The notes under the pieces were generated by a model. That model had not been told where the DNA came from and did no database searches. It worked only from the letters and a program-made list of their open reading frames with translations. Position numbers and translations under genes: made by a program. A stretch of DNA of 64,000 bases from Cognaticolwellia beringensis. Lineage in GTDB: Bacteria; Pseudomonadota; Gammaproteobacteria; Enterobacterales; Alteromonadaceae. Position 1 is the stretch's first letter, and every line of letters starts with the position of its first letter. Where the stretch lies: contig NZ_CP020465.1 of NCBI RefSeq assembly GCF_002076895.1, positions 4,278,001 to 4,342,000 on the forward strand. Direction: 5' to 3'. Positions 1-64,000 of this stretch are shown piece by piece.

Positions 1-23
1 ACAATAGTTCACATCACTATTGT
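1..23. repeat. Short perfect hairpin at window edge
   Basis: An 8-base perfect stem (ACAATAGT pairing with ACTATTGT) with a 7-base loop starts at the first base. A run of six T lies 8 bases beyond it on the + strand, so it could be a weak terminator for a + strand gene outside the window. It does not have a U-tract in the orientation of umuC. Confidence 0.35.
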
Positions 24-128
24 TAAGTGGCTTTTTTGTGTCTGGCTAACCAAAATAAAATTTTAAATTATTTTCAAATAATATTATATACATAGGTTAT
101 TAAAACTCTGATCCCCTCAGTGGATTAC

Positions 129-1385
129 TTAACAACTGATCTTCGGTATATCTCGCCACTTGCTGGTGAAGCTAGGCGAAAGAAACTCACGTCGCATGTG
201 CCACTTCTCAATTCTCCCCTGTGCCGCTAATTGCAAGGTATCATTGCCATAACGATGGTTGATACCGTCATAACAAAGCATCAGCTTTGGGTCGTCCTCA
301 TTTAGCGAAAATAAATCATGTTGTTGAAACTCACTATTCTCAAGCTCAATGGCTCCCACGCCACAGCGATAAAAATTAACACCATTAGCATAAATACTCT
401 TAAAAGCAGTTGATATTGCATTGGCAATATATAGCGTATTATCTGTTGCTACCGGAAATTCACACATGATCGATTTGTTATAGTAATTTTCGTCATGAGG
501 CGAACTCGCAGCAAATATAGCAAGTTTTTTAACGCGCGAATGCTGTTGCCTTAATTTACGCGCTACAATTACACCGTGGCTGACTAGCGCTGTTTTCAAG
601 TGGTGACTTTCGTTAACACGTTGGCCGAAGCTTCGAGTGGAAAATATTTCTTTCTTCGGTTGCTTAACCTCATCCCAATTTAAACAAACAATACCATTTA
701 ACTCGTTAACCGTTCTTTCCACAACAACACTAAACTGGCTACGCATAGCTTTAGGTGACTGGTTGGCTAAATCCCATGCGGTAGCTATGCCCAATACATT
801 TAAACGTTTGCCTAATCGGCTGCCAATTCCCCACACGTCAGTCACGGTCATTTTTGATAACACCTCTTTGCGCGATGCGGCATCATTAACAACCGCTACC
901 CCGTTATAACCCGGCAGTTTTTTAGCTGCATGGTTTGCGGCTTTGGCTAGAGTTGGTGTTGAGCCAAAGCCAACGCCAACCGGTAAGCGCGTTTCTTGCC
1001 ATACCGCACGGCGTATTTCATGGCCGTATTTATGCCAATCCTTAATTAGCGTGTGGTAATTTTTAAACTGCAAAAACGATTCATCAATTGAGTAAATATA
1101 TTGGTTATCGCAATATCGGCCAATAACATTCATCATTTTATCGCTAAGACTGGCATAAAGTTCGTAGTTAGATGAGCGCACAACCACGTTATGTTTTGCC
1201 AAAAAATGTTTGATTTGAAAATACGGCTTAAACTTGGGCACGCCCAAACGACGAGCAAGAGGACAAGCCGCACAGATACAGCCATCGTTATTGGTTAACA
1301 CAACTACCGGTTTATTTCTTATGGACGGATCGAAGACCTTTTCACAAGAGGCATAAAAAGACACCGCATCCACTAACGCATACAT
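129..1385 (-). CDS. umuC: DNA polymerase V catalytic subunit UmuC
   Basis: Y-family translesion polymerase that copies past lesions as UmuD'2C during the SOS response. The 418-residue length is normal for UmuC. The N-terminal palm has the LVDAVSFYASCE block and the second catalytic motif YSIDES, which supplies the paired Asp-Glu; the central NNDGCI block is also typical. The C-terminal end (about residues 370-418, with KWHMRREFLSP) fits the DUF4113 tail of UmuC proteins. Its ATG lies inside the last codons of umuD, a 13-base overlap that implies translational coupling, and the LexA box in front of umuD should control both. Confidence 0.95.
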   Translation of the reverse strand: MYALVDAVSFYASCEKVFDPSIRNKPVVVLTNNDGCICAACPLARRLGVPKFKPYFQIKHFLAKHNVVVRSSNYELYASLSDKMMNVIGRYCDNQYIYSIDESFLQFKNYHTLIKDWHKYGHEIRRAVWQETRLPVGVGFGSTPTLAKAANHAAKKLPGYNGVAVVNDAASRKEVLSKMTVTDVWGIGSRLGKRLNVLGIATAWDLANQSPKAMRSQFSVVVERTVNELNGIVCLNWDEVKQPKKEIFSTRSFGQRVNESHHLKTALVSHGVIVARKLRQQHSRVKKLAIFAASSPHDENYYNKSIMCEFPVATDNTLYIANAISTAFKSIYANGVNFYRCGVGAIELENSEFQQHDLFSLNEDDPKLMLCYDGINHRYGNDTLQLAAQGRIEKWHMRREFLSPSFTSKWRDIPKISC

Positions 1386-1786
1386 GCGCTCAGCTCCCTT
1401 GCTGGTCGATGTAATCGTATTGAGCGCGTAACAACGCCTTCTATTTGAAATTCATCTTCTGGGGTAATACTAACCGGTTGGTGCAAAGCTGAAGCAGATA
1501 ATAGCCGCGCTTGTTTTTTATCAATAAATTTGCAGGTAAAACAGCCGTTATAGTTAGCGACAATAATGTCACCGTCTTTTACTTGCTCACTACGATCCAC
1601 TAACAGTAAATCACCATCAAATATGCCAACGCCTTGCATTGACTGCCCTTGTGCCAAACCAATAAAGGTCGCGTCAGGATGAGCAATCAACAGCTGATCA
1701 AGCGACAAGGCTAGTTCTTTATATTCAGCCGCTGGAGATTCGAAGCCGGAAATACCCGCTTCAATATAAATAGGGATAACTTTCAT
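1373..1786 (-). CDS. umuD: SOS mutagenesis protein UmuD (S24 autoprotease)
   Basis: Self-cleaving LexA-like protein whose trimmed form joins UmuC in polymerase V. The 137-residue product shows the serine-lysine dyad: Ser49 in GQSM and Lys86 in FTCKF, 37 residues apart exactly as Ser60 and Lys97 of E. coli UmuD. The predicted cleavage bond is Ser13-Gly14 in the GISGFESPAAEY block, where E. coli has Cys24-Gly25, so the removable arm is only about 13 residues. The motif around the active serine is GQSM rather than the usual GDSM. It is the first gene of the operon, directly behind a LexA box. Confidence 0.95.
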   Translation of the reverse strand: MKVIPIYIEAGISGFESPAAEYKELALSLDQLLIAHPDATFIGLAQGQSMQGVGIFDGDLLLVDRSEQVKDGDIIVANYNGCFTCKFIDKKQARLLSASALHQPVSITPEDEFQIEGVVTRSIRLHRPARELSACMR

Positions 1787-1799
1787 AACGCATAAATCA

Positions 1800-1819
1800 T
1801 ACTGTACATTTAAACAGTA
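1800..1819 (-). promoter_or_regulatory. LexA box (SOS operator) of umuDC
   Basis: CTGT-N8-ACAG at 1802-1817 with flanking TA on both sides, giving a 20-base match to the gammaproteobacterial LexA consensus. It lies 13 bases upstream of the umuD start codon, where bound LexA would block transcription. Only the spacer differs from the alternating TA core of the strongest sites. Confidence 0.93.
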
Positions 1820-2015
1820 TAATTTAAAGCGTAAAATTGAGAAAGCTTTTTATTAACTGTTCATCTAGTCAGAATAAAGGTGTTTTTAGCGAGCATGGGG
1901 CTATAATACGATGTTTTAGAACCTTCTAACGTAATTTAGGGAGGATGCTACTTTATAACCATCATGTTTATGTTTTAATGACTTTTTCGAAGAGTTTTGA
2001 TATTAACCCCCTGTT

Positions 2016-2177
2016 ATACCAAGTTGATTAATTAACGCCGCCATTTTAATGGTTAAAATTAACAATGACGGCGTTATAAAATTTATAAGTAGAATAACTA
2101 CTGACAAAATTTTTTGCCTTGTAATTATCCATTTTCCCTCATGAAGAAGTAGATCACTTAATTAATCAAATTGGTAT
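2016..2177. repeat. MITE-like element with 20-bp terminal inverted repeats
   Basis: The left end begins ATACCAAGTTGATTAATTAA and the right end is its reverse complement with one mismatch in 20. The 162-base interior has no coding potential; next to the left end AACGCCG pairs with CGGCGTT at about 2033-2077, so the element folds into nested stems. The first 16 bases of the left end recur alone at 8114-8129 and 44660-44675. The pattern fits a non-autonomous transposable or intergenic repeat family. A target-site duplication is not clear. Confidence 0.6.
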
Positions 2178-2308
2178 TACTGATATTCCGTAATCATGGA
2201 CAACAAAAATGAGCCATTGGCAGTCATAATTACTCAGCAATTTACCTAGCAAGGCCACCAGTTCATCAGCTTGATGGTGCTTTGTTGTGTAGAACTGACT
2301 TTGCAGTG

Positions 2309-2352
2309 TTTTATATTATCAGCCGTTAGTTATAAGGGCTGATAATATAAAA
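2309..2352 (-). terminator. Long hairpin downstream of minE
   Basis: A perfect 16-base stem (2309-2324 with 2337-2352; the GC part is AGCC/GGCT) and a 12-base loop. Both ends are A/T rich, so it could act in either direction; it is placed to end the minCDE transcript. Confidence 0.6.
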
Positions 2353-2431
2353 TACGTAAGTGGTGCTAGTAAGCTTAAACGCTCGCATTTACGCTAAACA
2401 TTAACCTTTGCCGTTACCCACAGTAAAAAAG

Positions 2432-2707
2432 TTAACTCATTTTCTCGTCATGCAATTCAATATTGAGCTCTAAGACGTTTAAGTCACCGTCTTTTTTATC
2501 GAGATTAATTGAGAAGCTTTCATCTGATACTTTAATATATTTACGTAAAACATTTAATATATCTTCAGTCAGTTGCGGTAAATAATCAGGCTGTTTATTT
2601 CGACTATTACGTTCATGTGCAACAATGATTTGTAAGCGCTCTTTAGCCTTAGAAGCCGTTGTGACTTGTTTTTCTTTTTTACGTAAAAAATAATCTAAAA
2701 GTGCCAT
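2432..2707 (-). CDS. minE: Cell division topological specificity factor MinE
   Basis: Stimulates the MinD ATPase and drives pole-to-pole oscillation of MinCD, so that the division septum forms at midcell. The start chosen is the ATG at 2707, giving 91 residues beginning MALLDYF, because it has a GGAGGA ribosome site and matches the family start; a longer frame reaching back into minD would add 15 unrelated residues. The N-terminal amphipathic MinD/membrane-binding segment (about residues 1-31) and C-terminal dimerisation domain are both present. Its start lies 1 base after the minD stop, so the pair is coupled. Confidence 0.96.
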   Translation of the reverse strand: MALLDYFLRKKEKQVTTASKAKERLQIIVAHERNSRNKQPDYLPQLTEDILNVLRKYIKVSDESFSINLDKKDGDLNVLELNIELHDEKMS

Positions 2708-2708
2708 G

Positions 2709-3518
2709 TTATCCTCCAAACATACGACTGAAAATGCCTTTTTTCTCGGCAACTAAAAATCTAAAATCAACTGTTTCGCCTAACAAACGCTCAATAACAT
2801 CTTGATACGCTTTACCGGCATCGCTTTCAGTATCTAGAATGACCGGTTCACCGGCATTTGATGCCTTAAGTACCGCTTGTGATTCAGGAATAACACCTAA
2901 TAACGGTATTGAGAGAATATCTTCAACATCTTCAACACTGAGCATTTCGCCTTCTTCTACGCGTTTAGGCGAATAACGGGTCAATAATAAATGCTCTTTT
3001 ATTGGCTCTAAGCCAAGTTCAGCTCGGCGTGAACGACTTGCTAGCATACCTAAAATACGATCAGAGTCACGTACGGATGAAACCTCAGGATTGGTGGTCA
3101 CTATGGCCTCGTCGGCATAATAAAGCGCCATCATTGCGCCTGCTTCGATGCCTGCAGGTGAATCACAAATGATATAATCATAGGTCTTGCCAAGCTCTTC
3201 TAAAACCTTGCCGACATTCTCTTTGGTTAATGCGTCTTTATCACGTGTTTGAGAGGCTGGTAATATCGATAAGCTGCTTACACGTTTATCTTTAATAAGC
3301 GCCTGATTTAATGTTGCTTCACCGTTAATAACATTAACGAAATCGTAAACAACGCGACGTTCACAACCCATGATCAAATCAAGGTTTCGAAGGCCAATAT
3401 CAAAATCAATTAAAACAACTTTATGACCTTTCAACGCAAGGCCAAGACCAATGGCAGCACTTGATGTCGTTTTACCAACACCACCTTTGCCTGATGTAAC
3501 TACTATTATCCGTGCCAT
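2709..3518 (-). CDS. minD: Septum site-determining ATPase MinD
   Basis: ParA/Mrp-family ATPase that binds the inner membrane as an ATP dimer and recruits MinC. The deviant Walker A motif KGGVGKTT is at about residues 10-18, and the C-terminal amphipathic membrane-targeting helix (EKKGIFSRMFGG) is intact. At 269 residues it is of normal length. It lies between minC (27 bases upstream) and minE (1 base downstream) in the standard operon order. Confidence 0.97.
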   Translation of the reverse strand: MARIIVVTSGKGGVGKTTSSAAIGLGLALKGHKVVLIDFDIGLRNLDLIMGCERRVVYDFVNVINGEATLNQALIKDKRVSSLSILPASQTRDKDALTKENVGKVLEELGKTYDYIICDSPAGIEAGAMMALYYADEAIVTTNPEVSSVRDSDRILGMLASRSRRAELGLEPIKEHLLLTRYSPKRVEEGEMLSVEDVEDILSIPLLGVIPESQAVLKASNAGEPVILDTESDAGKAYQDVIERLLGETVDFRFLVAEKKGIFSRMFGG

Positions 3519-3545
3519 AGACCGAATATCCTTTTTAAGTTAATG

Positions 3546-4307
3546 TTAAATGAGTTTTGATGACGTTAATTCACTGTCAGTCAAATGAATATATACCGGT
3601 GAGCCCCAGTGTTGCTCCATTGACTCGCTGAGCCAATAATTACCATTAATAGAAACCAGTTCAGCTTCAAGGTTTTGGCAATATATTTGTGCTTTATGAT
3701 GACCTTTTGCACCCGCAATGGCTCTACCGCGCAACGAGCCATAAACATGAATATTGCCATCGGCAATCACTTCAGCTCCGGCTGAAACTGAGCCAATAAT
3801 GACTAAGTTTTGATCTTTAGCATAAAGTTGCTGTCCCGAACGAATTTGCCCGCGGTGAACTTTATCTGAATATAAATTACTGGCTGCTGAAACAGCCGGT
3901 GCTTCAGCCTCTGTTGCTGGGTTTTCTACTGATGAGTTTTCTGTTACTGAGCTTTGTGTTGCAGTAACAGGTTTTTCAACTGTATTAACCTTTGCAGTAT
4001 TATTCGCGGTATTAACAAAAGAAAAACCCAATTCGCGAATAAGCTGGCGTTGCTCTTTCGCCACAGTCCCAGTAAAGCCGACAAAGGTAAAGTTGAATTC
4101 TTCAATTAATGCTTTTACCGCTTGATAGTCAATTGAACACGCGAGTTGTTCAATACTGACCACAACGGGTACTAGGTAAAAAAAGTCGGGGGCTTGCGCT
4201 ACTTTCTTTATTAAATCAGCACGAATATCAGCTAACGCTGACGTTCTTAAATGTAAAACAGACAGGGTAAAGCTTGACCCTTTAAATTCAATACTGGCAT
4301 CAGCCAT
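3546..4307 (-). CDS. minC: Septum site-determining protein MinC
   Basis: Inhibitor of FtsZ polymerisation that is carried to the poles by MinD. The 253-residue product has the N-terminal FtsZ-inhibiting domain (about 1-105), a low-complexity linker rich in Thr, Glu, Ala and Ser (about 106-145), and the C-terminal beta-helix that binds MinD, with the VIIGSVSAGAEVIADGNIHVYGSL repeats shortened here to the recognisable core GSVSAGAEVIADG. First gene of minCDE. The upstream 163-base gap to zapA holds an inverted repeat. Confidence 0.95.
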   Translation of the reverse strand: MADASIEFKGSSFTLSVLHLRTSALADIRADLIKKVAQAPDFFYLVPVVVSIEQLACSIDYQAVKALIEEFNFTFVGFTGTVAKEQRQLIRELGFSFVNTANNTAKVNTVEKPVTATQSSVTENSSVENPATEAEAPAVSAASNLYSDKVHRGQIRSGQQLYAKDQNLVIIGSVSAGAEVIADGNIHVYGSLRGRAIAGAKGHHKAQIYCQNLEAELVSINGNYWLSESMEQHWGSPVYIHLTDSELTSSKLI

Positions 4308-4390
4308 AATGAAGTTGTCCCTTAATAAAGCAACGGTATGTATTTAGGTGCAATTTACCTAAAGTTAATAAAACTCGTCATAAAGTCGCC

Positions 4391-4430
4391 AGTATTGCTG
4401 ATATCTTAGCTAACCGATACCGGCAATACT
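4391..4430. repeat. Imperfect inverted repeat between zapA and minC
   Basis: Two 15-base arms (4391-4405 and 4416-4430, 13 of 15 paired) around a 10-base loop. An A-rich tract follows on the + strand but no U-tract follows in the direction of zapA, so it is a poor intrinsic terminator. It might instead be a regulator site for minCDE. Confidence 0.4.
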
Positions 4431-4470
4431 AAAAAATGAAAAATATTGTTAATACCCAGCCAATAGTTAA

Positions 4471-4764
4471 TTAATCTGATTGGTTTAACGTACTTTTTAA
4501 TGTCGAAATTAAAGCCGTTTGCCCGTGTTGATAACGCTTAATTTTATTATTTGCTACAAGTAGTGAATAACTTAAATTAATTGCAGCAACCAATAAAGTA
4601 CGCTCGCTACTAGCCATACCATTTTGTTGTTTGATGTCATCACACATAACAGCGAGATCACTCGCTGCTTGCTTTAAGTCTTCTGCTTGTTCAGCTGAGC
4701 AAGCAAACTGATGTTGCTTACCCATAATTTCAATGCTGATACCTATAGGGGCTTCAGCAAACAT
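4471..4764 (-). CDS. zapA: Cell division protein ZapA
   Basis: FtsZ-associated protein that bundles and stabilises FtsZ filaments at the Z-ring. The 97-residue product has the family layout: an N-terminal beta segment with IMGKQHQFAC, the AASDL helix, and a C-terminal coiled coil (about residues 55-97) beginning at the AAINLSYSLL block. Its ATG overlaps the stop codon of the upstream small coiled-coil gene by one base (TAATG), so the two are translated together. In many gammaproteobacteria zapA is followed by 6S RNA and ygfA; here minCDE follows instead. Confidence 0.9.
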   Translation of the reverse strand: MFAEAPIGISIEIMGKQHQFACSAEQAEDLKQAASDLAVMCDDIKQQNGMASSERTLLVAAINLSYSLLVANNKIKRYQHGQTALISTLKSTLNQSD

Positions 4765-4994
4765 TAACTAAGCTCTTCTACACTTTGTAATTTACCTAAC
4801 AGATTTGCTAAAACCGTACTGGTTTGCTTTTGTTTTTCTTCACCTTCAAGCGCTTCTAGTTGCAACATTTCATTTTCGTCTACCAGTAATGATTTTTGCT
4901 GTTCTAATTCTGCAATTTGGTTTTTTAGTTGGGTATTTTTTTCAATAATCTGTTCAATCAGTTGCTCGAGTTGAGGGAGAGTATTTTCTAACAT
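4764..4994 (-). CDS. Small coiled-coil protein, ZapB-like (TIGR02449-type)
   Basis: A 76-residue, strongly charged protein that is almost entirely heptad-patterned coiled coil (about residues 5-60, with ENTLPQLEQLIEQIIEKNTQ at its start), with no membrane segment or enzyme motif. It resembles the small family TIGR02449, which is typically beside zapA, and in size and design the ZapB division protein that bridges ZapA to MatP. The direct coupling to zapA supports a Z-ring role. Family assignment is from memory; a function has not been shown by sequence alone. Confidence 0.72.
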   Translation of the reverse strand: MLENTLPQLEQLIEQIIEKNTQLKNQIAELEQQKSLLVDENEMLQLEALEGEEKQKQTSTVLANLLGKLQSVEELS

Positions 4995-5217
4995 AAGGCG
5001 CTCTTGTTAACTGTAGTAAATAAAAGCGCAAACTTAATCTAAAGTGAGGCAAAATGCTACTATTAAGCGTAATTTTTAGTGTAATTTATGTAACAATTAT
5101 TATCGACAAGGAATATTAAACAGTTTCGTTTAAAAAACATACGTTTATGACAAAATTTGAGCAATATATTTTACTGATAATCTGGGAGATTTCTCTACAA
5201 TATAATGCTGGTTATTA

Positions 5218-5255
5218 CCGTCTTAATAATTAATTGCTGTGGTTTATTAAGACGG
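5218..5255. repeat. Perfect 12-bp inverted repeat downstream of the SulP gene
   Basis: CCGTCTTAATAA at 5218-5229 pairs perfectly with 5244-5255 around a 14-base loop. Neither side carries a clear U-tract. It lies 30 bases beyond the stop of the SulP gene, so a transcript-end stabiliser or weak terminator is most likely. Confidence 0.45.
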
Positions 5256-5284
5256 CTTTGTCATAATTATTTATCACATTGTCA

Positions 5285-6958
5285 TTATGCTATGAATGGC
5301 TTTTCTGCGGCTTTATCTTCAACATAACTTAATGCCGCTTGTAGTGCTTCATGGCGGTATCTATAGGTGTTTTCTTTTGCCACCATAGCTAATAATTCAA
5401 ACTTTTCCAATTGCTGACGGGTTTCTTGATTTGGGCAAAGCAAGAACACGGCACAATTGGCTTCTTGAGCATCTTTAATGGCATTCTCTAATGCGAGGCC
5501 AACCGTCACATCAAACATGGGCACATCGGTAAGATCAAGGATCATTGCTTGGTAGTCACCGACACTGCTATGTTGGCGAGCTATAGCTTTTGAAACACTA
5601 AAAATCATGGGTCCTGAAAGGTAGAAAAACAGCACTTTGCCATTTGCGCGATCTAATAGCATGCGTTCGCCATCAGTTAAGGGGACAATATCTTGGTCGG
5701 TGTCGCTGATCGCTTTTACTTGCTGGGCTTGTGCTCGACTCAATTGTTCTATTATTAGTATATTAGAAATAAAGACCCCAAGCCCTACCGCTAAAATCAA
5801 ATCAACAAACACGGTTAATAACATCACGCCATACATAATCATCATGCCTTGTAGGCTGACTTTATGGGCGCGCTGTATAAAACTCCAATCTAGAATATTA
5901 AAACCAACATACACTGCAATACCCGCTAATACGGCCATAGGAATGGGTTCAGTTAGCCCACCGGCAATTAATACCACTAATGCTAAAATTAATGCCCTAA
6001 CCATACCGGATAATGGTGATCGGGCACCTACTTGAATATTCGTTACGGTACCCATAGTCGCACCTGCGCCAGGTAAAGCGCCAAATAACCCGGAAATCAT
6101 ATTAGCGAGGCCTTGGCCACGTAGCTCTTTGTCTGAGTCATGTTCTTTACGAGTAAGTGAATCCCCGATAACGGCGGTTAGTAATGTATCAATACAGCCA
6201 AGTGTGCCTAATACCAGGGCATCAACAACCATGGTCATAAACATATCGGCCGTAAAGTGCGGCATAACTAACGAGGGTAAACCGGCCGGAATTTCGCCAA
6301 TACGGCGAATACTGTCGATGTCGAAAAATATGATGGAAAATAACGTTACGGCAACTAAAGCCACAAGTTGTGCAGGGACATATTTTCGGTATTGCTTTGG
6401 AAAGAAAAATAATACCGCTAAGGTCAGTATACCCAGTAATAATTCGCTAAAACTAATATTGGCGATAATGTTAGGCAGTGTGGATATCGTGCCTACAACC
6501 CCGCCTGTTGGTGCAGCTTGGCCCAAAAGCGGTGCAAGCTGTAAAATAATTAAGATAACGCCTATACCGGACATAAAACCAGAAATAACACTATAAGGCA
6601 TCAAGGTAATGTATTTGCCTAGCTTAAGCGTGCCAATTAATATCTGGAATGCACCGGCCATCATGACAACAGTGAATGCCATCGCCATGCCCGCTTCAGG
6701 GTATTTTGCCATCATACTGGTTAACACGGCGGTCATGACTACGGTCATCGGCCCTGTAGGCTCTGAAATAAGCGATGTAGAACCGCCAAAAAGGGCCGCA
6801 AAAAAACCAACTAATATAGCGCCCCAAAGCCCTGCTTCAGCACCTGCTCCTGAAGCAACACCAAAAGCGAGCGCCAGAGGTAAAGAAATAATAGCGGTTG
6901 TGACACCACCAAAAATATCACCTTTTAAACTTATATCGTTAAAGCGATCACCAAACAA
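5285..6958 (-). CDS. SulP-family inorganic anion transporter with STAS domain
   Basis: SLC26/SulP secondary transporter of the inner membrane, moving sulfate, bicarbonate, dicarboxylates or similar anions; the substrate cannot be read from sequence. The 557-residue product has the family opening (DIFGGVTTAIISLPLALAFG), about 10-14 hydrophobic segments to around residue 400, and a cytoplasmic STAS domain near residues 425-545 (AMILDLTDVPMFDVTVGLAL). It begins with ATG and stands alone: the neighbours on both sides are unrelated, and more than 280 bases are free on each side. Confidence 0.9.
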   Translation of the reverse strand: MFGDRFNDISLKGDIFGGVTTAIISLPLALAFGVASGAGAEAGLWGAILVGFFAALFGGSTSLISEPTGPMTVVMTAVLTSMMAKYPEAGMAMAFTVVMMAGAFQILIGTLKLGKYITLMPYSVISGFMSGIGVILIILQLAPLLGQAAPTGGVVGTISTLPNIIANISFSELLLGILTLAVLFFFPKQYRKYVPAQLVALVAVTLFSIIFFDIDSIRRIGEIPAGLPSLVMPHFTADMFMTMVVDALVLGTLGCIDTLLTAVIGDSLTRKEHDSDKELRGQGLANMISGLFGALPGAGATMGTVTNIQVGARSPLSGMVRALILALVVLIAGGLTEPIPMAVLAGIAVYVGFNILDWSFIQRAHKVSLQGMMIMYGVMLLTVFVDLILAVGLGVFISNILIIEQLSRAQAQQVKAISDTDQDIVPLTDGERMLLDRANGKVLFFYLSGPMIFSVSKAIARQHSSVGDYQAMILDLTDVPMFDVTVGLALENAIKDAQEANCAVFLLCPNQETRQQLEKFELLAMVAKENTYRYRHEALQAALSYVEDKAAEKPFIA

Positions 6959-7363
6959 AAGTCGACTCCTTACCTACATTCAAATGAGTAGCCATGACAT
7001 TAATTAATGACATGGTTAGTCATAATTCTACCAAAATTTTAAATTGATAAGTACAAAAACACCTTGTAGTAGCAGGCGTTTTTTGTCAAAAGATGTAATG
7101 TTGAGGGTAAAATAAAGCCAAATAAAGTATTTGTGTCACTGGCTGTAACATAAAGCTTAAAAAAAACGTAAGGCTAAATTGCTTTAGCCTAGTTTGGCGT
7201 CTGATTATGTTAACGCTGCAAATAACAAGCATTGAAAGATAAAGTAAAGTGTATTAAATAGGAGCACACTTCGCTGAACTGCCATTTGTTGCCTGTCCGC
7301 CTTGTTATAACTTAATATAATGGCTAAGATCAAACTAGATCCTCTCCAGTAACTTGGCAAAAA
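6959..7363. other. Gene-free stretch, divergent promoter region
   Basis: About 400 bases separating the divergent SulP gene and the solute-binding protein gene. It contains a short hairpin (AGGCTAAA/TTTAGCCT, 7171-7190) and AT-rich promoter-like DNA. No reading frame, RNA gene or known riboswitch fold was recognised. Confidence 0.5.
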
Positions 7364-8074
7364 ATGGCTTTAAAATTGATAGTTAAAACATCTGTGTTGA
7401 TGCTGTTTTCAATATTTTTTAGTGTATCAAGTGCAACCGAAAAATTAACTGTCGTCTTTGGTGGGAAATTAGCACCTTGGGTTATATCCGATACTAACGA
7501 AGGCATTATTATCGATTTATTAAAAGCGACAATGCAGCCATTAGGTTATAAAATAGAGCCGCTATATTTACCTTATGCTAGACGAGTTAATGTCTATAAA
7601 GCCGGCGGAATTGATATTGTGTCTGACATGAACATGAACACCATCAATGAACATAATTTAGAAGGTTTTTTTTCCGATACTGCCTACACTTATGAAAACC
7701 TTGCTTTTAGTTTGCATAAAAATCAGTTTAAATTTACTCAGTTAACAGATCTTAAAAAGCACAGTTTGCTTTCATGGCAAGATGCCGGTATTCACTTAGG
7801 GGAAGCATACGCTAAAATGGCTAATAACCATCCTAGTTATAGCGAAACATTCGATCAACTAGTGCAAGTGAAAATGCTATTTTTAGAAAAGTTTGACGTT
7901 GTACAAATGGATGCCCATATTTTTGATTATTATCGCGCTCAAATAATAAATGCAGGCAAAATCGATGCGGCTCAACAAGTTGATCGCTTTGGGTTGTTTG
8001 GTGCAAGCCCCAATGGCTTTTTATTTCAGTCAGAAGTCCTACGCGACAAGTTTAAGCCAGTTACAACGTATTAA
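7364..8074 (+). CDS. Periplasmic solute-binding protein (SBP_bac_3 type), C-terminus frameshifted
   Basis: Resembles the amino-acid/polar-solute binding proteins of ABC importers or their stand-alone relatives: a signal peptide (about residues 1-24), then TVVFGGKLAPWV and the ligand-fold segments. No permease or ATPase gene lies nearby. The frame shown ends early with KFKPVTTY. One base further on, the +1 frame from 8055 continues with SQLQRIKASGEYQRIFERYIYQVD and stops at 8129, and this is the classic C-terminal helix of the family, so a one-base insertion near 8051-8055 (TTTAA) has truncated the reading frame. It may be a real pseudogene or a sequencing error. Confidence 0.7.
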   Translation: MALKLIVKTSVLMLFSIFFSVSSATEKLTVVFGGKLAPWVISDTNEGIIIDLLKATMQPLGYKIEPLYLPYARRVNVYKAGGIDIVSDMNMNTINEHNLEGFFSDTAYTYENLAFSLHKNQFKFTQLTDLKKHSLLSWQDAGIHLGEAYAKMANNHPSYSETFDQLVQVKMLFLEKFDVVQMDAHIFDYYRAQIINAGKIDAAQQVDRFGLFGASPNGFLFQSEVLRDKFKPVTTY

Positions 8075-8113
8075 AGCATCAGGTGAATACCAAAGAATAT
8101 TTGAGCGCTATAT

Positions 8114-8129
8114 ATACCAAGTTGATTAA
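8114..8129 (+). repeat. Copy of the ATACCAAGTTGATTAA repeat end
   Basis: Sixteen bases identical to the left end of the element at 2016-2177, with no recognisable right end nearby. In the restored frame of the preceding gene it encodes the last residues YQVD and the stop codon, so it appears to have replaced the natural gene end. Confidence 0.55.
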
Positions 8130-8176
8130 CTGCGGATAGCCTTAAAATAAAACCAACTAAACCATAAGTATGGCAA

Positions 8177-8383
8177 CTAAATTTTAATAAAATAAGGTAT
8201 TGCCACTAAAATTACCCCGACAATAAGCAACATAGTTACACTCGACATAAAATAAGGGAATACAAACAGGGCTAACCCGATGCAAAGCGGAACAATAGCT
8301 TTTTGTTTTTTACCATACATGAAATAACCGATACCAATGCCACCAAACAAAACACTCCAAAGCATTATTGACGAACTATCCAT
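8177..8383 (-). CDS. Small hydrophobic membrane protein
   Basis: A 68-residue protein with two or three membrane segments (about residues 7-21, 30-46 and 49-66) separated by a short positively charged loop (YGKKQKA). No motif identifies a function; similar small proteins are common in gammaproteobacteria and usually annotated as hypothetical or, loosely, as amino-acid transport related. It has an ATG start and a compact, fully hydrophobic composition, which makes a chance reading frame unlikely. The 50-bp repeat array begins 83 bases upstream of its start. Confidence 0.6.
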   Translation of the reverse strand: MDSSSIMLWSVLFGGIGIGYFMYGKKQKAIVPLCIGLALFVFPYFMSSVTMLLIVGVILVAIPYFIKI

Positions 8384-8465
8384 ATTAAAATCACTTATTT
8401 AAAGTTTAAAGAGTCAAGACACCGCTAATATGTCTACTTAGAGCCTGATACTGCTGTGGTAACTT

Positions 8466-8823
8466 CATCGTCGCTCTGCTTGCTGCATCCATTGCACCGC
8501 GACATACCGTACATCCTGTACATCGTCGCTCTGCTGCATCCATGCACCGCGACATACCGTACATCCTGTACATCGTTGCTCTGCTGCATCCATGCACCGC
8601 GACATACCGTACATCCTGTACATCGTCGCTCTGCTGCATCCATGCACCGCGACATACCGTACATCCTGTACATCGTCGCTCTGCTGCATCCATGCAACGC
8701 GACATACCGTACATCCTGTACATCGTCGCTCTGCTGCATCCATGCAACGCGACATACCGTACATCCTGTACATCGTCGCTCTACTGCATCCATGCACCGC
8801 GACATACCGTACATCCTGTACAT
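8466..8823. repeat. Tandem array of seven 50-bp GC-rich units
   Basis: Units begin at 8466, 8521, 8571, 8621, 8671, 8721 and 8771 and end with a last CAT at 8823. The first is 55 bases because of small insertions; the other six are exactly 50 and differ at only a few positions (T/C at 8577, A/C at 8697 and 8747, A/G at 8783). Each unit holds an imperfect hairpin with GCGAC and GTCGC arms around GTAC-ATCCT-GTAC, and a TGCAT-CC-ATGCA palindrome. GC content is clearly above the surroundings. The unit contains no stop codon on either strand, so long repetitive frames run through it; they are probably not genes. Confidence 0.93.
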
Positions 8824-8855
8824 AAAAAATCCAATACAATTGTATTGGATTTTTT
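8824..8855. terminator. Bidirectional terminator after serS
   Basis: A perfect palindrome with arms of AAAAAATCCAATACAA type centred near 8839 and T/A tracts on both sides. It ends serS transcription and separates that gene from the repeat array. Confidence 0.88.
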
Positions 8856-8885
8856 AACAAGCCTACATTAACAAATTAAAATAAA

Positions 8886-10175
<1,290 letters not shown>

Positions 10176-10195
10176 TCACGTGTTTTCTTTGTTAT

Positions 10196-10597
10196 TTACT
10201 TGTTAAAAATAGATACAATATACATGCCTAATGCTGCTGCAAAAATGCACAAGCAAACATTAAGTAATATGTTTATTGTCGCTTTAAATATGTCACCTTG
10301 TTGAATTAATAACAAGGTGTCTAATGAGAAGGTTGAAAAGGTGGTAAATGCGCCTAAAAAGCCAATACCAATCAGTGTTCGATAAACACTGACCTCAATT
10401 ACACCTTGTTCAATTAACCCATAAAGTGCTCCCATGATGAGGGAGCCGGAAATATTAACCGCCAGCGTCGCAAAAGGGAATCCTTTTCCGAGCCAATTTA
10501 AAATTAATTGTGAAATATAAAACCGAAAACTAGCACCAAAAGCACCGCCTAAGGCTACAACTAGGTATAAAGTGAAGTTACTGATGGTATTAGTCAT
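10196..10597 (-). CDS. crcB: Fluoride ion channel CrcB (Fluc)
   Basis: Small dual-topology membrane protein that exports fluoride as a dimer. About 133 residues with four hydrophobic segments, the N-terminal [10 protein letters not shown] block and the diagnostic [10 protein letters not shown] motif around the channel phenylalanines. I chose the ATG at 10597, which overlaps the last codons of rarA; a GTG at 10612 would add five residues. No fluoride riboswitch can be present in front of it because it starts inside rarA, so it is probably translated from the rarA message. Confidence 0.9.
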
Positions 10598-11945
10598 ATC
10601 GACGTTGGTCACTTTGTTGATTTAACTGATTTAAATAATTTAACTTCTCTCGCAGTTGTTTTTCTAGCCCGCGATCCGTTGGTTGATACAGTGTAGTTTG
10701 GGCGATTTCTTCTGGAAAATAATTCTCGCCTGCCGCAAAGCCCCCGACTTCGTCATGCGCATAGCGATACTCATCGCCGTGCCCCAACTCTTTTGTAATA
10801 GAACTTGTAGAGTTTTTTAAATGTAGCGGTACATCCAAATCGCTGGTTGAAGCTGCCAAGGCTTTTGCTTGGCTAAATGCCATATAAACAGCATTACTTT
10901 TTGGTGCTAATGCCATATAAACAGTAGCTTGCGCTATGGCACGTTCACCTTCACTTGGGCCAACACGTTGAAAAGTATCCCAGGCATTAATAGCTAATTG
11001 CATTGCTCTGGGGTCCGCATTACCAATATCTTCACTCGCGATAGCTAATAATCGACGAGCGACATAAAGTGCGTCGCCGCCACCGGCTAGAATTCGTGCA
11101 TACCAATATAAAGCGGCATCAGGGTTTGAGCCTCGAACTGATTTATGAAAGGCGCTGATCAGATCATAAAAAGCATCGCCACCTTTGTCGTAAAGCGCAA
11201 TTTTATTACCCGCAACTTGAATTAGTTGTTCTTTACTAAGAACTTGTTGGTTATTTTCAATTTTGGTAATTTCTAAACAGTTTTCAAATAAGTTCAGTAA
11301 CCTACGTGCATCACCATTGGCCAACGCAATCAGCTGCTTTTTTGTTTCTTCATCGATAATAACTTCGAGCTGAGAGTTTTTCGTTTGATAAGTTATCGCA
11401 CGCGCAAGTACGTTACTTAGATTACTCTCACTGAGTTTCTTTAAAGTGTATACGCGAGCCCGCGATAATATCGCCTGATTAAGTTCAAATGCAGGGTTTT
11501 CTGTAGTGGCGCCAATAAAAATAATAGTACCGTCTTCAATATGCGGTAAAAATGCATCTTGCTGACTTTTGTTGAAACGGTGAACTTCATCAACAAAGAG
11601 CACGGTTCTGCGTTGTTGATGGATAGCCCGACTTTTTGCGTTTTCAATGGCTTGGCGTATATCTTTAATGCCAGAAGTTACAGCAGAAACCCGCTCAATA
11701 TCGGCATTAGCATGATTTGCAATAATTTCGGCAATGGTGGTTTTTCCGGTACCAGGTGGCCCCCAAAATATAATGGAATGCACCTTACCTTGCTCAATTG
11801 CCAAAGGTAATGGCATACCTTTGGCTAAAATATGTTCTTGGCCTTCGTATTCAGCCAGTGATTTAGGTCTTAATTTTGCAGCTAACGGTTTAAAACGGTC
11901 ATCTTCAGCGAACTCTAAATCAAGCGAGCCATTAGCGTTGGTCAT
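10590..11945 (-). CDS. rarA: Replication-associated recombination protein RarA (MgsA)
   Basis: AAA+ ATPase related to the clamp loader, acting at stalled replication forks. The 451-residue protein has Walker [10 protein letters not shown] (about residue 60), Walker B VDEVHRF (about residue 120), and the C-terminal tetramerisation part ending in the family's [10 protein letters not shown] block. It overlaps lolA upstream by 14 bases and crcB downstream by 8, so it is part of a tight ftsK-lolA-rarA-crcB unit. Confidence 0.96.
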
Positions 11946-12693
11946 CTAAATAAACACCTTCAGGAACAGTAAACTTAAATAAATCTGGCTTAGGTGCTTT
12001 ATGTTGATGATTAAGCGTAATAACACTTAATTGACCCGTTGCATCAAGAATATTAAATGCGGAAAGTTCAAGATTATTAGCATTTTTAACAAAGCTCAGT
12101 TCTAAACTTTTAACCCGAGCATTGTCATTATTTGCGGTAACCAAATAACGATTATCGCTAAGTTGGCTTACGCTATAGTCTTGCCATAACTTCGGGTCAT
12201 TGCTAGTGATTAATAAGATAGGCGTATTGGCTATCGCACTTTCTAAGGTATAAACACTTACCTGTTCAACAAAGGGGTCATAAAACCATAAATTTTTGCC
12301 ATCTGACACGATCAGTGACTCATCAGGCATGATTGTTTGCCAATTGACTAAGTTGGGTTTGCTAACAGAGAGTAAACCACTACCTTGCTGTAACTCATTA
12401 CCCGCTTCATCGAATATTTGTTGATTAAACTCCGCACTAAAAAACTCAATTTTTGCTAATTTTTCCATTAATGCATTTTTGCTGGTTTCGGCATTTTCTG
12501 TTGCTGAAATATTTTCGGTACTTTTAGCTATCATCTTTACTGCATTAACCGTTTTATTATCATTTACATCAGAATTTAACTCAGGTACGTCCATATGGTC
12601 ATGACTTGAAGCTAAGCTAGTAGTGGATAATACGGCACTCAATAGCGTTGCAACTACAGCACTACCTTTGATCAATTTTTTCTTGTTTTGCAT
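11932..12693 (-). CDS. lolA: Outer-membrane lipoprotein carrier protein LolA
   Basis: Periplasmic chaperone that ferries lipoproteins from the LolCDE extractor to LolB. A signal peptide (about residues 1-28) is followed by the LolA half-barrel from roughly residue 75 ([20 protein letters not shown], with [17 protein letters not shown] after it). At 253 residues it is about 50 longer than E. coli LolA; the extra length is an Asn/Glu/Thr-rich, probably disordered segment between the signal peptide and the fold (about residues 30-74). It starts 3 bases after the ftsK stop and runs into rarA. Confidence 0.9.
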
Positions 12694-12695
12694 GA

Positions 12696-15251
12696 TTAGT
12701 GCTCCTTAATTGGCGGTGGTGCTAATACTTCTCTTGCGCCATTATTGCCAGGTCTAGATACGACACCATTTGACTCCATTTGTTCAACAATACGCGCTGA
12801 ACGGTTGTAACCAATTCTAAATTTACGTTGAATACTGGAAATTGAAACCCGGCGACTTTCGGTGATAAAGGCTAATGCTTCATCATAAAGCGTATCAATT
12901 TCTTCTTCGCTATCGGCGTCGGCTTGTTCACCTGGTAATAAAATATCTTGATCTGTATCACCTGAAAGAATTTCTTCTATGTAATTAGGCTCTGCTCTTG
13001 ATTTCCAGTCATTCACTACCGCATGTACTTCGTGGTCATCAACAAAGGCTCCATGAACACGAATAGGTACCGCTTCACCTGGCGGTAAATAAAACATGTC
13101 ACCCATACCAAGTAATTGATCAGCACCTTGTTGATCTAAGATGATACGAGATTCAATACGAGATTGTACCCTAAGCGCCATTCGTGTAGGAATATTGGCT
13201 TTAATTAAACCGGTAATAACATCGGCTGATGGACGTTGAGTCGCTAAAATCAAGTGAATACCAGCAGCACGCGCTTTTTGCGCTATTCGAGCGATAAGTT
13301 CTTCAACTTTTTTACCTACTATCATCATCATGTCGGCAAATTCGTCAACGATAATAACGATTGATGGTAATTTATCTAAGGTCGGTGGCGTTTGCGTAAA
13401 AGCATCGCTAGGCTGCCACAACGGGTCTATCATGGGCTCGCCTGCAGCAATGGCCTTGGCAACTTTGTCGTTATAGCCTTTAAGGTTTCTAACACCGAGT
13501 TTCGACATTAATTGATAACGTCTCTCCATTTCACCGACACACCAACGAAGCGCGTTAGCGGCTTCTTTCATGTCGGTGACGACTTCTGATAGTAAATGTG
13601 GAATACCATCATACACTGATAATTCAACTTGCTTAGGGTCGATCATTATCATTCGAACATCTTCAGGCGAAGACTTATATAAAATACTGACAATCATGGT
13701 ATTAACCGCAACAGATTTACCTGAACCAGTAGTACCCGCGACTAATAAATGCGGCATTTTAGCGAGATCCGCAATCACCGGTTGACCTGAAATGTCACTA
13801 CCGATAGCCATGGCTAAATTCGATTTTGAATTCGCAAATTTATCACAAGAGATCACATCAGCAAAAAATACGGTTTCACGATGTTTATTGGGTAATTCAA
13901 TACCAATGACTGACTTACCTTCTATAACTTCGACAACACGTACACTTTTAGCAGAAAGTGAACGCGCTAAATCTTTCGATAAGTTAGTAATTTTACTGGC
14001 TTTAACACCGGGGGCTAAGTTGAGCTCGAAACGAGTTATTACTGGGCCTGGGAAGACCCCAACAACTTCGGCTTTGATACCAAACTCCATCAGTTTTGCT
14101 TCAACTAAACGAGAAACTAGGTCAAGTTGTTCTTGATCAATGGGGTTTTCAACTTTGTCTTTGCGATCCAACAAATCTAATGACGGCATATCGTTATAAT
14201 TGGGTTCAGCGGGTTTGTCTTTTTCTAGTTGCTGATAAATTTTATCATGTAATGTTGATGGTTCGTCATCAACAATAATTTTTTCAACCGGTTCAAAGGC
14301 GGCGGCAATTTCGTCATCACTGACATGCTCTTGCACATTCATGGCAAGCGGTTCGCCCATTAACTCATCAATATCTACATAGGGTTCTTTTTCACGCGTG
14401 TTATAGGCGCTGTCATCATCACTTTTAGCAAAAATACTCTCATGCTCGGCTTCACTGATCGTTTCAAGCGCTTTTTTGACTTCGTCTGACTCTTTCTCAA
14501 AAGCGATGTAATGTTCAGTAACATTGTTATCACTTACGCTTGCAGAGGTTTTATGATCAATGTTTAAGTTTTTAGCAGCCGGTTCAGTCTGATTAGATGT
14601 TGACGTTTTTGACTCTTTATCGAGACTTGTACCTAAATGGTATTTGATCAGTGAAGGGATTGTTAAGCTGTATTCAATAGCGTGAATAGCGTACTCCCCT
14701 ACTCTATCGATAGCATTAAGTAATGATATACCGGTTAATAAGACAAAACCTGAACCGCAAAATGTTACAAATAACAGCGTACTTCCAACGAATGAAAAAT
14801 AAGGTAGCAGAGAATTACTTAAAACGTCACCTAGAATACCACCTGCTGAAAAGTAAAAAACATCATCAAAATTCATACTAGCAATCGACGTAATACCGAT
14901 ATAAAACAAAATAAAACCGATAAACTTTAAACCCAGCGTTAAATAATCTAAGCGGATTAATTGATGATATTTTTGAAATAATAACCAGCCGGTAATGGCA
15001 ATAACAAAAGGAAGGCTATAGGCGATTAAACCAAATAAATTTAATAATAAGTCAGATAAATACGCGCCAACCGCACCACCTAAGTTACGTACAGGACTTT
15101 GATAACCGGTTTGTGACCAACCGGGATCGGCGGGGTCAAAACTGAATAAGGCTAGCATGATAAACATAGCAAAAACGCAAGACACTAAAAGTCCTGCTTC
15201 GAGAAGGCGCTGAACGCCATTTAACTTGGGAGATTGGGAAGACAAATGCAC
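12696..15251 (-). CDS. ftsK: DNA translocase FtsK
   Basis: Septal DNA pump that clears and sorts the chromosome terminus and activates XerCD at dif. The 851-residue protein has N-terminal membrane segments (about residues 15-190), an acidic linker that is short compared with E. coli (about 200-340), the alpha/beta motor with Walker A GTTGSGKSVAVN and Walker B VIIVDEFADM, and the C-terminal winged-helix gamma domain (about 785-845) that reads KOPS sites. It lies between lrp and lolA, the conserved order. Confidence 0.96.
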   Translation of the reverse strand: MHLSSQSPKLNGVQRLLEAGLLVSCVFAMFIMLALFSFDPADPGWSQTGYQSPVRNLGGAVGAYLSDLLLNLFGLIAYSLPFVIAITGWLLFQKYHQLIRLDYLTLGLKFIGFILFYIGITSIASMNFDDVFYFSAGGILGDVLSNSLLPYFSFVGSTLLFVTFCGSGFVLLTGISLLNAIDRVGEYAIHAIEYSLTIPSLIKYHLGTSLDKESKTSTSNQTEPAAKNLNIDHKTSASVSDNNVTEHYIAFEKESDEVKKALETISEAEHESIFAKSDDDSAYNTREKEPYVDIDELMGEPLAMNVQEHVSDDEIAAAFEPVEKIIVDDEPSTLHDKIYQQLEKDKPAEPNYNDMPSLDLLDRKDKVENPIDQEQLDLVSRLVEAKLMEFGIKAEVVGVFPGPVITRFELNLAPGVKASKITNLSKDLARSLSAKSVRVVEVIEGKSVIGIELPNKHRETVFFADVISCDKFANSKSNLAMAIGSDISGQPVIADLAKMPHLLVAGTTGSGKSVAVNTMIVSILYKSSPEDVRMIMIDPKQVELSVYDGIPHLLSEVVTDMKEAANALRWCVGEMERRYQLMSKLGVRNLKGYNDKVAKAIAAGEPMIDPLWQPSDAFTQTPPTLDKLPSIVIIVDEFADMMMIVGKKVEELIARIAQKARAAGIHLILATQRPSADVITGLIKANIPTRMALRVQSRIESRIILDQQGADQLLGMGDMFYLPPGEAVPIRVHGAFVDDHEVHAVVNDWKSRAEPNYIEEILSGDTDQDILLPGEQADADSEEEIDTLYDEALAFITESRRVSISSIQRKFRIGYNRSARIVEQMESNGVVSRPGNNGAREVLAPPPIKEH

Positions 15252-15346
15252 ACTCTTATGAAAATTATCATTATAATACTGCTAAAATACCAAACATTAG
15301 CGACGAATAAAACGTAATAGCAAACATTTACCGTGAATAAAGGCTT

Positions 15347-15829
15347 TTAGCGCTTTATCGGCAAGTGATTTGAAGATTTTACCTCTTCCATCACCACATA
15401 AGTTCTACTTTCGCTAACAGCAGGCAACCTTAATAAAGTATTTCCCAATAATTCACGATAAGCGGTCATATCTGCTACACGCGTTTTAAGTAAAAAATCA
15501 AAATTACCTGATACTAAGTGACATTCTTGAATAACGTCTAATTCATGAACCGCCTTAGAAAAGTCGTCAAAAACGTCAGGGCTGGTTTTAGTTAGGGTTA
15601 TTTCAACGATAACTAACAAAGCAGCGTCTAGTTTTTTTGGATTTAAAATGGCTTGATATCCGACAATAAATTTGTCGTTTTCTAACCGTTTTACTCTTTC
15701 TAAACACGGTGTCGCACTTAAACCCACTCTTTTTGAAAGTTCTATATTAGATAATCGGCCATTTTTTTGTAATTCAAATAATATGTTTTTATCAATACGA
15801 TCTATTTTTTTCTCAACTGAAGAACTCAT
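15347..15829 (-). CDS. lrp: Leucine-responsive regulatory protein Lrp
   Basis: Lrp/AsnC-family global regulator that senses leucine and other amino acids. The 160-residue product has the N-terminal helix-turn-helix (KNGRLSNIELSKRVGLSATP, about residues 20-40) and the C-terminal RAM effector domain. The neighbourhood lrp-ftsK-lolA-rarA-serS matches that of the E. coli global Lrp. It is divergent from alanine dehydrogenase with 122 bases between them, so ald is a plausible direct target; an AGGAT-TAT-ATCCT palindrome (15860-15872) lies in that gap. Confidence 0.93.
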   Translation of the reverse strand: MSSSVEKKIDRIDKNILFELQKNGRLSNIELSKRVGLSATPCLERVKRLENDKFIVGYQAILNPKKLDAALLVIVEITLTKTSPDVFDDFSKAVHELDVIQECHLVSGNFDFLLKTRVADMTAYRELLGNTLLRLPAVSESRTYVVMEEVKSSNHLPIKR

Positions 15830-15951
15830 ATATAATTAACTGATAAATTAACTGTTAACAGGATTATATCCTAACAAAATAAAAATAACGACAGGTTAAT
15901 TCGAAACAAAGTGATTATACTAGTTTCATATTTTACAGCAGAGATAAAACT

Positions 15952-17073
15952 ATGATTATTGGCGTACCTAAAGAAATAAAAAACCACGAATACCGTATTG
16001 GCTTAACTCCAGCAGGCGTTAAAGAATTAATTGTTAATGGCCATGACGTTATCGTTGAAAATAATGGTGGTGCAGAAATCGGTTTTGATAATGAACAATA
16101 CATCACAGCCGGTGCTAAAATTATTAATACAGCAGCAGAAATATTTGCAAGCGCTGACATGATTATCAAAGTAAAAGAGCCGCAACCAAACGAATGTAAA
16201 ATGCTTCGTCCTGGCCAAGTTCTTTTTACCTACTTACATTTAGCCCCAGATCCACAGCAAACAGAACTACTTATTGCTTCTGGCGCTACCTGTATTGCTT
16301 ACGAAACAGTAACGCAAAATGGCGGTGGATTACCACTTTTAGCCCCGATGTCTGAAGTAGCTGGCCGTATGTCTATTCAAGCCGGTGCACATGCCTTAGA
16401 AAAAGCACAAGGTGGTTTAGGTGCCTTATTAGGTGGTGTCCCAGGTGTTGCTCCAGCTAAAGTATTAATTGTTGGTGGTGGTGTTGTTGGTACTCAAGCT
16501 GCTCGTATGGCGGTTGGTATGGGTGCTGATGTTACTATTTTAGATCGTTCTTTACCTCGCCTTCGCCAGTTAGATACAGAATTTGATGGCCGTTTAAAAA
16601 CGGTTTACTCAACTGCAGATGCTATGGATCAACTTATTGTTGAAGCTGATTTAGTTATTGGTGCGGTATTAATTCCAGGTGCAGCTGCCCCTAAGTTAGT
16701 GACAGCACAACATATTAAGATGATGAAAAAAGGCGCTGTTATCGTTGATGTAGCCATTGACCAAGGCGGCTGTTTTGAAACTTCTAAAGCTACCACTCAT
16801 CAAGATCCTACTTATGTAGTTGATGAAGTTGTACATTATTGTGTTGCTAATATGCCAGGTGGTGTTGCAAGAACATCGACTATGGCATTAACCAATGCGA
16901 CTATGCCATTTACAGTGACTTTAGCAAACAAAGGCGCTAAGCAAGCGCTACTTGATGATGTGCACTTAATGGCCGGTTTAAATGTTTTAGGTGGAAAAGT
17001 TACTTATAAGCCAGTTGCTGATGTACTGGGTTATGAATATGTTGCACCAGAAGTAGCCATTGCAACGCTGTAA
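15952..17073 (+). CDS. ald: Alanine dehydrogenase
   Basis: NAD-dependent interconversion of L-alanine with pyruvate and ammonium. The 373-residue protein shows the family start MIIGVPKEIKNHEYRIG with substrate-binding Arg15, the Lys in IKVKEP (about 74), the catalytic His in YLHLAPDP (about 96), the Rossmann glycines in IVGGGVVGTQAA, and Asp in VDVAIDQGG (about 270). Single gene with its own terminator, divergent from lrp. A TATACT box at about 15914-15919 is a likely promoter -10. Confidence 0.96.
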   Translation: MIIGVPKEIKNHEYRIGLTPAGVKELIVNGHDVIVENNGGAEIGFDNEQYITAGAKIINTAAEIFASADMIIKVKEPQPNECKMLRPGQVLFTYLHLAPDPQQTELLIASGATCIAYETVTQNGGGLPLLAPMSEVAGRMSIQAGAHALEKAQGGLGALLGGVPGVAPAKVLIVGGGVVGTQAARMAVGMGADVTILDRSLPRLRQLDTEFDGRLKTVYSTADAMDQLIVEADLVIGAVLIPGAAAPKLVTAQHIKMMKKGAVIVDVAIDQGGCFETSKATTHQDPTYVVDEVVHYCVANMPGGVARTSTMALTNATMPFTVTLANKGAKQALLDDVHLMAGLNVLGGKVTYKPVADVLGYEYVAPEVAIATL

Positions 17074-17092
17074 TAGGTTATATAAAATGCTT

Positions 17093-17120
17093 AAAGCCGC
17101 TAATTAATAGCGGCTTTTTT
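17093..17120 (+). terminator. Intrinsic terminator of ald
   Basis: A perfect 10-base stem (AAAGCCGCTA/TAGCGGCTTT) with a 5-base loop and six T at the end. Confidence 0.93.
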
Positions 17121-17295
17121 GTTTTCTAAGTATTAACAACAAAGCAAACTTAAGGCCCGATACCACGTTGATCTGTAAAAATAGCCGTGCAGTTTTGTAA
17201 AATAAATGATTATTTATAATTATTTCTTTGTTGCTCTCTTGAGATAATCACTTAGAATCCCAACTATTAAGACATTAATATATTTTTTGGAGTAG

Positions 17296-18258
<963 letters not shown>

Positions 18259-18261
18259 TCA

Positions 18262-18972
18262 ATGACTCGAGCTATTCCTTGGTTATCGTCGAATAGCTCG
18301 ACTTTCCCCGCATTATCTACCGCTTTAGAAGAACCCAACGGCTTACTCGCTTTTGGCGATGACTTGACACCCCAGCGAATTATTCAAGCCTATCAACAAG
18401 GTATTTTCCCCTGGTTTAGTGATGGCGAGCCAGTGATGTGGTGGAGCCCAAATCCGCGTGGCATTATTAACATCTCTGAACTTAAGGTAAATAAAACGCT
18501 ACAAAAAGTGCTCAATCGAGAAACGTTTACCGTCACACTCAATAAAAACTATAATCAAGTAATTGAATTGTGTGCTGATGCCCCCTTCCGCAAAGAGAAC
18601 ACTTGGATTGTTAATCCAATGATATCCGCTTATAAAACACTTCACAGTCAAGGCAGTTCGCACTCAATTGAAGTTTGGTATAATGAGCATTTAGTTGGTG
18701 GTTTGTACGGTGTGGCTGTGAATGGTTACTTCTCTGGTGAATCGATGTTTTATCGAAAGAGCAATGCCTCAAAAGTCGCCTTAGTGTATTTAGCTCAGTT
18801 ACTAAAATCTATAAATATAGAATTTATAGATTGCCAAATGTTAAATCCTTTTTTAGCAGACATGGGCTGCATAGAAGTTTCTCGACAACAATTTATTACG
18901 CAGCAAATTGCAGCAAAAGCGATTATTCCCCCGGCAAATTTTTGGCAAGCTAGACCCCTAACCTTAGACTGA
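18262..18972 (+). CDS. aat: Leucyl/phenylalanyl-tRNA-protein transferase
   Basis: N-degron enzyme that adds Leu or Phe from aminoacyl-tRNA to proteins with N-terminal Lys or Arg, marking them for ClpAPS. The 236-residue product carries the family blocks GIFPWFSDGEPVMWWSPNPRG near residue 50 (core FPWFSDGEPVMWWSP) and GGLYGVAVNGYFSGESMF near 150. It follows trxB by 3 bases and ends in a terminator. With bpt, clpA and clpS it makes a compact N-degron region. Confidence 0.96.
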   Translation: MTRAIPWLSSNSSTFPALSTALEEPNGLLAFGDDLTPQRIIQAYQQGIFPWFSDGEPVMWWSPNPRGIINISELKVNKTLQKVLNRETFTVTLNKNYNQVIELCADAPFRKENTWIVNPMISAYKTLHSQGSSHSIEVWYNEHLVGGLYGVAVNGYFSGESMFYRKSNASKVALVYLAQLLKSINIEFIDCQMLNPFLADMGCIEVSRQQFITQQIAAKAIIPPANFWQARPLTLD

Positions 18973-19003
18973 TTAACGTTTTTGTTATTTACCGTATCGG
19001 CCT

Positions 19004-19033
19004 GCTTGGGACTTATCATGCCAAGCTTTTTTT
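19004..19033 (+). terminator. Intrinsic terminator of trxB-aat
   Basis: GCTTGG (19004-19009) pairs with CCAAGC (19021-19026), followed by seven T. Confidence 0.8.
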
Positions 19034-19195
19034 GATTGCTTAATCATTATATTTTTAAGGTTATCCAAAAAACCACGGATAAGACATTTAACGACCTGCA
19101 TACAAATTATAAGTATGAATAACCGCTGAAATTTGTTATAAATTTGTTATATAAAATATACCTGTAACATAACGAATTAAATAGCGGTGAATTAA

Positions 19196-20308
19196 TTGAG
19201 AAACAAACGATGTTGGTTTTATTTAATGCTAGTTGTGCTTTATTCAAACTTTGCGTTTTCTTACAATACAACTGGCATTGAGCAAGAGCTAAGTCAGCAA
19301 ATTTCCGTAAATCCTCAAGCCGTATTTTATAAAATTGAAGCGTTATTATCTGATCCTGAATTACCCCTTACATTAAAAACAAAATTGTTAGTTATTCAAG
19401 CTGAGGTTGCTTACATTATTGACCAACCTGAAAAAATTCTTGAATACTCCAAGTCAGCTTTGGCAACAGGTTTACTTAATGAACCCTGGCATACGAGAGT
19501 CCTTATTAGCCAATCAAGAGGTTATTTCCAACGGGGACAATTTAAAGAGTTCTTCGCTACCGCGAATATGGCGGTGCTGAAAGCTGAGCAGTCAAATTTA
19601 TTAAATTATAAGATTGCAGCCCTAGTAGAAAGAGCTTATGCCTATAGTTTGTTAGGAAACAATGCTAAAGCAAGAAAAGACTTAACCCTTGCCATAAAGT
19701 ATCTTGAATTGCTGCCTAGTGTCTTTGATAAAGCCATCATACTTGAACGCTTCAGCTCAGCAAATAAAAGGATAGGCGAAATTGAAATAGCTAAAAAATA
19801 TCAGCTACAAGCAAATGAAATATATATGCAAAATGGCAGCCCACACTATTTATCTATTGGTTATTATAATCTGGCGCGAATCTATCATGAAGTTAAGGAC
19901 TGGCAGCAAGCCAGCGACTGGGTGTTGAAGTCCTACCGAGAAGCTTTAAAAGATAAAAATAAACTCAATCAAGCATTTTCATTATCTAGACTATCAGAGT
20001 ATCAAAATAACTTAGGTAATTTCCTACAAGCCAAAAATTATTTAAATGAAGCAATTATTGCCGCTGATGCCAGTACCTCAGAGCGAGTAAAAATTCATGT
20101 TCGTAAAAATATGGCGACTATTTTATCCCAAAACAAAGAATTTGAAGAAAGTCAAAGCTTACTATTAGAAACTATTATCATGGCAAAAACTTATCAAATG
20201 CAACGTGATCAAATTGAACTAATGCAAATGTTGGCAGAAACATACTATCAACTTAAGGCATTCGAAAAAGCATATTTAACGTTAAAAGAGGCAAATTTAC
20301 TCTATTAA
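19196..20308 (+). CDS. Exported TPR-repeat protein of unknown role
   Basis: A 370-residue protein with a signal peptide (about residues 1-22, MRNKRCWFYLMLVV then a Ser/Ala-rich cleavage region) and a solenoid of about seven to eight degenerate TPR helix pairs (for example KARKDLTLAIKYLELLP and SIGYYNLARIYHEVKDWQQA). It stops after the repeats with no kinase, cyclase or HTH domain. The start is a TTG at 19196 with GGTGA five bases before it; later ATGs would remove the positively charged signal start. It sits alone between aat and bpt and could be periplasmic scaffolding; a truncated TPR sensor is another possibility. Confidence 0.75.
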   Translation: MRNKRCWFYLMLVVLYSNFAFSYNTTGIEQELSQQISVNPQAVFYKIEALLSDPELPLTLKTKLLVIQAEVAYIIDQPEKILEYSKSALATGLLNEPWHTRVLISQSRGYFQRGQFKEFFATANMAVLKAEQSNLLNYKIAALVERAYAYSLLGNNAKARKDLTLAIKYLELLPSVFDKAIILERFSSANKRIGEIEIAKKYQLQANEIYMQNGSPHYLSIGYYNLARIYHEVKDWQQASDWVLKSYREALKDKNKLNQAFSLSRLSEYQNNLGNFLQAKNYLNEAIIAADASTSERVKIHVRKNMATILSQNKEFEESQSLLLETIIMAKTYQMQRDQIELMQMLAETYYQLKAFEKAYLTLKEANLLY

Positions 20309-20374
20309 ATGATCACAGCTACCCGCACAAATTAACGCCCCTTTTGAGTTATTTATACTGAAAACCTCAGTCGT

Positions 20375-20491
20375 TTGTTAAATAAAATAACCATAGCTAT
20401 GGCTTACGGCGGATTAGTGGCCACGTTAAGTACTTTAATGTTTATTGATGCAGATATACCAACCCCTGATGTATCTTTTTTTATGAGCTAA
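20375..20491 (+). CDS. Possible small hydrophobic protein
   Basis: A 38-codon frame from TTG (or 30 codons from the ATG at 20399) reading LLNKITIAMAYGGLVATLS followed by LMFIDADIPTPDVSFFMS. It would make one membrane helix with a polar tail. Codon use looks gene-like, but there is no convincing ribosome site, and it could be the remnant of a longer gene. Weakly supported. Confidence 0.25.
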   Translation: MLNKITIAMAYGGLVATLSTLMFIDADIPTPDVSFFMS

Positions 20492-20578
20492 TGCCTGACT
20501 TGACATATCTGAGTGAAATAATGCTTATAATTATAAAATAGTTTTGCTTTAAACTACTTTTAAACAGGTACATCATTA

Positions 20579-21280
20579 ATGAGTTTAAATTATAAATTAG
20601 GTATTACTAAGCCGTTTCCATGTAATTACCTGCCTGAACAAGAAGAGCGGTTATTAATTGCTGTTGATGAAATATTACATGATCGGGAACATTATGGTTG
20701 GCTGATGCAGCAAGGTTTTAGGCGCAGTGGTAATGATATTTATCGCCCACACTGCATTGCTTGTCAGGCATGTAAATCGTTACGCGTGTTAGTCAATGAG
20801 TTTATACCTTCAAGAAGCCAAAAACGCTTATTAAAGCGTAATCAGCACTTTAATGTAACGTTAAGTAAAGAAGTTAAAGCAAGCTACTATCCGTTATACG
20901 AGCAATATGTCAATAGTATTCACAGTGATGGCAGTATGTTTCCCGCAACACCAGAGCAATTTCAAAGTTTTACCCAGAATGATATTACCCAGCAATGTTA
21001 CATTGAAGTTTGGCATGACGGCGTATTAATTAGTGTTGCCGTAACAGATGATATTCCTGATGCCTTATCGGCGGTTTATACGTTTTATGATCCGAGTTAT
21101 AGAAAACAAGGTCTTGGGGTTTATTCAATTTTGAAACAAATTGAAATGGCATCTCAACTTAAGCGACAATTTCTCTACCTGGGATACCAAATAGATGAGT
21201 GCAGTAAAATGAATTATAAAAATCGTTACACTTCCCACCAAATTTTAGTCGAAAATCAATGGCAAACCGTAAATAAATAA
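20579..21280 (+). CDS. bpt: Aspartate/glutamate leucyltransferase Bpt (Ate1-like)
   Basis: N-degron transferase that adds Leu to N-terminal Asp or Glu using Leu-tRNA, giving ClpS substrates. The 233-residue product has the N-terminal cysteine block near residue 14 (FPCNYLPEQEER), the paired cysteines in HCIACQACKS, and the C-terminal acyltransferase fold with YTFYDPSYRKQGLGVYS and YLGYQIDECSKMNYK. Bpt and infA follow one another on the same strand. This provides the second N-degron branch alongside aat. Confidence 0.95.
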   Translation: MSLNYKLGITKPFPCNYLPEQEERLLIAVDEILHDREHYGWLMQQGFRRSGNDIYRPHCIACQACKSLRVLVNEFIPSRSQKRLLKRNQHFNVTLSKEVKASYYPLYEQYVNSIHSDGSMFPATPEQFQSFTQNDITQQCYIEVWHDGVLISVAVTDDIPDALSAVYTFYDPSYRKQGLGVYSILKQIEMASQLKRQFLYLGYQIDECSKMNYKNRYTSHQILVENQWQTVNK

Positions 21281-21583
<303 letters not shown>

Positions 21584-21672
21584 AAATTAATTATTTCAGT
21601 TTTAAAAGCACTTTAATGTTTTATAAAAGTTTTTTTATAACTAAAATTTAATTAATGCCAATTTAATAAAAC

Positions 21673-21699
21673 AAAAAACCGAGCTTGCTCGGTTTTTTT
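21673..21699 (+). terminator. Intrinsic terminator of infA
   Basis: AAAAAACCGAGC pairs with GCTCGGTTTTTT around a TT turn; U-tract present on both strands. Confidence 0.93.
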
Positions 21700-21778
21700 A
21701 TGTGCTGGTGAATAGTCAACGGGTCTATTTCGGGCAGAACTAAATCGAATATCCCTGTGGCCATGACGTTTTGTCATT

Positions 21779-21809
21779 GTTGTGCAATACCGTTAGTGTA
21801 TTGCACAAC
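21779..21809 (-). terminator. Hairpin downstream of clpA
   Basis: A perfect 12-base stem (GTTGTGCAATAC at 21779-21790 with 21798-21809) and 7-base loop, 10 bases beyond the clpA stop. It lacks a U-tract, so it may act as a 3'-end stabiliser or weak terminator. Confidence 0.55.
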
Positions 21810-21818
21810 GTCTAGAGC

Positions 21819-24074
21819 TTAATGCTCGACCAATTCCTTTTTCGACTCATAGTTAATGACTAACTTGTCTTTCTTCACAGCGACTTTAGCAACACCACCT
21901 TGTGTGAGTTCACCAAAGAGTAACTCGTTTGCTAATGGTTTTTTCAAATGCTCTTGAATCAACCTAGCCATAGGTCGTGCACCCATAGCTTTATCGTAAC
22001 CTTTATTCGCCATCCACTTCTTAGCATCTTTAGTGACTTCTAACGACACACCCTTCTCATCAAGTTGCACTTGTAGCTCAACGATAAATTTGTCCACCAC
22101 TTGCTGAATAACTTCGTCACCTAAGTGATTAAACCAAACAATGTTGTCTAGGCGATTACGAAACTCAGGTGAAAATACTTTATTTATTTCATCCATAGCG
22201 TCTAGGCTATTATCTTGTTGCTTAAAGCCAATAGATTGCTTAACCGTGTGCGCAACGCCGGCATTTGTTGTTAACACTAAGATAATATTTCTAAAATCGG
22301 CTTTACGACCGTTATTGTCTGTTAACGTACCGTGGTCCATAACTTGCAATAATATGTTGTAAACATCTTCATGCGCTTTTTCAATTTCATCTAACAACAC
22401 AACCGCATGAGGGTTTTTGATCACGGCATCAGTTAATAGGCCGCCTTGTTCATAACCGACATAACCTGGAGGAGCACCAATTAAGCGACTTACTGCATGT
22501 TTTTCCATGTATTCTGACATGTCATAGCGTAGCAGTTCGACACCAAGGACTTTTGCTAATTGTTGGGTAACTTCAGTTTTACCGACACCAGTTGGGCCTG
22601 CGAATATAAACGAACCAATAGGTTTGTGTTCATTGCCTAAGCCTGCTCTAGATAGACGGATAACAGACGATAATTCATCTATCGCATGATCTTGACCAAA
22701 GACAACAAGCTTCAAGTTACGATCAAGCGTTTTCAAGCTATCAACTTCTGATGAAGACACTGACTTCTCAGGAATACGCGCCATTTTAGCCACGATATTT
22801 TCAATATCAGTATTACTGATCACTTTTTTACGTTTAGACGCTGCCACCAATTGCTGACGGGCTCCAGCTTCGTCAATAACATCAATCGCTTTATCAGGTA
22901 AAAATCTATCGTTAATATATTTTGCTGAAAGTTGTGCAGCAGCTCTTAAAGCATTATTAGAGTATTTAACACCATGATGTGTTTCATACTTCTCTTTTAA
23001 GCCATGTAAAATTTTCGTGGTGTCGTCTACGCTTGGCTCAACAACATCTATTTTTTGGAAACGTCGAGCTAACGCTCGATCCTTTTCAAAAATACTTTGA
23101 TATTCTTGATACGTTGTCGACCCCATACAACGTAACTTTCCTGATGACAGTAAAGGTTTGATCAAGTTAGAAGCATCTAACATGCCACCAGACGCAGCAC
23201 CAGCTCCAATAATGGTGTGAATCTCATCAATGAAGAGAATGGCATTACCGTCTTGCTCAAGTTCTTTTAACAGTGCTTTAAAGCGTTTTTCAAAATCGCC
23301 TCTATATTTGGTCCCCGCTAACAGCGCGCCCATGTCTAACGAATAAATAGTGGCATCTTTTAAAAATTCAGGCGCTTTATCTGATACCAATAAATTCGCT
23401 AAACCTTCAGCAATCGCTGTTTTACCAACACCAGCTTCACCGACAAATAAAGGGTTGTTTTTTCTGCGACGACTTAACACTTGTAAAGTCCGCTCTAGTT
23501 CGTTGTCACGACCTATAAGGGGATCGATATTACCTTTCAATGCTTCTTCATTGAGGTTAGTAGAAAAATTATCAATGGTACGAGGTTCTTCTTCACCTGC
23601 AGGGCTTTGCTGTTCTTCGTTATTACTGCCTTCTTGTTCAATTTTAGCGATACCATGAGAGATATAATTAACAATATCTAAGCGGCTAATATCTGATTTC
23701 TTTAAAAAATAAGCGGCTTGTGATTCTTGTTCACTAAATATGGCAACAAGTACGTTCGCGCCATTGACTTCACTTTTTCCTGAAGACTGAACATGAAAGA
23801 CGGCACGTTGTAATACGCGCTGAAAACCTAGCGTAGGCTGAGTTTCTCTCTCTTCCTCTCCGGCAGGAATAACTGGGGTTGTATCCGTAATAAAGGCTAA
23901 TAATTCTTTTCTCAAATTCGCCAAATCAGCGCCACATGCTTGTAAAGCTTCAATGGATGATGGATTGTCTAACAACGCCAACAATAAATGTTCAACCGTC
24001 ATAAATTCATGGCGAGACTCTTTAGCCTGACGAAAAGCCATATTTAACGATACTTCTAGATCTTTATTCAGCAT
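21819..24074 (-). CDS. clpA: ATP-dependent Clp protease ATP-binding subunit ClpA
   Basis: AAA+ unfoldase that feeds ClpP; with ClpS it destroys N-degron substrates. The 751-residue protein has the N-terminal ClpS-binding domain (about 1-145), a first ATPase with GEAGVGKTA (about residue 215) and a second with GPTGVGKTE (about residue 495), each with a Walker B acidic pair (FIDEIHT, LLDEIEK). It starts 28 bases after clpS. ClpP is not in this window. Confidence 0.97.
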   Translation of the reverse strand: MLNKDLEVSLNMAFRQAKESRHEFMTVEHLLLALLDNPSSIEALQACGADLANLRKELLAFITDTTPVIPAGEEERETQPTLGFQRVLQRAVFHVQSSGKSEVNGANVLVAIFSEQESQAAYFLKKSDISRLDIVNYISHGIAKIEQEGSNNEEQQSPAGEEEPRTIDNFSTNLNEEALKGNIDPLIGRDNELERTLQVLSRRRKNNPLFVGEAGVGKTAIAEGLANLLVSDKAPEFLKDATIYSLDMGALLAGTKYRGDFEKRFKALLKELEQDGNAILFIDEIHTIIGAGAASGGMLDASNLIKPLLSSGKLRCMGSTTYQEYQSIFEKDRALARRFQKIDVVEPSVDDTTKILHGLKEKYETHHGVKYSNNALRAAAQLSAKYINDRFLPDKAIDVIDEAGARQQLVAASKRKKVISNTDIENIVAKMARIPEKSVSSSEVDSLKTLDRNLKLVVFGQDHAIDELSSVIRLSRAGLGNEHKPIGSFIFAGPTGVGKTEVTQQLAKVLGVELLRYDMSEYMEKHAVSRLIGAPPGYVGYEQGGLLTDAVIKNPHAVVLLDEIEKAHEDVYNILLQVMDHGTLTDNNGRKADFRNIILVLTTNAGVAHTVKQSIGFKQQDNSLDAMDEINKVFSPEFRNRLDNIVWFNHLGDEVIQQVVDKFIVELQVQLDEKGVSLEVTKDAKKWMANKGYDKAMGARPMARLIQEHLKKPLANELLFGELTQGGVAKVAVKKDKLVINYESKKELVEH

Positions 24075-24102
24075 AGGTTACTCCAGTTTAAAACTTGCGT
24101 TA

Positions 24103-24423
24103 TTACGCTTTTTCCATAGTACATTTCAGCGGATGTTCATTGCTTGTCGCGTAACTCAATACCTGATCGACTTTAGTTTCTGCTACTTCAGCAGTAAAGG
24201 TACCACAACGCCCTTTCCCTTTATAATGAATCGCCAACATAATATCTGTTGCTTGTTCTGCGTTCATATTAAAAAATTTACACAATACGTCGATGACAAA
24301 ATCCATTGGAGTATAGTCATCATTTAATAGCACTACATTATACATTGGGGGTTTCTCAAATTTTTCAATAACCTCATCATCAAGAACTGTTTGGTCATCT
24401 ATTAACTCTTTCCATTTACTCAT
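24103..24423 (-). CDS. clpS: ClpS adaptor (N-recognin)
   Basis: Binds N-terminal Leu, Phe, Tyr and Trp and hands the protein to ClpA. The 106-residue product has a flexible N-terminal tail and the folded domain with [16 protein letters not shown]; the Asn-Asp pair and the later [11 protein letters not shown] helix (here [12 protein letters not shown], with the binding His) form the residue pocket. First gene of clpS-clpA and divergent from cspD, as in E. coli. Confidence 0.96.
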
Positions 24424-24642
24424 AATTCTATATTAGTCTGTCAGTTGTAGTTTTGCTTTAGATTTAAAAATAATAATTAAAAAAATAATAATATGTAACA
24501 TAACACTTGACTATTTTCATTTATTATCTACGATTTACTTTGATGGCTACTTTTTGGTCATCTATATTTAATATTGATGCTTTAGTTAATGCTTGAAGGA
24601 AAGCATACCTAATTACCGATGAATTTAGAAGGATGTTGAAGT

Positions 24643-24870
24643 ATGGCTCACGGTACAGTTAAATGGTTTAATAATGCAAAAGGGTTTGGTTTTATTCGTC
24701 CAGAGGATGGTGGTGAAGATATTTTTGCTCATTATTCAACAATTCAAATGGAAGGATACCGTACGTTAAAAGCAGGTCAGGATGTAAACTACGAATTAAA
24801 CGCCGGTCCAAAGGGTGATCACGCAGCAAGTATTACACCATCAGAACTTGAAGAAGAATCAGACAATTAA
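24643..24870 (+). CDS. cspD: Cold-shock-domain protein CspD
   Basis: Single-stranded nucleic-acid-binding protein of the cold-shock family; in E. coli CspD inhibits replication in stationary phase and is cleared by Lon. The 75-residue product has both RNP motifs, KGFGFIRP and DIFAHYS. The start MAHGTVKWFNNAKGFGF and position divergent from clpS match cspD rather than a cold-induced cspA. It has a GGA-type ribosome site and its own terminator. Confidence 0.93.
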   Translation: MAHGTVKWFNNAKGFGFIRPEDGGEDIFAHYSTIQMEGYRTLKAGQDVNYELNAGPKGDHAASITPSELEEESDN

Positions 24871-24897
24871 TTTAAATTTTTTTGTTGGCATAAAATA

Positions 24898-24925
24898 AAA
24901 ACACAGCAATATGGCTGTGTTTTTT
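24898..24925 (+). terminator. Intrinsic terminator of cspD
   Basis: AAAACACAGC (24898-24907) pairs with GCTGTGTTTT (24914-24923), followed by further T. Confidence 0.88.
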
Positions 24926-24977
24926 ATGGTTAAAGCTTTGTAAAATTTTATACAAAGCCTACTTCCAATGTCAGCTT

Positions 24978-26228
24978 TTACATATTTTCAATAATACAAT
25001 CGCCAAATTCAGAACAAGTCACTAATGTTGCGTCATCCATTAAACGCTCAAAGTCATAAGTTACCGTTTTAGCGTTGATCGCGCCAGACATACCTTTTAA
25101 CAATAAGTTAGCCGCTTCAGTCCAGCCCATATGTCGTAACATCATTTCTGCTGATAAAATAACCGAACCAGGGTTAACCTTATTCAAACCGGCATATTTT
25201 GGCGCCGTTCCGTGTGTTGCTTCAAAAATGGCAACGTCATCATTTAGATTAGCGCCTGGTGCAATGCCAATACCACCCACTTGAGCTGCTAAAGCGTCTG
25301 ATAAATAGTCACCATTTAAGTTCAAGGTCGCTATAACGCTATATTCTGCTGGTCGTAATAAAATTTGTTGTAACATGGCATCAGCAATAACATCTTTTAT
25401 GATGATTTCTTTACCCGTTTTAGGGTTTTTAAGACTACACCAAGGACCGCCGTTTAATAGATCAGCACCAAACTCTTCTCGCGCTAATTCATAACCCCAT
25501 TCTTTAAAGGCACCTTCAGTAAACTTCATGATGTTACCTTTATGCACTAAAGTCACTGACTCTCGGTCGTGATCAATAGCATATTGAATCGCTTTTCGAA
25601 CCAGTCTTTGCGTACCTTCTTTAGAAACAGGTTTGATGCCGATACCACAATTCTCTTGGAATCTAATTTTTGTAACACCCATTTCTTCGGTCAAAAATTT
25701 GATCATTTTTTTAGCTTGATCAGAACCTGCCTGATATTCAATACCGGCATAGATATCTTCAGAGTTTTCTCTAAAAATAACCATGTCAACTTCACTCGGC
25801 TTTTTCACTGGGCTTGGCACACCAGTAAACCATTGCACGGGACGTTGGCATACATACAAATCTAAAATTTGTCTTAAAGCAACATTCAATGAGCGCATAC
25901 CACCACCTACAGGTGTAGTAAGCGGACCTTTGATACCCACTTTATATTCTTTGAACATGGCTAAGGTTTCATCGGGAAGCCAAGTTTCTGAGTCATACAT
26001 TTGCGTTGCTTTTTCACCGGCATACACTTCCATCCAGTGAATTTTTCGCTCTGCGCCATAAGCTTTATTTACAGCGGCATCTACAACTTTCATCATAGGT
26101 GGTGTTACATCGACACCTATTCCATCCCCTTCAATAAATGGAATAATAGGGTTATTAGGTACTTTTAACAGACCTTGCTCTGAGGTGATTTTAGCACCTG
26201 CACTAGGAATAATTACATGGTTCGACAT
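24978..26228 (-). CDS. icd: NADP isocitrate dehydrogenase, homodimeric type (IDH-I)
   Basis: TCA-cycle enzyme converting isocitrate to 2-oxoglutarate and CO2 with NADPH. The 416-residue product is of E. coli Icd type: the regulatory serine is Ser113 in RSLNVALRQ (the site phosphorylated by AceK in E. coli), and the NADP-binding region with [10 protein letters not shown] is intact. It lies 262 bases after the separate monomeric enzyme on the same strand, and a strong terminator between them suggests separate transcripts. Confidence 0.96.
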
Positions 26229-26448
26229 ACGAGATCTCCCAAATTTACTAATAAAAATAGCCGTTTGCTAATTTCTTTTCCTTTAAACTAATCGAAAAAG
26301 CGCAGTGACACTAATACTGAAATCATGATAGTTAACATAACTTCTCTGAATGATTAAACCGTTGCTTTAAATCAATTGCAAACTTTTCTTAAAAAAAACT
26401 GATATCTATTCAAAAACTGAATAGCTTACTTGTTAAATTTTAGACAAA

Positions 26449-26475
26449 AAAAAGCTAGGCAAGGCCTAGCTTTTT
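26449..26475 (-). terminator. Intrinsic terminator of the monomeric IDH gene
   Basis: A perfect 12-base stem (AAAAAGCTAGGC with GCCTAGCTTTTT) and a 3-base loop, with a long T-tract on the - strand. Confidence 0.93.
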
Positions 26476-26490
26476 ACTTATTTATTAAAC

Positions 26491-28722
<2,232 letters not shown>

Positions 28723-28750
28723 TTAAAAATCCTTTGCTGATTTGCCATTA

Positions 28751-28805
28751 ATCGATAAAATGGATAGCTATTCAATTTTGATAAATTGATATTCATTTTA
28801 TCGAT
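28751..28805. promoter_or_regulatory. Nested inverted repeats in the IDH-II/rluE promoter gap
   Basis: ATCGATAAAATG (28751-28762) has an exact inverted copy at 28794-28805, and between them TCAATTT and AAATTGA form a second, inner hairpin. It lies 29 bases upstream of the monomeric IDH start, in the right place for a regulator site or 5' leader structure. No known operator was recognised. Confidence 0.5.
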
Positions 28806-28897
28806 AAATAATATTTTTCGGCCGCATAATATCGGAATTCATAGCGCATTAAAATAGATGAATTAGAACTAGCATATTTTTAACAAGGTAAAAAATA

Positions 28898-29515
28898 GTG
28901 ACAATCAATAAAAATCAAAGCCTTACACGCAAATACAAGCGAAAACCAACAAAGGTACGACCAGTTGGCTTTCAGCCAGAAATCGTACTTTTTAATAAAC
29001 CCTTCGATGTATTATGCCAATTTACCGATGATCAAAATCGAAAAACTCTCAAAGACTTTATCGCCGTTAAAGATGTTTACGCTGCTGGGCGTCTCGATAG
29101 AGATAGTGAAGGACTGCTATTATTAACCAATGATGGCAAACTTCAGCACAAACTCGCCAACCCAAGTCAAAAAACCGATAAAACCTATTGGGCGCAAGTT
29201 GAAGGAGCAGCCACAGAAGCTGATATTGCCCCACTGCGAGCAGGTGTGGAATTAAAAGATGGCCTTACTAAACCCGCTAAAGTCGATATTATGGCTGAGC
29301 CTAACATTTGGCCAAGAATTCCAGCAATAAGAGAGCGCGCAGCAATTCCAACCACATGGTTAAAAATAACCATACAGGAAGGAAAAAATCGCCAAGTAAG
29401 AAGAATGACTGCTCACATTGGCTTTCCAACCCTGAGGTTGATCCGTTATAGCATCGGTCAATGGACTTTAGAGGGTATTAATAATGGGGAATATAAAAGA
29501 ATAAATCATGGATAA
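28898..29515 (+). CDS. rluE: 23S rRNA pseudouridine synthase RluE
   Basis: RsuA/RluBEF-type synthase; RluE makes pseudouridine 2457 in E. coli 23S rRNA. The catalytic Asp lies in AGRLDRDSEGLLLLT, and the C-terminal RQVRRMTAHIGFPTLRLIR block is typical of the family. No S4 domain is present, as expected for RluE. The start is GTG at 28898 with AAGG ten bases upstream. It overlaps nudJ by 8 bases, the first step of the chain rluE-nudJ-mnmA-hflD-purB. Confidence 0.92.
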   Translation: MTINKNQSLTRKYKRKPTKVRPVGFQPEIVLFNKPFDVLCQFTDDQNRKTLKDFIAVKDVYAAGRLDRDSEGLLLLTNDGKLQHKLANPSQKTDKTYWAQVEGAATEADIAPLRAGVELKDGLTKPAKVDIMAEPNIWPRIPAIRERAAIPTTWLKITIQEGKNRQVRRMTAHIGFPTLRLIRYSIGQWTLEGINNGEYKRINHG

Positions 29516-29987
29516 TCTACTAACAAACCCACACGGCAGTGCACAGTTTAAACCCAATACAACCGTAGCGGTTGTTGTCGCCTGCCAAGATAAATTCCTG
29601 CTAGTTGAAGAATTAGAACATGGTAAAACAGTGTATAACCAACCCGCAGGACATTTGGAGGCGGGTGAAAACTTAATTGCCGCCGCGATGCGCGAATTAC
29701 AGGAAGAAACGGGATTAACCGCCTCACCAGATCATCTTTGCGGTATTTACTATTATTATCGACAATCGTTAAACCTTCATTATTTACGTTTTTGTTTTGT
29801 TATTGAACTCGAGTCATTTTCAATTTGCCAACCACAAGATGAGGAAATTATTGCTTGTCATTGGTTAACGCTGTCAGAAATTAAAGCAAAATCAGCACAA
29901 TTACGCAGTTCATTAGTGTTGGAATGTATTGAAGATTACCTCAGCGGTAAAAAAATTGAGTTAAGTCTCTTAAAATCTAATCTTTAA
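29508..29987 (+). CDS. nudJ: Nudix phosphatase NudJ
   Basis: Nudix hydrolase; E. coli NudJ removes phosphate from thiamine pyrophosphate precursors and other nucleoside di- and triphosphates. The 159-residue product has a complete Nudix box beginning GHLEAGENLIAAAM and ending RELQEETGL. It overlaps rluE and precedes mnmA by 64 bases, the conserved gene order that supports this rather than another Nudix name. Confidence 0.9.
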   Translation: MDNLLTNPHGSAQFKPNTTVAVVVACQDKFLLVEELEHGKTVYNQPAGHLEAGENLIAAAMRELQEETGLTASPDHLCGIYYYYRQSLNLHYLRFCFVIELESFSICQPQDEEIIACHWLTLSEIKAKSAQLRSSLVLECIEDYLSGKKIELSLLKSNL

Positions 29988-30051
29988 TCTATCATCGCGC
30001 TAAATGACCATGCTATAATTTCGCGCCATTTTCCATTGAAATATAGTTGTC

Positions 30052-31197
30052 ATGACCTCGAACGAACATGTAAATGCAAACTCAATCGCCCCAAAAGATA
30101 AATTACCACAAGAGACTAAAGTCATTGTTGGTATGTCGGGTGGTGTAGATTCTTCTGTTTCTGCTTATTTATTAATTGAACAAGGCTATCAAGTCGAAGG
30201 CTTGTTCATGAAAAACTGGGAAGAAGATGACAATGACGAGTATTGCGCTGCCGCAGAAGATTTAGCTGATGCGCAAAGTGTTTGTGAGAAATTAGGCATA
30301 AAACTTCATACGATTAATTTCGCTACTGAATACTGGGACAATGTTTTCGAATATTTTCTCGCAGAATATAAAGCAGGTAGAACGCCTAATCCTGACATTA
30401 TGTGTAATAAAGAAATTAAATTTAAGGCCTTTCTTGAATTTGCTTGTGAAGACTTAGGTGCTGACTACATTGCTACCGGTCATTACGTACAGCGCAAATT
30501 TAACCAGGGTAAATGGCAGATGCACCGTGGTTTAGACAGTAACAAAGACCAAAGCTATTTTCTTTATACTTTGAGTCACGAGCAAGTGGGTAGAACGCTT
30601 TTTCCTGTTGGCCATATTGAAAAACCTGAAGTGAGAGCTATTGCTGAAAAAGCCGATTTAATCACTCATAACAAAAAAGATAGTACCGGCATTTGTTTTA
30701 TTGGTGAGCGAAAATTTAAAGACTTTCTCGGCAAATATTTACCGGCTCAACCCGGTGTAATAGAAACGCCTGAAGGCGAAGCTATTGGTGAACATGATGG
30801 TTTAATGTACCACACGCTAGGTCAACGTAAAGGTTTGCGTATTGGTGGTCTTGCCAATGCAGGTGAAGCACCTTGGTATGTTGTTGACAAAGATCTTAAG
30901 CGTAACGTGTTAATCGTAGGACAAGGCCATAACCACCCTCGCCTATTCTCTAAAGGTTTAGTGGCAAATCAATTACATTTAGTTGACCGGGTAGAGCTAA
31001 CAGCACCGATTAGCTGTACGGTAAAAACTCGTTACCGACAAGAAGATGTCGCTTGTAATCTTTCACCGATGGCCAATGGTGAATATTTAGTTATGTTTTC
31101 TGAGCCTCAAAGCTCAGTAACACCCGGACAATCTGTGGTGTTTTATCAAGATAATATTTGCCTTGGCGGCGGTATTATCAATTCCCTTATTCGTTAA
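30052..31197 (+). CDS. mnmA: tRNA-specific 2-thiouridylase MnmA
   Basis: Adds sulfur to U34 of tRNA-Lys, -Glu and -Gln using persulfide relayed by the Tus proteins. The 381-residue protein has the PP-loop [11 protein letters not shown] (about residue 28), the catalytic cysteines in [12 protein letters not shown] and [10 protein letters not shown], and the C-terminal barrel domain. It starts with ATG and is about ten residues longer at the N-terminus than E. coli MnmA. It lies 12 bases upstream of hflD. Confidence 0.97.
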
Positions 31198-31209
31198 TGT
31201 AAGGCATAC

Positions 31210-31833
31210 ATGAATAATTTAGAAAAACAAACAATTACCATGGCAGCAATATGCCAAGCCTCTGTTTTAGTGCAAAAAGTTGCCCGAACAGGCACAGTAG
31301 ATGAGTCTGAGCTCGCTATTATGCTAAACAGTATTATGGTGACTTCACCTAATAATATTTTAGAGGTTTATAGTAATGATATTGCGCACTTAGCATCGGG
31401 GTTAAATGCCTTAATTGAACAATTAGGCAATCAAACCAAGAAAAAAGATCCAGAGCTAACACGTTATGTCGTCGGTTTATTAGGCTTAGAGCGACGTTTA
31501 GCTAATAAAAAAAATCAATTATCGCTGCTCGGTGACCGTATCGAACAAAGCCAACGTCAATTGGCCCATTACGATATTACTAGTGACACCCTTATTGCTA
31601 GTTTAGCCAGCATTTACAGTGATCTACTCAGCCCTATCGGCACACCGATACAAGTTGCTGGTGAGCCAAGTTTACTTAAACAACAAAGCAATCAACATAA
31701 AATCCGTGCTTTATTACTAGCAGGTATTCGCTCAAGCGTTTTATGGCGTCAAGTTGGCGGAAAACGTAGAAATATATTATTTGGTCGCACAAAGATGGTT
31801 GCGTGTGCTCAACAATTACTTAAAGAAATTTAA
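31210..31833 (+). CDS. hflD: High-frequency lysogenisation protein HflD homologue
   Basis: Helical, peripherally membrane-bound protein, named in E. coli for its binding of lambda CII; its normal cellular task is not settled. The 207-residue, mostly alpha-helical product has the family segments LNALIEQLG and RVVGLLGLERRL-type block (here RYVVGLLGLERRL). The position between mnmA and purB is the conserved one. No enzyme motif or membrane segment was seen. Confidence 0.9.
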   Translation: MNNLEKQTITMAAICQASVLVQKVARTGTVDESELAIMLNSIMVTSPNNILEVYSNDIAHLASGLNALIEQLGNQTKKKDPELTRYVVGLLGLERRLANKKNQLSLLGDRIEQSQRQLAHYDITSDTLIASLASIYSDLLSPIGTPIQVAGEPSLLKQQSNQHKIRALLLAGIRSSVLWRQVGGKRRNILFGRTKMVACAQQLLKEI

Positions 31834-31839
31834 ATATAA

Positions 31840-33225
<1,386 letters not shown>

Positions 33226-33254
33226 TCAAATACTCACACTGAGTTTTGCTGATA

Positions 33255-33282
33255 AAAAAGGGATCCATTAGGCTCCCTTTTT
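33255..33282 (+). terminator. Intrinsic terminator of purB
   Basis: AAAAAGGGA pairs with TCCCTTTTT around a 10-base loop. Confidence 0.8.
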
Positions 33283-33326
33283 ATTATTTAAATGTTGCTA
33301 CAATACTGAGATTATAAGGTTTCACC

Positions 33327-34481
33327 ATGAATATAGATTCGTTGAATTGGGGAGATTTAAGCCCCGAAATATTTCTTGCACAATACTGGCAAAAAAAACC
33401 GTTATTGATCAAACAAGCTTTTACTAATTTTGAAGACTCAATAACAGCAGATGAGCTTGCAGGATTGGCCATGGAAGGTGAAATAGAGTCTCGTATTGTT
33501 AGTGTAAATAGCAAAGCAGAATGGCAAGTAGATCACGGACCTTTTGAGGATTTTTCTCAATATGGCGAAACCGACTGGACTCTATTAGTGCAAGCGGTAA
33601 ACAACTGGTCAAGACCAACGCATGATTTACTCGCACCTTTTGCTTTTATTCCAAGCTGGCGCATAGATGATGTCATGGTCAGTTTTTCAACACCTAATGG
33701 CGGTGTTGGGGCTCATTTAGATCAATATGATGTTTTCATTATTCAAGGTAGCGGTAAAAGACGCTGGCAAGTGGGTGCTCCTGATAGCAGTTTAACTACA
33801 TTATTACCCCACCCAGACCTGAAACAAGTTTCAAAATTTGAAGCCATTATCGATGAAATAACGCAAGCAGGTGATCTTCTTTATATACCACCAAATCACC
33901 CACATAATGGTGTATCAATAGAAAACTCAGTTAATTTTTCTATTGGATTTCAAGCGCCCTCAAGCCAAGAGTTATGGTCGAGTTTTGCCGATAAACTTAT
34001 CGATAATAATCTCGGTGAACAAAGGTTTAGTGATCCTGAAAGAGCTTTATCTCAAGCCAGTTTTAATATAACTCAGCATGACAAGCAGCAATTAAAAGCA
34101 TTTATGTTGCAACAACTTGATCAAGAAGGGTTCTATGAACAATTTATCGGCCAATACCTAACTCAAGGCCATCATGCCTTAGAAATTTTAGTACCGGTAA
34201 ATGAGATAGATGAAGAAAAGCTAAAAGATATCTTATCAGAGCCAGATATTTTATTTATGCCGGTATCAGGCTTAAAAGCGGCGATAATAAACGATAACCA
34301 GACGACACTTTATATTAACGGCGAAAGCTTTGCCTTAGATAACAATACCCTTGAATTAGCCCAACATTTAGCACAACAAGAACCATTAACAACCCAAAAA
34401 GTGAAAAGTTTCACTCATTGTTTGAAAAACACACAATTATTAACTAATGTTTTAAATAAGGGTTATTGGTATATAGAATAA
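33327..34481 (+). CDS. roxA: Ribosomal protein L16 arginine hydroxylase RoxA (YcfD type)
   Basis: JmjC Fe(II)/2-oxoglutarate oxygenase that hydroxylates an arginine of ribosomal protein uL16. The 384-residue product has the cupin with the metal-binding HLD motif in VGAHLDQYDVF (about residue 127) and the second histidine in IPPNHPHNGVS (about 190), followed by the C-terminal winged-helix dimer domain. It is close in length to the E. coli enzyme. The gene following it, a GNAT-like protein, starts 4 bases after its stop. Confidence 0.92.
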   Translation: MNIDSLNWGDLSPEIFLAQYWQKKPLLIKQAFTNFEDSITADELAGLAMEGEIESRIVSVNSKAEWQVDHGPFEDFSQYGETDWTLLVQAVNNWSRPTHDLLAPFAFIPSWRIDDVMVSFSTPNGGVGAHLDQYDVFIIQGSGKRRWQVGAPDSSLTTLLPHPDLKQVSKFEAIIDEITQAGDLLYIPPNHPHNGVSIENSVNFSIGFQAPSSQELWSSFADKLIDNNLGEQRFSDPERALSQASFNITQHDKQQLKAFMLQQLDQEGFYEQFIGQYLTQGHHALEILVPVNEIDEEKLKDILSEPDILFMPVSGLKAAIINDNQTTLYINGESFALDNNTLELAQHLAQQEPLTTQKVKSFTHCLKNTQLLTNVLNKGYWYIE

Positions 34482-34485
34482 ATTA

Positions 34486-34947
34486 ATGTCATACACGGTT
34501 AGTAGAGTGCAGTGGGAGCAAGCAGCTCCCTTACTTAAAAATGTTAGGGAACAGGTTTTTGTCTATGAATGGCGTATCCCGAAAAGTATTGAGTTCGATC
34601 GCAAAGATCACTTTGCTAATCATGTGCTCGCTTGTCATGATAAAACACAAGAACCTATAGGCACCGGTCGCATTTTGTCTAGCGGAGAAATAAGCCGAAT
34701 TGCTGTTGTAAGGTCCTGCCGCAAAGATCACGTGGATAGAATTATCTTACAAAAGCTGTTTACAATAGCGCACGAAATGAACTTAAAAGAAATATTTATC
34801 TATTGCCCTTTAGAAGCAACCGATTATTTTAGAGCATTTAATTTTGATACCGCAGGTGCAGTATTTATGGAAGCGGGTATGCCCAGACAAAAAATGACTT
34901 GCCCAATAAATGAAATTAGCGTGGCGAAGTATTACCTAAGCCACTAA
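34486..34947 (+). CDS. GNAT-fold acetyltransferase-like protein
   Basis: A 153-residue protein with the GNAT outline: an N-terminal segment like FVYEWRIPKSIEFDRKD, a beta strand GTGRILSSGEISRIAVV, and a C-terminal helix and strand. The coenzyme A loop is degenerate: the usual Arg/Gln-x-x-Gly-x-Gly/Ala becomes CRKDHVDRII, without glycines. The N-terminal part resembles the ElaA and YitI-like acetyltransferases. It sits directly behind roxA and could be co-expressed. Whether it binds acetyl-CoA is doubtful from the sequence. Confidence 0.75.
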   Translation: MSYTVSRVQWEQAAPLLKNVREQVFVYEWRIPKSIEFDRKDHFANHVLACHDKTQEPIGTGRILSSGEISRIAVVRSCRKDHVDRIILQKLFTIAHEMNLKEIFIYCPLEATDYFRAFNFDTAGAVFMEAGMPRQKMTCPINEISVAKYYLSH

Positions 34948-34965
34948 AAGTTATCAACCCTGACG

Positions 34966-35376
34966 CTATGACGTTTCTTGCCAAAGCTCAGCCTTTTCAT
35001 AAATTTTATACAAACCATCAGCACGACCTATTAACAATTGTGCAAACTGATGTTGTGCTTTGTCTTCTAAACGCAACAAGTTTTCTGCTTGCAGTTGCCA
35101 CTTTAAGGAAAAGTGTCTAACCACATCTCGTGCAGGCTCGCCACTATTTAAGGCAATGTGATCGGTGGGTAAATCTCCCGAAATAACCCATACAGAAGTT
35201 TTATCAAGCAAGTTAATTTTCCATACCGCCATAATGGGGACTAAATAGCGACTCTCAGTGTCAGAAACACTGGCGGTAACTAACCCTTTATCGGCAAGGT
35301 ATTTAGTGGCTTTTAAATACTGTTCTCGGATCCAAGCTTGCTTTTCTTCATCCGTCATTGATTTTTTCTCTGTCAT
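34966..35376 (-). CDS. DUF4826 family protein
   Basis: A 136-residue cytoplasmic protein with no signal peptide or membrane helix. Features: a charged N-terminus (MTDEEKQAWIREQYLKATKY) and a mixed middle with YLVPIMAVWKIN and WVISGDLPTDHI. The blocks resemble the DUF4826 family of marine gammaproteobacteria; no activity is known to me. It is convergent with the GNAT gene and divergent from leucine dehydrogenase by about 200 bases. Confidence 0.7.
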   Translation of the reverse strand: MTEKKSMTDEEKQAWIREQYLKATKYLADKGLVTASVSDTESRYLVPIMAVWKINLLDKTSVWVISGDLPTDHIALNSGEPARDVVRHFSLKWQLQAENLLRLEDKAQHQFAQLLIGRADGLYKIYEKAELWQETS

Positions 35377-35583
35377 ATTTATGGTCTTTATATTGATTAT
35401 TTTAATAAGATATTAACATTAAGAATGTTTGTATGAATTAGTTCACAGTAAAGTACAAGTTTATTGATGGCTTAACTAGCGAAGCATTTACCTAAATGGT
35501 ATTGTGCGCAGCGAATTATTACAACCCTAGTTAAAGCATAAATAAGACTTTAACTATATCTAATATGATTGGAGATTTCGATA

Positions 35584-36627
35584 GTGGCCGTTTTTGATTT
35601 GGTAGATTTTGATAACCATGAACAAGTCGTTTATTGCAGTGACGAAGCATCAGGGCTGAAAGCAATCATCGCTGTTCATAGTACAGTATTAGGGCCAGCA
35701 GCAGGTGGTTGTCGTTTTTGGGATTATGCAAGCGATGAAGCAGCACTTAAAGATGTATTACGTTTATCTAAGGGCATGACATATAAAAATGCCATGGCCG
35801 GTTTAAAACTCGGTGGTGGTAAAGGCGTTATTATTGGCGATGCAAAAACGCTAAAATCTGAAGCGTTATTTAAAGCTTTCGGCCATGCGGTTAATAATTT
35901 AAATGGTCGATACTATACCGCTGAAGACATAAATATCACGACAGGTGACATGGCAATAGTTAATCAAAGTACCGCCTACGTTTCTGGTCTTGAAGGCAAA
36001 AGCGGTAACCCAGCTCCGTTCACCGCATTGGGTACTTTCTTAGGCATTAAAGCGGCGGTTAAATTTAAGTTAGATAGAGACGATTTAACTGGTATTAAAG
36101 TTGCAGTACAAGGCCTTGGCAGTGTCGGTTATTCACTTTGTGAAAAATTACATGCCGCCGGTGCACAATTATTTGTTACGGATATAAACCCAGTTGCCTT
36201 AGATAGAGCAGCAACAGAGCTGAACGCAACCGTGGTTGGTTTAGACGAAATTTATAGTCAAGATGTTGATGTGTATTCACCTTGTGCTCTTGGTGCGTCA
36301 ATTAATGATGAGAGTATTGCGCAGTTGAAAGCAACCATCATTGCCGGTTGTGCTAATAACCAGTTAGCCGAAAAGCATCATGATCAAGCGTTGCTCGAGA
36401 AAGGTATTTTGTATGCACCTGATTATGTTATCAACGCAGGGGGTATTATCAATGTGGCGTTAGAGATTTACCCTGAACCTTATTGCGCTAAAAGTGCGAC
36501 AAAGTTAGTAGAAAATATTTACAACACTTTGATGACTGTTTTTACAACAGCAGCGTCGAATAACATGCCAACGGGTTTTATTGCCGATGAAATGGCACGT
36601 AATATTATTGCTAATGGTGCTAAATAG
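35584..36627 (+). CDS. ldh: Leucine dehydrogenase (Leu/Val/Phe type)
   Basis: NAD-dependent oxidative deamination of branched-chain amino acids to 2-oxo acids; member of the Glu/Leu/Phe/Val dehydrogenase family. The catalytic lysine region is KLGGGKGVIIGD (about residue 80) and the Rossmann motif is GLGSVG. I chose the GTG at 35584, with GGAG at 35571-35574, giving 347 residues; a TTG at 35569 would add five. It has its own terminator. Confidence 0.93.
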   Translation: MAVFDLVDFDNHEQVVYCSDEASGLKAIIAVHSTVLGPAAGGCRFWDYASDEAALKDVLRLSKGMTYKNAMAGLKLGGGKGVIIGDAKTLKSEALFKAFGHAVNNLNGRYYTAEDINITTGDMAIVNQSTAYVSGLEGKSGNPAPFTALGTFLGIKAAVKFKLDRDDLTGIKVAVQGLGSVGYSLCEKLHAAGAQLFVTDINPVALDRAATELNATVVGLDEIYSQDVDVYSPCALGASINDESIAQLKATIIAGCANNQLAEKHHDQALLEKGILYAPDYVINAGGIINVALEIYPEPYCAKSATKLVENIYNTLMTVFTTAASNNMPTGFIADEMARNIIANGAK

Positions 36628-36676
36628 TAGAAAAGACAGTTATTAGCTATTAGCTGTCAGTATTAAGCAATAGATT

Positions 36677-36714
36677 AAAACAATAAAAGCACCTTTGGGT
36701 GCTTTTATTGTTTT
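36677..36714 (+). terminator. Strong terminator of leucine dehydrogenase
   Basis: A perfect 17-base stem (36677-36693 with 36698-36714) with a TTTG loop and T-rich end. Confidence 0.95.
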
Positions 36715-36794
36715 AAATGTGAGTTTTAAATGTGAGAAACCCAGACAAGGCTTACAATCAAGGCCATAACATTTAGTTGTAGTCTACAGAAAGA

Positions 36795-39700
36795 CTATAA
36801 CGCTTTTAGTAAGGCTTGAACCGGATGTAAGGTAACTTTGTTATCTAATCGCTTAATTTGACTGCGACAAGAATAACCGGTTACTAGCACTTGTTCTGTA
36901 GCTAAGTTGGCCACTTTACTTTGCCAACTCATGTTATAAAGCGATGTAGAGTTTTCTAAATTAATTTTTTCATGACCATAAGTGCCTGCCATACCACAAC
37001 AACCAACAGATACATTCGATAAAGACAAACCAAAATGTTGGAATATATGCTGCCACTGCCCTTCACTGCCCGCTAATGCGGTTTTTTCAGTACAATGGGC
37101 AAACAATTTATAAGCTACTTTGTTGACGTTGTTATTGGTATCAATTGGCTTACTCTTTTGTTCATCGACCAGCGTTATTAGCCATTCATGGGCTAACTTC
37201 ACTTCGAAATCGCCACGGTTATCACCTAATATCTGCTTATATTCATCTCTGAAACATAGCACCATTGATGCATCTAACCCTACCATCGGCAGTGCTAGTT
37301 GTTGTATTTGATTCAGAAATTCAGCTGTCGATTTAGCTGTTTTTGCAAACTTGTCTAAAAAGCCCTTAACATGCTGAGGCTTACCATTGGGCTTAAAGGG
37401 TAACAGTATCGGATCAAAGCCAAGTTTTTTCACCAACAGCATAAAATCTTCAACAACTTTTGCGTCATAAAATGAAGTGAATGGGTCTTGAACAATCAGC
37501 AACGACTTTGCCCGTTGCTCATCAGACATACTTTGCAGTGTTGATAAATCAAAGGGAGTAAATTTATGCTCCATTGTTCTTTGCGTTAATGTCGGGATAG
37601 ACAACAGTGGTGTGTCAACATAGCCAATAGTAACTTGAGATAATTTATCGTAAATATTAGACGATAAAACACGGTTAACTATTTTGGGTGCTTTAGCCAT
37701 TATTGGTGTCATCGATTCTACATTCGCCACTAAGTGATCTTTTAAAGGTCTAAAATATCGTGTGTGGTAAAGGTTAATAAAGCGGGCTCTAAAGTCTGGC
37801 ACATCAACTTTAATTGGACACTGACTCGCACAAGCTTTACAGGCTAAACACCCTTGCATTGCTTCCATAACTTCGTGGGAAAAATCATCAGACTCTGCAC
37901 GATTAAATTGACTATTAAAACGGTTTTTTACCTTATCGAGGAGACTTTTTACTGACCAGTTTTGTATGTTTTTCTCCATGGCTAAAACATCTACGCCTTT
38001 AGCCTCTAATAAGCGTAACCACTCTCGCATCAAGCCAGCTCTACCTTTTGGAGAATGTCTTCGGTCACGCGTTACCTTGCTAGAAGGACACATTGGACTG
38101 TCTACGTCATAATTAAAGCATAAACCGTTACCATTACAATCTAGCGCTGAATTAAACGAGTCTTTTACGGATATTGGTATTTGTCTATCGTAAAAACCAC
38201 GCTTGGTATCATCAACAGAAACCAGCTTATCCGTGGAGTTAAATGGTGTACAAATTTTCCCTGGGTTCATTTTATTAAACGGGTCAAAAGCGGCTTTGAT
38301 TTTTCGTAATTCGCTAAATAAAGTGTCGCCAAAAAATTCAGGACCATATTCACTACGATAGCCTTTACCATGTTCGCCCCACATTAGACCGCCATATTTA
38401 GCTGTTAATGCGACCACTTTGTCTGAAATTTCTCTGAGTAAAATTTCTTGTTCAGGGTCGCACATATCAAGTGCGGGTCTGACATGTAAAACACCGGCAT
38501 CGACATGACCAAACATACCGTAATGTAAACCATAGCCGTCAAGGAGTTGTCTAAATTCAGCGATATAATCAGCTAGGTTTTCTGGCGGAACAGCTGTATC
38601 TTCGGCAAATGCTAATGGCTTTTGACTACCTTTAGTATTACCCAACAAGCCAACGGCTTTCTTTCGCATAGTATATAACTTGCTAATACTGGCGAGATCC
38701 GACGTTACTTGATAGCCAATAACACCCGTTTTGTTAGCAATATCTTTATCAAGCTCTGCACAAAGCGCGGTAACTTGATCTGCTACGCTCTCAATACTTT
38801 CGCCGTTATACTCCACCATGTTAATGCCATCCATAATGGCGCCATCAACATCTTGCAACATATCACTGACCAGTTGCCAAACAATATCCTGTTTAGCTAA
38901 GTTCAACACTGTGCTGTCAATAGTTTCAACCGATGTCGCTTTAGCTTGTACTAAGCGCGGTGAATGGCGAAGCGCAGAATCAAAGCTATCATATTTAATA
39001 TTAATCAGCGTTTTAGCGTTAGCTATCGGTGTTAAATTTAATTTTGCTTCACAAACAAACGCTAGCGATCCTTCAGAACCGGTAATAATACGACTTAAAT
39101 CAACCATAGATAAATCGTCATTAAAAACGTTTTCTAAATCATAACCGGTTAAAAACCGATTTAATCGTGGGAATTTTTCTAAAATTAATGCTCGATTATC
39201 TACACAAGTATTAAGCACTTGTTGCATCAATTTTGCTTCCGTACTGTCCTGCTTAGCAAGTGCCTGTGCTTGAGCCATGGTTTGAGGTTTGGTATTTAAT
39301 AACTCACCATTAGCCAAAACACTGTCAAGTGATAAAACGTGATCGGAGGTTTTACCATAAACCAAAGAGCCTTGGCCTGATGCATCGGTATTTATCATGC
39401 CACCCACCGTTGCTCGATTACTGGTTGATAAATCGGGTGAGAAGAAGAAACCATGAGGCTTTAAGTAATCATTTAATTGGTCTTTAATCACGCCCGCTTC
39501 GACACGTACCCAATTTTCTTCGACATTGATTTCCAGAATACGGTTCATGTATTTGGATAAATCTACAACGATACCAGGCGTTAAACTTTGCCCGTTAGTA
39601 CCTGTACCGCCGCCGCGCGCACTAAACTTTATTGCGTTAAATTTATCTTCACTGCCAAGTAAGGTAATAATTTGAATGTCTTGCTTACTTCTAGGGTGTA

Positions 39701-39866
39701 GTACTAATTGAGGCAGCTGTTGATAGATACTATTATCAGTTGCATGAGCTAAACGTGCGCTATATTGAAAATTAATATCACCGGTAAAATGTTTAGTCGC
39801 CAAGATTTTGGCAAACTCTTGATATAAAGGAGAAACTAACTCTTGAGGACTTAAGCGAGGTAACAT
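36795..39866 (-). CDS. ydiJ: FAD/Fe-S dehydrogenase of the YdiJ family (D-2-hydroxyglutarate type)
   Basis: Large fused flavin and iron-sulfur dehydrogenase. The order is: FAD-binding domain with GGTGTNGQ and GGMINTDASGQGSLVYGKTSDH, a FAD-linked oxidase C-terminal domain with GMFGHVDAGVLHVRP, a [4Fe-4S] site CLACKACASQCPI, and a CCG domain with VGCCGMAGTYGHE. Close to the E. coli YdiJ product, identified there as a D-2-hydroxyglutarate dehydrogenase. I take the ATG at 39866 (1,023 residues); a TTG at 39887 would add seven. Confidence 0.92.
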   Translation of the reverse strand: MLPRLSPQELVSPLYQEFAKILATKHFTGDINFQYSARLAHATDNSIYQQLPQLVLHPRSKQDIQIITLLGSEDKFNAIKFSARGGGTGTNGQSLTPGIVVDLSKYMNRILEINVEENWVRVEAGVIKDQLNDYLKPHGFFFSPDLSTSNRATVGGMINTDASGQGSLVYGKTSDHVLSLDSVLANGELLNTKPQTMAQAQALAKQDSTEAKLMQQVLNTCVDNRALILEKFPRLNRFLTGYDLENVFNDDLSMVDLSRIITGSEGSLAFVCEAKLNLTPIANAKTLINIKYDSFDSALRHSPRLVQAKATSVETIDSTVLNLAKQDIVWQLVSDMLQDVDGAIMDGINMVEYNGESIESVADQVTALCAELDKDIANKTGVIGYQVTSDLASISKLYTMRKKAVGLLGNTKGSQKPLAFAEDTAVPPENLADYIAEFRQLLDGYGLHYGMFGHVDAGVLHVRPALDMCDPEQEILLREISDKVVALTAKYGGLMWGEHGKGYRSEYGPEFFGDTLFSELRKIKAAFDPFNKMNPGKICTPFNSTDKLVSVDDTKRGFYDRQIPISVKDSFNSALDCNGNGLCFNYDVDSPMCPSSKVTRDRRHSPKGRAGLMREWLRLLEAKGVDVLAMEKNIQNWSVKSLLDKVKNRFNSQFNRAESDDFSHEVMEAMQGCLACKACASQCPIKVDVPDFRARFINLYHTRYFRPLKDHLVANVESMTPIMAKAPKIVNRVLSSNIYDKLSQVTIGYVDTPLLSIPTLTQRTMEHKFTPFDLSTLQSMSDEQRAKSLLIVQDPFTSFYDAKVVEDFMLLVKKLGFDPILLPFKPNGKPQHVKGFLDKFAKTAKSTAEFLNQIQQLALPMVGLDASMVLCFRDEYKQILGDNRGDFEVKLAHEWLITLVDEQKSKPIDTNNNVNKVAYKLFAHCTEKTALAGSEGQWQHIFQHFGLSLSNVSVGCCGMAGTYGHEKINLENSTSLYNMSWQSKVANLATEQVLVTGYSCRSQIKRLDNKVTLHPVQALLKAL

Positions 39867-39940
39867 GGATAAAAATTCTATTAACAATATTATGTGGCCA
39901 ATATTATATCATGGCCGTTTGTTAATTTGATCGTTTAACA

Positions 39941-39993
39941 AAAAAAGCCTAAGAACTTTTTATCATCGTCATGACAAAAAAGCACCTAGGCTT
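39941..39993 (-). terminator. Terminator between ydiJ and ppsA
   Basis: AAGCCTA (39945-39951) pairs with TAGGCTT (39987-39993) around a 35-base loop; on the - strand the T-tract follows the stem, so it would end the ppsA transcript. Confidence 0.6.
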
Positions 39994-40040
39994 AATTTCA
40001 TATAGAAATTTTTTAATCAGTTTATTTCTGCAAGAAAAAA

Positions 40041-42419
40041 TTACTTTTTATTATGCTGCTCTGCCAAATATAACCATGTAGGCAAGACAGTATCTGGGTT
40101 AAGCGATAAGCTTTCAATGCCTTTATCTACTAACCAAGCGGCAAAGTCTTCGTGATCTGAAGGACCCTGACCACAAATACCAACATATTTACCGCGTGCT
40201 TTACAGGCTTTAATCGCCATTTCTAGCAATATTTTAATGGCAGGGTCACGTTCATCAAACAAGTGTGCAACTAAACCTGAGTCACGGTCTAAGCCTAAAG
40301 TTAATTGCGTTAAGTCATTAGAGCCAATCGAGAAGCCATCAAAATAATCTAAAAATTGATCAGCGAGTAAAGCGTTAGAAGGTAATTCGCACATCATGAT
40401 AATACGCAGACCATTCTCACCACGCTTTAATCCGTGCTCTGCTAAAATATCAATAACCGCTGAGGCTTCACCAAGTGTGCGTACAAACGGGATCATGATC
40501 TCAACATGTGTCATATCCATGTCGTTACGAACACGTTTAATCGCTTCACATTCAAGCGCAAAACAATCTCTAAAGTCTTTAGAAATATAGCGAGAAGCAC
40601 CGCGATAACCAATCATCGGGTTTTCTTCTTCCGGCTCAAAATGTTCACCACCAACTAAGTTTGCATATTCGTTTGATTTAAAATCAGACATCCGAACAAT
40701 AACTTTTTCAGGCGCGTAAGCTGCGGCTAATGTAGAAATACCTTCGGTAAGTTTAGCGATATAAAACTCAACAGGATTGTCATAACCGGCAATAATTTCA
40801 CGGATCTCTTCTTGAAGCTCTAATGATTGCTCATCAAAATTCAATAATGCTTTCGGATGAACACCGATCATTTTATTAATAATAAATTCTAAACGTGCCA
40901 AACCAATACCTGCGTGAGGTAAGCGAGCAAAGGCAAATGCGCGATCTGGATTACCAACATTCATCATTATTTTCAATGGCAAATCAGGCATTGAATCAAC
41001 TTCAGAGGTCGTTACCGTGAAATCCAATTTACCTTTATAAATGAACCCGGTATCACCTTCAGCACAAGAAACGGTAATTTCATCACCTGTGGCTATTTTT
41101 TTAGTGGCATCACCACAACCGACAACCGCTGGAATCCCCATTTCACGGGCAATAATGGCCGCATGACAAGTACGACCACCACGATTGGTGACAATAGCAG
41201 AAGCACGCTTCATGATCGGCTCCCAATCAGGGTCGGTCATATCGGTAACTAAAACATCACCCGGTAAAATTTTATCCATTTCAGCCAAAGAAGATAAAAC
41301 TTTCGCTTGACCGCTACCTATTTTATGACCAATCGAGCGGCCTTCACAGATAATGTCAGCAGTTGCTTGTAATTGGAACTGTTCCATTACATTGGCATTT
41401 TCACGGCTTTTAACTGTTTCTGGACGCGCTTGTACAATATAAAGCTTACCGTCTAGACCATCTTTAGCCCACTCAATGTCCATGGCACGACCATAGTGCT
41501 TTTCAATAATTACCGCTTGTTTTGCTAGCTCTTCAACTTCTTTATCGTTAAGCGAAAAAGTATCTGACTGCGCTTGGTCAATATCAACAATTTCAACTTG
41601 CTTACCATGTTCTTGGTTAGCTGCGTAAATCATTTTAATGGCTTTACTACCAATATTTCTGCGCACAACTGCAGGTTTACCCTTGGCTAGCGTCGGTTTA
41701 TGAACATAGAACTCATCAGGGTTAACAGCCCCCTGCACTACCATTTCACCTAAGCCATAGCTTGAGGTAATAAAGACGACGTCTTCAAAACCCGACTCGG
41801 TATCGATAGAGAACATGACACCACTAGAAGAAATATCGCTGCGTACCATGCGCTGAATACCAGCAGAAAGCGCAACGCCACGGTGGTCATAACCTTGATG
41901 TACACGATAAGAAATAGCACGGTCGTTAAAAAGAGAGGCAAAAACGTGTTTAATCGCGACCATTACGGCGTCTAAACCACGAACGTTAAGGAAAGTTTCT
42001 TGTTGACCAGCAAAAGAGGCATCTGGCATATCTTCTGCAGTGGCTGATGAACGGACAGCAAATGAAGCGTCATCGGCAAAGCCACCCGCAAGTTCGGCGT
42101 AAGCTTGTTCGATATCCTTCTGCATGTCAGGTAAAAATGGTGTATCTATAATCCATTGACGGATTTTACCACCGCATTCAGCCAAGGCATTAATATCGCC
42201 AACATCTAAATCATCAAGTAGTTGATAAATTTTATCGTTCAGGCCACTTTGTTCTAGAAATTCGTTAAAAGCATATGAGGTAGTTGCAAAACCACCTGGT
42301 ACTTGTACACCTACATTTGAAAGATTAGAAATCATTTCACCCAATGATGCATTTTTACCGCCTACACGGTCTACATCATTCATTCCTAGATTTTCATACC
42401 AAAGTACGTATTCTTGCAC
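40041..42419 (-). CDS. ppsA: Phosphoenolpyruvate synthase
   Basis: Makes PEP from pyruvate and ATP, giving AMP and phosphate, the gluconeogenic entry from lactate, pyruvate or amino acids. The 792 residues match E. coli PpsA. The swivelling catalytic histidine lies in NRGGRTCHAAIIAREMGIPAVVG (core GGRTCHAAII), and the C-terminal PEP-binding region has the signature GFSIGSNDLTQLTLGLDRDS. The start is GTG at 42419 behind GGAG; a longer frame adds 29 hydrophobic, unrelated residues. Divergent from its regulator ppsR. Confidence 0.96.
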   Translation of the reverse strand: MQEYVLWYENLGMNDVDRVGGKNASLGEMISNLSNVGVQVPGGFATTSYAFNEFLEQSGLNDKIYQLLDDLDVGDINALAECGGKIRQWIIDTPFLPDMQKDIEQAYAELAGGFADDASFAVRSSATAEDMPDASFAGQQETFLNVRGLDAVMVAIKHVFASLFNDRAISYRVHQGYDHRGVALSAGIQRMVRSDISSSGVMFSIDTESGFEDVVFITSSYGLGEMVVQGAVNPDEFYVHKPTLAKGKPAVVRRNIGSKAIKMIYAANQEHGKQVEIVDIDQAQSDTFSLNDKEVEELAKQAVIIEKHYGRAMDIEWAKDGLDGKLYIVQARPETVKSRENANVMEQFQLQATADIICEGRSIGHKIGSGQAKVLSSLAEMDKILPGDVLVTDMTDPDWEPIMKRASAIVTNRGGRTCHAAIIAREMGIPAVVGCGDATKKIATGDEITVSCAEGDTGFIYKGKLDFTVTTSEVDSMPDLPLKIMMNVGNPDRAFAFARLPHAGIGLARLEFIINKMIGVHPKALLNFDEQSLELQEEIREIIAGYDNPVEFYIAKLTEGISTLAAAYAPEKVIVRMSDFKSNEYANLVGGEHFEPEEENPMIGYRGASRYISKDFRDCFALECEAIKRVRNDMDMTHVEIMIPFVRTLGEASAVIDILAEHGLKRGENGLRIIMMCELPSNALLADQFLDYFDGFSIGSNDLTQLTLGLDRDSGLVAHLFDERDPAIKILLEMAIKACKARGKYVGICGQGPSDHEDFAAWLVDKGIESLSLNPDTVLPTWLYLAEQHNKK

Positions 42420-42634
42420 GACAACATCTCCACTAAAAAAATAAAATTTAAGAAAGTTATCTTTAAGACTATGGAAAAAAACGCTTAAAAATATCTTTCT
42501 TAACACTTTTATCTGTGGATGTTTTATTAAGTGGTTTATTTCATGCTACAGACATTTTACACTGCTAGCCTTGAAACTAAAGTACTATTTGAAAATTTAA
42601 CCTTTCATTAAAGAATAATATATAGGAAAAAATC

Positions 42635-43444
42635 ATGCGAGCAGCTTTTTATATTTCTGACGGTACAGCGATAACTTCTGAGGTTTTTGGTCATGCCTTA
42701 TTATCACTTTTTCCAATACAGTTTGAACACGACACCATTTCCTTTGTCGAAACCAAAGAAAAAGCATTAGAGGCTTGTAAGCGAATTAATAAAGCGGCAA
42801 AGCGTACCGGTGTGCCACCTTTGGTCTTTCACACCTTTGTCAATCCAGATATTCGTGAAATAATCGACGGCTGCGATGGTGTTATTTATAACTTTCTTGA
42901 ACACTTTATAGCACCACTTGAAGAAAAGTTGGGTATAAAAGCAAAGCCCAAAGCCCATAGAACACACAGTATCCACGAAAATAGTTACGATTGTCGTATC
43001 GATGCGGTTAATTACTCATTAGCAAATGATGATGGTTCTAATGTGACTAACTATGAACATGCAGACGTTATATTGGTCGGTGTTTCTCGTTCAGGTAAAA
43101 CCCCAACGGCATTATATTTGGCGCTGCAATATGGTATTAAAGCCGCGAATTATCCATTTACAGACGATGATATGGACGAACTGCAAATACCTTCATTTTT
43201 AAAAATGCATAAAAAGAAAATATTTGGTTTAACCATAGACGCTGAACGTTTAGTGGATATTCGTCATGGCAGAATGGCGAATACTAAATACTCTTCAGCA
43301 CGTCAATGTCGAATGGAAGTACGAGAAGTCGAAAAGTTATATAAACAAGAAAAAATCCCATTTCTCAACACCACGAAACTCTCTGTTGAGGAGATCACCG
43401 CGAAAATATTGTCAGAAACCGGCCTTCAGCGCTATAAATATTAA
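42635..43444 (+). CDS. ppsR: PEP synthase regulatory protein (kinase/phosphorylase)
   Basis: Bifunctional DUF299 enzyme that switches PpsA off by ADP-dependent phosphorylation of a threonine and on again by phosphate-dependent removal. The 269-residue product has the P-loop GVSRSGKTPTALYLA (about residue 148), the family start FYISDGTAITSE and the C-terminal SSARQCRMEV block. It lies 215 bases from ppsA in the opposite direction, the usual arrangement. Confidence 0.96.
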   Translation: MRAAFYISDGTAITSEVFGHALLSLFPIQFEHDTISFVETKEKALEACKRINKAAKRTGVPPLVFHTFVNPDIREIIDGCDGVIYNFLEHFIAPLEEKLGIKAKPKAHRTHSIHENSYDCRIDAVNYSLANDDGSNVTNYEHADVILVGVSRSGKTPTALYLALQYGIKAANYPFTDDDMDELQIPSFLKMHKKKIFGLTIDAERLVDIRHGRMANTKYSSARQCRMEVREVEKLYKQEKIPFLNTTKLSVEEITAKILSETGLQRYKY

Positions 43445-43571
43445 CTTATAACAATTAAGTTACATAAAATATTAGAAAGCGGTTCACATAATTGCTTATA
43501 TTCGTTATGTTAGCGCGATATTATTATTGCGCTGCATTTAGATATGCAGGCTAACTAGCATTTGACAGTCC

Positions 43572-44621
43572 ATGACCATAAAAACAGATGAATTTAGAAC
43601 CACATTAATTGACAGTTTAGTTTCGCCTGCCGAACTTGCTGAGCAAATTCCGCTTGACGATAGCACAGCGAATTTTATTATCAAAAGCCGCAAAGATATT
43701 GAAGCCATCATTAAAGGTGACGATAAGCGCTTGCTGGTTATAATTGGGCCGTGTTCAATTCACGACACTGAAGCGGCAATTGACTACGCAAAAAAATTAA
43801 AAACCTTACAAGAAAAATATGCCAATGAATTACTGATTGTAATGCGAGTATATTTTGAAAAGCCCCGTACAACCGTGGGTTGGAAAGGTTTAATTAGCGA
43901 TCCTGATTTAGATAAATCATTTAAAGTGGCTAAAGGCTTAAATTTAGCACGTAATTTATTAATGGAAATTAATAAATTAGGATTAGCTGCCGGTACCGAG
44001 TTTTTAGATATGGTAACCGGTCAATATATTTCTGATTTGATCAGTTGGGGCGCTATTGGCGCACGAACTACAGAAAGCCAAGTACACAGAGAGCTAGCTT
44101 CTGCCCTTTCATGTCCTGTTGGCTTTAAAAATGGTACTGACGGTAATATTCAAATTGCTGTTGACGCTATAAAAGCGTCGAGTGTACCGCATGTACTTTA
44201 TTCGCCTGATAAAAGTGGCCAAATGTGTATTTATCAAACACATGGCAACCCTTATGCGCACGTGATTTTACGTGGCGGTAAAGCGCCTAATTATCAACAA
44301 AAACATATCACGCAAACTTGTGAAACCTTAACGAAAGCCGGTTTACCTGAAAAAGTGATGATTGACTGTAGCCACGGTAATAGCTACAAAGATCATAACA
44401 AGCAAATTGATGTCGCTAATTCATTAGCTGAGCAAATAAGTGCGGGTAACCAATCTATCTTTGGCGTTATGATTGAAAGCTTTATGGTACCGGGTAATCA
44501 AAAAGTTGTTGCTAATCAACCTTTAGTTTACGGGCAAAGTATTACCGATGCTTGTATTGACTTAGAAACCAGTGAAGAAATACTGACTGTGTTAGCGAAC
44601 TCGATTAAAGTAAGAATATAA
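43572..44621 (+). CDS. aroH: 3-deoxy-7-phosphoheptulonate synthase, AroH-like
   Basis: Class I-alpha DAHP synthase, first step of aromatic amino-acid synthesis. The 349-residue product has IGPCSIHD, RVYFEKPRTTVGWKG and CSHGN. Within the three E. coli isozymes it is most like AroH (Trp-sensitive): a start of KTDEFRT form and the ARTTESQVHRELASALSCPVGFKNGT region; feedback type still needs testing. It follows ppsR, which supplies PEP control, by 127 bases. Confidence 0.85.
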   Translation: MTIKTDEFRTTLIDSLVSPAELAEQIPLDDSTANFIIKSRKDIEAIIKGDDKRLLVIIGPCSIHDTEAAIDYAKKLKTLQEKYANELLIVMRVYFEKPRTTVGWKGLISDPDLDKSFKVAKGLNLARNLLMEINKLGLAAGTEFLDMVTGQYISDLISWGAIGARTTESQVHRELASALSCPVGFKNGTDGNIQIAVDAIKASSVPHVLYSPDKSGQMCIYQTHGNPYAHVILRGGKAPNYQQKHITQTCETLTKAGLPEKVMIDCSHGNSYKDHNKQIDVANSLAEQISAGNQSIFGVMIESFMVPGNQKVVANQPLVYGQSITDACIDLETSEEILTVLANSIKVRI

Positions 44622-44659
44622 TAAATCATTATTTTATAATGTCTTCTCGTTGATAACTA

Positions 44660-44678
44660 ATACCAAGTTGATTAATTA
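44660..44678 (+). repeat. Copy of the ATACCAAGTTGATTAA repeat end
   Basis: Identical to the first 18 bases or so of the left terminal repeat at 2016. It lies 38 bases after the aroH stop and just before the shared terminator; no right-hand end was found nearby. Confidence 0.55.
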
Positions 44679-44690
44679 GAAATAGAAACA

Positions 44691-44725
44691 AAAAAACCGG
44701 TTATCAAATTGATAACCGGTTTTTT
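44691..44725. terminator. Bidirectional terminator between aroH and TBDR gene
   Basis: A near-complete palindrome with 17-base arms (AAAAAACCGGTTATCAA and its inverse), A-tract before and T-tract after, serving both convergent genes. Confidence 0.95.
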
Positions 44726-44766
44726 ATTACTAACTTATTAAGTTATGTTTTAAAGAAAGTTAACTA

Positions 44767-47034
44767 TTAAAAGAAGTTAGCTTTAAATTCAACACCCCAA
44801 AAACGAGGCTCGTTTACATAACCGGTTAAGTTGTTAAAATCGATAGCACCGGTAAGCTGTTCTTCATCAGTAATATTACGACCAAATAGTGCTACTTCGT
44901 ATTCTGCACCATCGGAGTACCATTCGTAACCAACACGAACACCACCTTCTAATAACGCGTCACCAGTGAATTCAATTGACTCGTATAAGAAGAAGTTAAC
45001 TTCACTGCGGTAAGACCAATCAGTGTAAACATAAATCTCTCCATCACCGACTTCTTTAGTCCAACGTGCGGCAAAATTAGAAATCCATTCTGGAGATTGT
45101 GGTAATGAATTACCGTCAATCATGGCTAAACCATCGCCATTTAATGGATCAGTGACAGTACAACCACCGCCACAACCTGGCACGGCAACCGTGTCATCTT
45201 GTAACTCAGTGTGGTTATAACTAACACTAGCGGTAAGGGCTAAATCAGGGGTAATAAAGTATTCAGAATCAATTTCAAAACCGTAACCTACTGATTTATC
45301 GGCATTCAATAAACTTGCTACGTTACCTGTTCCACCAACAGCTGTTAATTGTTGATCGCTGACAATATAGTAATAAACCGAGCCATCAACACGTGCAGTA
45401 TTCTCTAAAAATACTGACTTAAAACCCGTTTCAACAGAATCAACTAATTCAGAGTCTGCCGTTGTTGAATTTGCTGAGAACAATAAGCTTCGGCCTTGAA
45501 TACTTGGCGCACGGTAACCACGAGCTAAACGTGCATAAAGATTGGTTTCATCATTCAATACATAATTAGCGCTTAAATCACCACTAATTTGTGTGTCAGC
45601 GACATTGTTACTTTCTGAGAAACTCGGGGCACCAAATGGTGATTGAACTAATTCACCTTGCCATTTACGCTCATCATCAGAATAGCGTAGACCAGCATTG
45701 ATATTTAATTTTTCTGTCACTTCAAAGTCAATTGAACCAAACATTGCCCATGCTTTTGTTTCCATCTTCTGGATAGCAATACCGTCTTGTACACCGCCAC
45801 CAAGTGTATTAAAACTTAAATTATTAATAATTAAGTCTTCATCAAAAGTAAAGAAACCGAATTGATAATCTATTTTTCCGATATCATTACTGGCAATGCG
45901 AACTTCTTGGGTTACTTGTTTATGGCTAGGCATTCTTGCACCAGTTTCTGATGGAAAAGGAATAAAGCCTGGTCCCATGTAGTCTGGTAAGAATGCAGCA
46001 CCGTAACCACCATCAATATCACCAACTGAAAACATTTCAGCTGACTCATAGCCAGTAACAGAAGTTAAGGTATGGTTGCCCATATTATATTCAATTTTTA
46101 AACTGGTACCTTTCATATCAACCGTTTGGTTATTACGAACAGCAGCATCATGAAAAACAGTTTCACGATCAAAGTCATCAACTAAGTCGTTAGTGCCTGG
46201 TTTAATAATATTGGCTCTAAAAACACGTGCATCCGCTTCTGCATCACGGAAGTGATAATTAAATAACGCTGAAAAATCGTCATTAGGCTCCCACAATAGT
46301 TGTACGCGACCCGCTGATTCAGCATAACCACCTAATTGATCTTTTTGCTCAAACCCTGGAGCTTTATTGTCAATCCAGTCATCACGGTCTTGTTGTAATA
46401 GTGCGATTCGTGCTGACAATGTATCGGTTAAGCCACCGCCAATTGCAACACGGAAATCTGTACTACCAAAACTACCGTAAGAACCAGAAATGTTGGCATC
46501 AAAATCTTGTGTTGGTTTTTTCGATTGTACTTTTACAATACCTGCTGGGGTGTTACGGCCAAACAATGTACCTTGAGGACCACGTAAAACTTCTACGCGC
46601 TCAATGTCAAACATTGGCATACCTTTAGTTAAGGCATTTTCTAAAACAACATCATCATAAATTAATGAAACAGGTTGTGATGCTAGCAAATCAAAATCGG
46701 TGTTACCTAAACCTCGAATATAAAAACGAGGAAAAGTACGACCAAAAGAAGACTCAATTAACAAGCTAGGTACTTTCCCAGACAGTGCTCTTACATCCAT
46801 ACCAGAAGAACCTAATACTTCAAGTTTTTTAGGCGTTAATGCCGAAACTGAAATAGGTACATCTTTTATATTCTCTGTACGCTTACGAGCAGTTACTTCA
46901 ATAACTTCAACGCCAACAACATCAGCTACATTAGCATTTTCTTGCGCTAAAGCCGAAGTAGATACAACGGATACAGACGCTAAAATAGCCGCATTTACGC
47001 ATACTGCGAGCGACGTTTTTTTAAAAACATTCAT
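44767..47034 (-). CDS. TonB-dependent receptor, candidate nucleoside/nucleotide receptor
   Basis: Outer-membrane active transport receptor of 755 residues: signal peptide (about 1-35, ending ALA-Q), a plug with VEVIEVTARKRTENIKDVPISV near 45-65 (core VTARKRTEN), RGPQGTLFGRNTPAG, and a barrel ending in an aromatic F (KANFF). The start is the ATG at 47034 behind GGGAGAG. It follows deoB on the same strand by 91 bases and adjoins the nucleoside cluster, which suggests it carries nucleosides or nucleotides over the outer membrane; the sequence alone does not tell the ligand. Confidence 0.85.
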   Translation of the reverse strand: MNVFKKTSLAVCVNAAILASVSVVSTSALAQENANVADVVGVEVIEVTARKRTENIKDVPISVSALTPKKLEVLGSSGMDVRALSGKVPSLLIESSFGRTFPRFYIRGLGNTDFDLLASQPVSLIYDDVVLENALTKGMPMFDIERVEVLRGPQGTLFGRNTPAGIVKVQSKKPTQDFDANISGSYGSFGSTDFRVAIGGGLTDTLSARIALLQQDRDDWIDNKAPGFEQKDQLGGYAESAGRVQLLWEPNDDFSALFNYHFRDAEADARVFRANIIKPGTNDLVDDFDRETVFHDAAVRNNQTVDMKGTSLKIEYNMGNHTLTSVTGYESAEMFSVGDIDGGYGAAFLPDYMGPGFIPFPSETGARMPSHKQVTQEVRIASNDIGKIDYQFGFFTFDEDLIINNLSFNTLGGGVQDGIAIQKMETKAWAMFGSIDFEVTEKLNINAGLRYSDDERKWQGELVQSPFGAPSFSESNNVADTQISGDLSANYVLNDETNLYARLARGYRAPSIQGRSLLFSANSTTADSELVDSVETGFKSVFLENTARVDGSVYYYIVSDQQLTAVGGTGNVASLLNADKSVGYGFEIDSEYFITPDLALTASVSYNHTELQDDTVAVPGCGGGCTVTDPLNGDGLAMIDGNSLPQSPEWISNFAARWTKEVGDGEIYVYTDWSYRSEVNFFLYESIEFTGDALLEGGVRVGYEWYSDGAEYEVALFGRNITDEEQLTGAIDFNNLTGYVNEPRFWGVEFKANFF

Positions 47035-47125
47035 TAAGTACTCTCCCAAGAACTGTTTATGTTTTGTGTATAATATATTTTATTCACTTACCTGTTTAAT
47101 GCGGCAAGTGATTAATTGTGTATTT

Positions 47126-48337
47126 TTATAAATCAAGATCAGACAAAAAACTTGTGCCATAGGGCATTTTGTCTAATTTAAATAGTTCTGCAATTGTTTG
47201 ACCAATATCAGCAAAAGTATTTCTTTCGCCAATATTAACAGATCGAACCTGTTTGTGAAATGCAATCACAGGAACATACTCTCTCGTATGATCATTTCCA
47301 TGCCAAGTTGGATCACAGCCATGATCTGCCGTTAAAAATAACACGTCATCTTCATTCATCGCGCTAATAATTTCAGGTAATCGTAGATCAAAACTTTCTA
47401 ATGCAAGCGCGTAACCCACAGGGTCACGACGATGGCCATAGTCTTGGTCAAAATTGACTAAGTTAGTAAATATCAGACTATTGTCTTGTGCGGTATTAAT
47501 ATGTGAAATGGTTGCATCCACTAAAGCATCTATACCGGTTGCTTTAGTTTTTTCACTGATACCTTGATGCGCGTAAATATCGGCAATTTTACCGACACTG
47601 ATGACATGACCACCCGCTTGGGTAAATACGTCTAATACCGTAGGTGCTGGCGGTAAAACAGAATAGTCTCGTCTATTTCCAGTTCGAGTGAAGTCTTCTG
47701 GACTGTTGCCAATGAAAGGTCGAGCGATAACACGGCCGACATTCATGTCACCCAGTAATTCTCTTACTGTTTCACAATATTTATAAAGATTATCCAAGCC
47801 AAAATGTTCTTCATGAGCCGCCACCTGAAAAACACTGTCAGCAGATGTATAGCAAATAGGTAATCCGGATTTAATATGTGCTTGCCCAAGTTTATTTATA
47901 ATATCGGTACCTGAGGCATGGCAATCGCCTAAAATACCGTCATAACCTGTCGCTTGATTAATTTTTTCTATCAAATCAGTAGGGAAAGCATTACCTTCTT
48001 TTGGGAAGTAGTCCCAATCAAAAAGTACCGGTACACCCATCATCTCCCAATGTCCACTAGGTGTATCCTTACCTGTACTAATTTCTGCTGCATAACCGAA
48101 AGCACCTTGCTCAGGCGCCTGTTTTACAACAGGAAAAGTACACTTGCCGGCTTCAAAAGCCGCTTGAACTAAGCCCATTTTTGCTAAGTTCGTTAATTTG
48201 ATTTCACGTTTTTCGTGCTGATAGAAGTAGCGCGCTAAATTAGCAAAAGTATTGGCACTGATATCGCCAAAGTCCGCTGCATCGGGCGCGTGCCCTATGC
48301 CAAAACTGTCGATTACTAAAACTATTGCTCTTGCCAT
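47126..48337 (-). CDS. deoB: Phosphopentomutase
   Basis: Interconverts (deoxy)ribose 1-phosphate and 5-phosphate, linking nucleoside phosphorylases to DeoC. The 403-residue member of the alkaline phosphatase superfamily has the metal and catalytic motifs DSFGIGHAPDA, SGKDTPSGHWEMMG (catalytic threonine) and ADHGCDPTWHGNDHTREYVP. A RutR-like palindrome sits about 85 bases upstream, overlapping a TTGACC that could be the -35 element. It is divergent from udk and followed by a TonB-dependent receptor. Confidence 0.97.
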   Translation of the reverse strand: MARAIVLVIDSFGIGHAPDAADFGDISANTFANLARYFYQHEKREIKLTNLAKMGLVQAAFEAGKCTFPVVKQAPEQGAFGYAAEISTGKDTPSGHWEMMGVPVLFDWDYFPKEGNAFPTDLIEKINQATGYDGILGDCHASGTDIINKLGQAHIKSGLPICYTSADSVFQVAAHEEHFGLDNLYKYCETVRELLGDMNVGRVIARPFIGNSPEDFTRTGNRRDYSVLPPAPTVLDVFTQAGGHVISVGKIADIYAHQGISEKTKATGIDALVDATISHINTAQDNSLIFTNLVNFDQDYGHRRDPVGYALALESFDLRLPEIISAMNEDDVLFLTADHGCDPTWHGNDHTREYVPVIAFHKQVRSVNIGERNTFADIGQTIAELFKLDKMPYGTSFLSDLDL

Positions 48338-48637
48338 TTTAAATTCCTGTACCCTGTAAGTGGATCAATGTATTTTAACAAATTTTTTAAATTTATCCTC
48401 GTTAATATTGATAAATTTCATGACCAAATGGTCAACATGTGATACTTTACCAAGCAATGAATTATAGACAATAGATATTTTGTAATTATTTAAGGCAATG
48501 CTATGACTTTTGCCTAAATTTTAATGAATTTCAGATTAATTAGTTCATAATATGAGTGCGGTGAGTTGTCTACAACAGTATCGCTATAAATAATTACTTA
48601 ACCCTTTTGTTGTTAATATTTTTTAAGGCTCTCTGTT
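48338..48637. other. Divergent deoB/udk regulatory gap
   Basis: About 300 AT-rich bases without a gene. It contains the operator at 48420-48435 and a possible -10 (ATAATATG near 48546) for udk. No RNA gene was recognised. Confidence 0.5.
48420..48435. promoter_or_regulatory. RutR-like operator, deoB/udk
   Basis: TGACCA-AA-TGGTCA is a perfect 6-base inverted repeat with a 2-base spacer at 48421-48434; with flanks it matches 15 of 16 of the E. coli RutR box TTGACCA-NN-TGGTCAA as I recall it. It is 84 bases from deoB and about 200 from udk. The same palindrome occurs before cdd and, degenerate, before the TetR gene. Confidence 0.8.
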
Positions 48638-49282
48638 TTGCAAACCAATAAACCGACCATTATTGCGGTAACCGGTGCTTCAGCATCAGGAAAATCACTT
48701 TTTGCGCAAACTATTTACGATGAATTATTGCCTGAGTTAGGGTCAAGTGGTATTGCCATCATGAAAGAAGATTCTTATTACAAGAGTCAATCTCATCTGT
48801 CGATGGAAGAACGTATAAAAACAAATTACGACCACCCCAGTGCCTTTGAACATAGCTTATTATCACAACATTTAACCCAGTTAAGTGTCGGTGAAAGCGT
48901 TGATATACCGACATATTGCTATAAAACACATACTCGGCTAGAAGAAACTGTTCACTTAACGCCAACCCCCATCATTTTAATAGAAGGGATTCTCTTATTT
49001 GCTGATAAAGAGCTCAGAGATAAATTTGATATTAAAATTTATATTGATACTCCGTTAGACATTTGCCTTGTCCGTAGAATTAATAGAGATACCATTGAGC
49101 GTTCTCGTAGCATAGCGTCAATTACCGAACAGTATTTAACCACCGTACGTCCTATGTACCATCAGCATATTCAACCAAATAAACCTTTCGCTGATATTGT
49201 GGTGACGCGTGGCGGTAAAAATAGAATGGCAATTGAAATGCTAAAAGCAAAAATTCGTCAACTAATGAATAGCAATTTGTAA
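48638..49282 (+). CDS. udk: Uridine kinase
   Basis: Phosphorylates uridine and cytidine with GTP or ATP (pyrimidine salvage). The 214-residue product has the P-loop GASASGKSLFAQ at residue 13 and a catalytic DSYYK. The start is TTG at 48638, with AAGG ahead; no ATG lies in a suitable place. It points towards nupC, 88 bases away, and away from deoB. Confidence 0.93.
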   Translation: MQTNKPTIIAVTGASASGKSLFAQTIYDELLPELGSSGIAIMKEDSYYKSQSHLSMEERIKTNYDHPSAFEHSLLSQHLTQLSVGESVDIPTYCYKTHTRLEETVHLTPTPIILIEGILLFADKELRDKFDIKIYIDTPLDICLVRRINRDTIERSRSIASITEQYLTTVRPMYHQHIQPNKPFADIVVTRGGKNRMAIEMLKAKIRQLMNSNL

Positions 49283-49370
49283 ACTTGTACAAAAATAAAA
49301 ATCAACATAGATGTAATTTAAATAAATATAATTAAAAAATAACGATAACAAAATAATTTATGAGGTAATT

Positions 49371-50615
49371 ATGGAATTAGGTGCTCTTCGAGGAGTCATT
49401 GGCATTTTTGCGCTATTGGCATTGGCGTTTTTTTTATCAAAAGACCGCAGCGCAATTAATTGGCGAACTGTAGGCTTTGCTTTTGCATTACAGATTATAT
49501 TAGGTGCGTTTGTACTTTATGTGCCATTTGGTAAAGATGTCTTAGGTTCAATAACTAATGGTGTTCAACAGGTTATTAACAGTGCACAAGCAGGCATAAG
49601 CTTTCTATTCGGAGGTTTAGGTACTGATGCAATGTACGATAATGGCGTTGGTTTTGTTTTCGCTATTCGTGTTCTCCCCGTTATTATATTTTTCTCATCG
49701 CTTATCGCCGTGCTTTACTACCTTAACATTATGCAATGGGTGGTAAAAATAATCGGTGGTGGTTTACAAAAACTGTTAAAAACTTCAAAGCCTGAATCCC
49801 TTTCTGCTACCGCTAATATTTTTGTCGGGCAAACAGAAGCTCCCTTAGTTATTCGCCCCTATATTGCAAAAATGAGTCAGTCTGAACTGTTTGCCATTAT
49901 GGTAGGCGGCTTAGCCTCTGTTGCAGGTTCCATCTTAGCTGGCTATGCGGGTTTAGGTGTAAAACTTGAATACTTAATTGCCGCCTCTTTTATGGCAGCA
50001 CCCGGTGGTTTGCTTATGGCGAAACTCCTCCTCCCTGAAACAGAAGAAATTAACAATGATTACAGCGATGTAGAGCTGGCTGAAGCAGGTGCTAAACCGG
50101 CTAATGTTATTGATGCAGCAGCCACGGGTGCCGCTTCAGGCCTTAAGCTTGCGGTTAACGTAGGTGCTATGTTACTTGCCTTTATAGCTATTATCGCTTT
50201 ACTTAATTCTATGGTTACAGGCTTTGGCAGCTTATTAGGCTTTGAAGGCATTACTATTGAATGGCTACTCGGCTACATTTTTGCCCCATTCGCTTTCCTT
50301 ATCGGTGTCCCTTTTGAAGAAATGTTGCAAGCAGGTAGTTTTATTGGCCAAAAAATTGTCGTTAATGAGTTCTTTGCCTACGTAAATTTTGTTGAAATTA
50401 AAGACACGTTATCACCCACCACTCAAGCGATCGTCACCTTTGCTTTGTGCGGTTTTGCTAACTTATCTTCTATTGCTATTTTATTGGGTGGAATTGGTTC
50501 AATGGCACCCAATCGCCGTCCTGATATTGCACGTTTAGGCATGAAAGCTATGCTTGCAGCTACAATGGCAAACTTGATGAGTGCGGCTATCGCCGGTGTA
50601 TTTGTTAGCTTATAG
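49371..50615 (+). CDS. nupC: Na+-coupled concentrative nucleoside transporter (NupC/CNT)
   Basis: Inner-membrane importer of nucleosides. The 414-residue protein has the CNT hallmarks GQTEAPLVIRPY (first hairpin, nucleobase-binding) and PFEEMLQAGSFIGQKIVVNEFFAYVNF (second, with NEFFAY), close to the Na+-coupled CNT of Vibrio cholerae. Ten or more hydrophobic segments are present. Followed by deoC and tdk on the same strand. GAGG lies just upstream of the ATG. Confidence 0.93.
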   Translation: MELGALRGVIGIFALLALAFFLSKDRSAINWRTVGFAFALQIILGAFVLYVPFGKDVLGSITNGVQQVINSAQAGISFLFGGLGTDAMYDNGVGFVFAIRVLPVIIFFSSLIAVLYYLNIMQWVVKIIGGGLQKLLKTSKPESLSATANIFVGQTEAPLVIRPYIAKMSQSELFAIMVGGLASVAGSILAGYAGLGVKLEYLIAASFMAAPGGLLMAKLLLPETEEINNDYSDVELAEAGAKPANVIDAAATGAASGLKLAVNVGAMLLAFIAIIALLNSMVTGFGSLLGFEGITIEWLLGYIFAPFAFLIGVPFEEMLQAGSFIGQKIVVNEFFAYVNFVEIKDTLSPTTQAIVTFALCGFANLSSIAILLGGIGSMAPNRRPDIARLGMKAMLAATMANLMSAAIAGVFVSL

Positions 50616-50682
50616 CTGTTTGAGTTAGCTTTCAGTTTTAAGCGGTCAGTTATTAGTGGTAAATTTGGGTTTTGAGGTCAAC

Positions 50683-51456
50683 ATGAGTACTATTAAAGCA
50701 TACGCACAGCGTGCACTTTATATGATGGATTTAACCAGTTTAACCGACGCTGAAAATGCTGAGGATATTATCCAGCTGTGTATAAATGCCAAATCGCCAC
50801 GCGGTAACACGGCGGCGATTTGTATATTTCCTCGTTTTGTCCCATTAGCGAAAAAACAGCTAGTAGCGCAAGGTACCCCTGATATAAAAATTGCCACGGT
50901 AACTAATTTTCCACACGGCAACGACGATATTGAGATTGCCGTTGCTGAAACAAAAGCTGCTATCGCTTATGGCGCTGACGAAGTTGATGTTGTATTCCCC
51001 TATAAAGCCTTAATAAACGGCAATGAAGAAGTAGGTTTTGACCTCGTCAAAGCTTGTAAACAAGCTTGTGGAAATAGCATGCTGCTGAAAGTAATTATAG
51101 AAACTGGCGAGCTGAAAACTGACAAGCTTATTACACAAGCCAGTGAAATTTGTATCGCAGCGGGCGCTGATTTTATAAAAACCTCAACCGGTAAAGTTGC
51201 TGTTAATGCCACCCCTAAAGCGGCTGAGTTAATGTTAAAAGTTATTAAAAATAAAAATACACAAGTTGGCTTTAAGCCTGCTGGTGGCGTGAAAAATGCA
51301 GAAGATGCCGCTATTTACCTAGATTTAGCGACAGATATTTTAGGTGCTAATTGGGCGACTAAAGCCAACTTTAGATTTGGAGCAAGTAGCTTGTTAACAA
51401 ATTTACTTCACACCCTAGGGGCGAGTAATGAAACCGCAGACCCAACAAGCTATTAA
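50683..51456 (+). CDS. deoC: Deoxyribose-phosphate aldolase
   Basis: Cleaves deoxyribose 5-phosphate into glyceraldehyde 3-phosphate and acetaldehyde, the last step of deoxynucleoside catabolism. The Schiff-base lysine is in FIKTSTGK (about residue 167), with the conserved Asp-Glu-Val-Asp stretch [11 protein letters not shown]. The ATG at 50683 (GAGG before it) gives 257 residues, like E. coli DeoC; an upstream frame from 50656 is extended by 9 unmatched residues. Between nupC and tdk. Confidence 0.95.
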
Positions 51457-51522
51457 TTAATATATTCCAAACAAATTTAAACATCACTCATCAAACAGTC
51501 ATAATTAGGACATTATTAAGCA

Positions 51523-52101
51523 ATGGCACAATTATATTTTTATTATTCAACGATGAATGCCGGTAAATCGACTCACCTTTTACAGTCATCTTATAATTAT
51601 CAAGAACGTGGCTTAGCGACATTATTGTTTACGGCACAAATAGACGATAGATTTGCCAAAGGTAAAGTTTCATCAAGATTAGGCATACATGCCGACGCCC
51701 TGTTATTTGATGATAATACCGATATTTTTAGCCAAGTAAAAAGCCAAATTAGTGAGAGTAAAATTGCTTGTATTTTAATTGATGAAGCCCAGTTTTTAAC
51801 TAAACGGCAGGTTAAGGAATTAACCAATATTGTTGATGAATTAAAAATTCCGGTGCTAGCTTATGGCATTCGTACAGACTTTCTTGGCGAAACGTTTATT
51901 GGCAGTGCCGCGCTATTAGCCTGGGCAGATAAATTGGTGGAATTAAAAACCATTTGTCATTGTGGTAAAAAAGCCAACTTTGTAATGCGATGTGATGAAC
52001 ACGGCAATGCTGTAAAGGGCGGAGAACAAATAGAAGTGGGTGGTAATGAACGCTACGAATCTCTTTGTCGTAGACACTTTAAAGCGCTAGTTTGGGATTA
52101 A
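51523..52101 (+). CDS. tdk: Thymidine kinase
   Basis: Type II thymidine kinase of salvage. The 192-residue product has the P-loop [13 protein letters not shown], the LIDEAQFL magnesium motif, and the zinc-binding cysteines ([17 protein letters not shown] and LCRRH). It follows deoC by 66 bases and ends in a shared terminator with convergent deoA. Confidence 0.96.
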
Positions 52102-52147
52102 TATCAATTTAAACAACTGAATTAGAATGTCTTTAAATATAACTGAT

Positions 52148-52177
52148 AAAAAAGGAATGCCATGGCATTCCTTTTTT
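52148..52177. terminator. Bidirectional terminator between tdk and deoA
   Basis: A perfect palindrome with AAAAAAGGAATGCC arms and A/T tracts at both ends. Confidence 0.95.
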
Positions 52178-52209
52178 AATTTTCTATAACAAGTTTAACT
52201 TGTGAGCAA

Positions 52210-53526
52210 CTATGCAGAAATGGTTTGATAAATAACCGGTGTTTGCTCAGCTGCCTTTTCGCCAATAACTAAAGCCGTTTGGTATTGCTGACTCGCAAGA
52301 TTTGCTGAGTTTTCATCTTCAGCATGCACACGGGCTAATACGTCACCACGGTTAACTAACGTGCCTATTGGCAACACTCGGTCAAAACCAACACTATGAT
52401 CAATTTGTTGACCATTAGCCGTACGACCGCCTTTCAAACCAACAACAGCTAAACCAATATCACGTGTTTGCATGCCATTGATGTAGCCATGATCTAGGGC
52501 AATAACATCCTTAATACAGTTGGCACGTTGCATTGAACGCCAAGGATCTTCCATAAAATCACTTGGGCCACCTAACGCATGAATCATCTTGTTAAATATT
52601 TCAGCGGCGGCACCAGAAGCCAAAACACTGTTGATTTTTGCTAAGGCTTTATCTTCATTTTCTGCAACTTTTGCACTAACTAACATAGCTTTAGCTAATG
52701 AGACTACCACGGCATGCAGTCGAGGTTCACGCAGTGTGCCGTTTAAGTATTTAACCGTTTCAGCCATTTCCAAAGCATTACCAGCCGTAGCACCTAACAC
52801 TTGGTTCATATCCGTGATAATAGCTTGCGTTGGCACACCTGCGCCATTAGCAACATTAACAATGCTTTGCGCTAACGCTTTTGCATCATCAATGTTTGAC
52901 ATCATTGCACCATTGCCAACTTTAACGTCCATAACCAAAGTATCAAGCCCTGCCGCCAATTTTTTAGACAATATAGAAGCCGTGATCAAGGGAATAGATT
53001 CTACGGTAGCGGTAATGTCTCGTATGCCATATAAACGTTTATCTGCAGGTGCTAAATTATCAGTTTGGGAAATAATCGCCATCCCTAAATCTTTTACTAT
53101 ACGTTTAAATTCACCAATGCTGGGTTGAACATTAAAACCAGCGATACTTTCTAGTTTATCTGCTGTACCACCCGTATGACCTAAGCCACGACCTGCAATC
53201 ATAGGCACATAAGCACCACAAGCAGCAACAATAGCGGCCAACATAAAGCTAACCTTATCGCCAACACCGCCCGTTGAGTGTTTATCAACGATTGGGCCTT
53301 CTAGTTCAGGCCAAGACAACACATCACCTGAATTTTTCATCGCCATGGTAAAGTCGATAATTTCACGAGTTTCCATGCCTTTTTGAAAAATCGCCATCGC
53401 CATTGAACCGGCTTGGGCATCATTAAAATCTTTTGTTACTAATCCATCAACAAAGCTTTGAATTTGTTCTTTAGAGAGTGAGCCACCATTTCGTTTGGTA
53501 CGAATTATTTCTTGTGGTAATAACAT
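52210..53526 (-). CDS. deoA: Thymidine phosphorylase
   Basis: Phosphorolysis of thymidine or deoxyuridine to base plus deoxyribose 1-phosphate. The 438-residue product has DKHSTGGVGDKVSF at about residue 80, the phosphate-binding GRGLGHTGGTADKLESI and the C-terminal alpha/beta domain. It is 12 bases behind cdd and in the same operon, so cytidine is deaminated, then phosphorolysed (by a uridine or thymidine phosphorylase). Confidence 0.97.
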   Translation of the reverse strand: MLLPQEIIRTKRNGGSLSKEQIQSFVDGLVTKDFNDAQAGSMAMAIFQKGMETREIIDFTMAMKNSGDVLSWPELEGPIVDKHSTGGVGDKVSFMLAAIVAACGAYVPMIAGRGLGHTGGTADKLESIAGFNVQPSIGEFKRIVKDLGMAIISQTDNLAPADKRLYGIRDITATVESIPLITASILSKKLAAGLDTLVMDVKVGNGAMMSNIDDAKALAQSIVNVANGAGVPTQAIITDMNQVLGATAGNALEMAETVKYLNGTLREPRLHAVVVSLAKAMLVSAKVAENEDKALAKINSVLASGAAAEIFNKMIHALGGPSDFMEDPWRSMQRANCIKDVIALDHGYINGMQTRDIGLAVVGLKGGRTANGQQIDHSVGFDRVLPIGTLVNRGDVLARVHAEDENSANLASQQYQTALVIGEKAAEQTPVIYQTISA

Positions 53527-53538
53527 GAACTAAAATCC

Positions 53539-53958
53539 TTATTTTTCAAGTAAATCTTTGGGAGTAAAAGCATCAGGTAATAGTTCGTTAACTGTCCATT
53601 GCTTTTTATTATTATTATGGTTAACAGCCATAACCAGTGCGTCTGGTGCTAAAAATTCGACAATAACTTGTCGACAAGCACCACAAGGCGGCGTTAACTT
53701 TTCTTGGTTGGTATAAACCACTAGAGCTTTAAATACTTGTTCGCCTGAAATAACACCTTGGGCTAAACAATTGCGTTCTGCACAAACGGTTAAGCCGTAC
53801 GACGCATTTTCTACATTACAGCCTTTAACGATTTTACCGCTAGCCGTTAACGCTGCAGCACCAACGTGAAAATTACTGTATGGTGCATAGGCTTTTTCAA
53901 AGCCTGCTTTAGCAGCACTAACCAGTGCTAATATTTCATCACTTTTAATCTTTGACAT
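53539..53958 (-). CDS. cdd: Cytidine deaminase
   Basis: Zinc enzyme converting (deoxy)cytidine to (deoxy)uridine. The 139-residue product is of the small tetrameric (Bacillus-type) form: NFHVGAA, CAERNCL with catalytic Glu, and PPCGACRQVI with zinc cysteines. The ATG at 53958 is the right start; a longer frame from 53988 would begin within the operator. First gene of cdd-deoA, with a RutR-like palindrome immediately upstream. Confidence 0.94.
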   Translation of the reverse strand: MSKIKSDEILALVSAAKAGFEKAYAPYSNFHVGAAALTASGKIVKGCNVENASYGLTVCAERNCLAQGVISGEQVFKALVVYTNQEKLTPPCGACRQVIVEFLAPDALVMAVNHNNNKKQWTVNELLPDAFTPKDLLEK

Positions 53959-53972
53959 TATAAAGCCTTTAT

Positions 53973-53988
53973 CTGACCAAGTGGTCAA
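53973..53988. promoter_or_regulatory. RutR-like operator, cdd-deoA
   Basis: TGACCA-AG-TGGTCA, a perfect 6-base inverted repeat with a 2-base spacer at 53974-53987 (15 of 16 to the recalled RutR box). It lies only 15 bases above the cdd start, just upstream of its ribosome site, so binding would block initiation or elongation. Confidence 0.8.
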
Positions 53989-54379
53989 GTTGTATCTATC
54001 CTAGTAAATCACACATAGAAAAGCAACTATAAAAACATTAAATACTGGCTATTAAATTAAAATACCAATATTACTCATTATCTGAGTATTCTATGGATTG
54101 AAACTACCTATTTCGGTGCTACTTATGAATAATTATCGCTGTATCTATACTACTATTTAGGCCATGTAAGCACCTATGATCGTTAGCAACGAGTTAAAGT
54201 AATAAATGCCTTTTATGTTTAGCTTTTGCTGTGTATAAAGTAAACCATCATATTTAACGACATTGGTTTAGATGAAACGACTATTAGCAGAACTTATCAT
54301 GCTTGAAACTTAGTTTGAAAGTTCAAAAAAAAAGCCAACATAACTGTTGGCTTTTAACGTGAGGTTTAATTACGAGTTA
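53989..54379. other. Gene-free stretch between cdd and the large receptor gene
   Basis: About 390 AT-rich bases. A terminator for the receptor gene (54330-54355) lies at its left end and the cdd promoter at its right. No gene or RNA was recognised. Confidence 0.5.
54330..54355 (-). terminator. Terminator of the large TBDR gene
   Basis: AAAAGCCAACA pairs with TGTTGGCTTTT around a TAAC loop; long T-tract follows on the - strand. Confidence 0.92.
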
Positions 54380-57300
54380 TTAGAACTTGTAGCTAACACC
54401 TACTTTTACACGCCATGTTGAATCTTCAGTATAAAATTTATCGTAGTTGTTAGTGTTAGAAGTTGGTCTGTGGTAAACATATTGTCCGTTATCCGGATCA
54501 ATTGTAAACTCAGCTAACTCAATAGTACCAAAATCACTACCACGTACTTTACCCTTAGTGCTATAAATCATGTTCAAAAGGTTATCTACTGTAAAGTAAA
54601 AAATACCTTTGTGATCATTCATAAAGCCAGGAATTTCTTGGCGTATGCTTAAATCAAGCGTAGTTACCCAAGGCGTTGTACTCACACCTTTAGGTAAGTA
54701 ACCACCTGCGTATTTATCTAAGCCTAATGTATTAATAGACTTAAAGAAATCTGCTTCAGCTTCTGGCGAAGTAAATCTTACGTTATCATCACCAGGGCTT
54801 GGGATATAAGGTAAGAATGAATCACTGAATGTACCAGGGCTAAGTAAACCATACGGGTCTCTGCCTGGGCCATTGCGACCATCTACGTCATTACCATCTA
54901 GGTAATAAGTAATTGGCTTACCAGAACGACGTTCAAAGAATACGTTAACATTGGTGTTATAACCTTCAACAAACTCATGTTTGAAACCTAAGTTCACAAC
55001 AAATCTGTGCTCAGTTTCAAAGCTAGAACGACCTACTAATGCTTCGTTACGGTTAATCGTTGTATTAAAACCGTAGTTACTACCTGCTGTAGAGCTCGTG
55101 CTTGGATGCGCATCCGTAACATCTTGGTTTGTATACGATGTTGTTACACTTACGCCATTGTCCCAAGCTTTACTTAGTACAGTACTGAATATTTTTGAAG
55201 TACCATCTTTACCAGCATTAGTTAGCATTAAGTCTGTCGTGTTGCCATCAGCATCGTCATATAAAATACGACCGCCATCTGATGTCGTACCTGATTCATC
55301 ACCGAATAAACTTGCATCTTGCCAAAATGAGGTGTTTTCAGCTTTTTTGTACATGAACTCAGTCGTCCACAGCACGTCTTCACCAATAAATGGAATATCT
55401 ATTAGGTAATCAGCAGCAATTTGATAACGCCAATCTGAAGGTAAGTCGTAGCTAGGATCTGTAAAGTTTGTACCCGCAAAAATTTCTGAGCCAGCGACTT
55501 GATCAACAAGTGGTTGATATGGAACTTTAATATCAACATCTGTAAATGTACCACGCTCATCAAATCTTGCACGGCCAACACCTGGATTAGAGTAAGCGTT
55601 AGAGATCCATACTGTTGGTTGACCACCAGAGAAACGGCCAATACCACCACGAACAACTAAATCTTCAGATGCATCCCAGTTAAACCCAAAACGTGGTAAG
55701 AAAATATCTACGCCATCAAGGTTCTCAGTATTGTCATAACCTGTACGATCAAAAGCTTGACTGTTGAATGCCGGAGAGTCGTCTGACGCTAAGCGTTCAT
55801 AACGAAGACCAAAATCTAGCGTTAAATCGTCAGAGAAAGCCCACTCATCATGAATATAAAGTGCATGCTCATCACGAACAAACTCAGCAGCAGCATCGCT
55901 AGGGTTAAGTGACGTTGCATTTTGATAGATAACACGTTCGGCAATTCTATTTTCAAAATCTTCAAGGCTATCGAATGTGTAATCACCTTTAGTGTTTTGT
56001 AAGAATAAATTGAATATGTCTAAACGCTTAAACTGATAACCAAAAGAAAGACTGTGATCGTCAATTAGGTAATCGCCATCAAGTCCAACAATGAAGGTTT
56101 TTTTATTTAATTCATTAGAATGACGAGAATGATCAGCGCCGATAGCAATATTACCCGATTCTGTTTGGATAACGGTATCAGCATAATTGCCTAATGAAGC
56201 TTGCGTTGTAGGGTTGTCTAAATACGTCAGGCTAAGTTGAGTCGAGAAATCATCATTCCAGTCAGAATATAATTTAAAGGCATAGTTATTTAGCTCTTCA
56301 ACACGGTTATACCAATGCGTAGATAAACGTAACTCACCTGAAAATGATGTTTGGTTCGCTGTGCGGTTACCTTTATTGTATTGGTAGGTGAAAGCTGCAC
56401 GGTGATCATCATTAATATTCCAATCTAACTTCAATAGGAATTTTTCATCATCAGTTTTTGGCGCTAAGTCCCAAACACCAGCATCGACACCGTAGACTTC
56501 TTCAGCAATACGTCTGACTTCATTATAATCTGCTACGCTTGCATCAGCTTCATTAGGTGCACTTCCACCTTCAGGGCCCCACTCAACTGGTGAAGTCGCA
56601 TCGTAGAATTCATATGATGCAAAGAAGAATAATTCATCTTTAATTATAGCTCCACCAAACGTGGCGCCATAGGTTGTTTCGTCAAATTCAGTTGGAATTT
56701 CATTTTCACCATCTTTTGGTGTGCCTGCCATGCCGTCATTTTGAGTTTCATAAAAGAATGAACCTGAATACTCATTACCACCTGACTTTGTAACAGCGTT
56801 TATCTTAGCGCCTTGGAAGCCGCTATCTTGAGCGTTGAAAGGAGATACATCTATAGTGACCTGATCAATCGCTTCTAATGAAATAGGAGAGCGCGTAGTC
56901 GGGTAACCATTGGCATTAAGGCCAAAATCATCATTTTGCCCAATACCATCAACACTTATACTGTTAAAACGAGGGTTAGTACCAGCAACACTTAGCTCAC
57001 CATCTTTTGAAGATAAAACCGCTAAAGGGTTATTACGAATAATATCCTTGATATCACGATCAAAACTTGGGGCATTAGTAATGTCATCTGAACTAAAGTA
57101 ACTACTACTACCAATATTTCCTGAAAGGATTTGGCTACCTGTTACTGAAATTCTTTCTATTTGCTCTTTAGGATCAAGCTGAACATTTAACTTAAATGTA
57201 TCACCTAAGGTTAAATAGACATCGTTATAGGTATTTGCTCCGTCTTTACCTGTCACTGTAACCTTATAAGGGCCACCAACACGTAAACCTTTGCTTGAAA

Positions 57301-57511
57301 ATGAACCTGAGTCATTTGTTGTTGTTGTTGTTTTTGTGCCTGATGGTAAATGCACTATTTCAACTTTAGCATTAACCGAACTTTGACCTGCTGGGTTTAA
57401 AATACTACCGCGAATAGCAGAAGACGTATCATTTGCCATAGCCGATGTTGATAATCCTAGCGCAAGTACAACTGCACCAGTAATAAGTGAGAGACGATGA
57501 TTTTTCATCAT
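54380..57511 (-). CDS. Oar-like TonB-dependent receptor with CarboxypepD_reg domain
   Basis: A 1,043-residue outer-membrane protein: signal peptide (about 1-26, ending SAMA-N), a carboxypeptidase-regulatory-like beta domain (about 30-115), a plug (RISVTGSQIL to TKSGGNEYSG, about 120-240), and a large barrel ending in an aromatic F. Such Oar-like receptors often handle large polymers or peptides. It is the neighbour of the divergent tetR-nuclease-phosphatase operon and the deo genes, so nucleic-acid fragments are a plausible ligand. A degenerate RutR-like palindrome lies 322 bases upstream of its start. Confidence 0.88.
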   Translation of the reverse strand: MMKNHRLSLITGAVVLALGLSTSAMANDTSSAIRGSILNPAGQSSVNAKVEIVHLPSGTKTTTTTNDSGSFSSKGLRVGGPYKVTVTGKDGANTYNDVYLTLGDTFKLNVQLDPKEQIERISVTGSQILSGNIGSSSYFSSDDITNAPSFDRDIKDIIRNNPLAVLSSKDGELSVAGTNPRFNSISVDGIGQNDDFGLNANGYPTTRSPISLEAIDQVTIDVSPFNAQDSGFQGAKINAVTKSGGNEYSGSFFYETQNDGMAGTPKDGENEIPTEFDETTYGATFGGAIIKDELFFFASYEFYDATSPVEWGPEGGSAPNEADASVADYNEVRRIAEEVYGVDAGVWDLAPKTDDEKFLLKLDWNINDDHRAAFTYQYNKGNRTANQTSFSGELRLSTHWYNRVEELNNYAFKLYSDWNDDFSTQLSLTYLDNPTTQASLGNYADTVIQTESGNIAIGADHSRHSNELNKKTFIVGLDGDYLIDDHSLSFGYQFKRLDIFNLFLQNTKGDYTFDSLEDFENRIAERVIYQNATSLNPSDAAAEFVRDEHALYIHDEWAFSDDLTLDFGLRYERLASDDSPAFNSQAFDRTGYDNTENLDGVDIFLPRFGFNWDASEDLVVRGGIGRFSGGQPTVWISNAYSNPGVGRARFDERGTFTDVDIKVPYQPLVDQVAGSEIFAGTNFTDPSYDLPSDWRYQIAADYLIDIPFIGEDVLWTTEFMYKKAENTSFWQDASLFGDESGTTSDGGRILYDDADGNTTDLMLTNAGKDGTSKIFSTVLSKAWDNGVSVTTSYTNQDVTDAHPSTSSTAGSNYGFNTTINRNEALVGRSSFETEHRFVVNLGFKHEFVEGYNTNVNVFFERRSGKPITYYLDGNDVDGRNGPGRDPYGLLSPGTFSDSFLPYIPSPGDDNVRFTSPEAEADFFKSINTLGLDKYAGGYLPKGVSTTPWVTTLDLSIRQEIPGFMNDHKGIFYFTVDNLLNMIYSTKGKVRGSDFGTIELAEFTIDPDNGQYVYHRPTSNTNNYDKFYTEDSTWRVKVGVSYKF

Positions 57512-58191
57512 ATTATTCCTTGATATAAGTTAAATTTTTGTTTTGTCATATGTTTATTTAAATTTTTACTTAACTAATTACTAATCTATTTATTATTTTT
57601 AAGCTTACTCAATTGAAATTAAAACAGAGTTTTCTTACATTTTCATTACAAACTTTTACAAGTCACTTTCTTTTAATTTACACACTTTTACAGATTGAAT
57701 TAATAAAACAAAGACGCATTCATTTAAAGTATAAGTATCAACAACTTAAAGTTAAATTTAAAACGAAGACAAAAACAACATATAACAAAAAACACAGTTC
57801 ATCTCATTAACCATAACAAAAAATCATAAAAACAAACCATTTGGTCAAGATAAAATAAAGTATGATTTTAACTCTGTTTATATAAGGGCTGTATTAATTA
57901 AAATTATTTAACCAAACATAAAATTATTTTTGAAAATGATTTAAACTTCATATTCAGCAATACAATATGTATTAAAACAGTGCCTTAACCAGACATTTAA
58001 ATTAAACTAGCTAATTTTTAAAGAATAAACGTCGATTCACCAATGAATATACAAGAATTAACGCTCAAAATTGCTGACAGTGCTACATTTAGCATTATAA
58101 AATTTTAGGCCCAGAATAAGCTAAAAAATGTAACATTAAGCGCTTAACGTAATGTTAATCAATATAAAAAATCAATAGAAAGGTTATTCTC
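57512..58191. other. Gene-free divergent regulatory region, very AT rich
   Basis: About 680 bases between the large receptor gene and the divergent tetR gene. It contains the degenerate palindrome at 57833-57848. A 65-codon frame (57613-57810) is very basic and low in complexity and is unlikely to be real. The rest shows no RNA gene; a long leader or regulatory region is likely. Confidence 0.5.
57833..57848. promoter_or_regulatory. Degenerate RutR-like operator by the tetR/receptor pair
   Basis: ACCATTTGGTCAA keeps the right half-site TGGTCAA and ACCA of the left; 13 of 16 positions match. It lies 344 bases from tetR and 322 from the receptor, far for direct repression, though leaders may be long. 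Confidence 0.5.
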
Positions 58192-58824
58192 GTGAGCAAC
58201 AATACTAATAATGAGAAACAAGGGAGCATTAGGGCCAGAAGTGAGGCTGTAATTCTAGTCGCAGCCCAAAAAGAGTTTATTCTGCAAGGATTTAAAGGTG
58301 CTACCGTTCAATCAATAGCTGATAGCGCCAATCTGCCTAAAGCAAATGTATTATATTATTTTAAAAATAAAGAAAATATCTACCATGCGGTTTTACAACT
58401 AACTTTAGATACGTGGGATCAAGGTATTGGTGATCTTGATATTAACGACGGTCCTGTCGTTGCTATTGAAAAATTTATCGCTTCGAAAGTAAAAATGTCT
58501 TTTGAGCACCCAGAAGCATCGAAAATTTATGCTATGGAAATTATCCAAGGTGCATTACATTTAAAAGAGTTTGCCCGTACTTATTTGCGCCAGTGGGTAA
58601 GAGAAAAGGCAAAAATATTTCAAGTGTGGATCGATAGCGGTGAAATGAAAGATGTCGACCCTGTTAAATTGATTTTCTTAATTTGGTCATCCACTCAACA
58701 TTATGCTGATTTTGAACAACAAATTTTAACGATTATGAATCGTGCAGATTACGAAGAAGACGATATGACCCAAGTAACTGAGTTTTTAACGGATTTTATA
58801 TTGCGTGGTTGTGGCTTAAAATAG
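58192..58824 (+). CDS. RutR-like TetR-family regulator
   Basis: A 210-residue TetR protein: N-terminal helix-turn-helix (about residues 30-58, VQSIADSANLPKANVLYYF) and an effector domain resembling E. coli RutR over its length (for example LIFLIWSSTQHYADFEQQI near the C-terminus, where RutR has IFMIWASTQHYADFATQ). In E. coli the ligands are uracil and thymine. The start is GTG at 58192 behind AAGG. Co-oriented with a nuclease 8 bases downstream. I infer it regulates the nearby nucleoside genes through the three palindromes. Confidence 0.85.
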   Translation: MSNNTNNEKQGSIRARSEAVILVAAQKEFILQGFKGATVQSIADSANLPKANVLYYFKNKENIYHAVLQLTLDTWDQGIGDLDINDGPVVAIEKFIASKVKMSFEHPEASKIYAMEIIQGALHLKEFARTYLRQWVREKAKIFQVWIDSGEMKDVDPVKLIFLIWSSTQHYADFEQQILTIMNRADYEEDDMTQVTEFLTDFILRGCGLK

Positions 58825-58832
58825 GAGTTTAT

Positions 58833-60035
58833 ATGAAGATATTTACAACATTATTGGCAACTACGTTGTTAGTATATTCAGGTATTGCTATGTCAGAAAC
58901 ATCAAATAAGTCCCCTTCAAGTTTACGCATTGCCACTTTCAATGTCAGCATGGAAGCATTAAATTACTTGCCGTCAGAATTAGGTAAAGAGCGTAAACCC
59001 ACAGGAAAAGAATTAGCGACGGCGTTAGCCAATGATAATCAGCAAATAAAAAATATTGCGGAAATTATTCAACAAGTAAACCCTGATATTATTCTGTTAA
59101 ATGAGTTTGATGGCAACGATGCCACACACCAATCTTTAAAACGCTTTTTAGCGCAATATTTAGCAAAAAGTCAACAGGGTAATGCTGCACTTAATTATCC
59201 TTATTTTTATCAAGGCCCGGTGAATACGGGTGTTGCTTCGGGCTATGACTTAAACAATGATAACAAAGCTGGTGAATTGCCGAATGATGCTTATGGCTAT
59301 GGGCTTTTCTCAGGGCACTTTGCGATGGCATTGTTATCAAAACACCCTATTGTTGAAGAAAAAATCAGAACATTCCAAATGTTTAAATGGCGTGATATGC
59401 CCAATGCTTTAGTGCCAGTAAATCCGGACTCAAAAACACCTTGGTTTAATCAACAAGCCTGGAACAACTTTCGACTATCATCTAAATCTCACTGGGATAT
59501 ACCAGTTAACATCAATGGTCATGAATTACACATTTTGGCTAGCCATCCTACCCCTCCGGTATTTGATGGGCCAGAAGACAGAAACGGTAAACGAAACTTT
59601 GACGAAATTCGTTTCTGGAGTGATTACCTAACGCCAAGTGCTGCCAGTTATATTTATGACGACAACAAGCAATTCGGCGGGTTAGCTGAAAATAAAGCTT
59701 TTGTTATTTTGGGTGATTTAAATGCTGATGCTTTTGATGGTAATGCCATTAAATCGGGCATCAATCGCTTAATAAATCATCCTCGTGTTGTAGATCCCAA
59801 GCCAAGTAGCGAAGGGGGTAAGTTACACCGCAAGGATAACCCAAACGCAAAATACCATACCGCATTCTGGGGCATGCGAGCAGATTACGTTTTACCGGCG
59901 AAAGCGCAATTTAAGGTACTGGGTTCAGGTATATTTTGGCCAAAAGAAAGTGAAAATGAATTTCGTTTAATTAAAGACCGAGCGGCTTCATCTGATCATC
60001 GACTTGTTTGGGTTGATGTTGCATTTAAAGAATAG
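58833..60035 (+). CDS. Secreted endonuclease/exonuclease/phosphatase-family enzyme
   Basis: A 400-residue exported protein: signal peptide (about 1-20), then the DNase I-like fold with RIATFNVSMEAL, the metal-binding Glu in ILLNEFDGND, ILASHPTPPV, VILGDLNADAF, and the catalytic histidine in SSDHRLVWVD. The ATG at 58833, behind TAGGAG, is chosen; the upstream frame overlaps tetR. Family members hydrolyse DNA, RNA or phosphoesters; the exact substrate is open. Between tetR and phoA, so probably part of extracellular nucleic-acid use. Confidence 0.85.
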   Translation: MKIFTTLLATTLLVYSGIAMSETSNKSPSSLRIATFNVSMEALNYLPSELGKERKPTGKELATALANDNQQIKNIAEIIQQVNPDIILLNEFDGNDATHQSLKRFLAQYLAKSQQGNAALNYPYFYQGPVNTGVASGYDLNNDNKAGELPNDAYGYGLFSGHFAMALLSKHPIVEEKIRTFQMFKWRDMPNALVPVNPDSKTPWFNQQAWNNFRLSSKSHWDIPVNINGHELHILASHPTPPVFDGPEDRNGKRNFDEIRFWSDYLTPSAASYIYDDNKQFGGLAENKAFVILGDLNADAFDGNAIKSGINRLINHPRVVDPKPSSEGGKLHRKDNPNAKYHTAFWGMRADYVLPAKAQFKVLGSGIFWPKESENEFRLIKDRAASSDHRLVWVDVAFKE

Positions 60036-60112
60036 TTTATCAGCACAAATAGCAGCTTAATGAACTCTACATTAAGTCGTTACATTTACTTATTAAGTTA
60101 GCGGATATAAAA

Positions 60113-61543
60113 ATGAAAAAAATCATTCCAACGTTATTAACTAGTCTATTGGTCATATCTTGTAGCCAACTGCAAGCGACAAGCCATGCTCCGGTAAACA
60201 CAGTGACGAGTAACATACCAAAAAACATTATTATGGTTGTTGGTGACGGTATGGGGCCGGCTTACACCACTGCCTATCGTTATTACAACGACAACCCAGC
60301 AACTCCAGAAATTGAACAAACGGTTTTTGACCGTAACTTCACGGGTACAAGTAGCACCTATCCAGCCCCTGAATCAGGTTACGTGACAGACTCTGCGGCG
60401 AGCGCAACAGCCCTTTCTACCGGCGTAAAAACCTATAATAATGCGATTGGTTTAGATATCAACAGACAGCCAATTGAAACGGTTTTGGAATATGCGAAAC
60501 AAAGCGGTAAAAAAACCGGTGTTGTGGTTACTGTCCAGATAAATCATGCCACACCCGCTTCTTATTTAGCACATAATGTCCATCGCTATAACTACAACGC
60601 TATTGCTGACAGTTATATTGATGATGGCATAAAAGCCGATTTATATTTTGGTGGGGGCTGGGAATATTTTATCCGTAAAGATAGAAACTTAGTCAATGAG
60701 TTTATTGAGTCAGGCTTTCATTATATTGACAAATATAGCGACATTAACAGTATTCCTGAAAATATGCCGGTGTTGGGTTTATTTGATAAAACCAATTTAC
60801 CTTGGGCATTAGATGACACGAACAAGCACCGTTTATCGCTGATGACGAAAGCGGCAACAAAACAGTTAGAAAATAAAAATGGCTTTTTTATGTTAGTTGA
60901 AGGTAGCCAAATTGACTATGGTGGACACGCTAGAGATATTGCTGCAGCCATGGCAGAAATGGATGATTTAGCAAAAACTATTGAATACCTTGAGGCCTAT
61001 GTTGCAGAAAATCCAGATACTTTAGTGGTGATCACAGCCGATCATAGCACTGGTGGTTTAACTATCGGTAAAAAAACTGAACGTTCAGACCCTAACATTA
61101 ATAGTAAGTACCTATGGAAACCTGAGTTTTTAAGAACCATGACCATGTCACCAAAAACCATCGCTATGAGGTTCACTAATGAAGACTTATCTTTGGCACA
61201 GGTTAATGACTTACTGTCATTCGACATATCATCTCAGGACTTAAATAATTTACAGCAAGCTAAACTCAGTGATAAAGATATCGTAAAACAATTCAGTTTA
61301 TTATCTGCTGCCGATAAAAAAGGGAAAAGAACACCTAAAAATCACCAGTCAGTACTGAATGTAATTACAGAAATAATTGATATGAAAACAAATACCGGTT
61401 GGGGCTCTATTAGCCCATCTGGCACACATACTGGTATCGACGTGCCGGTATTTGCGTTTGGTAAAGGCAGTGAAATGTTTAACGGCTTTCAAGATAATAC
61501 CGATATTGCCAAGAAAATATTTACCCTGTTAGGTAAAAAGTAA
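60113..61543 (+). CDS. PhoA-type alkaline phosphatase lipoprotein
   Basis: A 476-residue phosphomonoesterase. Motifs: VVGDGMG with metal Asp45, DSAASATALSTG with catalytic Ser94, NHATPASYLAHN, EGSQIDYGGHA and TADHSTGG. A lipobox VISC with Cys17 makes it a likely lipoprotein, which would tether it to the cell surface or periplasmic face. It is 77 bases behind the nuclease and likely strips phosphate from nucleotides, leaving nucleosides for NupC. A strong terminator follows. Confidence 0.92.
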   Translation: MKKIIPTLLTSLLVISCSQLQATSHAPVNTVTSNIPKNIIMVVGDGMGPAYTTAYRYYNDNPATPEIEQTVFDRNFTGTSSTYPAPESGYVTDSAASATALSTGVKTYNNAIGLDINRQPIETVLEYAKQSGKKTGVVVTVQINHATPASYLAHNVHRYNYNAIADSYIDDGIKADLYFGGGWEYFIRKDRNLVNEFIESGFHYIDKYSDINSIPENMPVLGLFDKTNLPWALDDTNKHRLSLMTKAATKQLENKNGFFMLVEGSQIDYGGHARDIAAAMAEMDDLAKTIEYLEAYVAENPDTLVVITADHSTGGLTIGKKTERSDPNINSKYLWKPEFLRTMTMSPKTIAMRFTNEDLSLAQVNDLLSFDISSQDLNNLQQAKLSDKDIVKQFSLLSAADKKGKRTPKNHQSVLNVITEIIDMKTNTGWGSISPSGTHTGIDVPVFAFGKGSEMFNGFQDNTDIAKKIFTLLGKK

Positions 61544-61580
61544 AACTGTTTTACTTAAATTTCTCCTGAAGTTTACCTAA

Positions 61581-61611
61581 AAAAATGCCGAGTACTTTAC
61601 TCGGCATTTTT
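61581..61611. terminator. Bidirectional terminator between phosphatase and metC
   Basis: AAAAATGCCGAGTA (61581-61594) pairs perfectly with 61598-61611; a CTT loop and T/A tracts on both sides serve both convergent genes. Confidence 0.95.
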
Positions 61612-61648
61612 CATCTATTGGTTTTAAAAAGTAAACTAAACTTTTGAC

Positions 61649-62845
61649 CTATGGCGTTAATGCGGCATTAAAGCGTGTAAAGCCTTGTTCCAAGTCGTCA
61701 ATTAAATCATCAACATTTTCCAAACCAACATGTAAACGAATCAACGGAAATTCATATTTCCAAGTTGTAGCAGTACGCATGCTGTTTACGTTTGAAATAC
61801 CTAAAATAAGACTTTCAAATCCGCCCCATGAATAACCCATCTTAAAGTGATCTAAACCATCTAAAAATGCGGTTAATGCAGCCTGATTACCTTTGTTTAA
61901 TACAAAAGAAAATAAACCATTTGAGCCACTGAAATCACGCTTGAATTCTTCATGACCGGGGCAAGAAGGTAATGCCGGGTGCAAAATGGTTTCTACCTCT
62001 GGACGAGATGATAACCAATCGGCAATTTTCAGTGCACTGGCTTGATGCTGCTGTAAACGCACACTTAGGGTTCTAATACCACGCATGGCAAGGTATAAGT
62101 CATCGGGCGAAGTACATTGCCCCATAATATAACTACTTTCGCGCAATTTTGGCCAATGCTCAGCGGTTGCTGTTGCTGTGCCTAACATGACATCTGAATG
62201 ACCAACAATGTATTTTGTTGCCGCTTGAATTGAGACATCAACACCGTAATCAAAGGGCTGAAAGTTTACGCCCGCTGACCAAGTGTTGTCTAACATCACA
62301 ATACAGTTGTGGCGGTGTGCCACTTGTGCAATCGCTGGTACATCTTGCACTTCCATGGTAATAGAACCAGGAGATTCAAGAAAAACCACGCGCGTATTAG
62401 CTTTAATTAATGACTCAATACCTTTACCTATCATGGGATCATAGTAGGTGGTTTCAATACCCAACTTTGCTAATATTTTATCGCAATAATCACGCGTTGG
62501 TTCGTAAGCTGTATCAACCATGAGAATATGATCGCCAGTTTTAACAAACGCCAAGATGGCATTAGTAATCGCCGCAGTCCCCGACGGATATATTGCACAA
62601 CCTGCTCCGCCTTCTAACTCGGTCATGGCATCGCTAAAAGCAAATGACGTTGACGTACCACGCCTGCCATAAAACAAAACCTGGTTCGTTTTATTTGCTG
62701 TCGCATGTTTCATTTCTTTAACTGAGTTAAAAACTACCGTAGATGCACGTTCGACAGGTGGGTTAACCACACCACGAGTCCATTGGCTTTTGCGGCCAGC
62801 ATTAATGAGCTTAGTTTCTTTTTTCATGTCTGAGTTACATTCCAT
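61649..62845 (-). CDS. metC: Cystathionine beta-lyase
   Basis: PLP enzyme that splits cystathionine to homocysteine, pyruvate and ammonia in methionine synthesis. The 398-residue product has the PLP lysine in SIQAATKYIVGHSD, and the FYGRRGT and ESPGSITMEVQDVP blocks, which match MetC of the E. coli type. The first ATG (62845) has no clear ribosome site; ATG at 62827 (starting MKKETKLINAGRKSQW) is equally possible and six residues shorter. Confidence 0.92.
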   Translation of the reverse strand: MECNSDMKKETKLINAGRKSQWTRGVVNPPVERASTVVFNSVKEMKHATANKTNQVLFYGRRGTSTSFAFSDAMTELEGGAGCAIYPSGTAAITNAILAFVKTGDHILMVDTAYEPTRDYCDKILAKLGIETTYYDPMIGKGIESLIKANTRVVFLESPGSITMEVQDVPAIAQVAHRHNCIVMLDNTWSAGVNFQPFDYGVDVSIQAATKYIVGHSDVMLGTATATAEHWPKLRESSYIMGQCTSPDDLYLAMRGIRTLSVRLQQHQASALKIADWLSSRPEVETILHPALPSCPGHEEFKRDFSGSNGLFSFVLNKGNQAALTAFLDGLDHFKMGYSWGGFESLILGISNVNSMRTATTWKYEFPLIRLHVGLENVDDLIDDLEQGFTRFNAALTP

Positions 62846-63087
62846 GGTTATAGTTTTGGCGCATCGCTTGGTTTAAAAGCTCGTCCTTTGAAATCAAGCA
62901 AGAGCTAAAATTTATGTCGCCTATATCTGATCTTTTCACGCTAAGGTTCGAAAATATATATAGCTATCTAGCCATCTATAATATTTATATCGTGAATCAG
63001 CTAAAGAAGCACGCTTTATTTTGTCATAAGTTTTGTAAGAACATAGTCGCCTTGATTATTAAGCACAGTCAGAATCATCTTTAATGG

Positions 63088-63119
63088 CTGAACACTCTTA
63101 TTCAGCTGACAGTGTTCAG
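63088..63119 (-). terminator. Hairpin directly after polB stop
   Basis: CTGAACACT (63088-63096) pairs perfectly with AGTGTTCAG (63111-63119), immediately beyond the polB stop codon; no U-tract. Confidence 0.5.
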
Positions 63120-64000
63120 TTAAAACAAATTCATCTGATTATTCGTGATCTCGTCAAAACTGGTGTTAATAAAAGGCAAAATTGCGTCCGCCACCGCCAA
63201 CAACTGACGATCAATGTAAAATTGATAATCTAAAGCAGCACTTTGACAGCCCTTCGCTTGAGGACCATTGACGGTCATCACATACTCAATCCAGCCTTTA
63301 TTTTGATATTTAAGCGGCTTACCTTGCTGCTTATATATTTCATCGGCTAACCTTGCAGCTCTGACATGTGGTGGTACATTTTTCACATAAAGCTCCAATT
63401 TTCTGCGTAAACGTTTACGGTAATAGAGTAATTCATCGTGCTTTCCCGCTAAGGTATCAGCAACCATTTTCTTTACATATTCGACAACAGGTTCATTATT
63501 AAAAATTTTCCAGTACAAGGAACGTTGAAACTGTTTCGCCAATTCAGTCCAATCGGTTCGAACACTTTCTAAGCCTTTAAAAATTAATTGTTGCTCTTCA
63601 CCTTTTTGCACTAGCCCTGCATAACGCTTTTTTGTGCCAACATCTTGCCCACGAATGGTTGGCATTAAGAACTTAATAAAGTGGGTTTCAAATTCAATTT
63701 CAAGCTCGCTAACAATATTGAATTGGTCTTTGAGCAATGCTTGCCATTTTTGATTAATGTATTCTTGTAACGTTTTACCAAGCGCCCTGCTGTTATCTTC
63801 ACTTTGATCATCGCCAACATGCACAAAAATCGAATCAGTATCACCGTAAATCACTTGGTAGCCTTTCGCTTCTATCCATAATTTAGTGGTTTTTAAAATA
63901 CTGTGACTGCGCTTTGTTATAGAGCCCGATAAACGAGGATCAAAGAATCGGCAGCCTGTTGAGCCTAAAACACCATAAAATGAATTCATGATAATTTTTA
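63120..64000 (-). CDS. polB: DNA polymerase II, C-terminal part (cut by window edge)
   Basis: B-family polymerase that bypasses lesions and is SOS-induced in E. coli. Only about 293 C-terminal residues are inside the window; the frame stays open to base 64000. They include the motif B end (KIIMNSFYGVLGSTGCRFFD), motif C YGDTDSIFV with the catalytic aspartates, and the KKRYAGL block. The N-terminal exonuclease domain and the promoter are outside. The first in-frame ATG at 63989 is internal and is not the true start. Confidence 0.94.
   Translation of the reverse strand, partial: KIIMNSFYGVLGSTGCRFFDPRLSGSITKRSHSILKTTKLWIEAKGYQVIYGDTDSIFVHVGDDQSEDNSRALGKTLQEYINQKWQALLKDQFNIVSELEIEFETHFIKFLMPTIRGQDVGTKKRYAGLVQKGEEQQLIFKGLESVRTDWTELAKQFQRSLYWKIFNNEPVVEYVKKMVADTLAGKHDELLYYRKRLRRKLELYVKNVPPHVRAARLADEIYKQQGKPLKYQNKGWIEYVMTVNGPQAKGCQSAALDYQFYIDRQLLAVADAILPFINTSFDEITNNQMNLF

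Follow-up and report, generated by a model that had tools for sequence, protein, structure and literature searches.

In enteric bacteria, nucleoside uptake and the deo, cdd and udp genes are repressed by CytR, a LacI-family protein, and DeoR, of the DeoR family; the inducers classically associated with nucleoside uptake and cleavage genes are nucleosides and deoxyribose phosphate. In Escherichia coli, the uracil-responsive regulator RutR (YcdC) controls rutA-G and carAB, and we take its operator to be TTGACCANNTGGTCAA. In Shewanella, the ExeM nuclease and nucleotidases serve a system that uses DNA as a nutrient. To our knowledge, the switching-on of such pathways in bacteria that eat environmental DNA is poorly described. 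RutR regulons in non-enteric groups were predicted earlier, according to the available text of PMC5343134.

We analysed a 64,000-nt stretch of the Cognaticolwellia beringensis genome (the window). A preliminary description had proposed that three RutR-like palindromes tie its nucleoside genes to a neighbouring tetR gene of the RutR family. Genes were named using HMM profiles: deoB, udk, nupC, deoA and cdd exceeded model cut-offs, and deoC and tdk were named from Pfam. The order is deoB (minus strand), a site, udk-nupC-deoC-tdk (plus), deoA and cdd (minus), a site, oar (minus), a site, and tetR with two phosphoesterase-type genes (plus):

47126..48337, minus strand: deoB, phosphopentomutase (NF003766, 555 bits, cut-off 256)
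48421..48434, no strand: operator-like perfect palindrome TGACCA-AA-TGGTCA between deoB and udk (pattern TGACCANNTGGTCA, 0 mismatches)
48638..49282, plus strand: udk, uridine kinase (NF004018 and TIGR00235 above cut-off)
49371..50615, plus strand: nupC, concentrative nucleoside transporter (TIGR00804 above cut-off; Pfam)
50656..51456, plus strand: deoC, deoxyribose-phosphate aldolase (PF01791)
51523..52101, plus strand: tdk, thymidine kinase (PF00265)
52210..53526, minus strand: deoA, thymidine phosphorylase (TIGR02643 above cut-off)
53539..53958, minus strand: cdd, cytidine deaminase, ATG at 53958 (NF004064 and TIGR01354 above cut-off)
53974..53987, no strand: operator-like perfect palindrome TGACCA-AG-TGGTCA upstream of cdd (pattern TGACCANNTGGTCA, 0 mismatches)
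54380..57511, minus strand: oar, Oar-like TonB-dependent receptor with a carboxypeptidase-regulatory-like N-terminus (PF25183, PF13620, PF00593)
57833..57848, no strand: weaker palindrome between oar and tetR, one half-site intact (2 mismatches in the 14-mer, 57834-57847; 3 in the 16-mer TTGACCANNTGGTCAA)
58192..58824, plus strand: tetR, RutR-like TetR-family regulator, the proposed repressor (PF00440 and PF08362; nearest solved structures are RutR)
58833..60035, plus strand: endonuclease/exonuclease/phosphatase-family protein with a signal-peptide-like N-terminus, by eye (PF03372)
60113..61543, plus strand: alkaline-phosphatase family protein with a lipoprotein-like N-terminus, by eye (PF00245)

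The locus looks like a set for the stripping, import and breakdown of nucleotides and nucleosides. The gene at 58833..60035 is likely co-transcribed with tetR. Because their N-termini, read by eye, resemble a signal peptide and a lipoprotein signal, respectively, the PF03372 and PF00245 proteins would lie outside the cytoplasm.

A pattern search confirmed both perfect palindromes and the third site, previously given as a 13/16 version. The deoB/udk site precedes the deoB ATG (48337) by 83 nt and udk by about 203 nt. The cdd site lies 15 nt upstream of the cdd ATG; a TTG-start version of the cdd reading frame overlaps it and the ATG-start version is clear of it. The third site lies upstream of both its neighbours, oar by 322 nt and tetR by 344 nt. 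Compared with the presumed RutR operator, each strong site matches 13 of the 14 fixed bases and the third matches 11. In E. coli itself, that operator, as given in the preliminary description, was only partly borne out: the match upstream of carA has one mismatch, and the box upstream of rutA/rutR has three.

The window contains five matches with up to two mismatches, versus 1.77 ± 1.16 in shuffles, of which 1 in 100 reached five. Perfect matches are not scattered through the genome: the entire 4.66 Mb contains two, both in the window, and the reversed-pattern control none. At up to two mismatches, the genome yields 170 matches and the control 147. These loose matches are therefore mostly noise and were not used to call targets. 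There are six other one-mismatch sites in the genome; five of them (1023271, 1859358, 2010405, 3886808 and 4496477) lie inside longest reading frames and were set aside as targets, and the sixth is at 2714956.

The deoB/udk and cdd sites are widely kept in the Colwelliaceae, with the 2-base spacer free. A site with at most one mismatch occurs within 320 nt upstream of cdd in 40 of 42 loci (32 perfect; 32 distinct 26-mers) and upstream of udk in all 22 loci (21 perfect, 1 with one mismatch; 11 distinct 26-mers), counts in which some genomes were fetched twice. In a second set of loci, 32 of 34 have such a site at cdd (24 perfect) and 7 of 7 a perfect site at deoB. In shuffled 310-nt windows, by comparison, a site with at most one mismatch arose in 4 of 2000 and a perfect site in none. 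Information content is 1.6-2.0 bits at palindrome positions and 0.3-0.9 in the spacer; the arm values are inflated, as sites were picked by motif fit, and the independent evidence consists of the spacer, which was left free, together with the fixed position and the shuffle comparison. Exceptions were L196 and L206, with no site of at most one mismatch before cdd (L206 has a perfect site before tetR), and G027, with none directly before cdd.

The oar-tetR site is kept within the genus, here 16 genomes of Cognaticolwellia species and strains filed as Colwellia, and is weaker beyond it. It was in register in 7/7 aligned genus sequences (six with 2 mismatches, G014 with 3). Among 38 copies of oar, the 450 nt upstream contained a site with at most one mismatch in 7 and at most two in 24. 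Autoregulation of tetR through a site of its own is unsupported in the genus: in the genus loci of the second set, the 300 nt preceding tetR contained no site within three mismatches.

The cdd palindrome was also considered as a terminator, which was rejected because conservation is confined to the arms and the spacer is variable. Promoter scans returned promoter-like sites no more commonly than in shuffles. By eye, a conserved TTGCTT-N17-TAGGAT block, absent from the scan output, precedes the cdd operator by about 10 nt and could be the cdd promoter.

The distribution of the sites follows that of the TetR protein. An orthologue (at least 62% identity) is present in 25 of 78 related genomes, and these 25 contain 57 perfect sites, versus 8 in the reversed-pattern control, with at least one site in 23. 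G036 and G042 have the orthologue and no perfect site, and the 19 kb fetched from G042 contained no site with at most one mismatch. In 37 of the 53 genomes lacking the orthologue, 24 perfect sites were found (control, 15), and 15 of these 37 genomes carry one. The surroundings of all 24 were viewed, and none adjoins a deo or cdd homologue. At deoA loci of orthologue-free genomes, a site with at most one mismatch occurred within 1.5 kb in 1 of 16; this sole exception, G049, has two sites at its deoA locus and RutR-like TetR genes on the same contig.

The genome also encodes two RutR-like paralogues, at C1:4469132 and 4491972, inside urate/xanthine and urate/allantoin gene clusters, and the sites might belong to one of these, the adjacent tetR being incidental. 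Other RutR-like proteins do seem to use the motif. In L219 and L225, perfect sites are found close to xdh; in G024, between xdh and a tetR of the RutR-like kind (40% identical) with puuE after it; and in G030 and G039, ahead of genes that resemble ribokinase and nucleoside hydrolase, gene calls that rest on matches below family cut-offs, the second gene being cut at the end of the fetched stretch. G039 has another perfect site before an oar homologue. Because G024, G030 and G039 have these sites at nucleoside or purine genes, lack the orthologue and each carry another RutR-like TetR, the motif is, judging from sequence, common to the RutR-like family and not exclusive to the window TetR clade, while the deo/cdd sites go with the window clade. 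However, four genus genomes without a second RutR-like TetR (G011, G012, G013 and G015) keep 2-3 perfect sites each; a 66-residue match in G015 (E 7e-4) was disregarded as a paralogue. Moreover, the 19 kb fetched around paralogue L084 contained no match up to two mismatches, and that around L085 a single one, about 3.9 kb from the paralogue and within the reading frame of a peptidase. Finally, the window TetR shares Lys52 with RutR, a residue that homology modelling sets facing a DNA base (PMC10891134, available text), and the two own-genome paralogues carry Arg there. We consider it improbable that a paralogue owns the sites. Since the sites track the orthologue and persist in genomes without RutR-like paralogues, the window TetR protein is the likely binder. 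Conservation, co-occurrence, this persistence and the lack of random scatter among perfect matches together give strong support to the original proposal that the palindromes are linked with the nucleoside genes and the neighbouring tetR.

The resemblance of this protein to RutR was upheld for the fold, for the recognition helix and for the larger part of the uracil pocket, but not for membership of the RutR group as profile models define it. The protein matched the TetR_N domain PF00440 (41.1 bits, cut-off 24), as did 19 of 19 orthologues tested, and the RutR C-terminal domain PF08362 (153.6 bits, cut-off 25). It fell below both RutR equivalog models, TIGR03613 (164.5 versus 368 bits) and NF011584 (140.6 versus 230 bits), which E. 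coli RutR passes with 385.5 and 463.6 bits, respectively. Both own-genome paralogues, one further orthologue and two tested proteins of the xdh group also missed these cut-offs. The top eight structure matches of a structure model (mean pLDDT 83.8) were all RutR chains, with E down to 3.2e-12. RutR contacts uracil through W77, Y97, W167, Q171 and Q179, in a pocket that holds the bare base (PMC10891134, available text). The window TetR has Phe in place of Y97, and the other four residues are kept. The Y97-to-Phe change could alter ligand preference.

In a 50-row tree, the window TetR was placed in a 25-row clade with a support of 100/100 and both own-genome paralogues elsewhere; E. coli RutR formed a long branch of unsure placement, and the root is for drawing only. 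In the nearest group, 15 of 16 regulators have a xanthine dehydrogenase gene within 10 kb, and the ancestral regulator may for this reason have governed base catabolism generally, rather than rut genes. The earlier suggestion that RutR itself had been rewired to nucleoside breakdown is partly supported, namely in its link to nucleoside genes; by the models the protein is not RutR, and its closest relatives are found near xanthine dehydrogenase.

The regulon might already be recorded in RegPrecise under RutR for Alteromonadales, the protein being that database's RutR. PMC5343134, in its available text, describes RutR regulons in 68 genomes, 13 groups and 743 target genes with taxon-specific motif changes, and its supplement may already list this one. 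That text, however, names no deo, cdd or nucleoside target for RutR, and the missed cut-offs, the separate clade and the lack of a RutA match in 16 genomes also speak against this identity, which we think rather unlikely. Among the matches listed, no literature title or abstract opening named this regulon.

Probable targets were also found outside the window. A one-mismatch site at C1:3314205-3314218, roughly 1 Mb from the window, precedes by about 128 nt the likely ATG of the gene for a large nuclease with Endonuclease I, lamin-tail and ExeM/NucH domains, the last above cut-off. This ExeM-type nuclease is probably secreted. Relatives (E <= 1e-40) occur in 11 of 16 genus genomes and form two grades of identity, 76-91% and 48-61%; each of the 11 carries a site with at most one mismatch before the longest reading frame. 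Seven of the 11 loci have a further such site within the frame itself, where it may be coding sequence. The best pgi homologue is preceded at 143-160 nt by a site with at most one mismatch in 8 of 16 genus genomes (5 perfect), C. beringensis not among them. The 16 genus genomes contain 40 perfect sites, 32 of them at deoB/udk and cdd (the G008 cdd site assigned solely from distance), five at pgi, and one each at the nuclease (G001), an adenosine deaminase gene adjoining an ExeM-like gene (G003) and oadGA (G005). The sites at pgi and oadGA, and the small excess of 24 over 15 in orthologue-free genomes, are what would be expected if the palindrome served an unrelated, more global regulator. Yet part of that excess consists of sites at nucleoside or purine genes where the genome carries another RutR-like TetR, and 15 of 16 deoA loci without the orthologue also lack sites, so we find a global regulator scarcely credible. 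The regulon of the window TetR likely comprises the receptor, the two probably exported phosphoesterase-type enzymes, NupC, the deo, cdd, udk and tdk products and the ExeM-type nuclease. The scope first proposed, deo genes, held for the deo and cdd sites but appears too narrow, given the DNA-utilisation locus and the distant nuclease.

The sites, their conservation and co-occurrence, the protein family and the pocket residues were computed directly; from these we infer binding, repression and a ligand. Very probably, the window TetR is a base-responsive repressor of a DNA- and nucleoside-utilisation regulon that binds TGACCA-NN-TGGTCA. As a dimer, it would shut the regulon when substrate is absent. 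One shared site would control deoB and possibly also the udk-nupC-deoC-tdk operon; the cdd site, cdd-deoA; and the weaker site, oar and perhaps the tetR-phosphoesterase-phosphatase operon. The distant Endonuclease I/ExeM-type nuclease would be under the same repressor. In the proposed direction of flow, the nuclease would cut external DNA, the Oar-like receptor would pass fragments or nucleotides as its substrate, the two phosphoesterase-type enzymes, if exported, would strip phosphate, NupC would import nucleosides, and Cdd, DeoA, DeoB and DeoC would break them down. A free pyrimidine base from DeoA, thymine or uracil, would then bind the RutR-type pocket and release the repressor. In the 16 genus genomes, the RutA model found no match and no hydantoinase exceeded its cut-off; sub-cut-off hydantoinase matches occurred in all 16 genomes, 4 of which gave longer ones (E about 1e-54). 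The pyrimidine bases that DeoA sets free may for this reason accumulate or be salvaged, and so be usable as a signal.

The TetR protein might instead bind the sites and sense a nucleoside or a (deoxy)ribose phosphate in the manner of CytR or DeoR. The regulon is one of nucleoside uptake and cleavage, CytR has nucleosides as inducers (PMC4052901, available text), and the residue that replaces Tyr97 is a change within the pocket. However, the unchanged state of the other four contact positions, in a pocket that in RutR holds a bare base, points to a free base, and a nucleoside or sugar-phosphate ligand is the less probable choice, albeit the most serious competitor. As to the fullest form of the base-responsive model, we judge the chances to be even that one pyrimidine-base-sensing repressor runs the complete Colwelliaceae DNA-foraging programme, from nuclease, receptor and phosphoesterases to deo enzymes, with pgi included in half of the genus genomes, having kept the RutR operator and most of the pocket without the Rut pathway, with undegraded base from eaten DNA as the signal of external DNA.

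In a group of marine bacteria, one repressor may thus switch on the use of DNA as food, and a concrete regulator, operator and target list are offered for the use of environmental DNA. The data suggest a regulator family in which the target pathway changes among purine bases, uracil and whole DNA, but the DNA site, and probably the greater part of the ligand pocket, is kept. The RutR-like family is thus a good case for the study of regulon evolution.

Compared with CytR and DeoR, the proposed system has similar target genes, but the regulator belongs to a different family and the operators of those two repressors are unlike its motif. With the Shewanella DNA-as-nutrient system it shares the ExeM/NucH domain of its nuclease; the proposed regulator differs, the available texts of PMC3223726 and PMC8289736 naming no RutR for Shewanella DNA use. 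The RutR-like regulators next to xdh in Marinobacter, Pseudomonas, Oceanospirillaceae and Cellvibrionaceae are closer, being 48-56% identical, having the same recognition-helix Lys and, in some loci, a perfect or one-mismatch site near xdh. Their neighbourhood, however, is one of xanthine, urate and allantoin catabolism (an xdhB homologue in 32 of 40 loci), not of deo genes. E. coli RutR is alike in fold, in Lys52, in four of five contacts examined and, judging from the one-mismatch match at carA, in a near-identical operator, whereas the window TetR scores below both RutR models, has Phe for Tyr97 and occurs in a genus whose 16 searched genomes gave no rutA match, where sites and neighbours point to nucleoside and DNA utilisation. 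What appears to be new here is a RutR-family repressor, with the family operator and most of the pocket, placed on a DNA-utilisation regulon.

An operator-like site with 0-1 mismatch to TGACCA-NN-TGGTCA also precedes pgi, encoding glucose-6-phosphate isomerase, in 8 of the 16 genus genomes (loci L119, L121, L122, L124 and L126, and L266-L268), and is missing before this gene in the remaining 8, including the window's own genome. According to these sequences, pgi is a putative target that has been gained or lost within the genus. A perfect site was also found upstream of the oxaloacetate decarboxylase genes oadG-oadA in a single genome, G005 (locus L125).

A further receptor gene adjoins deoB, both in the window and in several genus loci:

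Window 44767-47049: TonB receptor, after deoB; best match of siderophore type, below the cut-off.

This protein could be a second nucleotide-related receptor. In one Colwellia MAG (locus L208), a 69%-identical TetR gene has a different set of neighbours, among them nupC and a distant deoC homologue. This locus carries one perfect site and one with a single mismatch, and its gene set may represent a second version of the regulon.

The window's own genome encodes two RutR-like paralogues:

G000, contig C1, 4469132 (L084): purine-catabolism cluster, with xdhB, urate oxidase, hydroxyisourate hydrolase and ureidoglycolate lyase.
G000, contig C1, 4491972 (L085): purine-catabolism cluster, with urate oxidase, allantoinase PuuE and a xanthine-type permease; a Tsx-like match is weak.

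Because both paralogues are located within purine-catabolism clusters, three RutR-like sensors may serve nucleic-acid breakdown in this genome.

Perfect sites were also observed before ribokinase-like and nucleoside-hydrolase-like genes in G039 (L106) and G030 (L112), representing two genera that lack the window TetR clade and possess other RutR-like TetR genes. These sites perhaps mark a second nucleoside regulon sharing the motif. Finally, xdh has a perfect site nearby in L219 and L225, from Thalassolituus and an Oceanospirillaceae MAG. Next to the L219 site are genes with weak matches to a putative B6 ABC transporter, and a TetR gene with 52% identity lies nearby. These two loci appear to combine an identical operator with a different pathway.
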